From: Xenococcaceae cyanobacterium MO_188.B32
GTDB lineage: Bacteria > Cyanobacteriota > Cyanobacteriia > Cyanobacteriales > Xenococcaceae
Direction: 5' to 3'
Length of the DNA stretch: 54,334 bases
Assembly: GCA_030065635.1 (NCBI GenBank)
Contig: JASJDJ010000027.1
Coordinates: 1 to 54,334, forward strand
A program made the position numbers and the translations under genes. This document shows, piece after piece, positions 1-54,334 of the stretch (positions are counted from its first letter, which is position 1; every line of letters begins with the position of its first letter). A model generated the notes under the pieces. It saw only the letters and a program-made list of their open reading frames with translations, ran no database searches and had not been told where the DNA came from.

Positions 1-2
1 GT

Positions 3-66
3 GGGGTGAATGAGACACCCCTTAACCAGGTAAAAGTTTAAGCAAACGTGGTTTTAACCCGTTTGC
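3..66. terminator. Two adjacent hairpins at the 3' end of the BNR-repeat pseudogene
   Basis: Positions 3-8 (GGGGTG) pair with 16-21 (CACCCC). Positions 42-48 (GCAAACG) pair with 60-66 (CGTTTGC), and GGTT/AACC inside that loop extends the second stem to 11 pairs with one bulged T. The second hairpin overlaps the stop codon of the leftward gene, so it may serve as its terminator. There is no clean T-run after it on the minus strand, so this is inference. Confidence 0.4.
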
Positions 67-2070
67 GACGGACTCAAGAACTGGAATCCCTGTCGATTTA
101 TCGCAGGGAGTCTCAAATAGCTATCTCCCCCGTAAGCAGAACCAGCTAATTTAAGCCAACTTTTGCCCCCATCTCTGGTTACAAAAACTCCTCGACCAGT
201 TCCCGCCATCACAGTTTGGTCTGCTTTGTAGTTAGGAGAAATAGCTAACTGAATATTAAAGCTTTCTTTTAAAGCGGTATCCTTGGTGATAGCTTGCCAT
301 GTTTTTCCCCCATCAACGCTTTTATGAACTCCCTCAGGTCCTGAAGTATATAAGGTTTTGTCGGTTGCAAAATCTGGTGATATGACTAAAGAAGGCCCGT
401 CATTACCAAAGACCTTTCCTACCTTGCTAACAATAGAGAAATTTTTACCTCCATCGGTTGAGCGAAAAATAATCCCTCTTTGGTTGCTTAAATAGACAGT
501 TTTATCGATGGCAAAATTCGGTGAAGGGGCGATGGTAATTCCCCGAACTTCTTTACTCAGGGGAACTATCTTCCAAGAATTTCCTCGATTTGTGGATCTT
601 ACTACCTTAGACCACAATACACTGGCAAATATAGTTTGGTCTGAACTATAGTTGGGAGAAAAAGCCACATCAAAAAAGCGTCGAGGGTCTTGATTAGAAT
701 CAATTGGGCGGAAATTTCGCTTAAAACGGGGTATTTCTAAGCCTTTTTCTCTGGGTTTCCAGCTAGTTCCTCCATCTTGACTAATATAAGGAAATCCCAC
801 ATAAGTAACAGCAATTACTGTAGAGTCATTACTATAATCTGGAGATACATCCAGACTGACGATCGCTCCTCCGAATAAAGTATCTATCTCTTGCCAAGCC
901 TGTCCTCCATCTGTCGATTTAAATAAACCATTGAAGCCACCTAAAAAGATAGTTCGATCTTCATTAAATGTGGGAGAAACTGCCACTTTATTGAGGTGAT
1001 TTCCAAGAAAGAATATACCACCTTTAAAAAGGTAAAACTAATGCTGCGTAACTGGATCCATCTATGAAAGGTGGTATATTCTTTCCGGGAAAAGGCCTGA
1101 AGTGGGGTTGCTTAAGCTGGTCTGCCTGAGAGTCTTTAGTGATTCCTTGACTGAATTTACCCCAAACCTTGCCACCATCCTGAGAGTAGAATAAGCCATC
1201 GTGCCAAGTAGAAGCCAAAAAAATCAGTTCATTTTTAGAATTAGGGGAAATAACTATATCTGTGATCGATTTGTCTGATAAACCCTGGTTTGCTTGCGCA
1301 AAAGAGATACCATTGTCAGTGGTTTTAAAGATCCCGCTCTTTTCAGTCCCTACCAAAAATGTTCGATCAACAGAAAAATTAGGTGAGACGGCTATAGCTG
1401 TAATTGCACCACCATTTTTAAGTTGATAACTTTCTTTCCAAGTATCACCACCGTCACTAGAAACGTACAATTTTCCTCGCTTGTCACCAATAATCACTTG
1501 TTGTTTATCATTAGGGGGAAAAGCGACCGCCGTAATCTTATAATCGCTGTCTAGTACTCGCTTCCAAGTTTGACCATCGTTGTTGATTTTGTATAATTCT
1601 TGTTCAAAGCCAGCAGCCAAGACCAGATCGGGAGACATGGGAGAAATAGAGACTAAACCCATCTTCAAGTTGTCTAACCCGTTATTTACTCTAAACCAAG
1701 AAAGACCTTCATCTTGTGATTTATAAATACCGCTATCGAGGGAAGATAAAAAAAGGACTTGTTTGTTACTAGGAGAGATCGATAAAGAAGAAAAGTGCGT
1801 TCCTCCATCTAAGCCATTAACTATTCTTTGCCAAGAGTTTCCCCCATCAGTAGATTTAAATAAGTTTCCTCGCACGACAATAAATAACGTTCGATCTTGC
1901 TGATAGGTTGGAGATATTTTTACTTCCGAGACGACATCGTGGGGTCTATGGGCAAAAGCAGCATTGTAATCTAAGAATAAGAAGTTAAAAACAAAAATAA
2001 AGGAAGCAATAATAATACTTCCGAACAGAACCAAGAGTTTACTCAATCTGAGTTTATAAGCTTTTTTCAT
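54..2070 (-). pseudogene. BNR / Ycf48-like beta-propeller secreted protein, split by an inverted-repeat insertion
   Basis: Two leftward reading frames belong to one gene. The 5' part (1024-2070) starts with a signal peptide: KK-rich N-terminus, long hydrophobic stretch, and AFA cleavage site near residue 40. It then carries repeats of the type SPTYQQDRTLF...GNLFKSTDGGNSW. The 3' part (54-986, open from about 1033) continues the same repeats (SPTFNEDRTIFLGG, FKSTDGGQAW) but lies in another frame. The break falls exactly at a 79-bp inverted-repeat segment (1007-1085), after which the first frame ends at a stop. Such propellers resemble sialidase BNR or Ycf48/Hcf136 folds and are usually exported; no enzymatic residue can be assigned. 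Without the insertion the product would be about 650 residues. Expression of the two halves cannot be judged from sequence. Confidence 0.75.
1007..1085. repeat. Inverted-repeat element E1 inside the propeller gene
   Basis: GAAAGAATATACCACCTTT at 1007-1025 is matched perfectly by its reverse complement at 1067-1085 (19-bp arms, 41-nt loop). The palindrome continues weakly outwards: both flanks share GGAAA on the appropriate strands. It sits inside a coding region and separates two frames, so it looks like an inserted mobile palindrome and not a terminator. No transposase is encoded. Confidence 0.7.
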
Positions 2071-2366
2071 CGTCTCAAATAATTGGGAGTGATTTCTGTA
2101 CGAAAGCTCTAGGATTAGACAAAGTCAAGGAAAATAAGCACGTATGCTAATTTAATCACTTCAGTATATCCCTTTACTTCACTTTTAAGTCATGATGAAT
2201 TGGAAAAGGCAAGAGGCAGACGGTTTAGTTATAGACCTGAGTTCGGGAGCACAATTATTTGTATTGTATATTGAGCGAGTATAGTTAAAGTCATCTTTCC
2301 TCCCCTGCTCCCTCTGCTCCCTCTGCTTCCAAAAAGTACACAATTAAATTTGCCCAGGTATTTAAT
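2071..2366. other. Intergenic stretch with pyrimidine-rich tandem repeat
   Basis: No convincing gene is seen. Positions 2297-2330 hold a degenerate tandem repeat of CTCCCTCTGCT-type units, the same low-complexity family found at 47850-47900 and 52001-52042. Promoters for the two divergent flanking genes should lie here, but none stands out. Confidence 0.5.
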
Positions 2367-3308
2367 ATGGCACTTCCTAGTTGTTCCCTCTGGATTTTAG
2401 TCGCTAGAACTGACATACCTTTTATGATGCAGACCATCCCTCATCTAATCAGAATGAGTAATTACCCCTTTCAAGAAAAGGTATTAGCCGTAGATACGGC
2501 TCCGTTATCGGGAGATAAAGTAAATCGTCCAGGAGTAGGAACCCTAGAAGAATTAAAAGCTCTGACCCGAAAGTTATTAGATGAGGGAATAGTCGATCGA
2601 GTTGTTGATATTGACTACAATCTAGACTATCAAAAGAGAGTATATCAAAAACACTTTGGTTTTCCTCTACGTCAAACTCATAACTATAAAGGCTATCCTA
2701 TTCTGGGAACGATATTCACGATCGAAGAAGCTCAAAGTGAATACATGCTGCACTTTGATAGCGATATGCTCCTTTATCAACAATCAGACTATAGTTGGAT
2801 TCAAAAGGCAATACAGTTAATGGAACAACATCCTGAAATTATCTCTTTACGTCCTTTAACAGGACCACCTACCCAAGATGGCACTATGTATCAACAAAAA
2901 TCATATCAGTACGATCCCGCTGGTTTTTATAAGTTTAAGTTTTTTGGCAGTAGAGTTTATTTAATCAATAAACTAACTTTTAATAAATTGCTACCTTTGC
3001 CGATTATTTGGCGACCTTACCGACAGAAAATTATTGCTGAACTTCCCCTAAAAATACAAACATTACTGAATTATACCTTCCATAAAGGTAAATTAGATTC
3101 TTGGGAAATAATGGTGTCGAAACAATTAGAAAGCTCTGAATATTTTCGAGGAGTTTTAGCTAGTACAAAGGCTTGGACATTGCATCCTAAAGACCGCAGT
3201 TCTAAGTTCATCAAAGCTCTACCAGAAATTATTAATCGTATAGAAACAGCTGACTATCCACCTGATCAAGCTGGTCATTATGATTTAATTTCCGAATTAT
3301 GGTTTTAA
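2367..3308 (+). CDS. Glycosyltransferase-like protein (GT-A fold suspected)
   Basis: 313 residues. The N-terminal part (about 8-60) looks like a nucleotide-sugar-binding Rossmann segment (WILVARTDIPFM, then KVLAVDTAPL). A short acidic motif, HFDSDMLLY near residue 131, matches the DxD metal/nucleotide site of GT-A glycosyltransferases. There is no signal peptide and no obvious membrane segment, so it is probably cytoplasmic. ATG follows the pyrimidine-rich repeat region, with a weak ribosome site. The sugar donor and acceptor are unknown. It is separated from the next gene by more than 500 bp, so it appears to be a single-gene unit. The glycosyltransferase assignment rests mainly on the DSD motif and general layout. 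Confidence 0.55.
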   Translation: MALPSCSLWILVARTDIPFMMQTIPHLIRMSNYPFQEKVLAVDTAPLSGDKVNRPGVGTLEELKALTRKLLDEGIVDRVVDIDYNLDYQKRVYQKHFGFPLRQTHNYKGYPILGTIFTIEEAQSEYMLHFDSDMLLYQQSDYSWIQKAIQLMEQHPEIISLRPLTGPPTQDGTMYQQKSYQYDPAGFYKFKFFGSRVYLINKLTFNKLLPLPIIWRPYRQKIIAELPLKIQTLLNYTFHKGKLDSWEIMVSKQLESSEYFRGVLASTKAWTLHPKDRSSKFIKALPEIINRIETADYPPDQAGHYDLISELWF

Positions 3309-3465
3309 AATCGGATTAGTTAGGGTTTACTGAATAACTTGATAACCTTGAGTAAATAAAGGTTGTAAGGATTTTGGGTACAGAAAAAAGTGAGGAGAAA
3401 AGGGCGAAAACCCCCTAAAATTGGTAAAAGACCCTTGCACTTTGCATCCTATCTAGCCAGAACAA

Positions 3466-3594
3466 ATGTATCGTAAATCTGATCGGCCTGCTCTGACTCC
3501 AGAAAAATTTGAATTACCTGTAGCGATCGAGTTATCATCCCAGAATCGTTGGGCACCAATAAATCTGTACAAATATAGACAGCCTTGTATTTAA
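3466..3594 (+). pseudogene. Remnant of an insertion-sequence transposase N-terminus
   Basis: A short frame begins MYRKSDRPALTPEKFELP and continues to a conserved-looking SSQNRW before running into the inverted repeat at 3569. From memory, this opening (MYxK...PxxFxLP...NRW) resembles the start of cyanobacterial DDE-type transposases. The rest of a transposase is absent. The resemblance is short, so the assignment is tentative. Confidence 0.35.
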
Positions 3595-3647
3595 GTTATC
3601 GGTAGGAGACGTTAAGTTAGCGGTTTCTTAAGGCTGTCTATATTTGT
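3569..3647. repeat. Inverted-repeat element E2
   Basis: ACAAATATAGACAGCCTT at 3569-3586 is perfectly repeated in reverse complement at 3630-3647 (18-bp arms, 43-nt loop). The loop itself holds a direct repeat, TTAAGTTA(T/G)CGGT, at about 3590 and 3612. The total span of 79 bp equals that of E1, although the arm sequences differ. Confidence 0.7.
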
Positions 3648-3875
3648 CTGGGATTTCTCTCGGGGTAGTCATGGCAGAGTTAATTCCTTTTTTGTCTTTA
3701 TTTCTTCAGAACTATAAATTCGGCTTAATTTCTGAATCTTTTATTATTAAAACTGATATTAAACCCTGCTTAATCACATAAAAATTTATCTTTTAATCAA
3801 GGTGATTCTTGTCAATTTTTTGGGCTTACTTATTCAGCAAACCCTAGTTAGAAACTTGTTAACTCAAAGACTATC

Positions 3876-4553
3876 ATGTCAACTACTAATGACCATCCCT
3901 ATATGCTTGTAGTGCAATTACCGAAAGAGTTGGACAGTGCAGATTATCGAGCTAGGATGACTATGCTTGTTGAGACCTACGGCGGTAAGCTACTTGCCAA
4001 TGTCTCGGACTCTGAGGTGGAATGCTTAGAAGCGATTACCCCACCAATGTCTATACTGGTGGCAGAGTTCCCAGAGCGAAACCCGATCCAAAAAATCTGG
4101 GAGGACGAGACTCATCAATCCGTGTTGGCAGAGGTAAGAAACCACCCTGAGACACTCATTTTGGCTGTGGCTGGTCTACCCTATGCTGGTTTACCCGATA
4201 TGCTAGAAATCCCTACAATTGCTTCGGTCACACCGCCAGGGGCTCGTGGTTCCAGGGCATATATGTTGATACAAGGCACAAGTATAGAAAAGGCGCGGAT
4301 GAACCAGTATCGAGACATCATCCTGCCGATGCTCAAAGAACAGGGAGCCTACTACACGGTATTCAACATCGAGGGCCATATCGATACGCTACATGGCACA
4401 TGGCAGCACGAAATCTTGGCTATCTCACGTTGGCCTAACTACTCCGCAGGACACGCTTTCTGGGATAGCGATCGTTATCAAAACATCGCTATCCCAATGC
4501 GCACTGGTGCGGGTCATTTTTTTGTTCACTTTTTCAATGGCTTAGCTGGGTAA
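3876..4553 (+). CDS. DUF1330-family protein with two related halves
   Basis: 225 residues. The two halves look like tandem DUF1330 (dimeric alpha-beta barrel) domains: residues about 8-95 and 125-220, the second ending in YQNIAIPMRTGAGHFF, close to the usual DUF1330 C-terminal signature. The biochemical role of DUF1330 proteins is not established. No signal peptide or membrane segment is seen, so it is likely cytoplasmic. Base use (for example GGCGCGG and CTGCCGATGCTC runs) appears richer in G+C than the neighbouring genes, which may indicate acquisition by transfer; this was judged by eye only. No obvious ribosome site precedes the ATG. It is flanked by a relic-filled region upstream and a palindromic repeat downstream. 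Confidence 0.6.
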   Translation: MSTTNDHPYMLVVQLPKELDSADYRARMTMLVETYGGKLLANVSDSEVECLEAITPPMSILVAEFPERNPIQKIWEDETHQSVLAEVRNHPETLILAVAGLPYAGLPDMLEIPTIASVTPPGARGSRAYMLIQGTSIEKARMNQYRDIILPMLKEQGAYYTVFNIEGHIDTLHGTWQHEILAISRWPNYSAGHAFWDSDRYQNIAIPMRTGAGHFFVHFFNGLAG

Positions 4554-4652
4554 GGAAGAGCAGAAAAGGATCGCAGTAGAGCGATCGCCGATCTGGTAGT
4601 TTGGGTAGCGCGAAGCAAAACCCAACATCATCAAATTCTGAGAGCAGTCACT

Positions 4653-4682
4653 TGTAGAGGTAGTCTGCGAACCGCCCCTACA
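4653..4682. repeat. TGTAG...CCCCTACA palindromic repeat
   Basis: TGTAG at 4653 pairs with CTACA ending at 4682, with GGT/ACC inside. It belongs to the TGTAGGGGC/GCCCCTACA repeat type also present at 12839-12868 and 38562-38589. It lies between convergent genes. Confidence 0.5.
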
Positions 4683-4691
4683 GGTGAATAA

Positions 4692-5717
4692 TTATCTATT
4701 CCCTGTTTCCTGCATATATTCTGTCAATAAAGAAGCGGGAGGACGATCGTATTGCCAAGCAAAAGCATGACGAAAAGACGATTCCTGACAAGCTTGTAGT
4801 TGCCTAAAATCAATCACATCTTGAGTCAATAAATTTTCGTATTCAAAAGGTAAACGAACGTTATGCAAACCAGCATTATCGGTACAGATAGAAATATCTA
4901 CTCCTGCTGCAAAACAGCGTTCAAATACTACTTTGAGTTCAGATAGGTTTTCTAAAGTGCCTGTTTTTAAATAGGTAGTAGGACAAACTTCTAAACACTG
5001 TTTCCGTTGGGCTACTTCGGGTAACAATTCTGGATAATGCAGGGGAATTTGAATACCATGACCGATACGCATTAAATAAGGTAATAATTCTGGATAACAA
5101 CCATCAGTAGTTTCATAAACATGACCAGTAGTTTTTAAGCCCAAAGCGAGAGCATATTTATATAAACTAACAAATTCGTCCAAACGCTTTTGGTAGTGAG
5201 CATCTCCTCCCGCTAAATCTACAGCACAGACATATTCTTTAGAGTTAGCAGCAAGCTCGACGATCGCTTTATTAACTTCATAGGGCAGTCGAGAGTGCAT
5301 ACACAAAATTTGGCTGGTAACAATAGGATACTCTTTTACCCGACTTGCCTGACCGACAATCTCGACAATCTTTGCCATTTGTTCGATCCGTTCGGTTTGA
5401 CTCAAAGCTTCGTCGGTACGAAGATAAGGAGTATACCGCAGTTCCAAATAAGCCAAATTTTCAAAAATATACGCACCCCGAATGAGGCGATAGATAAAAT
5501 ACGGTAGAGTTTCTGCCGTTTGTACGCTTTCTACTAGAGTATGTAATTCTAAATATTCATCGAGAGTATTGCGCGATCGAGTATAAAACTCTTCAAATTC
5601 TGGATAATGAGGAAATCTGGCTGCCAAGTGGGTATCATGACGTTGACAATATCTCCAGAGAATCCTTGGTACAACTGCGCCACCAAGATGGCGATGTAAA
5701 TCAGCGTGTAAAGCCAC
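4692..5717 (-). CDS. Adenosine deaminase-like amidohydrolase
   Basis: 341 residues, about the length of bacterial adenosine deaminases. The metal-binding HxH is H8-R-H10 in ADLHRHLGG. Further expected sites are GHVYE (H199, E202), RIGHG (217-221) and the metal-binding Asp in CTDNAG (D280). The fold is a TIM barrel acting in the cytoplasm in purine salvage, converting adenosine to inosine. Two places differ from classical enzymes: the usual TDD is TDN (N281), and the usual CPTSN is CPTTY (245-249). The substrate could therefore be a related adenine compound. The start ATG is right at the first strand, as in the family. It stands alone, with the transaminase gene 250 bp upstream in the same direction. 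Confidence 0.8.
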   Translation of the reverse strand: MALHADLHRHLGGAVVPRILWRYCQRHDTHLAARFPHYPEFEEFYTRSRNTLDEYLELHTLVESVQTAETLPYFIYRLIRGAYIFENLAYLELRYTPYLRTDEALSQTERIEQMAKIVEIVGQASRVKEYPIVTSQILCMHSRLPYEVNKAIVELAANSKEYVCAVDLAGGDAHYQKRLDEFVSLYKYALALGLKTTGHVYETTDGCYPELLPYLMRIGHGIQIPLHYPELLPEVAQRKQCLEVCPTTYLKTGTLENLSELKVVFERCFAAGVDISICTDNAGLHNVRLPFEYENLLTQDVIDFRQLQACQESSFRHAFAWQYDRPPASLLTEYMQETGNR

Positions 5718-5964
5718 TTCTAACTCCTTAAAATAGATATTAATAAACTCAAGCTCGAGCCAAATCTCTGAAGATTCTTCAATTCATTAGCCAACAGCTA
5801 ATAGCTTTCTTTAAGACTATTTCCTATTACTATAGACATAATTACTAGATAAAATCAGTCTATTTATATTAGTTGCGATAAATAATAATTCTTGACAACT
5901 ACTACTTCATCCTCTTTGATTTAATCTTTGCCTACTCCCTATTCATGCCTACTAAAGATTTCTG

Positions 5965-7224
5965 CTACACCCCTTCAACTACTTTTGCCAATCGTTGCAT
6001 AGCAGTAGTAATTTCTGATTCTGTTTCTGTAAGACTAATGCGGATACATTCTTGCTTATGTTGCCATTCTTCTCTTAAACCAGGGAAGAAACTACCCCCA
6101 GGTACAACTATTACCCCAACTTTTTTCAATTCTTGGTATAAATCCCAGTCAGTTATCGGTAAATCTTTTAGCCACAACCAAGCAAAAATTGCTCCTTCCC
6201 CTCGATGTAAAAACCAGGGTAAATCTTTGGGCATTAATTCGGCTAAAGTATTTTCTAAAATCTCTATTTTGCGTTGATAGTGGGGACGAATAACATTAGT
6301 AGCTATTTCTGCTAGTTTACCAGAAGAAATTGCCCTAGCTGCGATCGCTTGTCCATAACGGGGAGAATGAATACAAGCATTAGTCTGAAAAGATTGCAGC
6401 ACTTCAATTAATTGAGGATCGCCAATAGCTATACCTATTCTTTCTCCTGGTAATCCTGCTTTCGACAAACTCATACAGTGAAGAATATTATCTCCAAATT
6501 GAGGTGTCATAGCCGTAAAATTTAAGGCAGGGAAAGGTGGTGCGTAAGCCGAATCGACTAAAACTGGTACATTGTTAACCCAAGCTAAAGCAGCAATCTT
6601 ACTTACTTCTTCGTCTGTTAGAACATTGCCTGTGGGATTACAGGGACGAGAAAAAATAACGCAACCAGTACTATTATCTATTTGTAGTTGGCTAAAATCA
6701 GGACGGTATTTAAAACGGTGTCTCTGTTCATCTATATCTAAAGTTGGTTTATAAGAAACTACCGCTTCGGGAGTCAGACTAACTCCACCATAGCCAGTAT
6801 AGTCAGGGCTGAGGGGAAGAACTATCTGCTTTAATTCTCCTTCTTGGGTATAACCCCCAAATGCATTAGCAGCGTAAAAATATAGTGCCTGGGAACCAGG
6901 AGTAATAAGGATATTGCGCTCGCTCAACTCTAGTCCATAACGCCGATTAAAATCGGTAGCAATAGCTTCAATTAGGGGTGTATATCCTTGAGATGAACCA
7001 TAACGGCATACTACTTCTCCATACTCCTTGCTTGCCAACAAATCCATCGTACAATCTCGCCATAATTGTTCTACTTCTGGCAAAATTACAGGATTTCCCG
7101 CACTGAGATTGATAAAATCTTGTCCTGCACCAGTTCTCAAGGTTTCAATAATGTCTTTCATAATTGCTCTAACTCCCGTGAGTTGAGACATTTGCTTACC
7201 AAATTGAGAGAGTGCAGGATTCAT
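5965..7224 (-). CDS. avtA: Valine-pyruvate transaminase
   Basis: 419 residues, a fold-type I PLP aminotransferase that exchanges the amino group between valine and pyruvate (or alanine and 2-oxoisovalerate). The N-terminus MNPALSQFGKQMS is typical of AvtA and fixes the start at 7224 (an upstream ATG at 7251 would add nine hydrophobic residues not seen in the family). Landmarks are NLSAGNP (39-45), CNPTGN (195-200) for PLP contact, and the Schiff-base lysine K255 in SLSKAGLPGERIG. The C-terminus has the usual RISLTE arginine contact. It is cytoplasmic and likely monocistronic. Confidence 0.9.
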   Translation of the reverse strand: MNPALSQFGKQMSQLTGVRAIMKDIIETLRTGAGQDFINLSAGNPVILPEVEQLWRDCTMDLLASKEYGEVVCRYGSSQGYTPLIEAIATDFNRRYGLELSERNILITPGSQALYFYAANAFGGYTQEGELKQIVLPLSPDYTGYGGVSLTPEAVVSYKPTLDIDEQRHRFKYRPDFSQLQIDNSTGCVIFSRPCNPTGNVLTDEEVSKIAALAWVNNVPVLVDSAYAPPFPALNFTAMTPQFGDNILHCMSLSKAGLPGERIGIAIGDPQLIEVLQSFQTNACIHSPRYGQAIAARAISSGKLAEIATNVIRPHYQRKIEILENTLAELMPKDLPWFLHRGEGAIFAWLWLKDLPITDWDLYQELKKVGVIVVPGGSFFPGLREEWQHKQECIRISLTETESEITTAMQRLAKVVEGV

Positions 7225-7285
7225 AGTCAAAAAAATTATAAAAATAGCCAAGCATAGACTATTCTACTAAATTAATAAATTAAGA

Positions 7286-7744
7286 TTAGCTGACTTTGAC
7301 TAAAATAAGGTACTCCTCCTGTTTGACTTTATAAACATCTAAGGGTTCTTTGGCTGGAGGTTTAACTACTTCCCCATCAAATGTAAAGTGAGAATCATGA
7401 CAGGGGCAAATTAGAAGTTTTTTGTTTGAAGCTATCTCCACATTGCATTTCTGATGCGGGCATTGAGGATTTAATGCTATTAATTCTTTAGTTTCTGGAT
7501 GACGGAATACCATTACAGGCTTACCAGCAAGATCTTCATTGAGAAGAAAACCGTTTATGTCTAATTCAGAAGCTATTCCTATCATATGAAAATCATCTGT
7601 TGTTGCTGCTGTAGCATTTTGTTTTAATTGAGTACTAGCTTTTATGCCATTATTTTCAGAATTACTACAAGCAATAATAATTAAAGGGAGTGAACTAGCT
7701 AATGTTCCTACTCCTACCCAACCGAGAAAAGTACGACGATCCAT
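7286..7744 (-). CDS. Rieske [2Fe-2S] protein, probable Tat-exported lipoprotein
   Basis: 152 residues. The N-terminus has a twin-arginine motif (D-R3-R4-T-F-L) followed by a hydrophobic stretch and a lipobox-like IIAC (C26), so it is likely carried folded by Tat and anchored to a membrane. The Rieske box is complete: C95-P-H97 and C113-P-C-H116 for the cluster, with C100 and C115 for the disulfide. The C-terminal half (LDVYKVKQEEYLILV) matches small Rieske domains. It is too short and too divergent at the N-terminus to be the cytochrome b6f PetC proper; its redox partner is unknown. Its start is separated by about 90 bp from the divergent zinc-ribbon gene. Confidence 0.85.
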   Translation of the reverse strand: MDRRTFLGWVGVGTLASSLPLIIIACSNSENNGIKASTQLKQNATAATTDDFHMIGIASELDINGFLLNEDLAGKPVMVFRHPETKELIALNPQCPHQKCNVEIASNKKLLICPCHDSHFTFDGEVVKPPAKEPLDVYKVKQEEYLILVKVS

Positions 7745-7835
7745 ATATAAATTATTAATTAATAAAACTAAATTATTATTAACTATTAACTTGCGCGAGC
7801 GCTGTTTATTAAATCACGTAATATGTTTAGCTGTG

Positions 7836-8069
7836 ATGTCTAAATCAGGATTCAAACCATGCGATTTATGCAAACAAAAAGTTAATATTCGCTATCGAAT
7901 TCAATACGATCGAAGTAGTAATTGGTTTTTAGTTTGCCCTGAATGTTGGCAACAAGTTAGTCACCGTTACACCGCCGTAAAACGACGGTGCCTGCGGTGA
8001 CCGGCGTTCCCCGGTCAAAATAATCCCAATTATCGCTATGGTGGTACCTGGAAATCCCGTAAAAAATAG
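7836..8069 (+). pseudogene. Small zinc-ribbon protein gene interrupted by a 54-bp repeat
   Basis: The frame starts MSKSGFKPCDLCKQ with CxxC at residues 9-12 and a second CPEC near residue 33, a four-cysteine zinc-ribbon pattern. After CWQQVS the frame enters a 54-bp insertion and stops at TGA (7998-8000). Directly after the insertion the same frame resumes as QNNPNYRYGGTWKSRKK and ends at TAG 8067-8069. Removing the insertion (one copy of the duplicated GTCA) restores an uninterrupted reading frame of about 59 codons. The product is currently a truncated version with 12 foreign residues. Its role is unknown; such short CxxC proteins may bind nucleic acid or protein partners. Confidence 0.75.
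7960..8017. repeat. GTCA-flanked structured repeat, short form (copy A)
   Basis: GTCA at 7960-7963 and again at 8014-8017 bracket a compact, GC-rich segment. It begins CCGTTACACCGCC and contains nested pairings: GTCACCG with CGGTGAC, CACCG with CGGTG, and ACCGG with CCGGT. The same blocks recur in the same order at 20428-20678. The repeated GTCA fits a 4-bp target duplication, because deleting one unit rebuilds the host gene. Confidence 0.8.
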
Positions 8070-8144
8070 CCAAAATAAAACTGTCTAATAATAAAGGGTA
8101 GGCAATACCCACCCCGATTACTTATGTTAACAATTTTCCCCACT

Positions 8145-8780
8145 TTATTTATTTGGTTGAGGAGTCATCCGTAGATAGGGTTTAATTTCTTCAACACCTT
8201 TAGGAAATCTCTGTTTTGCTTCTTCTGTAGGAATAGAAGGTGCTACAACTACATCTTCTCCATCTTTCCAGTTGACGGGAGTAGCCACAGAATATTTATC
8301 GGTTAGTTGCAGAGAATCAATAACTCGCAGAATCTCTTCAAAGTTACGTCCGGTACTAGGAGGATAAGTAATAGTCAGACGTAATTTTTTGTTAGGGTCA
8401 ATTACAAAAACTGTACGTACTGTTACTTTAGCATCTGCATTAGGATGAATCATATCGTAAAGGTCAGAAACCTTTTTATCTTCATCTGCCAAAATTGGAT
8501 AATCTACAGTAGTACTTTGAGTTTCGTTAATATCACCAATCCAGCCTTGGTGAGATTCTACTCCATCAACGCTGAGGGCAATTACTTTAACATTGCGTTT
8601 ATCAAATTCAGATTTTAGTTTAGAAACTTCCCCCAATTCTGTGGTACAAACTGGAGTATAGTCCGCAGGATGGGAAAAAAGAACAACCCAGCTATCTCCA
8701 GCCCAGTCATAAAAGGAGATATCTCCCATATTTGAAGCCTGAGTAAAATCAGGTACGGTATCGCCTAATCTAAGAGCCAT
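8145..8780 (-). CDS. 1-Cys peroxiredoxin (Prx6 type)
   Basis: 211 residues from the ATG at 8780, preceded by AGGAAA; an upstream in-frame start at 8810 would add a non-conserved leader. The peroxidatic cysteine is C45 in HPADYTPVCTTE. The long C-terminal part (about 150-211), including PVNWKDGEDVVV, is the hallmark of the Prx6 group, which reduces hydrogen peroxide and alkyl hydroperoxides. No resolving cysteine is seen near the C-terminus. It is cytoplasmic and monocistronic, about 230 bp from the divergent psbU. Confidence 0.92.
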   Translation of the reverse strand: MALRLGDTVPDFTQASNMGDISFYDWAGDSWVVLFSHPADYTPVCTTELGEVSKLKSEFDKRNVKVIALSVDGVESHQGWIGDINETQSTTVDYPILADEDKKVSDLYDMIHPNADAKVTVRTVFVIDPNKKLRLTITYPPSTGRNFEEILRVIDSLQLTDKYSVATPVNWKDGEDVVVAPSIPTEEAKQRFPKGVEEIKPYLRMTPQPNK

Positions 8781-9014
8781 AATTGAAATTTCCTGAAAAA
8801 TTCTCGACAAGCAACTTTTTATCTTGCCACAAATCGTTTTACCTAAGTCTTTATTTTTGTTCTTTATTACAATTCTAGATATTTGTCAGCAATTGGGAGA
8901 AAAGTATTGCTGGTACTGAGATAAGATGAAATGATATAAAACAAAAATTAATCTTGTAGAGAAATAGTAAACTTCTCTATATATATCTATTCTGTATTGG
9001 GAGGAATCAAGTTA

Positions 9015-9443
9015 ATGAAGAGATTAGTAAGCGCGATCGCCACGCTACTATTCACTATCGGTTTTTGGGGCTTTTCTGGAGTTACTCAGGCACAAGCAGT
9101 AGAGCTTAGTTTTAACTCTTGGCAATCATCCCCAATTTTAGCCCTATCAGCATCAGAACGTCGTAATGCTGCTGATGCTAAATTAAGAGAAGTAGGCAGA
9201 AAGATCGATCTCAATAATAGTGATGTTCGCGATTTTCGTGAATTGCGGGGATTTTATCCTAACTTAGCTAGCAAAATTATTAAAAACTCTCCCTATGAAA
9301 ACGTAGAGGATGTTTTGTCTATTCCTGGTTTGAGCGAGCGCCAAAAAGAAAGATTACAAGCTAATTTAGATAACTTTGTGGTTACCGATGTTGCTGATGT
9401 GATGACTTCTGGTGATAATCGCTATAACCCTGGAGTTTACTAA
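9015..9443 (+). CDS. psbU: Photosystem II 12-kDa extrinsic protein PsbU
   Basis: 142 residues. The chosen ATG (9015) follows a strong GGGAGGAA site; an upstream TTG in the same frame is less likely. The N-terminus is a lumen-targeting signal (MKRLVSAIATLLF...) ending near AQA. The mature part has the helix-hairpin-helix-like arrangement seen in PsbU: IDLNNSDVRDFRELRGFYP, then VEDVLSIPGLSERQ, then FVVTDVADVM near the end. PsbU stabilises the oxygen-evolving manganese cluster on the lumenal face of photosystem II. The gene is followed directly by a terminator, so it is a single-gene transcript. Confidence 0.95.
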   Translation: MKRLVSAIATLLFTIGFWGFSGVTQAQAVELSFNSWQSSPILALSASERRNAADAKLREVGRKIDLNNSDVRDFRELRGFYPNLASKIIKNSPYENVEDVLSIPGLSERQKERLQANLDNFVVTDVADVMTSGDNRYNPGVY

Positions 9444-9476
9444 AAACTACTAGCTATTTAATTAACTATTGCTTCT

Positions 9477-9505
9477 AACCACACTCTTGTCGGGTGTGGT
9501 TTTTC
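9477..9505 (+). terminator. Rho-independent terminator of psbU
   Basis: AACCACAC pairs with GTGTGGTT around a short TCTTGTCGG centre and is followed by a run of T. On the other strand the stem is preceded by an A-run, and it abuts the convergent trmB stop, so it may serve both genes. Confidence 0.85.
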
Positions 9506-10142
9506 AATTCCTTTTCTGAAACAAGACACGATAGACAGGTAGATTATCTGAGAGTACGTACAATTCTCTTTCTGTTGGCACTGGTAAAGGATTGCTATCT
9601 AACCAAGTTGCTGAATGTTGTCGAACCAAGAAAGAATTAGCTGAAAAGCGATCGCGCATCTCGATGGCGACTTCTTCTATGTCAGATTGCAGAAACACTG
9701 TACCACCGTCAACTAAATAATTTACCAAAGTATTAACTAATTCTGGTTGAACTACCCTACGTTTTTTGTGTTTTGTCTTAAACCAAGGATCGGGAAATTG
9801 GATAGTTATGTAGTTTAAAGAATTTGTTGGTAAAGATTCTAGCAGTGTGCTGGCAGAAGTATTAATATTACCAAAAAGATAGTGAAGATTATTTAAGCCT
9901 AGTTCATCTTTTTTTTGATTGGCACTAATAACTAAGGGTTCGCGAATTTCTATACCCAGGAAGTTTTTTTCTGGTTGCAGTTGTGCCATTTGTAATAAGA
10001 ATCCGCCTCTAGCACAGCCAATATCTAAATGTAGGGGATAATCTGGATTAGTGTAGACTTTATTCCAGTCTGGAAGCGCGAGCAACTGTTGAAATTTACG
10101 ACTAAGAGGATTAACGTGCTGACGAATACGAAATTTGGGCAA
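9504..10142 (-). CDS. trmB: tRNA (guanine-N7)-methyltransferase
   Basis: 212 residues, standard TrmB length. The SAM-binding motif I is HLDIGCARGGF (about 38-48), followed by FLGIEIRE. The family-specific FPDPWFKTKHKKRR (near 115-128) holds catalytic and tRNA-binding residues, and PTERELY lies near the C-terminus. It methylates G46 in the variable loop of tRNAs. It converges on psbU with a shared terminator; a TetR-family gene lies upstream in the same direction, about 65 bp away. Confidence 0.95.
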   Translation of the reverse strand: MPKFRIRQHVNPLSRKFQQLLALPDWNKVYTNPDYPLHLDIGCARGGFLLQMAQLQPEKNFLGIEIREPLVISANQKKDELGLNNLHYLFGNINTSASTLLESLPTNSLNYITIQFPDPWFKTKHKKRRVVQPELVNTLVNYLVDGGTVFLQSDIEEVAIEMRDRFSANSFLVRQHSATWLDSNPLPVPTERELYVLSDNLPVYRVLFQKRN

Positions 10143-10207
10143 ATTAGATTTCTCCTACAATTTAGATAAATTGCTTAAGTTCATTGTAGTTTTTTAACTA
10201 ATCTTCT

Positions 10208-10825
10208 TTATTCAGTAATAAGATGAGTTAAGGTATCGACTAAGCGATCGCGCTCTAAAGGAATAATATCTTTACCATGGAGTAGTTCTTGGAGCATTAT
10301 GTAATAAATTAATGACCCCATAAATATTCTGACTGTTGCTTCTTCATCGGGTAAATTTAGTTCGGGATGAGACTTAAAATACTTAGTTAAAATTTCAATT
10401 GCTGGTTTGGCTAAATTATTAACATAAGCTTTAGCTAATTCAGGAAAGCGTCCCGACTCACCAATAATGATGCGGATAAAATTTTGAAAAGCGCGATCGC
10501 TTATGGCGTGATCTAAGATTTTGCCCGCTAACTCTCTCAAAACTATTTTAGGGTCTTTTTCCAAAGATTGAGGCTCTTGCAAACCTATCGCTGTCTGAAA
10601 TTTCTCTTTAGCTAAAGCTTGAATTAGAGCATTAAACAATCCTTCTTTGTCCCCAAAGTAGCTATACACTGTAGCTTTAGAAACTCCTGCTGTTTTGGCA
10701 ACGCGATCCATGCTAGTAGCAGCATATCCATGGGCAAGAAATTCCTGCATCGCTCCTTTAAAAATAGCTTCTGTTTTTTCTGTCGATTTTTGACGTTCCG
10801 AACTTGTGGTTTCTGTAATTCTCAT
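10208..10825 (-). CDS. TetR/AcrR-family repressor
   Basis: 205 residues. The N-terminal helix-turn-helix (about 18-64) is clear: EAIFKGAMQEFLAHGYAATSM, then VAKTAGVSKATVYSYFGDKEGLF. The C-terminal half is a helical ligand-binding domain of the AcrR C-terminal type. It starts 6 bp after the stop of the phosphatase gene, so the two form an operon read leftwards, divergent from devBC. Two CTAAAC/GTTTAG palindromes in the shared promoter are the likely operators, suggesting control of both its own operon and the exporter. The inducer is unknown. Confidence 0.9.
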   Translation of the reverse strand: MRITETTSSERQKSTEKTEAIFKGAMQEFLAHGYAATSMDRVAKTAGVSKATVYSYFGDKEGLFNALIQALAKEKFQTAIGLQEPQSLEKDPKIVLRELAGKILDHAISDRAFQNFIRIIIGESGRFPELAKAYVNNLAKPAIEILTKYFKSHPELNLPDEEATVRIFMGSLIYYIMLQELLHGKDIIPLERDRLVDTLTHLITE

Positions 10826-10831
10826 TCTTTT

Positions 10832-11566
10832 TTAGTTAATTAGTATATTTTGAAGATGTTCTATCTGTAATTTATCCATGCCGATAGCTTGTAAATATTC
10901 ATTTATCCCACCATAGTGTTCATCTAAATAGTTAAATGTATCTATAATTGCTTCTGGTGGAGATAGCAATATATGAGCAAAGCCTTCTTCGATCGCCTGT
11001 TCTTGGATTGTGGCATACAAAGGGGAAACATACTTTTCACTTAAAGCATAATCTTGGGCAATGGTGGCTACTGGTACATTGGCTATAGCTAACAACAGAG
11101 CAATAATTATTCCCGTTCGATCTTTTCCTGCTGCACAATGAATTACAAATGCCGTTTGCTGAGTCGCAATTACTGACAAAATTTCTTTGATTTGTGGCGA
11201 TCGCTCTTCTAGCATAAAACAGTTATGTTTAAACAGTGTTTTCTTTGCCCATAACTGAGGAAAATTGTCTTCTTCGAGTAAAGGTAGATTAAAATAACCG
11301 ATCTCTGGCGAGCTACTCAAAATATACGGCTTTTTGTTTACCTCAGATATAGTTCGCAGATCGATAATCGTTTTTACTCCATAATCTATAATCGCTTGCT
11401 GACTCTCTAGTGATAATTTATGCAGACTATCCCCACGCAATAGAGTACGCCAGCGCGTAAGCTTACCATCAGCAGTAGCATAACCACCCAACTCTCGTAG
11501 ATTTAAACACCCTGTCAACGGTAGATGACGCTTCCCAGGTTCTCGAACATTTTCTGGTTGTTTCAT
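10832..11566 (-). CDS. Protein-tyrosine phosphatase-like protein (Y_phosphatase3 type)
   Basis: 244 residues. The catalytic P-loop is HCAAGKDRTG, with nucleophile C144 and phosphate-binding R150, in the family that has Lys-Asp within the loop. The N-terminus LTGCLNLRELGGY is typical of these phosphatases, which can act on phosphotyrosine or phosphoinositides. It is the first gene of a two-gene operon with tetR and is read from the divergent promoter shared with devB. Its link to export is unknown; its place in the operon implies co-regulation. It is cytoplasmic, with no signal peptide. Confidence 0.85.
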   Translation of the reverse strand: MKQPENVREPGKRHLPLTGCLNLRELGGYATADGKLTRWRTLLRGDSLHKLSLESQQAIIDYGVKTIIDLRTISEVNKKPYILSSSPEIGYFNLPLLEEDNFPQLWAKKTLFKHNCFMLEERSPQIKEILSVIATQQTAFVIHCAAGKDRTGIIIALLLAIANVPVATIAQDYALSEKYVSPLYATIQEQAIEEGFAHILLSPPEAIIDTFNYLDEHYGGINEYLQAIGMDKLQIEHLQNILIN

Positions 11567-11570
11567 GTTG

Positions 11571-11588
11571 CTAAACTAATCAGTTTAG
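11571..11588. promoter_or_regulatory. Probable TetR operator 1
   Basis: CTAAACTAATCAGTTTAG is an inverted repeat with 7-bp arms, placed just upstream of the phosphatase start. It shares its half-site CTAAAC with the second palindrome 43 bp away (about four helical turns, centre to centre). Confidence 0.7.
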
Positions 11589-11614
11589 TTTTATTATAGT
11601 ATTAATCAATTTAA

Positions 11615-11629
11615 ACTAAACGGTTTAGT
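11615..11629. promoter_or_regulatory. Probable TetR operator 2
   Basis: ACTAAACGGTTTAGT is a near-perfect 15-bp palindrome that ends 20 bp before devB. It has the same half-site as operator 1. It is placed to block devBC transcription; binding by the adjacent TetR protein is inferred from position and symmetry. Confidence 0.7.
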
Positions 11630-11649
11630 AATAGACGAACTAGATAGCC

Positions 11650-12843
11650 ATGAACTACATAACAGATAGCCAAGCTAAATCTTCAAAACCTCTCATAAAA
11701 AAATCTCCTGCATTGATAATTGGATTGACTTTATTCATGGCAGGAACGACGGTTTACGCTTTGCGTCAGTTTTCTCCATCTCAACCCGAACCAGTACCAC
11801 AAACAGTTATCCCAGAAATTAAGACTGTAACCGCTTTAGGAAGATTAGAACCCAGTGGAGAGATAATACAAGTATCAGTATCTTCTGCTGCTGAAGGGAA
11901 TCGGATCGAAGAGTTACTGGTAACAGAAGGAGAAGAAATTGCCAAAGGACAAATTATTGCTATTTTAGACAGTCGCGATCGCGCGGAAGCAGCTTTAAGA
12001 CAAGCAGAAGCAAGAGTTACAGTAGCCCAAGCCAATTTAGCACGGGTAAAAGCAGGGGCAAAAACAGGAGAAATTGAGGCACAGAAAGCAGCGATCGCCC
12101 GTATCGAAGCCGAACGCAGTAACGATATTGAAGCACAAACTGCCATGGTATCGCGGATGGAAGCGGAATTGAGAAACGCCCAAGTAGAATATCAAAGGTA
12201 TCAACAACTGTACGATCGGGGTGCAATTTCTACCTCCCAAAGAGATGCTAAAAAACTTACTCTAGAAACAGCCCAAGAACAACTAGCTGAAGCCAAAGCC
12301 AAGTTAAATCGTATTCGTACCGCCCAACAAAAGCAAATCGCCGAAGCCAAAGCTACTTTAAATAAAATCGCTGAAGTTCGCCCTGTAGATGTAGCAGTAG
12401 CAGCAGCAGAAGTAAAAGAGGCACAAGCAGCAGTAGCCACAGCCAAGGCAGATCTCGATCGCACTTATATTAAATCTCCCCAAGCAGGAACGGTTACTAA
12501 AATCCTCACTCGCCCTGGGGAAGTAGTGTCTGGTAATGAAGGGATAGCCAGAATCGGACAAATTAACCAGATGTATGCAGTAGCAGAAGTCTACGAAAGC
12601 GATATAAGTAAAGTTAAGTTAGGACAAAAAGCGGATATTACCAGTAGTGCCATATCGGGAAAATTAACAGGAACAGTAGAACATATCGGTTTAGAAATCC
12701 AAAGACAAGAAGTAGTCAACACCGATCCTACGGCTAACATCGATGCCAAGGTAGTAGAAGTGAAAGTCAAACTGGATGAGGAATCTACTAAAAGAGTAGC
12801 AGGGTTAACTAATTTACTCGTCAGCGTGAAAATTAACCTGTAG
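11650..12843 (+). CDS. devB: DevB-type HlyD membrane-fusion protein
   Basis: 397 residues. There is one membrane anchor near residues 21-40 (SPALIIGLTLFMAGTTVYAL), a lipoyl-like half (RIEELLVTEGEEIAKGQIIAILDSRDRAEA), a long Ala/Gln/Glu-rich coiled-coil hairpin (about 115-265), the second lipoyl half (YIKSPQAGTVTKILTRPGEVV) and a beta-barrel domain. It bridges the inner-membrane ABC exporter to an outer-membrane TolC-like channel. In Nostoc the homologous DevBCA exports heterocyst glycolipid; other paralogues may export different lipids or drugs. It is the first gene of devBC and is controlled by the divergent operator region. The repetitive coiled-coil DNA creates several spurious antisense frames. 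Confidence 0.9.
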   Translation: MNYITDSQAKSSKPLIKKSPALIIGLTLFMAGTTVYALRQFSPSQPEPVPQTVIPEIKTVTALGRLEPSGEIIQVSVSSAAEGNRIEELLVTEGEEIAKGQIIAILDSRDRAEAALRQAEARVTVAQANLARVKAGAKTGEIEAQKAAIARIEAERSNDIEAQTAMVSRMEAELRNAQVEYQRYQQLYDRGAISTSQRDAKKLTLETAQEQLAEAKAKLNRIRTAQQKQIAEAKATLNKIAEVRPVDVAVAAAEVKEAQAAVATAKADLDRTYIKSPQAGTVTKILTRPGEVVSGNEGIARIGQINQMYAVAEVYESDISKVKLGQKADITSSAISGKLTGTVEHIGLEIQRQEVVNTDPTANIDAKVVEVKVKLDEESTKRVAGLTNLLVSVKINL

Positions 12844-12868
12844 GGGCTTTTCGGGAACAGCACCTACA
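12839..12868. repeat. TGTAGGGGC palindrome between devB and devC
   Basis: TGTAGGGGC at 12839 and CACCTACA ending at 12868 pair, with GCT/AGC inside. The first bases contain the devB stop codon. In the transcript it would form a hairpin between devB and devC, possibly affecting message stability. It is of the same type as the repeats at 4653 and 38562. Confidence 0.5.
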
Positions 12869-12888
12869 AATCGACAATTGAAAAAATT

Positions 12889-14055
12889 ATGTTTAAAGCA
12901 CTAAAAAACCGAACCCCTCTGGGATGGTTGCAATTAAAACACGATAAATTTCGCTTACTAACTGCAATATCTGGAATTGCCTTTGCAGATATTTTAATTT
13001 TTATGCAGTTGGGTTTTATGAATGCCCTGTATACAACCAATACTCAATACCCACGTAAAATTCAGGGAGATATTATTTTAACCAGTACCCAAGCAACTAA
13101 TTTTAATAAATTATATACCTTTCCGCGCCGAAGACTTTATCAAGCAATGGATATACCAGGGGTAAAATCTGCCGAACCCGTCTATGTTGGTTCTCTTAAC
13201 TGGCGTAACCCTCAGAATAGAGAGAAAACTTCGATGATGGTAATTGGCTTCGATCCAGATAAACCCGCTTTTGATTTACCTGAAGTAAATAGTCAATTAT
13301 ATAAAGTTAAGATTCCTGATACGTTGTTATTCGATCGAGCCTCTAGAGGAGAATATGACAAGGTTATTAGCCAAATCGAACAAGGAAAAACCATTACTAC
13401 AGAAATCGAGCGCACTACCATAACTATTGGCGGTTTATTTCAATTAGGAGCTTCTTTTCAAGATGATGGGGCATTAATTACTAGTTCTCAAAACTATATG
13501 CGCTTATTTCCGAAAAAACGACCAGGAATGGTTAGTCTAGGTGTAATTAATCTTCAGGAAGAAAAAGATATAGAGGAAACAAGAACTTACTTAAATAATT
13601 ATCTTCCTGACGATGTTCAAGCTTATACATATCAAGAATATATAGATGCAGAACTAAATTATATTCAAGGCAGGACTCCCATTGGCTTTGTCTTTAGTTT
13701 GGGTACGATGATGGGGTTTATTGTGGGTATCGTCATCGTTTATCAAGTTCTTTCTACCGATGTGAACGATCATATGGCAGAATACGCTACTTTTAAAGCA
13801 ATGGGCTATCGTAACTCTTATTTGCTCGGTGTAGTGTTTGAAGAAGCCTTAATTTTATCCATTGTTGGCTTTATTCCCAGTGTGGCGATCGCAGCAGGAT
13901 TGTATCGTTTAACCGCTATGGCAACAGCTTTACCCATATTTTTGCCTGTATCTAGAGCCGTTACTGTATTAATCATAACAGTTGTGATGTGCGGTATCTC
14001 AGGCGCGATCGCCACTCGTAAACTTCAATCAGCAGATCCAGCAGATATATTTTAA
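12889..14055 (+). CDS. devC: DevC-type ABC exporter permease
   Basis: 388 residues. The pattern is typical of MacB/FtsX-like permeases: one N-terminal membrane segment (about 24-45), a large periplasmic domain (about 46-265), then three membrane segments near 270-295, 322-345 and 350-375. The N-terminus LKNRTPLGWLQLKHDKFRLL matches DevC proteins, as does the end ATRKLQSADPADIF. It works with DevB and an ATPase (DevA) that is not adjacent here: the likely partner gene starts at 19610. It lies 45 bp after devB, so the two are co-transcribed. A degenerate copy of its last codons lies at 14983. Confidence 0.92.
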   Translation: MFKALKNRTPLGWLQLKHDKFRLLTAISGIAFADILIFMQLGFMNALYTTNTQYPRKIQGDIILTSTQATNFNKLYTFPRRRLYQAMDIPGVKSAEPVYVGSLNWRNPQNREKTSMMVIGFDPDKPAFDLPEVNSQLYKVKIPDTLLFDRASRGEYDKVISQIEQGKTITTEIERTTITIGGLFQLGASFQDDGALITSSQNYMRLFPKKRPGMVSLGVINLQEEKDIEETRTYLNNYLPDDVQAYTYQEYIDAELNYIQGRTPIGFVFSLGTMMGFIVGIVIVYQVLSTDVNDHMAEYATFKAMGYRNSYLLGVVFEEALILSIVGFIPSVAIAAGLYRLTAMATALPIFLPVSRAVTVLIITVVMCGISGAIATRKLQSADPADIF

Positions 14056-14098
14056 TAATTTAATTGATTCCATTCTTCTTTAGTAATGCTTGATAAAA

Positions 14099-14278
14099 CT
14101 AAGAGATTTTCTCACTTTTATCGGATTGCTTAAATACTTCTTGCCTAGATTCTAAACGAATGCGCCATTTTTCATCTATTTTTGCTGTTAAATCGCATAA
14201 AGCTTTGGATTTTTGTTCGGCATCACTAGCTAACTTTAAAAGTTCTAACATAGTTTTTTCATCTGGTAATTGTTTCAT
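14099..14278 (-). CDS. Small charged protein, translationally coupled to the upstream gene
   Basis: 59 residues starting MKQLPDEKTMLELLKLA, rich in Lys and Glu, probably helical throughout. Its ATG overlaps the TGA stop of the upstream gene (ATGA at 14275-14278), which indicates coupled translation. No family is recognised. With the 115-residue gene it forms a two-gene unit divergent from an RHH gene; a regulatory or toxin-antitoxin-like role is possible but not shown by any motif. Confidence 0.6.
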   Translation of the reverse strand: MKQLPDEKTMLELLKLASDAEQKSKALCDLTAKIDEKWRIRLESRQEVFKQSDKSEKIS

Positions 14279-14622
14279 GGTAATTCTCTCAAGCGATTTA
14301 CTATCTGTTTGACACTTATTTTAGCTTCTATGGCTCTTCCTAATTCCATTCCCAAATCTTCTCCTGCTTCTAAAATTTCGTTAGCATTTACATCTACTGA
14401 TGAAAGACGATTTAAAGTAATTTCAATTCTTCTTCTTGAAATTTCTACATACAGTAAATTATTACTAAGAGAGGCAAAAAACTGAATCAGGACAACATTG
14501 TTAGGAAAACTTGAAATTATTGGCTGAATAATGTTTAGACCTTCTTTGACATCTTCTTCTATTTCCTGTAATTCTCGTGCTAAGCGATCGATAATAGCTT
14601 TAATTTCTGGAGAAAGAGACAT
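14275..14622 (-). CDS. Helical protein of unknown function, divergent from an RHH gene
   Basis: 115 residues, MSLSPEIKAIIDRLARELQEIEE and onwards: predicted to be helical, with an acidic N-terminal part and a middle hydrophobic helix (about 36-56). No catalytic motif is recognised. It is divergent from the RHH gene with only 25 bp between the starts, and its stop overlaps the start of the 59-residue gene. A truncated but otherwise very similar copy of the first half lies at 15776-15955 next to a truncated RHH copy, so the pair moved or duplicated together. A role within a regulatory module is inferred from this linkage. Confidence 0.65.
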   Translation of the reverse strand: MSLSPEIKAIIDRLARELQEIEEDVKEGLNIIQPIISSFPNNVVLIQFFASLSNNLLYVEISRRRIEITLNRLSSVDVNANEILEAGEDLGMELGRAIEAKISVKQIVNRLRELP

Positions 14623-14647
14623 TTAACTATAAACAAGGATAAATGAT

Positions 14648-14971
14648 ATGAATAGATTGACTTTAAGATTACCAGAAACATTACACCAACAATTAGTTAA
14701 CTTAGCTCAAGGAGAAGGAATTTCTCTAAATCAATATATTGTTTACGCATTAACACGCCAAGTAATTTCTGCTTATACAGTGCAAACTATCTCAAAAGAA
14801 AATATAGAAAAACAGCAAGAGAATTTCAACCATCTTTTAGCGCAATTAGGAAAAGCTGATGCAGAAGAAATTGAAACGGTGTTATCTAAACGAGAAATTG
14901 TTGAACTAGAACCAGAATTAACTCCAGATACAATTAATTGTCTCAAAGAAAAAATCAAAAATCAAAAATAA
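14648..14971 (+). CDS. Ribbon-helix-helix DNA-binding protein (HicB/Arc-like antitoxin type)
   Basis: 107 residues. The N-terminal 45 residues form a classical RHH: beta strand MNRLTLRLPETLHQQL, helix LVNLAQGEGISLNQYIVYALTRQV. This is the DNA-binding fold of HicB- or Arc-like antitoxins. The acidic C-terminal part (about 60-107) could bind a partner protein. Its start is 25 bp from the divergent 115-residue gene, so it could autoregulate both. No known toxin is adjacent. A truncated copy (33 residues) lies at 15981. Confidence 0.75.
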   Translation: MNRLTLRLPETLHQQLVNLAQGEGISLNQYIVYALTRQVISAYTVQTISKENIEKQQENFNHLLAQLGKADAEEIETVLSKREIVELEPELTPDTINCLKEKIKNQK

Positions 14972-14982
14972 TATGCTGCACA

Positions 14983-15035
14983 AGCGATCGCCTTTCGTAA
15001 ACTATAGTCAGCCGATCCTGCTGATATATTTTATT
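14983..15035 (+). pseudogene. Vestige of a second devC 3' end
   Basis: The sequence reads AIAFRKL*SADPADIFY, against AIATRKLQSADPADIF at the end of the intact devC. The Gln codon is changed to TAG and several third positions differ, so it is a diverged copy and not a recent duplication. It marks where a paralogous devC once ended. Confidence 0.75.
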
Positions 15036-15064
15036 AAAATGGGTGATAAAATTGGAACTGCGAT

Positions 15065-15748
15065 ATGATTTCAATACCTGCCAAAACTAAATTAGCAATA
15101 TTTGATATTGATGGAACACTAACTGATTCTGTTTTTGTTCATCAAAAGGCTTTTCATTCTGCTTTACGAAATGCTCAGTTGACACCTTATGATGATGATT
15201 TTTTAAAATATAAGCATCATACAGACTCTTATATTGCGAACACAATTTTTTCACTTCATCGGAAACGTAATATGACTGATGAAGACATAAATCGATTTGA
15301 GAATGATGTGTACAGACTTACTTTTAAGTATTTAAAGGGAAAACCTTTTTCAGAAATTCCTGGAGCAGTGGCTTTTGTTAATTACTTGCACTTGTATACG
15401 CCTTATGCAGTTATTTATGCTACTGGTTCGTTTCGTCGACTGGCTCTTTACAAACTTTCAATTGGATTTCCAAATGTTAACGAATCGCTATTGTTTTCTT
15501 GTAATCGTGAACAAGTAAGGGAAAAAATTGTCTTAAACGCAATCAAAAATGCCAAAAATTTTTACAAAATATCAAGCTATAAGAAAATTATCGCTTTTGG
15601 AGACGGAATCTGGGATTGGAAAGTGGCACAAAATCTGGGAATTGATTTTATTGCTGTAGGTTTTAATTGTCGTCAAACTTTTGCAGATTTTTCATGCCAA
15701 GAATATTTTGACGATTTTATGGGACAACAATTATTATTTGAAAATTAG
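15065..15748 (+). CDS. HAD-family hydrolase
   Basis: 227 residues. HAD motif I is DIDGTLTDS (residues 14-22, nucleophile D14 and acid D16), followed by a helical cap, ATGSFRR (motif II region), and AFGDGIWDWKVA (motif IV, acidic GDGxxD). It is probably a small-molecule phosphatase of the phosphoglycolate phosphatase-like class; the substrate is unknown. It follows the devC vestige and is preceded by GGAACTG. It is bracketed by the two copies of the RHH module, so it lies in a rearranged patch. Confidence 0.8.
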   Translation: MISIPAKTKLAIFDIDGTLTDSVFVHQKAFHSALRNAQLTPYDDDFLKYKHHTDSYIANTIFSLHRKRNMTDEDINRFENDVYRLTFKYLKGKPFSEIPGAVAFVNYLHLYTPYAVIYATGSFRRLALYKLSIGFPNVNESLLFSCNREQVREKIVLNAIKNAKNFYKISSYKKIIAFGDGIWDWKVAQNLGIDFIAVGFNCRQTFADFSCQEYFDDFMGQQLLFEN

Positions 15749-15775
15749 GAAATTTTGAATTCTTTTTCTTGAGAT

Positions 15776-15955
15776 TTATACATAAATTAAATTATTACTA
15801 AGAGAAGCAAAAAACTGAATCAGGACAACATTATTAGGAAAACTTGCAATTATTGGCTGAATAATATTTAGACCTTCTTTGACATCTTCTTCTATTTCCT
15901 GTAATTCTCGTGCTAAGCGAGCGATAAGAGTTTTAATTTCTGGAGAAAGAGACAT
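15776..15955 (-). pseudogene. Truncated duplicate of the 115-residue gene
   Basis: The first 58 codons match the gene at 14275-14622 almost exactly (MSLSPEIKTLIARLARELQEIEE), but a stop follows SNNLIYV, where the full gene continues YVEISRRRI. It is part of a roughly 290-bp duplicated segment that also contains the start of the RHH gene. Confidence 0.8.
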
Positions 15956-15980
15956 TTAACTATAAACAAGGATAAATGAT

Positions 15981-16082
15981 ATGGACAGATTAACTTTGAG
16001 ATTACCAGAAACATTACATCAACAATTAACCAATTTAGCTGAGGAAGAAGGAATTTCTCTTCATCAATTTTTAATTTATTGA
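15981..16082 (+). pseudogene. Truncated duplicate of the RHH gene
   Basis: 33 codons, MDRLTLRLPETLHQQLTNLA to SLHQFLIY, then TGA. It retains the beta strand and most of the first helices of the RHH domain but lacks the C-terminal part of the 107-residue parent at 14648. The 25-bp spacer to its divergent partner is preserved. Confidence 0.8.
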
Positions 16083-16110
16083 TTATTAATTGCTCAATTA
16101 CTGTTAAATA

Positions 16111-16650
16111 ATGTACGAAATTATGACTCTCGAACGAACAATTGCTAATTCATTTCAAATGGACGATCGAACTTGGTCGCGTCATGCTAATCCTTGGAGT
16201 GTCTGGACTCGCTTTACTGTCTTACCATTGCTCATTTTAGCTATTTGGAGTCGAGTATGGCTTGGGTGGTTATCTCTTTTACCTATTGCGATCGCGCTCT
16301 TTTGGATGTGGTTTAATCCTCGCTTATTTCCTAAGCCAGAAACAACTAATAATTGGGCTTCAAAAGCAGTTTTAGGGGAGAGAGTTTGGCTTAATCGCGA
16401 TCGAATTCCCGTACCCAAACATCACCAAAGAGTCCCCAATATTCTTAGTATAATTTCTGCTTTAGGGATACCTTTTTTAATTTTAGGTTTAGTTAATCTA
16501 GAAATTTACCCTACTCTAATGGGTGTAATTCTTATTAGCATGGGTAAATTGTGGTTTATCGATCGCATGGTTTGGCTTTACGAAGATATGAAAGATGATA
16601 ATTTTTTTATCGTAGCTGGTTGTATTGAAAAGTTTGTCGATCGTGGTTAA
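16111..16650 (+). CDS. Membrane protein, DUF6653-like
   Basis: 179 residues. An N-terminal amphipathic part, MDDRTWSRHANPWSVWTRF, is followed by two hydrophobic segments (about 34-68) and two more (about 109-145). The opening resembles proteins grouped as DUF6653, whose function is not known. The stop overlaps by 4 bp with the convergent gene. The start could also be the ATG five codons in. There is no operon partner on this strand. Confidence 0.6.
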   Translation: MYEIMTLERTIANSFQMDDRTWSRHANPWSVWTRFTVLPLLILAIWSRVWLGWLSLLPIAIALFWMWFNPRLFPKPETTNNWASKAVLGERVWLNRDRIPVPKHHQRVPNILSIISALGIPFLILGLVNLEIYPTLMGVILISMGKLWFIDRMVWLYEDMKDDNFFIVAGCIEKFVDRG

Positions 16651-17261
16651 ATATTCTTTTCAGTTTCGGGTCTATAAGGCTCTTCTTTAACAGTATGACC
16701 ATAGACAATTTTGAGAAATAAAATAGGAATAAGCCACTCAAATCCAGTAGGTGAACTTATAAAATAGCCATTTATTAATAAAGCTGTAACGATAATAAGC
16801 ATTGAAACTGGACGTTGTAGATAAAGAGGTGTCCTAATCACAGTTAAAACTGAAATTTGCAACATCAAATACCAAAACAAACCATAAAACCAACTAGCAG
16901 AAGAAAATATCAGGCTAACTATTAAAGGATGGATATGAATAATAGAAAAGAATAAATGATTTTTAGCTAGCTTTACATAACCAGGTTCAAATGTTTGGAG
17001 AGAAGAATGATAGAAACGCTTACAAGAATTGAGAGAATTTGCTACTGCACCACCAACAATATCATAAGCAATAATTACTGCAATAATATATTGCCAAGTT
17101 GTCCAATCAAAGTCATTTTTCCAACTATAGAAACAAAGAATTACTACGCCTATCAACCCCGTAGTCCAACCAAGGATTTTTTCTGTAGTTGTTGCCTGAG
17201 TACCTACAGCTAAATCGGGTTTTCCTTCGTAAGACCAAATGATATTCGGCGATCTTTCCAT
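16647..17261 (-). CDS. Multi-pass membrane protein of unknown function
   Basis: 204 residues with about five hydrophobic segments (near 30-48, 55-75, 102-125, 130-148 and 152-187). No recognised family motif. The N-terminal cytosolic part (MERSPNIIWSYEGKPDLAV) is polar. It converges on the preceding gene with a 4-bp overlap of stops. It is likely an inner-membrane protein; no function can be assigned. Confidence 0.6.
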   Translation of the reverse strand: MERSPNIIWSYEGKPDLAVGTQATTTEKILGWTTGLIGVVILCFYSWKNDFDWTTWQYIIAVIIAYDIVGGAVANSLNSCKRFYHSSLQTFEPGYVKLAKNHLFFSIIHIHPLIVSLIFSSASWFYGLFWYLMLQISVLTVIRTPLYLQRPVSMLIIVTALLINGYFISSPTGFEWLIPILFLKIVYGHTVKEEPYRPETEKNI

Positions 17262-17327
17262 AAATAATTGATAGACTCAAGAGATATTTGCCAGTATTTG
17301 TTATTTCTTCGCCATAAAATAAGTCTA

Positions 17328-17738
17328 CTAAATTATTTTACGGATTGCTTCATGATTGCGAATACACATCCCTGTAACTTTCTGCATTCCTAACTTTTCA
17401 TAAAAAGATTGTAATTTAGAATCGCATAGGAGGTCTACCATGTAAAATTGCTGAAGACGAGTGAGCATAATCCGCATAAGTTCGTTACCAATTCCTTTAT
17501 TTTGATAATCGGGTAAAACTTCGAGTAGAGGAATATAGGCAGAAATAATTTTATCGGTAACTGCCGTAATAAAACCTACAACTTTATCTGTTTCATCATC
17601 TATAGCGAGAACAATTTCATCACTATTAAGAAGCAGTTTAAGATGTGTCTTTTGACTAAGGGGATGTTGCCCATTAACACAAAAGCCTTTTAATTGTTCT
17701 GGTTTTATATTGTCTGCCGAGTAGATATATCTAATCAT
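17328..17738 (-). CDS. GNAT-family N-acetyltransferase
   Basis: 136 residues. The acetyl-CoA-binding motif A is LLEVLPDYQNKGIGNELMRIML (R/QxxGxG/A pattern, QNKGIG near residue 80), followed by FYEKLGMQ in the C-terminal strand. It transfers an acetyl group to an amine; the substrate is unknown. It is a single gene, about 70 bp before the start of the membrane-protein gene that reads in the same direction. Confidence 0.8.
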   Translation of the reverse strand: MIRYIYSADNIKPEQLKGFCVNGQHPLSQKTHLKLLLNSDEIVLAIDDETDKVVGFITAVTDKIISAYIPLLEVLPDYQNKGIGNELMRIMLTRLQQFYMVDLLCDSKLQSFYEKLGMQKVTGMCIRNHEAIRKII

Positions 17739-17815
17739 TTAAGGTTTAAAAGAATGAATTAAGTGAGTTGCGATCGCCCTAATTCTGAGAGTAAATTCAA
17801 CAAGTGTAAATACAA

Positions 17816-18190
17816 ATGAAAATACTTCATGGCAAAGTTGTTAGTGGCAAAGGTAATTTTTCTCGATGGATTGAGCAATTACATTATTACTATTACCAAA
17901 AAACAGGATTAAACTTTTTTCCTGGTACACTCAATGTCAAGCTAGATCGACCTTATTACATTCCTGAAAATACACTTTGTCTTGATGCTAAAGAATATGG
18001 AGGAACAGTATCAATTTATCTAGTACGATGTCAAATTTTAGGTCATCCTGCATACATTTTACGTACCGATCGCAATGAACAAGGTATAGGAGATCATCCC
18101 CATACTATTGTTGAAGTAGCTTGCGAAGTAAAATTAAGAGATGTTCATCAAATTAAGGATGGAGATAAAGTAGAAATTGTTTTAAATTAA
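17816..18190 (+). CDS. CTP-dependent (archaeal-type) riboflavin kinase-like protein
   Basis: 124 residues that match the RibK/DUF120 fold along their whole length: GKVVSGKGNFSRW at the N-terminus (nucleotide loop), FFPGTLNVKLD near residues 39-49 (metal/phosphate-binding PGTLN), and EVACEVKLRDVHQIKDGDKVEIVL at the end. Archaeal enzymes of this family phosphorylate riboflavin to FMN using CTP. Cyanobacteria normally use the bifunctional bacterial RibF, so this may be an additional or repurposed enzyme. It lies among acetyltransferase genes in the accessory patch; its stop overlaps by 4 bp with the convergent gene. Activity has not been shown. Confidence 0.8.
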   Translation: MKILHGKVVSGKGNFSRWIEQLHYYYYQKTGLNFFPGTLNVKLDRPYYIPENTLCLDAKEYGGTVSIYLVRCQILGHPAYILRTDRNEQGIGDHPHTIVEVACEVKLRDVHQIKDGDKVEIVLN

Positions 18191-18741
18191 CTTAATTTCT
18201 GCCATTCTTCTTTAGTAATTCCTAATTTATTTTCTTCTACCCATTTACCCTTTTTCATAAATCCTTGAGGTATATACTCTATGAATTTCATTCCCACATT
18301 TTTTAAAACTTTCTCACTCTTTTTATTCCATACTGCATGATATGATTCAATTTTTTCTGCACCTAATACCTCAAAACCGAGTTTAAGAATTGCTTTAACT
18401 GATTCTGTCATATAGCCTTTTCCTTGTGCTTGAGGATGCAGCCAAAATCCTGTATTCCACACGCGATCGAAGTCTTTTCTAATACTAATGCTTCCCAGTT
18501 GTTTATTCTCTTCTTTTAAACAAATAGTAAATGCGTATGATTGTCCTTTATTCCATATTTTGATAACTCTTTCGTCATACCCTTCTACTAATTCATCTTC
18601 GCTTTCTGGTGCATCCCATAGTAATCCATCATTAAAACCTTTATATCTAGTTGCCGAAAAAATGAAAGGAATATCCTCTTTTTTAATTTGCCTAAGTTTA
18701 CATCGATCTGTTTCAAGAATTATGTCTGAAGATAACACCAT
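18187..18741 (-). CDS. RimJ/RimL-type GNAT acetyltransferase
   Basis: 184 residues. The opening LETDRCKLRQIKKEDIPFIF is typical of RimJ/RimL-like N-acetyltransferases, with motif A as NTGFWLHPQAQGKGYMTESVKAIL (HPQAQGKGY near residue 100-108) and the NKKSEKVLKNVGMKF segment following. Possible substrates include ribosomal-protein N-termini or small amines. It overlaps the riboflavin kinase-like gene at the stops. Confidence 0.82.
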   Translation of the reverse strand: MVLSSDIILETDRCKLRQIKKEDIPFIFSATRYKGFNDGLLWDAPESEDELVEGYDERVIKIWNKGQSYAFTICLKEENKQLGSISIRKDFDRVWNTGFWLHPQAQGKGYMTESVKAILKLGFEVLGAEKIESYHAVWNKKSEKVLKNVGMKFIEYIPQGFMKKGKWVEENKLGITKEEWQKLS

Positions 18742-18855
18742 ATTATTTTTTCTATTTAAGTTTCAAATGACAAATTCTAAAGCTATACAAGGTTATCTCT
18801 TTTGTATGACTATAGCTTGATAATTTATTACTATCAAATGAAATTACTAGATAAT

Positions 18856-19494
18856 TTACTTTGCTTGTTCCGTAGCCAGCTTAATTCCCAAACCAATAAA
18901 AATCACTCCTGTTATTTTTCTAGCCATATTTATCAACTTAGTTTGGGAACGAACAAAACCAGAAGCCTTAGCTGATAATAAAGCAAGAAATAAAGTCCAT
19001 AAAGTATCAGTAGTGATAAATAAACAACCTAAAAAGAAAAATGACAATACTTTATAAGTACTAGCTGGATCGACAAATTGCGGTAATAATGCCAAAAAAA
19101 ATAGAGCAACTTTTGGATTGAGAATATTAGTTAAAATTCCCTGATAATAAATCGTCCATAGACTTTTAGCTTCTGCTATAACCTTAATATCTTTTGAGGA
19201 ACTATCATTAATGAACATTTGGATACCCAAATATATTAAATACACAGCACCAATCCATTTAACAATAGTAAATGCTATTGCTGAGGTGGCTAAAATAGCT
19301 GACAGTCCCAGTGCAGCAGCAGTAGTGTGTAAAAATAAGCCTGTGTTTATGCCCAAAACTGATATAACACCAGCTTTTCTTCCCTGGGCTATGCTACGAG
19401 CGATAATATACAAAGTATCGGCACCAGGTAATAAATTTAGTGAAATTGCTGCTACCAAAAAAACAGAAATATTTTGTGTACCAAACATAGTCAA
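18856..19494 (-). CDS. LysE/RhtB-family amino-acid exporter
   Basis: 212 residues with six hydrophobic segments. The LysE-superfamily N-terminal signature is LLPGADTLYIIARSIAQGRKAG (about 21-42), and ILNPKVALFFLALLPQFV lies near the middle, both typical of RhtB homoserine/threonine-type exporters. It is an inner-membrane protein, probably exporting an amino acid or derivative. Monocistronic, with about 115 bp to the divergent devA. Confidence 0.88.
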   Translation of the reverse strand: MTMFGTQNISVFLVAAISLNLLPGADTLYIIARSIAQGRKAGVISVLGINTGLFLHTTAAALGLSAILATSAIAFTIVKWIGAVYLIYLGIQMFINDSSSKDIKVIAEAKSLWTIYYQGILTNILNPKVALFFLALLPQFVDPASTYKVLSFFFLGCLFITTDTLWTLFLALLSAKASGFVRSQTKLINMARKITGVIFIGLGIKLATEQAK

Positions 19495-19609
19495 ATTACA
19501 GATAAATTGAGTTTAGTATCTTATCACTTATTTCTCATCATTAAAGTTATTCAAACTACCAACTTAATCTTGCTTAATTAACTCAAAATTCTTTAGGAAT
19601 CTTATTAAT

Positions 19610-20329
19610 ATGCAGAACAATAAATTATCAACAAATCCAGTAATTTATATTCACAACCTCAACCATTATTTTGGTGAGGGACAACTCCGTAAACAAGTTT
19701 TATTTGATATCAATTTAGAAATTAACAGAGGAGAAATTGTACTGATGACAGGACCTTCTGGTTCTGGTAAAACTACTTTATTAACTTTAGTTAGTGGTTT
19801 GCGTTCTGCTCAGTCTGGTAGTTTAAAAATACTAGGACAAGAACTCTGCGGTGCGACAACCGAACAATTAATACAGACAAGAAGAAACAACGGTTATATC
19901 TTTCAGGCTCATAATCTCCATAAAAGTCTAACGGCTCTACAAAATGTACAGATGGGTTTAGAAGTACACGGCAAATATTCTCAAGCTGAAATGCACGATC
20001 GCGCTGCTAAAATGTTAGAACAAGTAGGATTAGACGATCGACTTGAATATTATCCCGATAACTTATCTGGGGGACAAAAACAAAGAGTAGCGATCGCCCG
20101 TGCTTTGGTATCTCATCCCGCGATTGTTCTAGCTGATGAACCGACAGCAGCGTTAGACAGTAAATCTGGTCGAGATGTGGTTAACCTCATGCAAAAACTC
20201 GCTAGAGAACAAGGTAGCACTATTTTGATGGTTACTCACGACAACCGTATTTTAGATGTAGCCGATCGCATTGTCCATATGGAAGATGGTAAGTTAGCTA
20301 AAAACTCTACTTTGAAACAAGCTGCATAA
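19610..20329 (+). CDS. devA: DevA-type ABC exporter ATPase
   Basis: 239 residues. Walker A is GPSGSGKTT, the ABC signature is NLSGGQKQRVAIARAL, and Walker B is IVLADEPTAALD, followed by VTHDNR (switch His). The N-terminus with IYIHNLNHYFGEGQLRKQVLFDIN is characteristic of DevA. It would power DevC together with DevB. Usually devBCA are contiguous; here devA sits 5.5 kb downstream of devC with its own AGGAAT ribosome site, so it needs its own promoter. It is the only such ATPase in the window. Confidence 0.92.
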   Translation: MQNNKLSTNPVIYIHNLNHYFGEGQLRKQVLFDINLEINRGEIVLMTGPSGSGKTTLLTLVSGLRSAQSGSLKILGQELCGATTEQLIQTRRNNGYIFQAHNLHKSLTALQNVQMGLEVHGKYSQAEMHDRAAKMLEQVGLDDRLEYYPDNLSGGQKQRVAIARALVSHPAIVLADEPTAALDSKSGRDVVNLMQKLAREQGSTILMVTHDNRILDVADRIVHMEDGKLAKNSTLKQAA

Positions 20330-20427
20330 GTTATTAGAGCGAAAGTTAGTTAAGAAAACCTCACAGAAATCATCTTTCTTGGTTACCTAAATATAAAATC
20401 AGATTAGTAAGCTTATTTCAAAATTGA

Positions 20428-20678
20428 GTCACCGTTACACCGCCCTTCGGGTTCGTACCGTTTGCTCGACGGAGGACACCTCCGCACGGCAACTGTTTCA
20501 CAGTAAAACGACGGTGCTAAGGTCAGCGTTCCCTTGCTCGGTCGGCGTGCTTAAGGCGAGGAAACCTGAGGGGCTGTGGCGCGACACAGGTTCGCGCCCT
20601 TGAAAGCCCCGTCGCCAAGTTCCGACCGCTTACGCCGACGCGGGGTCTGACCTCTGCGGTGACCCCATTCCGCAGTCA
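20428..20678. repeat. GTCA-flanked structured repeat, long form (copy B)
   Basis: GTCA at 20428-20431 and 20675-20678 bracket about 247 bp. Blocks shared with copy A appear in the same order: GTCACCGTTACACCGCC, GTAAAACGACGGTGC and GCGTTCCC-like, and CTGCGGTGACC before the right end. Extra internal sequence can fold into several strong hairpins: CGGAGG-ACA-CCTCCG, GTCGGCGT with ACGCCGAC, and GGGGCT...AGCCCC around GGCGCG...CGCGCC. No reading frame of note. It may be a MITE-like element or a mobile structured RNA. Confidence 0.7.
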
Positions 20679-20700
20679 AAAAAATATATCTACATAAAGC

Positions 20701-20714
20701 AGTACTTCTGCACT
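20701..20714. promoter_or_regulatory. LexA-like box upstream of recA
   Basis: AGTACTTCTGCACT fits the cyanobacterial LexA pattern RGTACNNNDGTWCB at all but one position (C instead of T in the right half). It lies about 170 bp before the recA start, just beyond the repeat. Cyanobacterial recA is not always SOS-controlled, so this is a candidate only. Confidence 0.3.
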
Positions 20715-20882
20715 AAAATAGAAAAGATGATTTTTTAGTCAAGAGAATTATTAGTCCAAAACCAGCAAAAAAAGTTTAGTAGATAAGTTAGTATCAGTAA
20801 CTAACAACTATCTCGGTAGGGAAGAGCTCCTTCCGTATTATATTGCATTAAATTTTGTTTCTAGATAATTATTGAGGCTTTT

Positions 20883-21956
20883 ATGGCAACTACTGTAAAT
20901 ATTCCTACTAATCCCGATAAAGAAAAAGCCTTAAATTTGGTTTTAAAACAAATCGAGCGCAACTTTGGTAAAGGTTCGATTATGCGCTTGGGAGATGCTA
21001 CCCAAATGAAAGTAGAAACAATTTCTACTGGCGCATTAACCTTGGATGTAGCTCTTGGGGGAGGTTTACCAAAAGGCAGAGTGATCGAAATTTATGGTCC
21101 AGAAAGCTCGGGTAAGACAACCTTAGCACTTCATGCGATCGCCGAAGTACAAAAAGCAGGAGGAGTAGCAGCCTTTGTTGATGCCGAACACGCGCTCGAT
21201 CCTACCTATTCAGCAGCTTTAGGGGTAGATATTGAAAATCTATTAGTAGCACAGCCAGATCATGGGGAATCTGCTTTAGAAATTGTCGATCAGTTGGTGC
21301 GATCGGCAGCGGTAGACTTAGTAGTAGTAGACTCTGTTGCTGCCCTGGTACCCCGCGCAGAAATAGAAGGAGAAATGGGTGATAATCAAGTAGGCCTACA
21401 AGCCCGCTTGATGAGTAAAGCTTTACGTAAAATTGCGGGAAATATCGGTAGATCTGGTTCTACAGTGATTTTTCTCAATCAGCTTCGGCAAAAAATTGGT
21501 GTTACCTACGGTAGTCCTGAAGTTACCACTGGAGGTACTGCTCTTAAATTTTACGCTTCTGTAAGGCTAGATATACGCCGAATTCAAACTCTCAAAAAAG
21601 GCAGCGAGGGAGAATACGGTATCCGCGCTAAAGTCAAAGTTGCTAAAAATAAAGTTGCTCCTCCATTCCGTATTGCTGAATTCGATATTATTTTTGGTCA
21701 AGGTATTTCTCGAATGGGATGTATGTTGGATTTAGCGGAAGATAATGATATTGTGGTACGTAAAGGAGCTTGGTATAGTTACAACGGCGATAATATCGGT
21801 CAAGGTCGGGATAATACGATTAAATATCTAGAAGAACATCCAGAATTATCTGTTCAAATCGAACAACAAGTGAAAGAGCAATTGGCAATAGGAGCAAAAA
21901 CAGATGCTAACTCTATCACTTCTCAGGAATCACCAGATCGTGACTCGGAAGAGTAG
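20883..21956 (+). CDS. recA: Recombinase RecA
   Basis: 357 residues. Walker A is GPESSGKTT (about 70-78), the N-terminal [22 protein letters not shown] is standard, and loop regions [25 protein letters not shown] and [20 protein letters not shown] are conserved. It forms ATP-dependent filaments on single-stranded DNA for homologous repair and stimulates LexA-type self-cleavage. The C-terminus is acidic, as usual. Monocistronic. Confidence 0.98.
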
Positions 21957-22180
21957 ATAACGTTAGTTCGGATTCAGAAAGTTTATTGATTGGGATAGCC
22001 AAAAGCTATCAGCTATAAGCTTTTAGCTTTTAGCCCTTCGGGTTCCAATACTTCTAGTTTGGCAATTCCACTTTGTGGGCGAGGTTAGGAGAGAGGGCAA
22101 AGGGAAGCAATTAGCGATAGCAATCTTTCTCGCTCAATAAAGAGACTTATTCGAGAAGTATTGCTTCGGGTTCTTGCTAT

Positions 22181-22480
22181 TTACTTACTTTCTCCTTCCT
22201 GCTTATTCACATCTTCTCTAGAATAAAAAAAGATCATTAGAGCGATCAGACCAACTTGCAAAGCAAAATTAGGTAAGGCAGTAGCAATATCTTTTCCTGC
22301 TATTATCTTTGCTAGGAAAACTACAGCACCAATAAATCCCGATGCACCTATGACTAGGTAAAAAAACTTTCTTAAACCTTTATAGGGAGCTTTTGCTTCT
22401 GCTTTGAGCCGAGCATACATTTCTGGATCGAGGTTATTTTTTTTAGATTGAGAACGGTTTTGATTGGATGAATTGGTCAT
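22181..22480 (-). CDS. DUF3493 membrane protein
   Basis: 99 residues. The core LDPEMYARLKAEAKAPYKGLRKFFY (about 17-41) is the DUF3493 signature, followed by two membrane helices (about 42-62 and 72-88). The family is found in cyanobacteria and plastids; plant relatives are linked to photosystem II accumulation. It is probably in the thylakoid or plasma membrane. Single gene. Confidence 0.85.
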   Translation of the reverse strand: MTNSSNQNRSQSKKNNLDPEMYARLKAEAKAPYKGLRKFFYLVIGASGFIGAVVFLAKIIAGKDIATALPNFALQVGLIALMIFFYSREDVNKQEGESK

Positions 22481-22728
22481 GAATTTATGAATATTTGGTA
22501 TTTAAATTATGTTGTTGAGATGACACATTTTACCTTAAAGCCTGCAAATACTAAGTAAATAACCTGCGTTCGGGATAAGCTAAAACTATTTTTTTTTGTT
22601 TAAAATTCCCGCTCTAAATTCAGTGACCAATTTTTATTTTTAATAAGCCACAGATTGGTGTTAATCACAGACATAGGTATTTTTTTTAGTTATATTACAA
22701 GGTACTCTTAACATTTTTCGTAACTGTC

Positions 22729-23301
22729 ATGATGATGCTAGTTTTGGCAGTACTTTCAGCTTCAGCAGCAGCAGGAATCAGAATTGCTCTACCTCTTTTG
22801 GTAACTAGTTTATTGTATGGCGAAAGTCTGTGGTCTAATTTACCGTTTCTAAATCTAATAAAACCACCAATTTTGTTATCAGTTTTGATTAGTTGGTCGT
22901 TATTTGAACTATTTGCTTCTAAAAAATTACTTGGGCAAAGAATTTTACAAATAGTTCAATTATTATGTAGCCCTGTAGTTGGTGCTTTAATTGCTGTGGC
23001 AACAGCTAAGATTTTTAATCTCGATTTTAGCCCTATTTGGCTACTTGGTTTTTTAGGCGCCATATTTGCTTTACTACTAACTTTAGTAAAAGTTGGTTGG
23101 TTTTTTCGCTTACGGGGCATTCCTATTTGGATGGTGATTGTGGAAGATGTACTTTCGATCGCGCTAGTATTTTTTGCTTTTGAAGCACCACAGGAAGGTG
23201 GTTTAATTGCTTTGCTATTACTTTGGATTGCTATCCGAAGTGCTACAGCTTGGCGCGATTGGTACAACAAAAGTAAACTGTCAAAAACTGATAGCTATTA
23301 A
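22729..23301 (+). CDS. DUF4126 membrane protein
   Basis: 190 residues, almost entirely hydrophobic, with about five to six membrane segments. The start [24 protein letters not shown] (small-residue rich) and the motif [21 protein letters not shown] are typical of DUF4126. No function is known. The stop overlaps by 4 bp with hemH, which converges on it. Confidence 0.8.
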
Positions 23302-24461
23302 AGCAATCCAACCATATGTAACGGGCCATTTCCGCTAATCAATTCCAGCAACAAAGCAATAAATCCCAACATAGCTAAACGACCATTCCAAACTTCTGCT
23401 GCTGTAGTCATTCCCCATTGCCAACGTTCTTGAGGATACATCTTCATATTTTTCTTAGGATGAGTAACCTCACTAAAAGTACAAGGTTTATTATCCAAAG
23501 AATCAATTACTAAATCTGCCAGAGAGTCAATAAATCCTGGATAAGTATCGAGTGCAGGGACACGATGGAAATTTTTAATTCCTGCTTCTTCGGCGACTTC
23601 TCGATATTCAATATCAATTTCTTGGAGAGTTTCTATATGTTCGGAAACAAAACTAATCGGCACAACCAATAAATTGTCTATCTGTTTTTCTCCCAATTCT
23701 TTTAATGATTCTTCTGTATATGGTTGCAACCATTCTACTGGCCCTACACGACTTTGATATGCCAGGGTATATTCGTTAGGTCGAGCGAGAGTTTGCATAA
23801 TCAAGCGAGTACATTCCTCAATCTCTCTCTGATAGGGGTCTCCTGCTTCTTCGACATAGCTTTGAGGAACACCATGGGCACTAAAGAAGATATGAACTTG
23901 GTCTGGATTTTCAAACTGTTCTAATTCTTTGGCAATCAAATCTGCCATAGCTTGCAAATAGCCTGAATGATCGTACCAAGAAGGGATAAGAGTATAGTCT
24001 ATTGCTCTTAAATCGGGTTCTTTTGCCCACATTTCTTCGAGAATGCGAAAACTAGAGCCACTAGTACTTATTGAAAATTGTGGATAAAGAGGTAAAATAA
24101 CTAGTTTTTCAATCTTATCTTGCTTAATTTTAGCGACCGCTTCTTCTGTGAAAGGATGCCAATAACGCATACCAATATAGACCTTGGCATCTCGATCTAA
24201 TTCTGCTAACTTCTTTTCTAAAGCTTCTCCTTGAGCTTCTGTAATCTTCCGTAAAGGAGAACCCCCACCAATCTGTAAATAGTTTTGCTGAGATTTCTTA
24301 GCTCTTGCTGTAGAAATAAACCAAGCTAAAGGTTTTTGTAGTGCTTTAATTGGTAAGCGAATAATTTCCGGATCGGAAAATAGATTATATAAAAAAGGTC
24401 GGACATCTTCTATTTGGTCTGGTCCACCCAAATTCAGTAATAGTACTCCTATACGACCCAT
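23298..24461 (-). CDS. hemH: Ferrochelatase with C-terminal chlorophyll-binding domain
   Basis: 387 residues. The catalytic part (1-320) starts [28 protein letters not shown], with the conserved [18 protein letters not shown] (active-site His near residue 195) and the late [16 protein letters not shown]. It inserts iron into protoporphyrin IX. The extra C-terminal stretch (about 345-387) has [16 protein letters not shown], a light-harvesting-like (CAB/HLIP) motif with the Asn-Gly-Arg pattern that binds chlorophyll, as in other cyanobacterial ferrochelatases. The membrane-anchored tail probably links haem supply to chlorophyll status. Confidence 0.96.
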
Positions 24462-24572
24462 AACTTTAATAACTTATCTTAATTTTCAGTTTTCTTTACT
24501 AATTTTAACAATATATCTTGTAATGGGTTTTCATTGTCAGAATATACAGAACTTAACTAGAGAGGTTAACAA

Positions 24573-25196
24573 TTGGCAACATTTCTAAGAACTTTGAGTT
24601 ATCAATATCAATGGTTATACGATGCTATATCGCGTTTGGCTGCTTTGGGGGTAGGGGGAGAAAAGCGATTCCGTCAATTGGCATTACAAAATTTAGTAAT
24701 CGATCGCGATACTGAAATATTAGACCTCTGCTGTGGAGCAGGTCAAACTACTAAATTTTTGGTACAAAAAAGTGACTGTGTTACGGGGTTAGATATCTCT
24801 CCTGTCGCTTTAGCCAGAGCTAAAAATAATGTTCCTGAAGCAAAATATGTAGAGGGACTAGCCCAAGATATACCCTTACCAGATAATCAGTTTGATTTAG
24901 TTCATACTAGTTCTGCTTTACATGAAATGACTCCTCAAGAACTAGAGAAGATTTTTAAAGAAGTGTATCGAGTCTTAAAACCAGGAGGTATTTTTACTTT
25001 AGTCGATTTTCATCAACCTAATAATCGGTTTTTTTGGCTTCCTTTAGTTATATTCTTATGGTTGTTTGAAACAGAAACAGCATGGCAATTACTAAAAAAT
25101 AATCTAAGACAAAATTTAACCAAACAAGGTTTTGATGTCTTGACTCAGAACTTATATGCTGGGGGAAGTTTACAAGTTATTCAAGCTCAGAAATAA
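24573..25196 (+). CDS. Class I SAM-dependent methyltransferase (UbiE-like)
   Basis: 207 residues from a TTG start, supported by GAGAGG eight bases upstream and by the lack of a better ATG. SAM motif I is ILDLCCGAGQTTKFL, then VTGLDISPVAL, and the late FKEVYRVLKPGGIFTLVDFHQP is typical of the UbiE/COQ5 type. The acceptor is unknown: a quinone or other small molecule is possible. It is followed 27 bp later by the YqeG gene, so the two are probably co-transcribed. Confidence 0.82.
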   Translation: MATFLRTLSYQYQWLYDAISRLAALGVGGEKRFRQLALQNLVIDRDTEILDLCCGAGQTTKFLVQKSDCVTGLDISPVALARAKNNVPEAKYVEGLAQDIPLPDNQFDLVHTSSALHEMTPQELEKIFKEVYRVLKPGGIFTLVDFHQPNNRFFWLPLVIFLWLFETETAWQLLKNNLRQNLTKQGFDVLTQNLYAGGSLQVIQAQK

Positions 25197-25223
25197 AAGT
25201 TAGCGATCTAAATCGAGCGTGCT

Positions 25224-25766
25224 ATGAATAAAGCAATTTTACTACAGCCAGATTTAATCTTGGGAGATACTATCACCGATCTAACTGCGGAGATTTTACA
25301 GCAGTATCAAATTAAAGGTCTAGTGCTAGATGTTGATGAAACATTGGTTCCTTTGAAAGAAAAAGAAGCCTCCGAAGAGTTAAAACAGTGGGTAGCAGAA
25401 ATAAGAAAAATAGCAGCTATTTGGCTGGTTAGCAATAATTTGAGCCAAACTCGTATCGGCAATATTGCTAAATCTTTACATTTACCCTACATCGTAGGAG
25501 CAAAAAAACCCTCTCGTAAAAAACTGCGACAAGCAGCAGAAGCCATGAATCTACCTGTAGAGCAGGTAGCTATGGTGGGAGACCGATTATTCACTGATGT
25601 ACTGGCAGGAAACCGTTTGGGTATGTTTACTATCTTAGTCGAACCCATGGTAGACCCTTTAATCGCTGCTCGTTCTTATAAAATTCGTAATTTTGAAGTT
25701 TGGATATCTCAAAAGTTGGGAGTATCTTTGGTTAGTAATCGACATAAGTTTACAAAACAGCAATAA
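25224..25766 (+). CDS. YqeG-family HAD IIIA phosphatase
   Basis: 180 residues. HAD motif I is LVLDVDETLVPL (about 33-44), motif III is KKPSRKKLRQA, and motif IV is VAMVGDRLFTDVLAGNRLGM. YqeG relatives act on phosphorylated small molecules or phosphatidylglycerophosphate. It is cytoplasmic, with the C-terminus near the membrane-binding LVEPM. It is the second gene of a two-gene unit with the methyltransferase. Confidence 0.88.
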   Translation: MNKAILLQPDLILGDTITDLTAEILQQYQIKGLVLDVDETLVPLKEKEASEELKQWVAEIRKIAAIWLVSNNLSQTRIGNIAKSLHLPYIVGAKKPSRKKLRQAAEAMNLPVEQVAMVGDRLFTDVLAGNRLGMFTILVEPMVDPLIAARSYKIRNFEVWISQKLGVSLVSNRHKFTKQQ

Positions 25767-25904
25767 AAGTAAGATTAGTAAATATAAAAAAAATATTACG
25801 AAAAGAATGTTTAAGCGAAATGTCTGGGATCCTATATATAAGCTCAAATGGGGTCAGCTAATATAAAGACCCTAAATATAAATAAATAAATAAACAAAAA
25901 TTAG

Positions 25905-25940
25905 AGCGTCCCCGACATATTTATGTTGGTTGGACGCTTT
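25905..25940 (+). terminator. Rho-independent terminator after the YqeG gene
   Basis: AGCGTCC at 25905-25911 pairs with GGACGCT at 25932-25938, with further CGACATA/TATGTTG pairing inside, and ends in TTT. It lies between the YqeG gene and galE and separates their transcripts. Confidence 0.8.
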
Positions 25941-26054
25941 ATAAATGTCAAAAATTGTTAATATCGAACATTAGTAATTCGTACTTGGCGATCTTAATCT
26001 TCAGTAACAGATTTTATTATTATTACTTAATACCTATTTACTATCTTTTAACTT

Positions 26055-27044
26055 ATGAATCAAACAATTCTAGTTACTGGTGGTGCTGGATATATAGGCT
26101 CTCACACCATCAAACAACTAGGAAAAGCTGGTTATGATGTTGTTGTTTACGACAATCTTTCTACTGGTTCATCTTCAGCTTTACTTTATGGCAAATTAAT
26201 TAGAGGTGATTTGCAAGATTTTACTAAATTAGCCGATCTTTTTGACCGATATCAATTTGAAGCCGTTTTACATTTTGCTGCTAGTATTTCTGTCCCAGAA
26301 TCTCTTGTCAAGCCTCTTCATTATTACGACAACAATACCGCTAATACTCTCAATTTATTGAAATGCTGTCAAAAATTTGCCGTTAATAAGTTTGTTTTTT
26401 CTAGTACTGCTGCTGTTTATGGTGAAGTTAAAGAATATCCAGTAACAGAATCCTCACCTACTGTACCTATAAATCCCTATGGTAGTTCTAAACTAATGAG
26501 TGAGAGAATTATTCGGGATTATAGTCTGGCATCAGATTTTAAATATGTTATCCTTCGCTATTTTAATGTTGCTGGTGCTGACGTATCGGGTAAGATCGGT
26601 CAGTGTAGTAAAAAATCCGCTCACTTGATTAAAGTTGCTTGTGATGCAGCTTTAGGTCGTCGTGATTCTGTCAGTATTTTTGGAACGGATTATCCCACCT
26701 TAGATGGTACTGGTATACGAGATTATATTCACGTACAGGATTTAGCTAAAGCTCATTTGGATGCTTTAACCTATCTACAAACGGCAAATGAAAGCCACAC
26801 TCTCAATTGTGGTTACGGTCAAGGCTATAGTGTACGTCAAGTTATTGATAAGGTGAAAGAGATTTCTCAAGTAGATTTTAAGGTTATTGAAACTGAAAGA
26901 AGAAAGGGGGATCCTGCTTGCGTTGTAGCTGCTGCTGATAAAATAAGGAATGTTTTGGGTTGGCAACCTCAATATAATTCTTTAGACACGATCGTTGAAA
27001 CTACCTTAGCTTGGGAGAAAAAGCTTATTGAAGTTAACAACTAA
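26055..27044 (+). CDS. galE: UDP-glucose 4-epimerase
   Basis: 329 residues, extended SDR family. The NAD-binding glycine motif is GGAGYIGS (9-16), with FSSTAAVYGE (catalytic Ser/Thr region) and Y142-x3-K146 in NPYGSSK. RYFNVAGADVSGKIGQ and TGIRDYIHVQDLA are typical of GalE. It interconverts UDP-glucose and UDP-galactose, feeding polysaccharide and galactolipid synthesis. It is cytoplasmic. The queF gene follows 50 bp later in the same direction and may be co-transcribed. Confidence 0.93.
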   Translation: MNQTILVTGGAGYIGSHTIKQLGKAGYDVVVYDNLSTGSSSALLYGKLIRGDLQDFTKLADLFDRYQFEAVLHFAASISVPESLVKPLHYYDNNTANTLNLLKCCQKFAVNKFVFSSTAAVYGEVKEYPVTESSPTVPINPYGSSKLMSERIIRDYSLASDFKYVILRYFNVAGADVSGKIGQCSKKSAHLIKVACDAALGRRDSVSIFGTDYPTLDGTGIRDYIHVQDLAKAHLDALTYLQTANESHTLNCGYGQGYSVRQVIDKVKEISQVDFKVIETERRKGDPACVVAAADKIRNVLGWQPQYNSLDTIVETTLAWEKKLIEVNN

Positions 27045-27094
27045 TCTATATAATGGATTAAATATTAATTTTTGCGAAGATAGCTCGATCTTTT

Positions 27095-27499
27095 ATGTCT
27101 AATTCTTCTCAATCAGAAAATCAACAAGTAAAGTATGGGGAAAGAGCGATCGCCGAAGGAGAATTAATTACTTTTCCCAATCCCAGAGTAGGGCGACGCT
27201 ACAAAATTGATATTACACTACCAGAGTTTACTTGTAAGTGTCCTTTTTCTGGCTATCCAGACTTTGCCACTATTTACATTACCTATACTCCCGATGAAAA
27301 AGTAGTAGAACTAAAAGCAATAAAACTCTATATCAATAGTTATCGCGATCGCTATATTTCCCACGAAGAATCGGTCAATCAAATTTTAGATGATTTTGTT
27401 GCTGCTTGCGACCCCTTAGAAGTGACGATTAAAGGAGATTTTTCTCCCAGAGGTAATGTTCATACTGTTATTGAAGTACACCATCAAAAAGACACATAA
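27095..27499 (+). CDS. queF: 7-cyano-7-deazaguanine reductase
   Basis: 134 residues, the short type-I (single-domain) QueF. The catalytic Cys is C49 in KCPFSGYPDF and the acid is in PDF (D55). The NADPH-binding ELKAIKLYINSYRDRYISHE segment is conserved. It reduces preQ0 to preQ1 in queuosine biosynthesis. No preQ1 riboswitch is visible in the 50-bp leader. Confidence 0.93.
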   Translation: MSNSSQSENQQVKYGERAIAEGELITFPNPRVGRRYKIDITLPEFTCKCPFSGYPDFATIYITYTPDEKVVELKAIKLYINSYRDRYISHEESVNQILDDFVAACDPLEVTIKGDFSPRGNVHTVIEVHHQKDT

Positions 27500-27591
27500 G
27501 TAGGAATGCAAAATAAATTGCCTAGTGGAAAAAGGGAAGACAAGGGAGATAGGAAAATGATAATGATTAATAACTACTAACTACTAACTGT

Positions 27592-27698
27592 ATGGGTCAA
27601 GAAGCTATAGAAAAGAGAAAGAGAAAGCTATACGAGATATACTAGACATACCTCGTGAAACTCTGTTAAAATTGCCAAACAAACTTCAATGCTAGATC
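27592..27698 (+). pseudogene. Broken N-terminal codons of the TnpB-like gene
   Basis: A frame from ATG 27592 reads MGQEAIEKRKRKLYEIY and stops. In the frame of the downstream gene the sequence reads LDIPRETLLKLPNKLQC, then TAG, then IMPSFTKG. A one-base deletion near 27640 and a Leu-to-TAG change at 27693-27695 would explain the break. The gene therefore probably began at 27592. Confidence 0.6.
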
Positions 27699-29327
27699 AT
27701 GCCATCTTTCACCAAAGGACTCAGGATAGGAGTCGAAGCCAAAATTGAAGGGTGCCCTATTCTTGATGTTCTAGGAAATCACTACGAATCAATACGTCGT
27801 ACTGGTTTGAATGATATGCAACACGGCATGAGCGAGAACAAGATTGAAAAATCCTATCAGTCTAGATTTAATATTCAATGGGCTTGGGCTGATTCTATCG
27901 CTACTGAGGTCAAACAAACTTACTCTCAATTAACTACGGCAAAAAAACTTAATATTAAACGGCTTAAAGAACAGATCAAGAAGAAAACCCAGAAAGCAAA
28001 AGATATTTTAAAGGAATTAGATTCGACTCATAATCCTACGAAAAAACAGAGATTAGTAGCTAAGGGTTTAAAGTCTAAACTGCTAAAAATTGAATCATTA
28101 AAACAACAACTGAACCAGCTAGAATCGACAGAAAGATTACAGATTTGTTTTGGCTCCAAAAAATTATTTAACGCTCAAGATCACTTAGAACAAAATGGCT
28201 ATTCATCTCACGATGAGTGGTTATCTGATTGGAAGAAAAAACGTGGTGGTAGATTTTATTGTGTTGGTAAATCTACTTATGGTGGTGGCACAATGATTAA
28301 AATCTTTTTCGTGGGTGGGGATGATTTTAAAGCTGTTGTCACTTTACCTCGGTTTATGCAATTCAGATATGGGCAAAACCTAGAAATACCTTTTCAAGTT
28401 ACTGAATGTCGCCGTCGTCGAAAATCATCATTACTCTATGCGCTACAACAACAAAAGCCGATTACGGTACAAATTTTCAGGAGAGAGCAGAAACAAGACC
28501 AGTGGTATATTCATCTCACTACTTACGTTCTTGAAATTCCAGTTACCACATCTTTTGACAATGGTTGTGTTGGAGTCGATTTTAACCACGATTCTGTTGA
28601 ATGGGCTTATATTTTAGCTGATGGTAATATCAAAGCTCAAGGGAAACTTAACTTTAAGTGGAAGGGTTTTTCTTCAGGACAAAGACAAGTTATGATGCGT
28701 AATTTGGTAGTTAAATTAACAGATATAGCATTTAATTATCAATGTCCTATTGCTATTGAATCATTAGATTTTTCTAAAAAGAAAGCAAGTATGAGTGAAG
28801 CATCAAAAACTTATAATTCCATGCTATCTAATCTCGCCACGAGTATGTTTAGAGAAACGTTGACTTCAAGATGTAAGCGTTATGGAATTGGCTTGCATAA
28901 AGTTAATCCAGCTTTTACCAGTGTTATTGGCATGATTAAATTCATGCCTAGATATGGTTTAAATTCAGGGACGGCAGCAGCTATGACCATTGCCCGACGA
29001 GCAATGGGATATAGCGAACGCGCCCCTGTCTGCCTAGTAAGACCAGAGGATCGATCTAGGCATTCTTGGACAACTTGGAATCGTATTGCACGATATCTCA
29101 AGAATAACAAAATCAAACGTTCAAAACTTTTTGATTGGATGAAAACCCTAGGGGATATTCTTGTTGGCAGTGACGTTAAAGCTAGAAATAGTGATAACGG
29201 TGATATCAATGAGATGGCTTCGCGCCCCTCTCTTGCCAGTAAACAATCAAATCGTAATCAAGGGAAATCACCGAGTCCCGACCCTAAACAAGGTCCTAAG
29301 TATGTGCAACTTTGTTTAGGTTTTTAG
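27699..29327 (+). CDS. TnpB-like RuvC nuclease, probably N-terminally truncated
   Basis: 542 residues. A Lys-rich coiled-coil region (about 75-145) precedes a beta domain and a RuvC-like domain: GVDFNHDSVEWAYIL near 290 (motif I Asp), IAIESLDFSKKK near 351 (motif II Glu), and GLNSGTAAAMTIARRAMG near 421, which should be motif III. TnpB proteins are RNA-guided nucleases of IS200/IS605 elements and ancestors of Cas12. In motif III I see no Asp in the expected place, so cutting activity is doubtful. No TnpA partner and no zinc finger (CxxC pairs) is present. The conserved-looking N-terminus lies upstream behind a stop. The gene stops 6 bp from the convergent kinase stop. Confidence 0.7.
   Translation: MPSFTKGLRIGVEAKIEGCPILDVLGNHYESIRRTGLNDMQHGMSENKIEKSYQSRFNIQWAWADSIATEVKQTYSQLTTAKKLNIKRLKEQIKKKTQKAKDILKELDSTHNPTKKQRLVAKGLKSKLLKIESLKQQLNQLESTERLQICFGSKKLFNAQDHLEQNGYSSHDEWLSDWKKKRGGRFYCVGKSTYGGGTMIKIFFVGGDDFKAVVTLPRFMQFRYGQNLEIPFQVTECRRRRKSSLLYALQQQKPITVQIFRREQKQDQWYIHLTTYVLEIPVTTSFDNGCVGVDFNHDSVEWAYILADGNIKAQGKLNFKWKGFSSGQRQVMMRNLVVKLTDIAFNYQCPIAIESLDFSKKKASMSEASKTYNSMLSNLATSMFRETLTSRCKRYGIGLHKVNPAFTSVIGMIKFMPRYGLNSGTAAAMTIARRAMGYSERAPVCLVRPEDRSRHSWTTWNRIARYLKNNKIKRSKLFDWMKTLGDILVGSDVKARNSDNGDINEMASRPSLASKQSNRNQGKSPSPDPKQGPKYVQLCLGF
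29283..29325 (+). terminator. Hairpin within the last codons of the TnpB-like gene
   Basis: CCTAAACAA at 29283-29291 pairs with TTGTTTAGG at 29312-29320, followed by TTTTTAG. It may be the terminator and, in IS605-like elements, part of the right end or guide-RNA region. Confidence 0.55.
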
Positions 29328-29333
29328 TAGGTG

Positions 29334-31052
29334 CTAAAACCCTGATTCCCAAACAGAAATACTAACTCTATCTTTAGCATCGCGCTGAACTTTGCCTTCT
29401 AGATTACCAACTCTAAAAAAACTAAATGCAGCTTGACGAGAATACACCCTTCTTAGTTTTTCCTTAACTCCAGCAGGAGCATTACCCCCCAACATCTCAG
29501 CTAGAGTGTCTTGCATTGCCCCTAAACTGACTGATTGAGACAAGGCTATATCGGTTTGGCGTATTTTCCCGTTACTATCAGATCGATAACTGAGATGGAC
29601 TCGATCGGCACCAACATTGTGATAAGTAAGAGTGTGTCCTCTGCCACGTCTTTCTTTTCTTTGAGTCGTTGGTTTACCTAAAGTACTAACAAGCTGGCTT
29701 TCAGATGTGCCTGTAGTAATAATGGGTACCTTTATTTGGGGTTGAGATTCTGGCTGAGGAGTAGGTTTAGGTGCTGGTTTAGTATCGATGACGACCTCAG
29801 GAATTTCAGATTCTGCTTCTAAGTTTGTTTTTGTTTCTGCTGGTTTTACTTCTTCTTCTCGATTTTTGGCTTCTTGTTCTAACTCTTCGGTTGATTTTTC
29901 TGGCTTTTTGGGTTTTTCTGGTTTGTTAAGTTTAGGAATAGTAATGCTAATAGGATTGGACTCTTCTACTTTAGCTTGGGGTGAAGGTGTAGGACGAGAA
30001 TTCCACCAATTAGACAACAGAGAAAATCCAGCAACAAATGCACCTAAACTAATTCCTGTAGTAATAAAGAAAAATAAGAAACTTTTAACGAACCAATTAC
30101 TTTTTCTGGAAGAGGGAGCATCGTAAGCAACTGTATAGTTTTTGTCCGATCGAGAAATATAGTCAGTTGGAGATGATATATTTCCTGGAGCAACTCTCAT
30201 CGTCCTAGATATTACCTGACTAACAGGGGAAGAAGATTGAAGGGCTGTTAACATTTCCCTAGCAGAGGAAAAGCGATCGCGGGGGTGAAAACGAATTGCT
30301 TTATCTAGGATAGCAGTCAATTTTTCATCTAAATTAGGAGCGTATTTTTGCCAAATTATTTCTCCCGTACGGGGGTCTGCTTCTAAATCTTGAGGAGATT
30401 TTCCTGTTAAGAGAAAAATAGCTGTTAATCCTAAACTATACAAGTCACTAGAATAGACGGGACGACCAGCAGCTTGTTCGGAAGGCATATAACCAGGAGT
30501 ACCGATAGAGACAGAAAATGCACTACTTTGCTTAGGATGAACTTTTGTAGCCATAGCTTCTTTAACTACGCCAAAATCAATCAAAATAGGCATAAGGTCG
30601 CGATCGCGCAGAATAATATTTTCTGGTTTAATATCTCGATGCACGATCCGACGCTCGTGAATGTAGTCTAAAACTGGTAAAAGCTCGACTAAAATACTAA
30701 TTACTTGTTCTGCATCTAAATTGCCAGTACTCGACCATTTTTGGGCTAAGGTTTGTCCCTCAATCCATTCTTGAACTAAATAAAACTTGTCTTCTTCGGA
30801 AAAATAGGCATAAAGTCGGGGAATTTGAGGGTGTCCTTCTCCCAACTCTTCTAAAATCGCTGCTTCTCTTTGAAACCGTTCTTTCATCCACAACGGAATA
30901 TGAGGCTGTTCGACAACTGGTTTTAGCTGTTTGATAACACACTTTCTTCCCGAAGGCATATGGGTATCTTCGGCTAAATAAGTCTCTCCAAACCCTCCTC
31001 GTCCCAGAGTTTCTAAAATACGGTAGCGTTTATTCAGTAGTGCAGCTTTCAT
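29334..31052 (-). CDS. Membrane-anchored Ser/Thr protein kinase
   Basis: 572 residues. The kinase domain (about 10-270) has GRGGFGETY, the ATP lysine K41, the catalytic HRDIKPEN (D140) and DFG (159-161), in the Hanks-type bacterial family. One membrane helix follows near 318-342, then a Pro/Glu/Lys-rich linker (about 350-450) and a C-terminal domain (about 455-572) with QLVSTLGKPTTQRKERRGRGHTL, a sensor-like domain of unknown ligand seen in cyanobacterial kinases. The kinase is on the cytoplasmic side, the C-terminal domain probably outside. Monocistronic. Confidence 0.93.
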   Translation of the reverse strand: MKAALLNKRYRILETLGRGGFGETYLAEDTHMPSGRKCVIKQLKPVVEQPHIPLWMKERFQREAAILEELGEGHPQIPRLYAYFSEEDKFYLVQEWIEGQTLAQKWSSTGNLDAEQVISILVELLPVLDYIHERRIVHRDIKPENIILRDRDLMPILIDFGVVKEAMATKVHPKQSSAFSVSIGTPGYMPSEQAAGRPVYSSDLYSLGLTAIFLLTGKSPQDLEADPRTGEIIWQKYAPNLDEKLTAILDKAIRFHPRDRFSSAREMLTALQSSSPVSQVISRTMRVAPGNISSPTDYISRSDKNYTVAYDAPSSRKSNWFVKSFLFFFITTGISLGAFVAGFSLLSNWWNSRPTPSPQAKVEESNPISITIPKLNKPEKPKKPEKSTEELEQEAKNREEEVKPAETKTNLEAESEIPEVVIDTKPAPKPTPQPESQPQIKVPIITTGTSESQLVSTLGKPTTQRKERRGRGHTLTYHNVGADRVHLSYRSDSNGKIRQTDIALSQSVSLGAMQDTLAEMLGGNAPAGVKEKLRRVYSRQAAFSFFRVGNLEGKVQRDAKDRVSISVWESGF

Positions 31053-31114
31053 AGTCTTGTTATAGAAGTTCAGGAGTTCAGAAGTTCAGAAGTTTCAGAA
31101 TAATTACCTATTTC

Positions 31115-31654
31115 CTATTTTAAATCTAATAAACCTTGCTCTTTTATTTTGGGGTTAAAACGGATATCCATATTGACTCCCCGTGCCTTTAATTGTTCCT
31201 TAACAGTTTCTTCTACTCGTCTAGCTACTTTTTTGTAAATTTTAGTTTTTCCTAACTCATCACTTTGTTGATATTGTGCCTTTTCTTCCTCTGTCATAGT
31301 GAGTTTAGCATCTATTGGTTGCGTCCACATTGCTTCTTCTTCTCCATTCCCAGGAGGATTAGTCCCATTTTCTCCGATCCAAGCTTGTCGTATTTCTTCT
31401 AAAATTGACCGATTAGGGCGATCGATAGTTTGTATTTTCAGCCAGTAACAAGCTTGAGGTTTACGAATTAAGTGCTGTTTCAGACTGAGATAGATATCGC
31501 GGGAGTAGCCTACAAATTTCAGTTGGCGGTCGCGATCGAAAATAGCATACACGCCAATTTTTTTTTGGTTATCTTCAGTCAAAGAACCATTTTCATCCAG
31601 ATAAGCAATATACTCTAGGCTTGCAAGAGTAGGAATTTCTGATTGTGTAGTCAT
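31115..31654 (-). CDS. GIY-YIG domain protein
   Basis: 179 residues. The GIY-YIG-like core is at about 30-100: GVYAIFDRDRQLKFVGYSRDIYLSLKQHL, where VYA/VGY replaces GIY/YIG and R53 is the likely catalytic arginine. The C-terminal part (about 110-179) is Lys/Glu-rich and helical. The family includes repair and homing nucleases, but this cyanobacterial type is not characterised. It is upstream of the kinase in the same direction, with about 60 bp between, so co-transcription is possible. Confidence 0.7.
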   Translation of the reverse strand: MTTQSEIPTLASLEYIAYLDENGSLTEDNQKKIGVYAIFDRDRQLKFVGYSRDIYLSLKQHLIRKPQACYWLKIQTIDRPNRSILEEIRQAWIGENGTNPPGNGEEEAMWTQPIDAKLTMTEEEKAQYQQSDELGKTKIYKKVARRVEETVKEQLKARGVNMDIRFNPKIKEQGLLDLK

Positions 31655-31714
31655 AATTATCAGGGATTAAAAAAATTCAAAGACATTATAGGTGATTACC
31701 TATGTCCAAAAGCT

Positions 31715-34700
31715 TTAGATAAAGCGGTCACCGTATTTTTTCAGAAAACACCGTATTATATTAGAATTATAACGACGGTAATAGTTAATACCAAAAAAAC
31801 CAGTCATAAGCATTAAGCCAAAACCAGGAGAAAATTCAAAAGGAATTTCCCGAACATTAAAATTATCAATCAAAAGAGCAGAAGAGCGATCGAGTCCATC
31901 TACATCAACGACACCAAAACCAATGCGGTAATTATAAATTCCCGCAGACAAAGAAGTGGTTTGATAGGTGAAAAGATTATTCCGATCGTAGAAAGTTGTA
32001 TTAACCTCCTGAAAATTAGTTGTTCCAGAACTTAAAGGTGTGCCTATATTTCCACTACTGTCATCTAAGACATTAATAAAACGAGAATTGAGATCGCTAC
32101 TGCGATCGAAAACTGTAAAGAATCCAAAATCTTGAGCTCCTAAATCAGCATCAGTAGCATCATTGGTTAAATAACTCCAATTAAAGCTAATTTGCATAAC
32201 ATTCTTGCCGTCAGCTACATCCTCAGGAGTGATCGTAAAACTAAAATCTTGATAAATCCCAGAGCCTTCTTTAGGAGTACGAAACAAGTTATCATTGCCG
32301 GAATTGTTTCGTTTAATACTCAAAGCACCAGTAGGTAAACCCAAAGAATCTTGCAAGGCATCAGCACCATCATTGACAGTTGCCGTAACTGGATTAGTAT
32401 CAGATCATTAACATCAGAATCAGTAGGATTGCTAGTAGTTCCAGGACTAGTACTGGAACTTCCATCAGTATCATCTCCAGGTAAACTAGAATAGGTAACA
32501 TTAACCGTATTATCGATCGAAGTATCTGGGGCAATATTATTGATAATATCTGCCGTATATTCAACTTCTGCACTATAGTCTTTAAGAAGCTGGTTTATTT
32601 CAACATCAACAATAGTGCTGGTAGAAGCATCAATAGTGGTAAAAGAGCCAGTGACATCATTACCAATTTCATCTCTGATAATAATACTACTAACAACTAA
32701 ATTTTCTAGCTCTGCTGGTAAGCTGTCAGTTAAATTTACTTCAAAAGCGGTAGTATTACCTTGATTACTAAAGGCAGAGTTACCGTTACCATCAACAATC
32801 TGAATATTGCTGAGATTCTGGAATCGATCGGCAATACTATCGGTAAGATTAACGTCAAAAGCGGTCGTATTTCCTGTATTGGAGAAAGTAACCTGAAAAG
32901 TAAGAGTATCTCCTGCGTCTCCAGTCACACTTTCAGCAAAATTGACACCATCGGTAGAAACTGTTTTGGCAACATTAGCGATCGAAGGTTCAACAATATT
33001 GATAGTGACTGCTGGGTCAGACTGTCTGGTAGTAGCATTAGTTGCACGTACTTCAAAAATATTATCAAGAGTGTTGGGGTCTTGATTACCAATAATATTT
33101 TCGACTAGAGCATTAAACTCGATAACAACGTATTCTCCATCTACATCTCTATCCGCATTAGTCAAATCACCCAAACTAAAAATGGGGTTTTCACCTGACT
33201 CAAAACTGCTATTAGGATTTTCTTCCGCGATCGCACTGGATGTTAGTGCTAATGTGGGTGTAACAGGAGCATCTCCACTTATTTGCAAACCAGAGCCACT
33301 AATAGTAGTAGAAGTAATTCCCCCATCATTGGCAATAAAAGCAACCTTGGTAGTGCCATCATTGAGATAAACCATTCCCCCAGGAAGCAAATCTTCCAAT
33401 TGTAAATTAGGAATTTGACCTTCAGGAATTTGCACAGCCAAACGATAGCGGACTATTTCGCCTATAGTTACATCCGAGTTACTAGTGGAAGCTTCAGAAG
33501 TACTTACTAAGGTTTTTGCTGGTATGAGGGGAGCAGCTTGCAATTGACCAGCATCTGTCGTGATATAGTCATCAGGACTGATTCCAGCACCGTCAGAACT
33601 ATCTCTTTCGCCATCGTCTGCACCAGAAGTTCCTGGAGTTGTCGAGCCTGTAGCATTACCTGGATCGCCATTAGCTGTACCAGTACCAGGCAAGCTAGTA
33701 TAAGTAACGGTTGCCGTATTATCAATTAATCGATCGGGAGTAACAGTACCACCTACATCTGCGGTGTAGGTAACAGTGACACTTTCTCCCTTTGGTAATT
33801 CATCAACGTTAATAATAATTTCGTTACTCGCTACGACTGAATTATCGACAACTCCTATCACAGAGGCATTACTAGAGATTACACTGACAATTTGTAGATT
33901 ATTTAACTCAGACGGAAGAGTATCCGTCATTTGTAAGTCAAATGCTGTAGCGTTATTAACTAGATCTTTATTACTAAAAGTAACAGTAAAAGTAACTGTA
34001 TCTCCTGAATCAACCCGAAATGGAATAGTGTCAGTATCATTACCATTGACTTTCTTATCAATGGTAATTTCTGGTTCAACAATGCGAGTATTTATAGTGT
34101 TAGAGCGAGCTAATTCTCTTTCTGTATTGAAGTTATTGCCAACGCCAACATTAACACTAAAGCTATTCTGGCGGTTGTTACTTAAATTATTATTAGTTCG
34201 ATTCTCTACTAAGGCATTAAATTCAACAATTACATATTCATCATCAGCATCTCGGTCTGGATTATTAATGTCTCCAAACTTAAAATAAACATCTTTGTTA
34301 GGAGTATAAATATCTGGGTCAGGATCGTTACCACGAATACTTCTACTGCTACCAATATTAGGATCGGGAAGAACAAATGTAGGTGTGACAGTACTCTCAT
34401 CAGTTCCCTGAATCCAAAGATCGCTATCAAAAGTAGCAGGCGAGCCTAATCCAAGGTTAAGAGGGTTGCTTACAGAGGGAGTAACAGAAGTAATCGGTGC
34501 CTCATCAGAGACAAAAGCTGCCTTAGCAGTACCATCATCTAAAAACTGGAAACCATTAGGCAAGCGATCGCGCAACTGAAAGTTGGTAGCTTCACCTTCT
34601 GGGATACGAGCAACTAATCGATAACGAATGATTTCTCCAATAGCTAATTTACGCCGTCCAGTAGTGGCATTATTATTTGTGCCTGTACCATCTTGAGTTT

Positions 34701-36446
34701 CTACGGTAGAAGATTCGGAAGTAGTTACAATAGACTTGGTTGCATCGGGAGCATCAACTTCTACACTAGCATCGTCGGCAGCATCAGGAAAGTCTTGTCC
34801 GCCTTCGATGTTGGCATAACTTTCGAGAGTTGCAGTATTTAATAATTCTTCTGAAGTGTCTCTATCGTTATCAGAGTTGGTATAGGGTACACTAGGAGCT
34901 ACCTCTAAATCGTAGGTAATAACCGCAATATTGCGTCCTGCATTAGTCTGATTGCCATTAGTATCGGTGAGAAAACCATCGATCGCACCACCGTTTGTTC
35001 CATCTATTTCGGCACTAGTAAGTAGGTGGGCAAAATTACTTGTAAAAAAATGGACAATCTTTCACATTAATCGGAAAGTCCGAAAAGTAATTGTAGAGGG
35101 GGGCGCAGCCTCTTTGAGGCTGCGCCAAAGATTGTCCATTTTTTTTTGTCGGGGTACTTAGGAGCATTGCTATCATCTAGTTGAATACCATTCCCAAAAA
35201 GATCGCTACCAATACCATCAGGATCGCCAAGTCCTATAAAGTCAATGGAATCACCAACTCCATCAGTAACTTGTAAATTTAGTCCTCCTGTGGGAATTAA
35301 AAACCCATTTGGTAAAGTATCGGAGATTTCAACATCAAATGCTCCTGCACGGCTACTGCCTGTGTTCTCCACGACAAGAGCAAAGGTAACTAAATCTCCT
35401 GCTTCTAATCCTCCTGCCAGGTTACTGTTAATAGGTGTTGTAGCTAAACCTGCGGAAGTAACTGTACCCGTAAAAGAATCTGTAGCACCTGCTCGTATTA
35501 CCGTGTTCAGAAACAGTAAGTGTAGGAGTAAAACTATTATTAAATCTCTGACCATCAGAAAAAGTATCAATAATATCAATGTTCTGAAAAGCAAAGTAAT
35601 CAGAGACTTGAAACTCAAGAGTGTATTCTAAGATATCCCCTGGAGAGTTAGAACTATCGGTAATATTGGCTACTGTCTTTTGAATCGCGATCGATCGATC
35701 TTCTAGGCGATGTTCAGAATCATCGGTATTAGGATTGGGTTGAACAAAAACTTCTTGGGTGGTATCTCGACTATCAACAGGAATCCATTGGTTGTTGCTG
35801 TCTCCAGTATTATTATCCCCTAGTTGGGTATTATTAGGGGAAATAGCATCATCCCCACTAACAGCATTAATAATTACAGGTTGACTGTCACTGCCATCAT
35901 CAATACGAGGAACAAAGAAACTAAAAGTCAAGACAGCATCGCGATCGCCTGAAGTGCCTGTAATGCTACTAATCCTTCGTGTTAATATACCCCCAGGAGT
36001 AGGAATTCCATCTCCTCCTGCGCCATTATCGTCATGGGAGTACCAACATCAGCAAGATTGCTTCCATTTAGCTTAACCGTCAGGTCTACTTGGGGCTGAT
36101 TAGGAACAAAGCTACCGTAAGGTAATTCTAGCAGTACTAGCGTATCGTTTGCGCCAAAGTCCGAAGGTACTGCTATTGTTTGTTCTACACCAAAAACATT
36201 GATTGTAGCGAAACCACTACCATCTAAAGTAACTTCCTGAATTTTGACACTGGAACCGAGATAAGTGGCACTATCAAAAGTTAAACCATCATTTCCATCT
36301 GCACCAGTAGAATCTAAATATAGTAAGGCAAAAGGACCATAGCCAGGAATATCTCCTATGTTGTCAAAGCTGACTGCTATATCTATGCTTTCACCAATAA
36401 AAGGATTTTGAGGTTTAATAACGGAAGTAAACGGTGTTGCAGGCAT
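31715..36446 (-). pseudogene. Large DUF11-repeat surface protein, decayed by frameshifts and an insertion
   Basis: Five leftward segments are parts of one gene of about 1,540 codons. The N-terminus (36446 down to about 36030) starts MPATPFTSVIKPQNPFIGES. Further segments carry DUF11-type repeats (TFQVTFSNTGNTTAFDVNLTD and similar), which form stalk-like extracellular domains. The C-terminus ends REIPFEFSPGFGLMLMTGFFG-like, a PEP-CTERM-related sorting tail. Breaks are seen near 36030, near 35510 and near 32405 (single-base shifts in which reading the other frame continues the same protein), and at an inverted-repeat insertion at 35044-35147. There is no signal peptide at the N-terminus, as in related cyanobacterial proteins. 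The product was probably a secreted or surface adhesin. Confidence 0.8.
35044..35147. repeat. Inverted-repeat element E3 inside the DUF11 gene
   Basis: AAAAAAATGGACAATCTTT at 35044-35062 is matched perfectly in reverse at 35127-35145 (19-bp arms, 64-nt loop). Within the loop GGCGCAGCCTC pairs with GAGGCTGCGCC (35102-35126, 3-nt loop). Protein coding ends on one side (SNAPKYP) and resumes in another frame on the other side (SNFAHLLTSAEIDG), so the segment was inserted. Arm length equals E1; sequences are not the same. Confidence 0.7.
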
Positions 36447-36950
36447 AATTTAACTATATTCCTTTTTATTTGTTTACTGTTAAAACTATCTTTTGGTGAA
36501 TTGTGGGAAGCATGAAATCACACTAATTCTCAAAAGTGATAAGGGACTTAGTAAAAACGCACCCATTCACGCATTCAAAACTAGTAAGGTATTTTTGACG
36601 GTGAGCCGTCCTAAAGGAGCGGTGATTCTGGTTTTTAGTTTTAGTTATGGGTGATAAATAAAAAACAATAAAAAGAAATTTAGTAGGTATAAACCTAGCA
36701 ATTTTATCTACTAAAAATTACTTAGAAATATATAACTAATTATGAAGTAAAATAGTAAAGTAAATAAAGAATAGCTACGTAAAAACATAGCAGTCATCTT
36801 ATTATGAAACAAACCCTTAAATCCTAACTTCGTATTGGGAGAAAGTCAAATTTGGGAATGAATCAGCAAGCTGATTTAATAGAAGTATTTGCTACTCTTT
36901 TCAGAAGTCAGAGGTAATAGGTAATAGGTAATAGGTAATAGGTAATCAAC
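36447..36950. other. Upstream region of the DUF11 gene
   Basis: 504 bp, AT-rich, no gene seen. It contains a palindrome (AATCAGCAAGCTGATT at 36861-36876) and the GGTAATA tandem repeat at 36913-36946. The DUF11 promoter must lie here but is not evident. Confidence 0.45.
36913..36946. repeat. Short tandem repeat (GGTAATA)n
   Basis: Four copies of the 7-bp unit GGTAATA followed by a partial GGTAATC. Seven-base STRRs like this are typical of cyanobacterial intergenic DNA; the number of copies varies readily. It directly precedes the stop of the leftward membrane-protein gene. Confidence 0.8.
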
Positions 36951-38477
36951 TCATCCTTTAGAATTTATCCCTTTATCAGTACGATCGATTGTAGGTAATT
37001 TTAGTAACACACCTGCAAAAAACCAGTAATAAATATTTACAGGTTCAACGGCTAAAGGATAGTAAAAGGTGTTGTAACTAATTAACAATACAAATAACCA
37101 TAAGCAAATGCCTAAACTACGTAGTGGTAATTGTTGGATACGGCGATAAGCTTTCAAAGTAGAAATAGTAGTTAAAGAAACTACTCCTAAAAAAGCCATA
37201 GTACCCAGCCAACCGATTTCATAGAGTAAGCGGGGATAAAAAGTTTCAATTAATCTAATATCACCCAACTTACGAGCAGCACTAGTTGCTCTACCTAAAC
37301 CATTACCAAAAAGAGGAACACCTTCTCTAATAATCCAATTAAACTGATCGATAATGAATTGTTGTGGTGGGGTATAGTTCCAACGAGAGATGATACTGTC
37401 TAAAGCTGAGCCAAATACGCCAAAATTATTAGCGATTAAGATACATAAAAAAGTAGCAATTCCTAGTTTGTAGGTAAGCCATCTATTATTTTCTTCTGTT
37501 GCCCACAAAAGAACAAGAAAGATAATGGGTACAAGCAGTGTAGCAGTCGTTTGACCAGAAATAGTAGCAGCAACTAGAACTAAAGCGATCGATACAAAAC
37601 CCAATATACGCCAAATCAGAGAAGATTCGTAGGCAGTGGCAGCAGCAGTTAAAAAGCTATTAGCAATCAAAAACCACGCCCACTGCCAAGGAGCGACAAA
37701 CGTTCCAGGTAAACTAATCAATTTAAGCTGAGGATTGTAAAGAAGAGAGCCTCCCACAAAACACCTGGCTTGAAGAGTTACTCTCGTAAAAGCCGGTGCT
37801 GGTAAATTAACATTACCAGCACAAATCCCTTTAGTTAGCAAAATATACTGTATCAGACACAACCCGCAACAAACTATACTTATAACCATTTGTAAGCGGA
37901 ATAAATTTTGTAAATCTTGACGATCGCGAATTAAATAATAACTGCAAGCAAGTACAGGAATATAGCCAATTAAGATTTTTAAACCGATAATGCCCATCAG
38001 AAAGGGTTTTTCTGGAGGGGAAGCGGATAGCTGTTGGGGAAAATTGACTAAAAATAAAGTAAGTAGACAAAATCCTCCTAAAATTAAGATGCCGATTAAT
38101 AAAGGTTTAAGATTATTTTTCAGATTTTTTAGTAGCTTCAGGGGTGAGCTCGATAACCAAATGCTAATTAATGCTGGAAAATAGAAGACATCTTTAGCTA
38201 GATGGAATAAAGCATAATCCTGAGAATAAGAGACATAACCGCCTACGGATTTGTAAATGGAAGCCAAGGAATAGCTAACTGTTCCAGCAAACGGCATATA
38301 AACCAGAAATAGCCACAATCCTTGGCGGGGAAAACGATAGGCAATGGCTACAGCAATTACCATCGCTGCACCAAGAAAACTTGCCTGAAGACTGCGAAAT
38401 AAAACTAGGACAACACTAACACAAAGAGCGATCGCCACTGTAGAGGCAATAAATATCTCTTGTCGGTTCAAATTCAT
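36951..38477 (-). CDS. O-antigen ligase/polymerase-like membrane protein
   Basis: 508 residues with about 10-12 hydrophobic segments and one large loop (about 215-260). The late NGLGRATSAARKLGD...FYPRLLYEIGWLG region is typical of the Wzy/WaaL superfamily, which joins or polymerises lipid-linked sugars at the periplasmic face. No sugar genes are adjacent, so the substrate is unknown. Monocistronic, starting about 120 bp from the proS stop on the same strand. Confidence 0.75.
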   Translation of the reverse strand: MNLNRQEIFIASTVAIALCVSVVLVLFRSLQASFLGAAMVIAVAIAYRFPRQGLWLFLVYMPFAGTVSYSLASIYKSVGGYVSYSQDYALFHLAKDVFYFPALISIWLSSSPLKLLKNLKNNLKPLLIGILILGGFCLLTLFLVNFPQQLSASPPEKPFLMGIIGLKILIGYIPVLACSYYLIRDRQDLQNLFRLQMVISIVCCGLCLIQYILLTKGICAGNVNLPAPAFTRVTLQARCFVGGSLLYNPQLKLISLPGTFVAPWQWAWFLIANSFLTAAATAYESSLIWRILGFVSIALVLVAATISGQTTATLLVPIIFLVLLWATEENNRWLTYKLGIATFLCILIANNFGVFGSALDSIISRWNYTPPQQFIIDQFNWIIREGVPLFGNGLGRATSAARKLGDIRLIETFYPRLLYEIGWLGTMAFLGVVSLTTISTLKAYRRIQQLPLRSLGICLWLFVLLISYNTFYYPLAVEPVNIYYWFFAGVLLKLPTIDRTDKGINSKG

Positions 38478-38561
38478 CTGAGTAATTTTTGATTGCTTGA
38501 GAGAAAACTAAATTGTATACAAATATAATTGCCAATAGCATAGCTCTATTTTTAGTTATTG

Positions 38562-38589
38562 GTAGGGGCGAATGGTCATTCGCCCCTAC
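38562..38589. repeat. Perfect 28-bp palindrome (GTAGGGGCG type)
   Basis: GTAGGGGCGAATG and its exact complement CATTCGCCCCTAC are separated by GT. It lies 8 bp beyond the proS stop. It is the most perfect of three related repeats (others at 4653 and 12839). It may act as a terminator or message-end stabiliser. Confidence 0.75.
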
Positions 38590-38596
38590 ATCGTTA

Positions 38597-40405
38597 TCAG
38601 TTGCCTATTTCTGCTTCGATCCACTTTTGTATAGTAGAGACAACTTCATCGATAGAAAGTTCTTGAGAGTCGCCAGATGCTCTTTTTACTACTTCTACTT
38701 TACCCTGGGTAAGCGATCGCCCTGTGACAATACGGTAGGGGATACCAATTAAGTCGGCATCTTTAAACTTAACTCCTGCTCTACCATCACGATCGTCGAG
38801 TAAGGTTTCTATTCCTACTCGATCTAAGTCTTGATAGAGTTTTTCTGCTGCTGCTACTTGTTCTTGGCTAGAAGTATTGGGAATAACGACAATTACCTGA
38901 TAAGGAGCGATCGCTACGGGCCAAATAATCCCGTTTTTATCGTAAGATTGTTCTACTGCTGCTTGAGCTAGGCGAGATACCCCAATGCCATAACAACCCA
39001 TCCACAAAGGCTGTTCTTTCCCTGCTTCATCGGTGTAGGTAGCACCCATTGCTTGAGAGTATTTAGTGCCTAGCTGAAAAATATGTCCTGCTTCGATACC
39101 CCTAGCACTTTTTAAAGTTTGCTTAGGATCGTGGAGGGCGCGATCGCCTGCTTGGGCTGTGCGAACATCTACAATTAATTTGGGTAGGGTAAATTCTTTG
39201 TCCCAATTAGCTCCTACTACGTGATAGCCCGATTCGTTTGCTCCCGTAACAAAGTTGGTTAAATTTACTATAGTTTTATCCGCTATGGGTACAAACTTAG
39301 GTGCAACATTTTTATTAGGGCTAAGATAATCATCCTCTAAATTAGGAGCAATGTAACCCAAAGGTAGAGGTTTTGCTGCCCATTTTTTCTGAGCAGTTTC
39401 ATCTGGTACTCTTAGGGAAATAATTGTCTGGGCGTTGTATTGAGGAGCGAGTTTAACTAACTCATTTTGTATTTTTACTTCATTAACATCGCGATCGCCT
39501 CGAATGCTTACTAAAACTAAAACAGTCATGCCATTGTCATAAACTGTTTCGTAGAGAACGTTTTTAACTACATTGGTAGGAGAACATTTCAAGAATTTAC
39601 ACAATTTCTCGATGGTTTCTGTACCAGGAGTTTCTAGTTTCTCATAACTACTAAAAGGTGAAGGTTCTACATCAGCAGGCAGAGAATCTGCTTTTTCTAC
39701 ATTAGCTGCATATTTTCCATCTTCAGTGTAGAGAATTTCATCTTCTCCCGCGTCAGCTAAGACCATAAATTCTTGGGAACCAGAGCCACCGATTGCCCCA
39801 GAATCTGCTTCAACTGGACGAAAAGCTAACCCACAACGAGTTAAAATGTTACGATAGGCGCGATCCATGTCTTGATAAGTCTGTTTTAAACTTGATTCAT
39901 CCCCATGGAAGGAATAAGCATCTTTCATAATAAATTCTCTACCCCGCATTAAACCAAAACGAGGGCGAATTTCATCGCGGAATTTTGTTTGAATTTGATA
40001 GAGATTGAGGGGAAGTTGACGATAAGAGCGAATCATATCTTTGGCGATCGCCGTAATTACCTCCTCATGAGTAGGTCCTAAGCCCAATTGTCTGTCTGCG
40101 CGATCGATCAGGGAAAACATAATCCCTTCTGCTTTGGTATAAGTGTCCCAACGACCAGATTCTTGCCATAACTCCGCAGGTTGAATTTGCGGTAATAAGC
40201 ATTCTTGCGCGCCCGTAGCATCCATTTCTTCCCGTACAATTTGCGATACTTTTTTGAGTACCCGCCACATTAGTGGTAGATATGCGTAAATTCCACTACC
40301 AATTCGGCGAATATAACCTGCTCGCAGCAGTAGTTTATGGCTAGGAATTTCTGCCTCTGCTGGCTCTTCCCGCAGAGTAACAAATAGCATTTGAGATAAC
40401 CGCAT
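38597..40405 (-). CDS. proS: Prolyl-tRNA synthetase
   Basis: 602 residues from ATG 40405, preceded by GAGGGG; an earlier ATG (40429) lacks conservation. This is the bacterial class-II type with an editing domain: [55 protein letters not shown] (motif 2), an inserted editing domain at about 225-400, motif 3 with [14 protein letters not shown], and the C-terminal anticodon-binding domain ([10 protein letters not shown]...[12 protein letters not shown]). It charges tRNA-Pro and hydrolyses Ala-tRNA-Pro. Cytoplasmic housekeeping. Confidence 0.97.
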
Positions 40406-41096
40406 TAGTTTTTCCCCTCGATAAATCAATAATTACTATCTCATCATTTCGTTCTTTATCTTATAGCTATTAGCTCTTAGCTATTAGCTCTTAGCTTTTT
40501 CTCTAGATAAAGATAGGTGGTTTAAGCTAATAGCGATTATGACTTTAACCCAGCCCTTTCCAGGTGACTTAAGAGACAGCCACTTAATAACCGCAAAATT
40601 ATTCATACAGATCGGTATATAGTCATCCTCAATCATTCGTGAGAACTAACAAATAGAGAAAAATTAGCTTTTCTCTCAAAAAAATTAGCTAGACATAAAT
40701 CCAAACAAAAGAAAAAATCAAGAGTATAAACTTTATATATATCAATATTTTTACGTGTAATTACTGAAGCCAAGCAAAATAGTAGATAAGCCCCAAAAAA
40801 ACCTGGGGTTTCTCAAAATGAAGCTATAAATTAGCCTCTATTACCCCTCGATTCAGCTATTTTACGTATAATTACTGAATTTCATTTAACAATATTTAGG
40901 CTGATTTATTAGTAATTATAGTAATTCTACTGAAGGATTTTTACTTATTTAAATATTTGATGAAACTAGAGGACAAATACTGGTTTTAAGGTTCATTTAG
41001 ATTTAATCTTTGAGCCATGCCTCAATTTTCAATCAGAGCCAGAAATGAAAATACATATTAATTCGGACTACGAGTAAGTTGATAAGAAATAGAGCA
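40406..41096. other. proS-ompA intergenic region
   Basis: About 690 bp without a gene. It holds TTAGCTA/TTAGCTC tandem heptamers near 40466-40497, a 20-bp direct repeat pair (40749 and 40860), and a CCCCA/TGGGG hairpin (40791-40808) followed by TTT. Promoters for proS and the OmpA-family gene should be here. Confidence 0.5.
40749..40879. repeat. Pair of 20-bp direct repeats around a hairpin
   Basis: TTTTACGTGTAATTACTGAA at 40749-40768 recurs at 40860-40879 with one change (A for G). Between them lies a small hairpin with a T-tail. The spacing is 111 bp. It may be a regulator site pair or a duplication left by an excised element. Confidence 0.5.
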
Positions 41097-43367
41097 ATGA
41101 CCCCCCAAAATCAAACAAATAATGGTAACTCAAATAATAAATCTGAGAAAAAAATTCAACAAGACCTGGACATTATAATTGATTTACTCTCAGAACTTAA
41201 TCAAGTAGAAAGTAACCAAAAAGAGCAAATAACTAAAAAACCTAATTATCAATCTTCTAATTCCCCCCTAACCTTAGAAATTAAGCAAGAGGAAAAATCT
41301 ACTCCAACTTCTACTGCTCATGAGTTGAGAGAGCAAGAGCCAAAAGACAATCCTCTTTGGGGAAAAGAAAAGAGTTTCAACTCAATACCTCAACGATATA
41401 TAACCAACGATCATGCCGTAAATAGTCCCAACTCAGTCGATCTTGCTCAAAATAACTATACGAAAACTCAAAGCATTGCTATTTTGCAGCAATCAGTTAG
41501 AAATTTAGAGCAAAAGCTTAAGGGTAATCAAGATCGACTAGAGGAAGTCATGAATTCAGTTAATTCCCTTCTGTCTTTAACTGTAGAACTAATGAATCTC
41601 CAACCCAATAGTTCACCCAAATCACTCATCAAGACAATTTCACCCTTAATCGATCGCATTATCGAACAACGTTCTAGGGAAGATTTATCCAGGATGGGAG
41701 AAGTATTAGCTAATATTTTACCCGTTGCTATTAACCAAAAAATCAAAGCCACTCCTCAGTCTATAGCCAAAGCCCTAGCCCCAGAAATAGCCCTTTCTAT
41801 TCAAGAACAAGTTCGTTTAGATAAAGGAGCTATTTCGAGAAGTATTGGTCCAGAAATGGGTAAAGCCATTAAAGCCCAGATAGAATTAGAGCGGGATGCC
41901 ATGGTAGATGCTCTTTATCCTGTTATTGGCAGCACTATTGCTAAATACATGGGAGAAATAATCTACACCATCAATGAAAAAGTTGAAAATGCCCTCAGTA
42001 TTGAAGGAGTTCGACGCAAAATCCGCGCCAAACTCCAGGGAGTTTCTGAAGCTGAACTAATTTTGCAAGAAGCTATTCCCTACGAAGTTCAAGCAATTTT
42101 TTTGATTCATAAAGCTTCTGGGTTAGTTATCGGTGAATTGCAACCAGATTTAGCCCATCATTTAGAATCCGATTTACTGGCAGGGATGTTAACAGCAATT
42201 CGGAGCTTTGCCACTGACTTGATCGCCGAATCCTCAGAACTAGATGAAATTGACTACGGCGAATCCAAAATTATCCTAGAAGTAGCCGGATATTGCTATT
42301 TAGCTGTAGTAGTTAAGGGCGAACCATCTAAACAATTTAGACAAAAAATTGGTGAGGCTCTCAGCCACATAGTTCTTAAACATGGTAATACTATTGAGGC
42401 TTATGATGGAGATTCGAGTACTGTTCCCGAGTCCCTCGAATTATTTTTAGAAAAGTTATTAAAACAAGAGCAAAAACGAATTAGGTATAGAGGGCCGACC
42501 ACTTTGATTTGTTGTTTAGCTATTATTGTGGGCTTAATTTTGGGAGCGTGGGGTATATTTAAAGACAAAAGTTATGTGGCGGGTAGGATTAGGCAACAAA
42601 CTGCTATAGAATTGGATGCTGCGCCAGAGTTATCTGTTTACCGTCTGACACCAGAAGTAAAACAAGGTAAATTGATTCTGACAGGAAGAGTACCTAGTGA
42701 ATATCTGAGGAATAAAGCAGCACAAACGGCAGCTAAAATTGCTCGAGCAGAAAGACTAACTCTAGAAAACCGCATTGTTGCTATTAATGTCCCTATAGAC
42801 CCGACGATCGCGAAAGAAATAGTAGCAAAAGTAACATCTATGCTCAATCATCAAGAGGGAGTAGCTATTTTAACCAACTATCAAGACTATACTGTTACTG
42901 TCAAAGGATTTTCGCTCGATCGATTAAGCGATGACCGTGTTGCTCAATATTTTACACAAATACCAGGAGTAGAGAAAGTAATCATTAGTTTAGAAAAGCA
43001 ATTACCGATTATTAATAGTCGCATTTATTTTGCTTCTGATTCCATAGAATTAAATTCAGCCGATTTTACCAAAAGCGTTAACCAGATTGGACAATTGTCA
43101 GCCATCTATCCTCAATTACATTTACGTATTATTGGTCATAGCGATCGCTCAGGCAGTCCTCAAGACAATCAAAAGTTAGCTCAAGAGCGTGCTAACAAAA
43201 TCGCTAAAGCACTAGTCGAGCGAGGAATTGAATCAAACAGATTACACATTATTGGTAGTAGGGAACTTCCTCCTGGGGTGAGGGCCAATCAACCTCTACA
43301 AAAAAGCAGATGTGTAAGATTTGAATTTTTCATCCTCCCTCGGGGCCAAAATGCCCAAAATCATTAG
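41097..43367 (+). CDS. OmpA-family protein with long N-terminal region
   Basis: 756 residues from ATG 41097 (an in-frame TTG six codons earlier is less likely). The N-terminal part (1-110) is Asn/Gln-rich and disordered, a coiled coil lies near 125-165, and a helical DUF-like part follows (about 170-460). One membrane helix is near 470-488 (TTLICCLAIIVGLILGAWG). The exterior part holds a BON-like domain, then an OmpA peptidoglycan-binding domain (about 640-750) with IYFASDSIELN, IIGHSDRSGSP and QERANKIAKALVERGI. It is likely anchored in the inner membrane and holds the cell wall; related cyanobacterial proteins exist, but the exact role is unknown. Confidence 0.85.
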   Translation: MTPQNQTNNGNSNNKSEKKIQQDLDIIIDLLSELNQVESNQKEQITKKPNYQSSNSPLTLEIKQEEKSTPTSTAHELREQEPKDNPLWGKEKSFNSIPQRYITNDHAVNSPNSVDLAQNNYTKTQSIAILQQSVRNLEQKLKGNQDRLEEVMNSVNSLLSLTVELMNLQPNSSPKSLIKTISPLIDRIIEQRSREDLSRMGEVLANILPVAINQKIKATPQSIAKALAPEIALSIQEQVRLDKGAISRSIGPEMGKAIKAQIELERDAMVDALYPVIGSTIAKYMGEIIYTINEKVENALSIEGVRRKIRAKLQGVSEAELILQEAIPYEVQAIFLIHKASGLVIGELQPDLAHHLESDLLAGMLTAIRSFATDLIAESSELDEIDYGESKIILEVAGYCYLAVVVKGEPSKQFRQKIGEALSHIVLKHGNTIEAYDGDSSTVPESLELFLEKLLKQEQKRIRYRGPTTLICCLAIIVGLILGAWGIFKDKSYVAGRIRQQTAIELDAAPELSVYRLTPEVKQGKLILTGRVPSEYLRNKAAQTAAKIARAERLTLENRIVAINVPIDPTIAKEIVAKVTSMLNHQEGVAILTNYQDYTVTVKGFSLDRLSDDRVAQYFTQIPGVEKVIISLEKQLPIINSRIYFASDSIELNSADFTKSVNQIGQLSAIYPQLHLRIIGHSDRSGSPQDNQKLAQERANKIAKALVERGIESNRLHIIGSRELPPGVRANQPLQKSRCVRFEFFILPRGQNAQNH

Positions 43368-43727
43368 ACGGACAAGTTTTTTCCTTCATGCCCTCGCCAG
43401 CTAAAAAATTGAGCTTAGAAGTCAAGCTTTTTTAACTTCTCGCCCATGGAGCTAATCCTTTCAAGCGTTAGATGCGCTCCTTATTACTTATTACTTATTA
43501 CTTATTATTTCCCCATAGCGGTACTAGTCATTTCTACTAAATAATTTTATTGTTTTGATAAAGTAAAGTTTGAATTTGAGAATAGTTATTTAAAATTTCA
43601 ATTAATTATGGCTATTTTCTGGATTCAAAGCTAGTCAAACCATATTGATTAAGTTATACCTAAAGAGTGAGGTCTAAAATTAAATTAATTTTTATTAGTA
43701 AACTCAATTTATTTCAAAAGGTAGTAG
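43368..43727. other. Intergenic stretch with heptamer repeat
   Basis: 360 bp without a gene. Positions 43481-43509 hold three copies of TTATTAC and one variant, a 7-bp STRR. The rest is AT-rich; the promoter of the ComFB gene is expected here but not obvious. Confidence 0.5.
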
Positions 43728-44261
43728 GTGAATAAAATGTTAATAAAAGATAATCAAATAAACAGAAATATAATGGAAGTGTTAGTAGAAGAAGAAATAG
43801 AACGTCAAATTAAACGCTATCCTACCGAGCTTAGACAACATTTTAATCGGGTAGAAGTAGCTACTCACGCTCTTAATCGTTTGCCTCCTTTATATGCTTC
43901 TTGTTATGAGGGTTTTAATAAACAAAAATTAAAAGGAAGAGCGCAACACAGTGCCGAAATCACTAAAAACGTACGACAAGCTTTTGCAGCAGTACAAAAA
44001 GATTTATTACGTCGTTCTACCCCTTTAGTTCCTGAGGGTAAGTATGAATCCAAAGAAGCCAAAAAAGCCTTACAAGAACTAATCGATTTTCTACCTAATA
44101 AGGAATTTTCTTGGGAGAAATTAGTCAAATTAATCAAGCCAGCCCTAATTCAGTTAAGTCATCAGGGGAACTTAAATCTTGCCGATGAAATCCGTGACAG
44201 TAAAATTGAAAAAGTAGATAAATCTGGTGGTGCATGGGGTAATTCTGCTTATATTAAGTAA
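43728..44261 (+). CDS. ComFB-domain protein
   Basis: 177 residues (GTG start; an ATG three codons later is equally possible). The ComFB core is HFNRVEVATHALNRLPPLYASCYEGFNKQ (about 40-70), followed by an AFAAVQKDLLRR helix. ComFB is named after late competence in Bacillus; cyanobacterial members have been proposed to bind cyclic dinucleotides and to affect motility or competence. It is soluble. The C-terminal part (about 110-177) is less conserved. It converges closely on the MCE gene (3 bp between stops). Confidence 0.85.
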   Translation: MNKMLIKDNQINRNIMEVLVEEEIERQIKRYPTELRQHFNRVEVATHALNRLPPLYASCYEGFNKQKLKGRAQHSAEITKNVRQAFAAVQKDLLRRSTPLVPEGKYESKEAKKALQELIDFLPNKEFSWEKLVKLIKPALIQLSHQGNLNLADEIRDSKIEKVDKSGGAWGNSAYIK

Positions 44262-44264
44262 TAG

Positions 44265-45443
44265 TTATTTAGGGTTTTTTACAACCCGAGTAGTTTGAAT
44301 CTGCTGCTCTAATTTTTGGGTAGAAGATAACAAACTACTCAATCCTTCAACTAAATCCTTGACTCGAGCGCGAAACTCAGGATCCCCAGTAATTTCATCT
44401 AAGTCGGCCGTAATTTTCTGCGTATTAGCAAAAGTAGCTCTTGCCGAATCTAGAGTTTGTTGTAACGTTACCAAGTTATTAGGATCGTTAAAAGTTGTAG
44501 AAATATCTTTTAAATTAGCTGAAGCATCAGCAGCATTAGCTGTTAATTCTTCTAAGTTTTCTACTAATTTTTTAGTATCGGTTGAAGCAAGTGTATTATC
44601 CAATTGAACAGTTAAACTATAAAGGCGATCGCTAGTATTTTTAATACTGTCTAAAGTGGCGACTAGATTATCTTGATTCTGCTCTAGTAATCGATTTAGG
44701 TTATTGGTTAATTGGTTAACGTTGTCGGCTGTAGCTTGATATTTTTCGGCTGTGAGATTGATTTGACCAGAAGCATTATTGGCTAGGTTATTAATAGATT
44801 TGGCTGCGGTAGAGAAAGTTTTTAATTCTTGTTGAGCATTTCCTAAAACTCTGGACATCTCTTGACTTAATTCTGTCACTTCTCCCGCAGCTAAAGAGGT
44901 ATTTTGCACCGCAGCATTAAGATTGTCATAAAACTGCGGATCGCTAAACAGACTGGTCATCCGAAACATCAGAGGAAGCAGATCGTCTATAGTAATCCCC
45001 GGTTGTCCTTGAAGGCGATCGTTATTACAAATAATTGTATCTGGGTCGCAGTCTTGACCGAGAGGGTTCATATTTAATGCTTGAGAGGCTAATGCGGTTT
45101 GGGGAAGAATATCGATAAAAGTTTCGCCAATTAGTCCAGAACTGCTTGCTTGTAAACTGGATTCTTTGGGAATTAATAAATCATCGGAAAAAATCTCCAT
45201 AAATACATCCACCCCATTACTACCTGGTTGGATATTTTTGATTTTACCTACTTTAAGTCCACGATAGCGAACCGAATCGCCTATTTGAATGCCATTGACG
45301 TTGGGAAATTCGCCAATAATTTCGTAACTTCGATCGCGAAAACTAATTCCTCGCAACCACAGGACAAGACCCCCAAACAAAACTATTCCTAATAAGGCAA
45401 GTAGACCAACTGAACCTTCTCTAATTGTTCGCGAGCGCAACAT
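44265..45443 (-). CDS. MlaD/MCE-domain lipid-transport protein
   Basis: 392 residues from ATG 45443, which follows AGGAGA; a longer start at 45521 would add a non-conserved leader before the membrane helix. One membrane helix (about 12-32), then the MCE domain (about 40-120) with GEFPNVNGIQIGDSVRYRGLKVGKI, then a long coiled-coil tail (about 190-390). It forms rings that carry lipids between membranes. It lies 215 bp downstream of an MlaF-type ATPase on the same strand; the permease is not in this window. Confidence 0.9.
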   Translation of the reverse strand: MLRSRTIREGSVGLLALLGIVLFGGLVLWLRGISFRDRSYEIIGEFPNVNGIQIGDSVRYRGLKVGKIKNIQPGSNGVDVFMEIFSDDLLIPKESSLQASSSGLIGETFIDILPQTALASQALNMNPLGQDCDPDTIICNNDRLQGQPGITIDDLLPLMFRMTSLFSDPQFYDNLNAAVQNTSLAAGEVTELSQEMSRVLGNAQQELKTFSTAAKSINNLANNASGQINLTAEKYQATADNVNQLTNNLNRLLEQNQDNLVATLDSIKNTSDRLYSLTVQLDNTLASTDTKKLVENLEELTANAADASANLKDISTTFNDPNNLVTLQQTLDSARATFANTQKITADLDEITGDPEFRARVKDLVEGLSSLLSSTQKLEQQIQTTRVVKNPK

Positions 45444-45658
45444 TTTTTCTCCTAAATAGTTCGGACAAAATTTGGATGATACACGAGGTTTAAAAGCTAA
45501 AGATTTCCTATCTTTTGTCAATAAAAATCACTTAATCCCAGTTGGCTTCAGAGCTAACTTGAGAAAAAAAACCGAATTATAATAATTTTTATTCTGTAAG
45601 GCTGGTAAGACGTTAATAAAACTGTCCGAACTATTCCTCCTATTACTTCAATTTTAGT

Positions 45659-46465
45659 CTAATCGATAACGCGAATAGGACCTTTAGTACTAGCACTGAA
45701 AAACTGTCTAACTAAAGGATTATCCGTAGTATCTATTTCTTCTATATTGCCCGACCATTGAATTTTGCCTCCATAGAGAAAAATGACGCGATCGGCCGTA
45801 CGGCGAATAGTACTGTCTTGGTGACTGACCATCACGTAGGTACCACAGACATCCTCTGCACATTGTAATTGACGAACTAAATCTTCAATTACTGTTGAAG
45901 CAATAGGATCGAGTCCAGCAGTAGGCTCGTCATAAAGAATAACTTCGGGATTGTTTTTAGGATCTTCAGGATTAGACATAACAGCGCGAGCAAAACTAAC
46001 TCGCTTACGCATCCCCCCAGATAATTCTGAGGGATAAAGGCTTCCTGTCCCTCCCAATCCCACCATTACTAGTTTTTCTTCGACTATGTCGCGAATTTTA
46101 TGGGAGGAGAGACGGGAATGTTGATAGAGAGAAAAACCCACATTTTCCTCTACTGTTAGGGAGTCAAACAAAGCTGCTTGTTGGAACACCATACTAATTC
46201 CCAAAGGATCGTCTCCATCTTCAATTAAACCCGTTCGTTTTTGTCCCTTAATATAAATTTCTCCGGCATCAGCAGGTAGTAATCCCGCGATAATACGCAG
46301 GATAGTTGATTTTCCCGTCCCTGAAGGACCAATAATGACTAAGGCTTCTCCTCGATAAATATTTAGATCGACACCATCGAGAATAATATTATTGCCAAAG
46401 GATTTTGATATTCCTTTTAGTTCAATGATGGGTTCTTGTTGACGATCTATAGTTGCTTCCACCAT
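45659..46465 (-). CDS. MlaF-type ABC ATPase
   Basis: 268 residues from ATG 46465 (a TTG two codons earlier is less likely). Walker A is IGPSGTGKST, the signature is LSGGMRKRVSFARA, and Walker B is VILYDEPTAGLDP; the GMRKR form of the signature is characteristic of MCE-associated (MlaF/TtgA) ATPases. It drives lipid transfer with an MlaE-type permease and the MCE protein downstream. Upstream on the same strand is chlI, 60 bp away. Confidence 0.92.
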   Translation of the reverse strand: MVEATIDRQQEPIIELKGISKSFGNNIILDGVDLNIYRGEALVIIGPSGTGKSTILRIIAGLLPADAGEIYIKGQKRTGLIEDGDDPLGISMVFQQAALFDSLTVEENVGFSLYQHSRLSSHKIRDIVEEKLVMVGLGGTGSLYPSELSGGMRKRVSFARAVMSNPEDPKNNPEVILYDEPTAGLDPIASTVIEDLVRQLQCAEDVCGTYVMVSHQDSTIRRTADRVIFLYGGKIQWSGNIEEIDTTDNPLVRQFFSASTKGPIRVID

Positions 46466-46525
46466 AAACAAAGTTATGCATTTAAAAGTTAATTCTCAAC
46501 TCCCGAACTTCTGACACTCTTTTAT

Positions 46526-47599
46526 CTATTCTTCTAGTTCTAAACCAAAAATACGAGCAACAGATTTATCTACTTTATAACCGGAATCGATCGATTCTAG
46601 GGGATCTTTGCGTAATCTATGGCGCAAACACAGGACAATTACTCGACGAATATCATCTACCGTTACTTCTGTGCGCCCTTCAAAAGCTGCTAAAGCCTTG
46701 GCTGCACGGTTAGTAACAATATCTCCTCGTAAACCATCTACATCTAATTCAGAACAAACTTCCGAGATTTTTACCCGCAAATCGTAATCCATATTTACTT
46801 TGGGTAGCAATTGTTGGGCTTGAACGAGTTTATTTTGGAGTTTTTCTTGCTTATCTTGATATTTATCACAAAATTCGAGGTTATTACTGTCAAAATCTGC
46901 TCTTTGCTCGACTATTTGCACTCTTAAATCTGGTTCTTTGACAGTATGAATTTCCGCGTGCATACCAAAGCGATCGAGTAATTGAGGGCGTAATTCTCCT
47001 TCTTCGGGATTACCCGAACCAACTAACACAAAGCGTGCAGGGTGACGAATAGAAATACCTTCCCTTTCTACAGTATTCCAACCGCTAGCAGCAGAGTCGA
47101 GGAGAACATCGACTAAGTGATCGTCGAGGAGGTTAACTTCATCTACATAGAGAATGCCTCGGTTGGCTTTGGCTAACAGTCCAGGTTCAAAAGCTTTAAC
47201 CCCTTCAGAGAGTGCTTTTTCGATATCGATCGTACCGCAGACTCTATCTTCAGTTGCACCTAAGGGTAAGTCAACCATTTGTACTTTTTTCTTGACAATA
47301 TCGATAGGTAATTGTTTTTCGAGTTTTCGTTTTACTTCCTCACTCATTAAATCTGCGTCTTGAGGATCGCTATTAAAAGGATCGTTGGCAACTACTTCAA
47401 TTTCTGGCAATAAATCGGCTAAAGCACGGATAGCAGTGGATTTTCCCGTACCGCGATCGCCCATTATCATTACACCACCAATCTTGGGATCGATTACATT
47501 TAGTAAAAGAGCGAGTTTCATCTCTTCTTGTCCCACAATAGCAGTAAAAGGAAATACTACACGACGGGTTTTGGTAGGAGCTTGGAGTGTTGCAGTCAT
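46526..47599 (-). CDS. chlI: Magnesium chelatase subunit ChlI
   Basis: 357 residues. AAA+ ATPase: Walker [10 protein letters not shown] (about 47-55), Walker [19 protein letters not shown], and the inserted [17 protein letters not shown] segment that marks ChlI/BchI. With ChlD and ChlH it inserts Mg into protoporphyrin IX, the first chlorophyll-specific step. Soluble. The gene reads towards the ABC ATPase; co-transcription is possible but not evident. Confidence 0.97.
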
Positions 47600-47660
47600 A
47601 GGTAATTTACCAACTAAAATTGTTATTAGTTACTGTTAATTATTTTTTTAGAAACGTATC

Positions 47661-48464
47661 TCATTGTGCCACGTTTTCGGAGTCTTGCGGTGCAGGCACG
47701 ATGATATATCCCGTGTTGATAGCTCCCAGTACCAAGTTGCGTTCTTCTCCCCAATACCACCAGTGAGCAGCAATATAAGCACATAAGAGGCTATCTAATT
47801 GGTCTTCAATAGTTTTGAGTTCTTTCCCTGTTATTTTAGGGGGAATGGTGGGAAGAGGGGAAGCAGAGGAGCAGGGGAGCAGGGGAGCAGAGGGGGAAGA
47901 CTTTTGGTTGTGGCTCAAATTGAGTGTAGGAGTAAGGGTTGGTAAGACGGTAGTAATGTAATTATGTAGTTTAATTAATTCGGTAGCGCGATCGCTTAAT
48001 TTTCCTTTTTTATATTTGAGTATTTTGTCTAAACCAAATAAATTAATAGTTGCTGGATGAGGAAAAACTTCTATTTGATATCTTCCCGATCGCTGTGGTT
48101 CAATCTCGGGTGCGTGGAGAAAACCTCTTTGTTCTAGACTTAAACCAAAATTAATAGTACGTCGAGCAAAAGGACGACCTAAATTAGCGGGATAACAGCC
48201 TGCATGATAACGACCAAAGTATTTATGGGTTAGTTTATCTGGTAATCTCATTCCTGTTTGGTTAGGAATAAGTGTCGGTGCATCTACCGCAATTAAAGCT
48301 GGTTCTTCCTTTGATAACCAGCGATCGATCCAAGTTAGAATGGAATCTATTTCTAGCTTGGTGGTTAAATCTAATATTTTTAAGCAATTATTTTGCCAAT
48401 CTAAACAACATAAACCACTTGCTCCCGATCGCCAGCCCAAATCTATTCCAATAAATTTCATCAA
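47661..48464 (-). CDS. DUF429-family protein
   Basis: 267 residues. The N-terminal FIGIDLGWRSGASGLCCLDW and VDAPTLIPN segments and the ELKTIEDQLDSLLCAYIAAHWWYWG near the end are typical of DUF429, an RNase H-like fold of unknown function. About residues 188-206 (SSPSAPLLPCSSASPLP) are encoded by a pyrimidine-rich tandem repeat and look like a recent in-frame expansion in a surface loop. Single gene. Confidence 0.85.
   Translation of the reverse strand: MMKFIGIDLGWRSGASGLCCLDWQNNCLKILDLTTKLEIDSILTWIDRWLSKEEPALIAVDAPTLIPNQTGMRLPDKLTHKYFGRYHAGCYPANLGRPFARRTINFGLSLEQRGFLHAPEIEPQRSGRYQIEVFPHPATINLFGLDKILKYKKGKLSDRATELIKLHNYITTVLPTLTPTLNLSHNQKSSPSAPLLPCSSASPLPTIPPKITGKELKTIEDQLDSLLCAYIAAHWWYWGEERNLVLGAINTGYIIVPAPQDSENVAQ
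47850..47900. repeat. CTGCTCCC-type tandem repeat within DUF429 coding sequence
   Basis: Minus-strand units of CTGCTCCCC repeat three to four times and are translated in frame. The same repeat family is intergenic at 2297 and 52001, so here a repeat has expanded inside a gene without breaking it. Confidence 0.7.
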
Positions 48465-48480
48465 TTAAGTATATTGGTTT

Positions 48481-48681
48481 TTAAAAGTATGTCGAAAGTT
48501 TCTTACCTGAGAAGAATTTCTTTTGCTCTTGATAATCCTTAGGTCTTTGTCTTGGCTGTTCTGCGCTATCTACTAATAACTCATGACTCGTCAATAATTG
48601 TTGCACAAATTCATCATTTCCAAGTGCATTTTGCCACTCTTCTAACAGACTACAGGGAAGTAAATCTCGGCGATCGATTAT
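48481..48681 (-). pseudogene. C-terminal relic of an unknown gene
   Basis: A 66-codon open frame without a start codon encodes DRRDLLPCSLLEEWQNALG and ends in GKKLSTYF. It is Gln/Lys-rich at the end. A stop lies directly upstream at 48682-48684. No family is recognised; it looks like the remains of a truncated gene. Confidence 0.4.
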
Positions 48682-48736
48682 TCAAGTTAGTACAAAATAC
48701 TTCAACAATTTAAATAGTAATATAAAGGATTATTTC

Positions 48737-48823
48737 ATGGTAGCAAGTAACCAACAACCAAATATCGATCGAGCTCTTAGTACTTTTAATAATTTAACCC
48801 ATCTTCCGCACGTCAAATCGTAA
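48737..48823 (+). pseudogene. Short frame, possible 5' relic of a gene
   Basis: 28 codons beginning MVASNQQPNIDRALSTFNNL. It is preceded by AAAGGATT, which resembles a ribosome site. The frame stops abruptly in an otherwise gene-free stretch (48465-48916), so a truncated gene is as likely as a genuine small protein. Confidence 0.3.
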
Positions 48824-48916
48824 TATATTTTGTAGTATAGTTTTGGGTATTTTGGCGATCGCCAACTGGGTAAAATGCGATCGCCAAATGACCCCAATTA
48901 AGTAATTTTCATATAT

Positions 48917-50278
48917 TCAATTAATTTTATTTAATTTTGTATCTGTTCCCTGTTGATGAATAATTAGGTGGGAGACTTGACCTTCATCATTAGTTACGAA
49001 AGTAATTTGAGCGTCTGTTGTCTTGTAAAAAAACTTGGTCGGCGACTCTGGCAAAATTTTGTTTGCTTCCTGTCCAGTTAATTGGGCAAAAAGATATTGA
49101 CCATCGGTTGTAACGGTGAAGATAAGGTCGAGAATAGAAGCAGGTAGGGATAGAGAAGAATCGAATTTATATTCCCCTGCATAAGCTTGGTAAATAGTAG
49201 GATCGAATTCGATCGCTTCTCGTTTTTTGGGTAATTCATAGGATTCGCCAAATAGAATAGCAGCGATATCTCTTCCCATCTTATCTGGTAAGAATGCCTG
49301 AAGATTACCTAAAACAACGACCGCAACTTGTTCGTCAGGATATCTCGCTATATGGGTAAGGAAGCCTTCAATACCTCCATTAGAAGAAATACGATGACGA
49401 GAGTATTGAGTATCGATAACCCAGCCATAACTGTGATATATCTGTTCGTTTTCTTCATCGGTAATTTTAACTGTAGAAGTAAACATGGCATCTCTGGAGG
49501 ATCGATCGAGTACGGCATCGGTAAAAAGCGATCGCTCCCATTTATACATATCCTCTACTGTAGAATATAGTCCACCCGCACCAGACGGTACGGACATATC
49601 TATATATTCGGCGTTTTGATATCCTTCTCCTGTAGAAACATAACCAGAAGCGCGATTCTTTAAGATGGTTTCATGGCGATCGTAACCAGAATCTTTCATT
49701 CCTAACGGTTCAAAAATATACTTTTGTAAGTAATCTGCATAGGATCGATTAGAGACAGTTTCAATTATTTTGGTTAAAACCAAATAGCCAGAATTACTAT
49801 AACTAAAGCGATCGCCTGGCGTAAATTCTAAAGGGCGATCGCTAAAACAGGCAATCAAATCGTCTAGTTTGGTGGGGAGTCTTTTTTTCGTCTGATAATC
49901 ATCAAAACTGGTGAAGTTAGGAATACCTGCTGTATGATTTAGTAGTTGATTTACGGTAATTTCTTCTCCATGAGGATAGTCGGGTAAATATGTGGCGATC
50001 GAATTATGCACATCAAGTAAGTTTTGTTCTTGAAGCTTAAGAATGGCTGCTGCGGTAAACTGCTTGGTAAGAGAAGCAAGACGAAATTTAGTTTGCGGTG
50101 TATTGGCAATGCTATGTTCTAAATTTGCCATACCATAGCCCTTGCTTAACAACACTTCTCCTGCACGGCTAACCAGTACAGAACCCATAAAATAGCCAGT
50201 TTCTAAATGTGCTTGCAAGTAAGCTTCTATTTTTTCTTTCATGAAGCGATCGCCTGAAGAGTTTTTTGTCTCAATCAT
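48917..50278 (-). CDS. Serine hydrolase of the beta-lactamase class C / D-alanyl-D-alanine peptidase family
   Basis: 453 residues. The SxxK motif is S69-L-T-K72 in FRLASLTKQFT, the second is YSNSGY (Y near 158), and HRISSNGGIEGF replaces the usual KTG/HxG. There is no signal peptide, so it may be cytoplasmic or the N-terminus may be mis-set (a second ATG at 50242 is possible). The C-terminal domain (about 350-453) resembles DUF3471-type additions of such hydrolases. The substrate could be a peptide or ester. Single gene, divergent from the Uma2 gene. Confidence 0.85.
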   Translation of the reverse strand: MIETKNSSGDRFMKEKIEAYLQAHLETGYFMGSVLVSRAGEVLLSKGYGMANLEHSIANTPQTKFRLASLTKQFTAAAILKLQEQNLLDVHNSIATYLPDYPHGEEITVNQLLNHTAGIPNFTSFDDYQTKKRLPTKLDDLIACFSDRPLEFTPGDRFSYSNSGYLVLTKIIETVSNRSYADYLQKYIFEPLGMKDSGYDRHETILKNRASGYVSTGEGYQNAEYIDMSVPSGAGGLYSTVEDMYKWERSLFTDAVLDRSSRDAMFTSTVKITDEENEQIYHSYGWVIDTQYSRHRISSNGGIEGFLTHIARYPDEQVAVVVLGNLQAFLPDKMGRDIAAILFGESYELPKKREAIEFDPTIYQAYAGEYKFDSSLSLPASILDLIFTVTTDGQYLFAQLTGQEANKILPESPTKFFYKTTDAQITFVTNDEGQVSHLIIHQQGTDTKLNKIN

Positions 50279-50364
50279 AAAAATATTTCGTCAAAATAAA
50301 TTTCAGATAAAAATGAGACTAGTAAGATAGTATTAGACCTATTTATGGGCAAATCACTTTCATT

Positions 50365-51003
50365 ATGCAAGTAGCCTTAGAAAAAATAATTGTCAAACCA
50401 GGTCAGCAATTATTATTAAAAGATATTAGCTGGAAAGACTTTGAAGAAATTTTGGAAGACTTAGGAGAACATCGCAGTTCCAGAATTTCTTACAGCAATG
50501 GAGTTTTAGAAATCATGGTTCCCTTACCAGAGCATGAAAAAGGCAAGGAGATAATTGGGGAGATGGTCAGAATTTTACTAGACCAATTAAAAATTGATTT
50601 TGAACCGCTAGGTTCGACAACATTCAAGAATAAACAAATGAATCAGGCTGTTGAACCAGATACTTGTTTTTATATTAAGAATTATCAGGCAGTTATCGGT
50701 AAGAATAAATTAGATTTAAGTAGCGATCCTCCGCCAGATTTAGCCATAGAAATAGATATAACTAATAGAACGCAATTAGATAACTATTTGCTCTTAGGAG
50801 TCCCAGAATTATGGAAATATACCAGAAAAGGTTTTCAAATTAATTTATTAGACGGAAAACGCTATATTGAGTCCAATACAAGTCCCAATTTTCCCGATAT
50901 TCCTATTGTTGAATTAATTGAAAGTCACGTTAAACAAGCTCAAACTAAAGGCAGAAGTCATGCAATTAGAGCTTTTAAACAGTGGGTTCGGGAAAATCTT
51001 TAA
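50365..51003 (+). CDS. Uma2-family (DUF820) endonuclease-like protein
   Basis: 212 residues. The restriction-endonuclease-like fold shows in EPDTCFYI (acidic), [13 protein letters not shown] (E-x-D, catalytic) and the downstream [11 protein letters not shown] segment. Such genes are multicopy in cyanobacteria and of unknown role. The start is the ATG at 50365. The last 29 bp overlap the convergent ttcA. Confidence 0.88.
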
Positions 51004-51817
51004 ATTCATTATTCAAGCTAATTTCTTGCTCTAAACTAGCAAAATTAAACAATTCTGTATCTGCTAGATGAGAAGGGGAAACATTTTGTAAACTGCGAAA
51101 TAAACTATCGATTCTGCCTGGAGATTCTTTCTCCCAAGTTTGTAACATCTGCTTAATTTGGACACGCTGTAAGTTTTCTTGTGAACCACAAAGATTACAG
51201 GGAATGATAGGAAACTGTCTGGCGTTAGCGTAACGTTGAATTTCTCTTTCGGGACAGTATGCTAATGGTCTAATTACTATATGTTGCTTATCATCGGTTA
51301 ATAGTTTAGGGGGCATAGCTTTTAGTTTGCCCCCATGAAACATATTAAGAAATAAGGTTTCGACAATATCATCTCGATGATGACCTAAAGCAATTTTAGT
51401 TGCTCTTTCTTCTGTCGCTACTCGATATAAAATACCCCGACGCAAACGAGAACACAAACCACACATAGTTTTTCCTTCGGGGATAACTCTGGTGACAACG
51501 CTATAAGTATCTTGGGTAACGATGCGATAGGGTATACCTAAATTAGTTAAATACTCTGGCAGAATGTGTGTGGGAAAACCAGGTTGCTTTTGGTCGAGAT
51601 TAACAGCTAGAAGCTCAAACTTAACGGGAGCTTTTCGTTGTAAACTGAGCAGCAAATCGAGCATGGTATAAGAGTCCTTACCCCCTGACAAACATACCAT
51701 CACACGATCGCCTTCTTCGATCATATTGTAGTCAGCGATCGCTTTTCCGACTAAGCCTCTTAAACTTGCTTGTAATCTTTTGAAGGTTTTGGAGGTACGA
51801 ACCTTCGTTGCTTCCAT
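50975..51817 (-). CDS. ttcA: tRNA 2-thiocytidine biosynthesis protein TtcA
   Basis: 280 residues. The PP-loop is SGGKDS (44-49). CGLC and CNLC pairs (around residues 117-120 and 206-209) bind the [4Fe-4S] cluster. It thiolates C32 of several tRNAs using ATP. Usual TtcA proteins are around 280-310 residues. The last 29 bp are shared with the convergent Uma2 gene, so the C-terminus FKDFPEPTV is partly set by the overlap. Confidence 0.93.
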
Positions 51818-52000
51818 GCCCTAATTCTCCTTGGTTATTAGATTACTCTTAATCTTTAATTTATACAGGAAAAAATACACTTACCTAACAAATACTCGAT
51901 CTAAAGCAATGAACATGGATAACAAAATGAGGACAATCTCTACTTTTAAGCTAATACGCAGTTAATTGGCATAATTTACAATGTGTTCAGAAAGCGTCAA

Positions 52001-52042
52001 TCTCTCTCCTCTGCACCTCTGCACCTCTGCACCTCTGCTACC
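52001..52042. repeat. CTCTGCACC tandem repeat
   Basis: Three full copies of CTCTGCACC plus partial units, pyrimidine-rich. Same low-complexity family as 2297-2330 and 47850-47900. Confidence 0.75.
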
Positions 52043-52072
52043 AAAACCCATGCAATTTGAATAAAAATAAGC

Positions 52073-52261
52073 TTATCCTTTAGTACTGAGATACTGTTCT
52101 CTTTTCAGTATAATTCCCCAACCGAAAGCCATAAACATACCGACAATCGAGAAAGGTTCGGGTACAGAAGCTCTAGCTGTATTAAAATCTAACTCTACAG
52201 TGATATTAAAAGGAGAACATTGTTCGCTCGTACTTATAGTTGGGCTAGACGAAAGAATCAC
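52073..52261 (-). pseudogene. C-terminal fragment of a PEP-CTERM protein
   Basis: 62 codons (GTG). The last 27 residues, SVPEPFSIVGMFMAFGWG plus KREQ, are a PEP-CTERM sorting signal: PEP, hydrophobic helix, basic end. An in-frame TGA lies just upstream (near 52267), and the group II intron begins 16 bp further, so the remainder of the protein is missing. Confidence 0.65.
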
Positions 52262-53131
52262 ACGTCATTAATGCGTGGTGCGATTCGTTCATACTAAATC
52301 CTCTTAAGAGGAGGGATGTATGGCTTTCCAGTTAAGTAACCCTTCTGGGTTGAGTTCGCACTTAAATCCTTAACTGAAATGATAACTTGTATTCCTTCAT
52401 GGTGAGGTGATTAAATAAAAACCAAGTCCATGCCTCCTTGTGCGGGAGGAAAAGCACAGAGCGTCCCCCTCGGTGACGAGGGCGAGAAGTTTCCCTTACA
52501 TCTGGGATGACAACCCAGATGTAATATGCGGGACTGAAAGCGGACAGCGCGATAATTGCTGAAAACGTCTAACCGCTAGCACGAGTCTCATAACCGACCT
52601 GGACTAAGGATGTATATCTAAGGAAAAGGAAATCGTGGGGTAGATAAACAAATCATCTACCGAACCGTCCAAAAATGCACAGCAGGGGATATAAGCTAGT
52701 GGGTAATACCACACCCTGCGTCTGAAATATCAGACAGAACAATGATATATAACTTTCACGCTGAGTTATATCGCACAAATCAGTTCACACGGGCGGAAAG
52801 ATGAACCCTAAAGGACTCAAATCAACTGAATACTTAACTATTCAGCAAAGGAATACAGGAACGAAGTAAACCAATCTCATCCCCAGACTAGCTGGTAGGT
52901 CTCGTCAAAACCGTATGGTGAGATTAGGGAAGATGGGTCAAGAAGCGATCTGCCTAACTCGAAATGACGAGTAATGCTTGAAAAGAGATGGGGCGGGAAT
53001 GGGGGCTTCAAAGAAAAGTTGTTAACTCTTGCTTCCAGATCGACCAATTAATAAAGCCCCCCTCCCGGTGCCCAGGAAATGCAGACGTGACCCGCAATAT
53101 ACCAATACTAAAGGCTCAAGTAGTAGCAAAT

Positions 53132-53356
53132 ATGCCTAATACAGATTTAACAACGAATACTGTGGGATGGAGAGATATCAACTGGCGAAAAGTCGAAAGA
53201 TATATCTTTAAGTTACAAAAGCGCATTTACGTAGCATCTCGTCGTGGAGATGTAAAACAAGTCCGAAAACTCCAAAAAACATTGATGAGGTCGTGGTCTA
53301 ATAAGGTATTAGCGGTACGGCGGGTAACTCAAGACAATCGAGGCAGTGCGACCTGA
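53132..53356 (+). pseudogene. Intron 1 reverse transcriptase, N-terminus only
   Basis: The frame MPNTDLTTNTVGWRDINW to RRVTQDNRG matches the N-terminus (before RT0) of cyanobacterial group II intron reverse transcriptases. At GGC A the sequence enters intron 2 (GTGCGACC), and the frame stops nine bases later. The expected next residues, KNTAGVDG, are missing here and should follow intron 2. If intron 2 splices precisely, the gene could still be expressed. Confidence 0.8.
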
Positions 53357-54334
53357 AAGGTCGATTAAATTGAGACTCCGCAGTCTCTCTGGGATTTCTA
53401 CCCCAGACCTTCATAGAGGAATCCGTAGATAACGGTACGTCACGGCTTAGTAGGTAACGAAACAGTCGGAGTGCAGACGCTAAAAGTAGCCAAAGCTGCC
53501 AGGGTTAGGCAGTGAGGAGCAAGGAGGAAGGATGTAGAAGGATGAACGTAGTCTAAGGTATTGATTAAATCACGTCACTTGTCAACGAGCTAAATAACTC
53601 CTGATAAGCTCGAAACCAAAACGGTAAATAGGTGGTTGTTATATTTGTCCTTTTATAACAACGTAGAAACAAAATTCCTATCGTGAAATAGATACCCGTC
53701 CTAACTGCACCAGAAACTTTAATTGACACAACAGGGAAAACCCCACAGAGTCTAGAAAGAAGGTCGAATCTTCTAGTAAGCCAAGAGTAATCAAAGCCGA
53801 ACTCTCTGGGGGGCAAAGGATGAGTGAGAAAGCGAATGTCGCCTCGTAACAAGGTGAATAGAGGTTCAAAATTTGCCTCTGAACGAAAGTAATAGCTGAA
53901 TTCACTTGGGTCATATACGAAATAAAACCTATCTCAGGAAATGAATCCTCAGGAAAAGTTTGATACATCAAATAGATGTAAATGGACAGAGGAAACGACT
54001 TTCTGACTGGAATCAGATTAACTGGAAGAAAGTCAGAAAGATTGTTAATAACCTCAGAAAGCGAATATTTCGTGCTAGAAAGCTTGAGCAATGGAAGCAA
54101 CTAAGAAGGTTGCAGAAATTGTTCTTAAAATCCTACGCAAACCTACTACTCGCAGTACGACAAATTACTCAGCAAAATAACGGACGAAATACAGCAGGAG
54201 TGGATAAGGAGGTATTTAACACCCCTGAAAAGAGAGTAAAACTTGTCAATAATTGGAAGGAATTAACTGCCTCTCCTACCAGGAGAGTATACATCCCAAA
54301 ATCTAACGGCAAGAAGCGTCCCCTTGGTATTCCC
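53346..54334 (+). mobile_element. Group II intron 2 (nested), 5' part
   Basis: The 5' end GTGCGACCTGAAAGGTCG fits the GUGCG consensus, and domain I features are visible (GGTACGTCACGG, and TCGGAGTGCAGACGC). The non-coding part is 595 bases, a normal size before the ORF. The encoded reverse transcriptase starts at 53941. It differs from intron 1's protein, so this is not a tandem copy of the same element. The 3' end is outside the window. Confidence 0.8.
53941..54334 (+). pseudogene. Intron 2 reverse transcriptase (LtrA-like), frameshifted near the start, open at the window end
   Basis: The first frame reads MNPQEKFDTSNRCKWTEETTF and hits TGA at 54004. One base on, the other frame continues DWNQINWKKVRKIVNNLRKR, then QITQQNNGRNTAGVDK, then RRVYIPKSNGKKRPLGIP (RT0 region) to the end. 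The shift is one extra base at 54004 or so. The RT would be non-functional unless translated by frameshift or supplied in trans. Confidence 0.75.

Follow-up and report, generated by a model that had tools for sequence, protein, structure and literature searches.

Organization of the Locus

The stretch of DNA considered here (the window) comprises 54,334 bases and constitutes an entire contig, C176, of a 6.39 Mb genome that is assembled in 281 contigs. At its 3′ end, the 5′ parts of two group II introns lie one inside the other (Table 1). Both carry 5′ ends of the GTGCG type (GUGYG-like) on the same strand, GTGCGATTCGTT at 52278 and GTGCGACCTGAAAGG at 53346, exactly as given in a first-pass annotation made from the sequence alone. 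The first 716 nt of the outer intron (intron 1) share 75-80% DNA identity with introns from a number of further genomes belonging to the family. Its reverse transcriptase (RT) gene is read from the ATG at 53132 for 71 codons, ending with R-V-T-Q-D-N-R-G, and this part corresponds to the N-terminal domain RVT_N of Pfam, which is cut at profile position 59 of 83. The inner intron (intron 2) enters after the first base of codon 72, a lysine codon; the annotation had placed the interruption directly after D-N-R-G, which is borne out at T-Q-D-N-R-G plus one base of the Lys codon. Read on into the unspliced inner intron, the outer frame continues with G-S-A-T and a stop, giving a stub of 74 residues. 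The insertion in the outer ribozyme is limited to the ORF region, which, following established group II anatomy, we take to be domain IV. A host gene in sense orientation was not found for the outer intron. Adjoining its 5′ side, on the opposite strand, is a frame with a PEP-CTERM-like end (window 52073-52261, minus strand; recognized by eye), which is probably a gene remnant.

Table 1: Features of the two nested introns at the 3′ end of the window.
Feature	Coordinates	Strand	Basis
Outer (host) group II intron, 5′ part, from the 5′ end GTGCGATTCGTT to the first part of the RT gene	52278..53345	+	DNA matches in relatives
Outer RT (IEP), part 1: 71 codons and one base of the split Lys codon	53132..53345	+	Pfam RVT_N
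Predicted IBS1 of the inner intron, GAGGCA, within outer RT codons	53340..53345	+	Pairing with the EBS1 loop
5′ part of the inner group II intron, cut off by the contig end	53346..54334	+	5′ end and likeness to relatives' inner introns
EBS1 loop (TGTCCT) predicted for the inner intron, pairing with IBS1 at 5 of 6 positions	53646..53651	+	Pairing
Inner RT (IEP), N-terminal 129-130 residues	53945..54334	+	Likeness to relatives' inner RTs
139 bases exactly repeated at the start of contig C272	54195..54333	+	Exact repeat

The piece of the inner RT from 53960 to the window end matches group II RT with an E value of 5.4e-12. That the two RTs are unlike each other, as had been claimed, is evident from a comparison with the inner RTs of two relatives, G003 and G013, to which the N-terminus of the window's inner RT is 84-88% identical, whereas that of the outer RT is 42-45% identical. 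The inner RTs of these relatives carry all four domains, that is, RVT_N, RVT_1, GIIM, and HNH; the own genome shows the inner RT as the N-terminal 129 and the C-terminal 49 residues only.

Probable Resumption of the Outer Frame on a Second Contig

Since the window is an entire contig, there is no direct continuation within it, and Rfam returned no domain V within the window. The resumption of the outer frame behind the 3′ end of the inner intron, which had been predicted, is encountered on the minus strand of contig C121 of the same genome, which would represent the other side of the same locus. There, the C-terminal 49 residues of an inner-type RT, with 88% identity to its counterpart in G003, are followed by an inner-type domain V/VI at 20853 to 20776 (minus), which ends with CCTACCCGAC, and AGAAGACAGCAGGAGTGGATGG comes directly after. 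If GGCA of the window is joined to AGAAGACAGCAGGAGTGGATGG of C121, G-K-K-T-A-G-V-D-G is read in frame. The annotation had named a missing resumed RT frame, or a missing domain V for one of the introns, as grounds against its reading; on C121, the frame is open for 553 codons, and two RF00029 domain V hits are present at 20776-20853 and 19018-19095, with 50.0 and 49.4 bits, respectively (gathering score 40), the second one standing after the resumed outer RT. This second part of the outer RT carries the domains RVT_1, GIIM, and HNH (RT, maturase, and HNH). In the uninterrupted introns of G026, G024, G021, and G006, the positions of the two halves are separated by exactly one codon. The same RT site is empty in three other RTs of the own genome, on contigs C123, C202, and C232; the RT of C123 is internally deleted and lies in a tnpB-like gene (by eye).

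Insertions at the Same Codon in Other Genomes

In total, 27 genomes of the family, the own one included, were searched. The window junction is matched in G003, which belongs to the same family, with 83% identity over 1,167 nt; a contig of G003 is identical, over the stretch compared, to one in the Xenococcaceae assembly MO_234.B1, by which kinship the own genome is cyanobacterial. When the exon beside the inner 5′ end was read across the loci in hand (68 rows, some of which are chance motif matches), seven rows from six genomes were found to lie at this RT codon, namely, the window, G003, G013, two in G012, Okeania SIO3B5, and Richelia UBA3308; the loci had been chosen for their likeness to the inner RT, and the share lying inside other introns is thus no unbiased rate. 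All seven insertions read G-S-A-T-stop into the inner intron. Both inner junctions lie within single contigs in G003, G013, Okeania SIO3B5, and Richelia UBA3308, the last one with a run of N inside. G013 contains a whole twintron on a 138-kb contig (L156), with the outer intron at 2134-6782 (4,649 nt) and the inner one at 2968-5363; both RT frames are open, and both domain Vs and both outer ends are within this one contig. Among the four readable 3′ junctions beside that of C121, G013 alone has both frames open. In G003, the outer RT resumes after the inner intron but stops after GIPTM, in Okeania, the inner RT frame is broken, and the Richelia contig, apart from its run of N, has a short inner frame and little outer RT sequence.

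The first 550 nt of the inner introns are 84-93% identical (five introns; Richelia over about 250 nt), and the last 60 amino acids of the outer RT N-termini of the seven hosts are 35-82% identical; in G012, two different host RTs (62% identical) are invaded at the same place. Such a range of hosts is explained by repeated homing, but not by a single nest having been passed on as a whole. Among the 47 inner-like RTs placed in a tree, those of the RT site, five in number, cluster in a single clade with a support of 100/98, which is recovered in 200 out of 200 bootstrap trees; the row of the window is 31% filled, being built from its two end pieces, and the G012 copies are omitted as too short. 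The RT-site inner introns thus look like a lineage homing into the RT genes of other group II introns, and the overall picture is wider than the single twintron that had been annotated, the reading of which as a group II twintron is supported.

Beyond the loci in hand, a class-wide scan for the 5′ junction pattern gave matches in 7 of 388 sampled genomes, the sample not containing G003 and G013; the six matches beyond the window have 1-2 mismatches, and none of them lies at the RT site. The reversed control matched in 3 genomes, and several of the matches may be due to chance, while one of them (L170) might represent a genuine intron at another site. A scan of IMG/VR with the inner RT confirmed nothing, and among plasmids the best match has 63% identity to the inner RT, falling outside the clade as judged by identity.

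Target Recognition

If the EBS1 hairpin loop is compared with the last six exon bases, all of 11 introns located with strict anchors form 5 or 6 pairs of 6, seven of them all six. The mean score is 12.5, as against 8.2 (s.d. 0.8) for swapped exons, and none of 500 shuffles is as high. Four of the 11 are RT-site introns; two of these have six pairs, and two, including that of the window, have five. The EBS1 loop differs with the host, TGCCTT of G003 fitting AAGGCA and TCCCGG of Okeania fitting CTGGGA. With looser anchors, 21 introns give a mean of 9.9 versus 7.9 (0 of 1,000 shuffles as high), and 18 of the 21 are at 5 or 6 of 6 versus an average of 16.1 when shuffled; several introns of this looser set are mis-anchored, and 38 further entries were dropped. 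For EBS2, taking the best of three offsets (exon -13 to -8), the introns score 12.4 with their own and 9.9 with swapped exons, with 0 of 300 as high.

Comparison with Known Nested Introns

An intron inside an intron, with the host resuming behind it, is present on one contig in G013, and in the own genome it would extend across C176 and C121. Introns of this kind are already known, as is homing into group II intron ORFs; the present case is ordinary as a kind and somewhat more than that as a lineage. In Methanosarcina acetivorans, RT-encoding group II introns reportedly home into related intron ORFs, to go by the title of work by Dai and Zimmerly from 2003. Nested arrays of up to five introns, formed in one archaeon by homing into other group II introns, are described for Methanosarcina in a review (PMC4424553). 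Inner introns that recur at one position of related RT genes are likewise seen here, where a single codon accounts for seven junctions in six genomes; compared with that review's description, however, one clade uses one codon of differing outer introns across cyanobacterial families.

In Thermosynechococcus elongatus, according to the report on TeI4::TeI3 (PMC2882425), identical ORF-less inner copies are located between two start codons that are five codons apart, and the IEP could be made without splicing. Common to both systems are the cyanobacterial host and one fixed insertion place in the IEP region of several introns. In contrast to TeI4::TeI3, the present inner intron is not an ORF-less element between two start codons; it encodes an RT itself and interrupts the outer RT within codon 72, so that a whole IEP requires splicing. 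The pair T.e.I7/T.e.I8 of Trichodesmium erythraeum (PMC4649490) was found to splice sequentially, the inner intron before the host intron, and resembles the present case in that a cyanobacterium combines two introns that are unlike each other and both encode an IEP. There, the inner intron lies 154 nt into the host (from coordinates), which itself disrupts a protein gene, whereas here the inner one begins 1,068 nt from the 5′ end of the host intron, within the RT gene. Plastid twintrons of Porphyridium purpureum with mat1f (PMC4476101) have one IEP-bearing inner intron at the same domain IV site of two outer introns and are thus alike in the nesting of one IEP-bearing inner type at the same site of different outer introns; there, the outer IEPs are truncated remnants in the plastid of one species, whereas here, both in G013 and in the window by way of C121, excision would give back the outer frame. 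An engineered system in which a nested group II intron controls an ORF has been described previously (PMC4801052). In the literature titles and abstracts searched, with subscription journals mostly outside the coverage, no description of the RT-site clade was found. Judging from the sequences compared, what is added here would be the RT-domain codon, the restored frame, and the use of this codon by one clade across cyanobacterial families.

Proposed Course of Events and Alternative Explanations

Very probably, the locus is a group II twintron that was formed by site-specific retrohoming, with the inner lineage targeting a conserved stretch of RT genes. The target would be Q-x-N-x-G, followed by the Lys codon, split as A and AR, and by K/N-T-A/C-G-V/I-D; it would be recognized by EBS1/IBS1 and EBS2/IBS2 pairing, with insertion occurring after the first base of the Lys codon. 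By this insertion, the inner 5′ end GTGCGACCTGA would put an in-frame stop into the outer RT (S-A-T-stop in seven out of seven cases). The inner intron would excise itself from the precursor using its own maturase, and this excision would restore the outer RT frame exactly by joining GGCA to AGAAGACA. The outer maturase would be made only from RNA freed of the inner intron, after which the outer intron would splice and move. Since the unspliced RNA reads S-A-T-stop, intron 2 would have to be spliced before the maturase of intron 1 can be made; the outer ribozyme is interrupted in the ORF region only, and its catalysis may hence not strictly need inner splicing, as its protein would. The nesting, the restored frame, both domain Vs, the recurrent use of the site, and the pairing are seen in the sequence itself; splicing, its order, present mobility, and the unity of C176 and C121 as one locus we infer.

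It is rather unlikely, even if conceivable, that the nesting is real but dead in the own genome, that is, that a disrupted inner or outer RT precludes useful splicing and the locus is decaying debris. Such a reading would find support in contig C272, which repeats the 139 inner-RT bases of Table 1 exactly and whose frame runs to GIPTV-stop, where another element begins. C272 as an intact continuation of the window is ruled out by this GIPTV-stop leading into an element with serine-recombinase-like ORFs (by eye), and it may represent a second allele or copy, which is broken. Pointing in the same direction, the possible start codon ATG of the relatives' inner RTs reads AGG in the window, where TTG 53960 or another position would have to serve as the start; the RT hits of the own genome do not include the central portion of the inner RT (about residues 133-515), and the copies of G003 and Okeania have disrupted RT frames. 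These points are opposed by the length and the RT, maturase, and HNH domains of the open frame on C121, by the two open frames of G013, and by the dN/dS of part 2 on C121, which is 0.116-0.139 versus three intact relatives and thereby similar to the 0.124 between two intact ones; at a dS of about 1, this ratio has little power, and the C121 outer RT would show no sign of decay. For the invaded RT pair of G013 and Okeania, dS is saturated, and a dN/dS ratio is not given.

Clearly improbable is the assumption that C176 belongs to one nested copy and C121 to another, in which case the window locus might lack a 3′ half of the C121 type. The assembly is without a join between the two contigs, and gene order is not kept, the genes that flank the two halves, ttcA and a pair assigned by eye as glutaredoxin/glutathione synthetase, not being adjacent in the relatives looked at, which renders synteny uninformative on this link; moreover, the genome contains many intron fragments, several of them at contig ends. 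Nevertheless, the 281 contigs yielded a single 5′ half and a single 3′ half for this site, for which reason C176 and C121 are taken to be one locus. In a DNA search with the inner intron, inner-type 5′ ends were found in the own genome on C176 and C4 only, that of C4 being outside RT genes, and among 14 domain V hits of the own genome, C121's alone precedes a resumed RT (60 nt read by eye). Furthermore, both halves match the same uninterrupted G026 intron at the same level, part 1 (C176) with 82.5% identity (80 amino acids) and part 2 (C121) with 82.0% (499 amino acids). Even if the assumption were true, both copies would still be twintrons at this site. That there is no nest at all, but an intron next to an unrelated piece of sequence, or a junction created by chimeric assembly, might be thought of for a draft assembly with only 989 window bases from the junction onward, yet it can be dismissed, being contradicted already by the relatives, with the same 5′ junction in five other genomes and both junctions in single contigs in four, and by the pairing of the target with the EBS1 loop.

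In this arrangement, the splicing of one element would gate the protein of another, and the related copies in different hosts are natural replicates in which ordered splicing, the choice of target, and what invasion costs the outer intron can be tested. The data also point to a niche, the RT genes of other introns, that is kept by one lineage across cyanobacterial families. More tentatively, the inner intron might be a specialized hyperparasite, that is, a horizontally spreading clade residing solely in a conserved codon of other introns' RT genes, with EBS1 adapted per host; it would hold the mobility of its host hostage, given that the outer maturase would be made only after inner splicing, and a second, more distant clade would do likewise at Y-A-D-D.

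Further Insertions in and near RT Genes

In the tree of inner-like RTs described above, a second group of three rows (L103, L107, and L110) has its insertion after the catalytic Y-A-D-D of RT genes; one row has a very long branch, and its join is flagged as doubtful. Distant relatives of the inner intron are located just after the Y-A-D-D codons in L103, L107/L163, and L110, and at other RT sites in L102 and L198. Group II intron sequence occurs within 240 nt of 20 out of 48 classified insertions, the RT match reaching the junction in 11 of these 20.

The element that interrupts C272 recurs with a common end, TAGGCAYAATGCACCTCCTTCAAGTAGG, and interrupts RT genes after GIPT(V/M), its locations being L004:147 (C272), L155:5745, L206:1294, and L228 (one groEL-like). 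These four places occur in 3 of 388 genomes of the order and share the core CCGACGGTG, or CCGACGATG in G003. A restriction of this element to RT genes was considered and rejected, one of the four places following a groEL-like frame (by eye).

At two loci of the own genome, L044 and L045 (C128 and C139), the 3′ end of an intron is followed directly by an apparent 3′ half of domain V plus domain VI of another intron, which by eye looks like an intron inserted inside the domain V of another, the hits having 23 bits, below the gathering score. In Chlorogloea purpurea JP212 (L083:4331-4380), three intron-like 5′ ends, GTGCGATTCG, GCGCGACC, and GTGCGACT, follow each other 19 nt apart, each inside the previous one, possibly constituting a triple nest. 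Finally, at L160 (G001:C236), a 5′ ribozyme of the outer type is fused to a 3′ part of the inner type with a deleted RT, followed by domain V and by an outer RT resuming elsewhere (by eye), an arrangement that looks like a recombinant nest.
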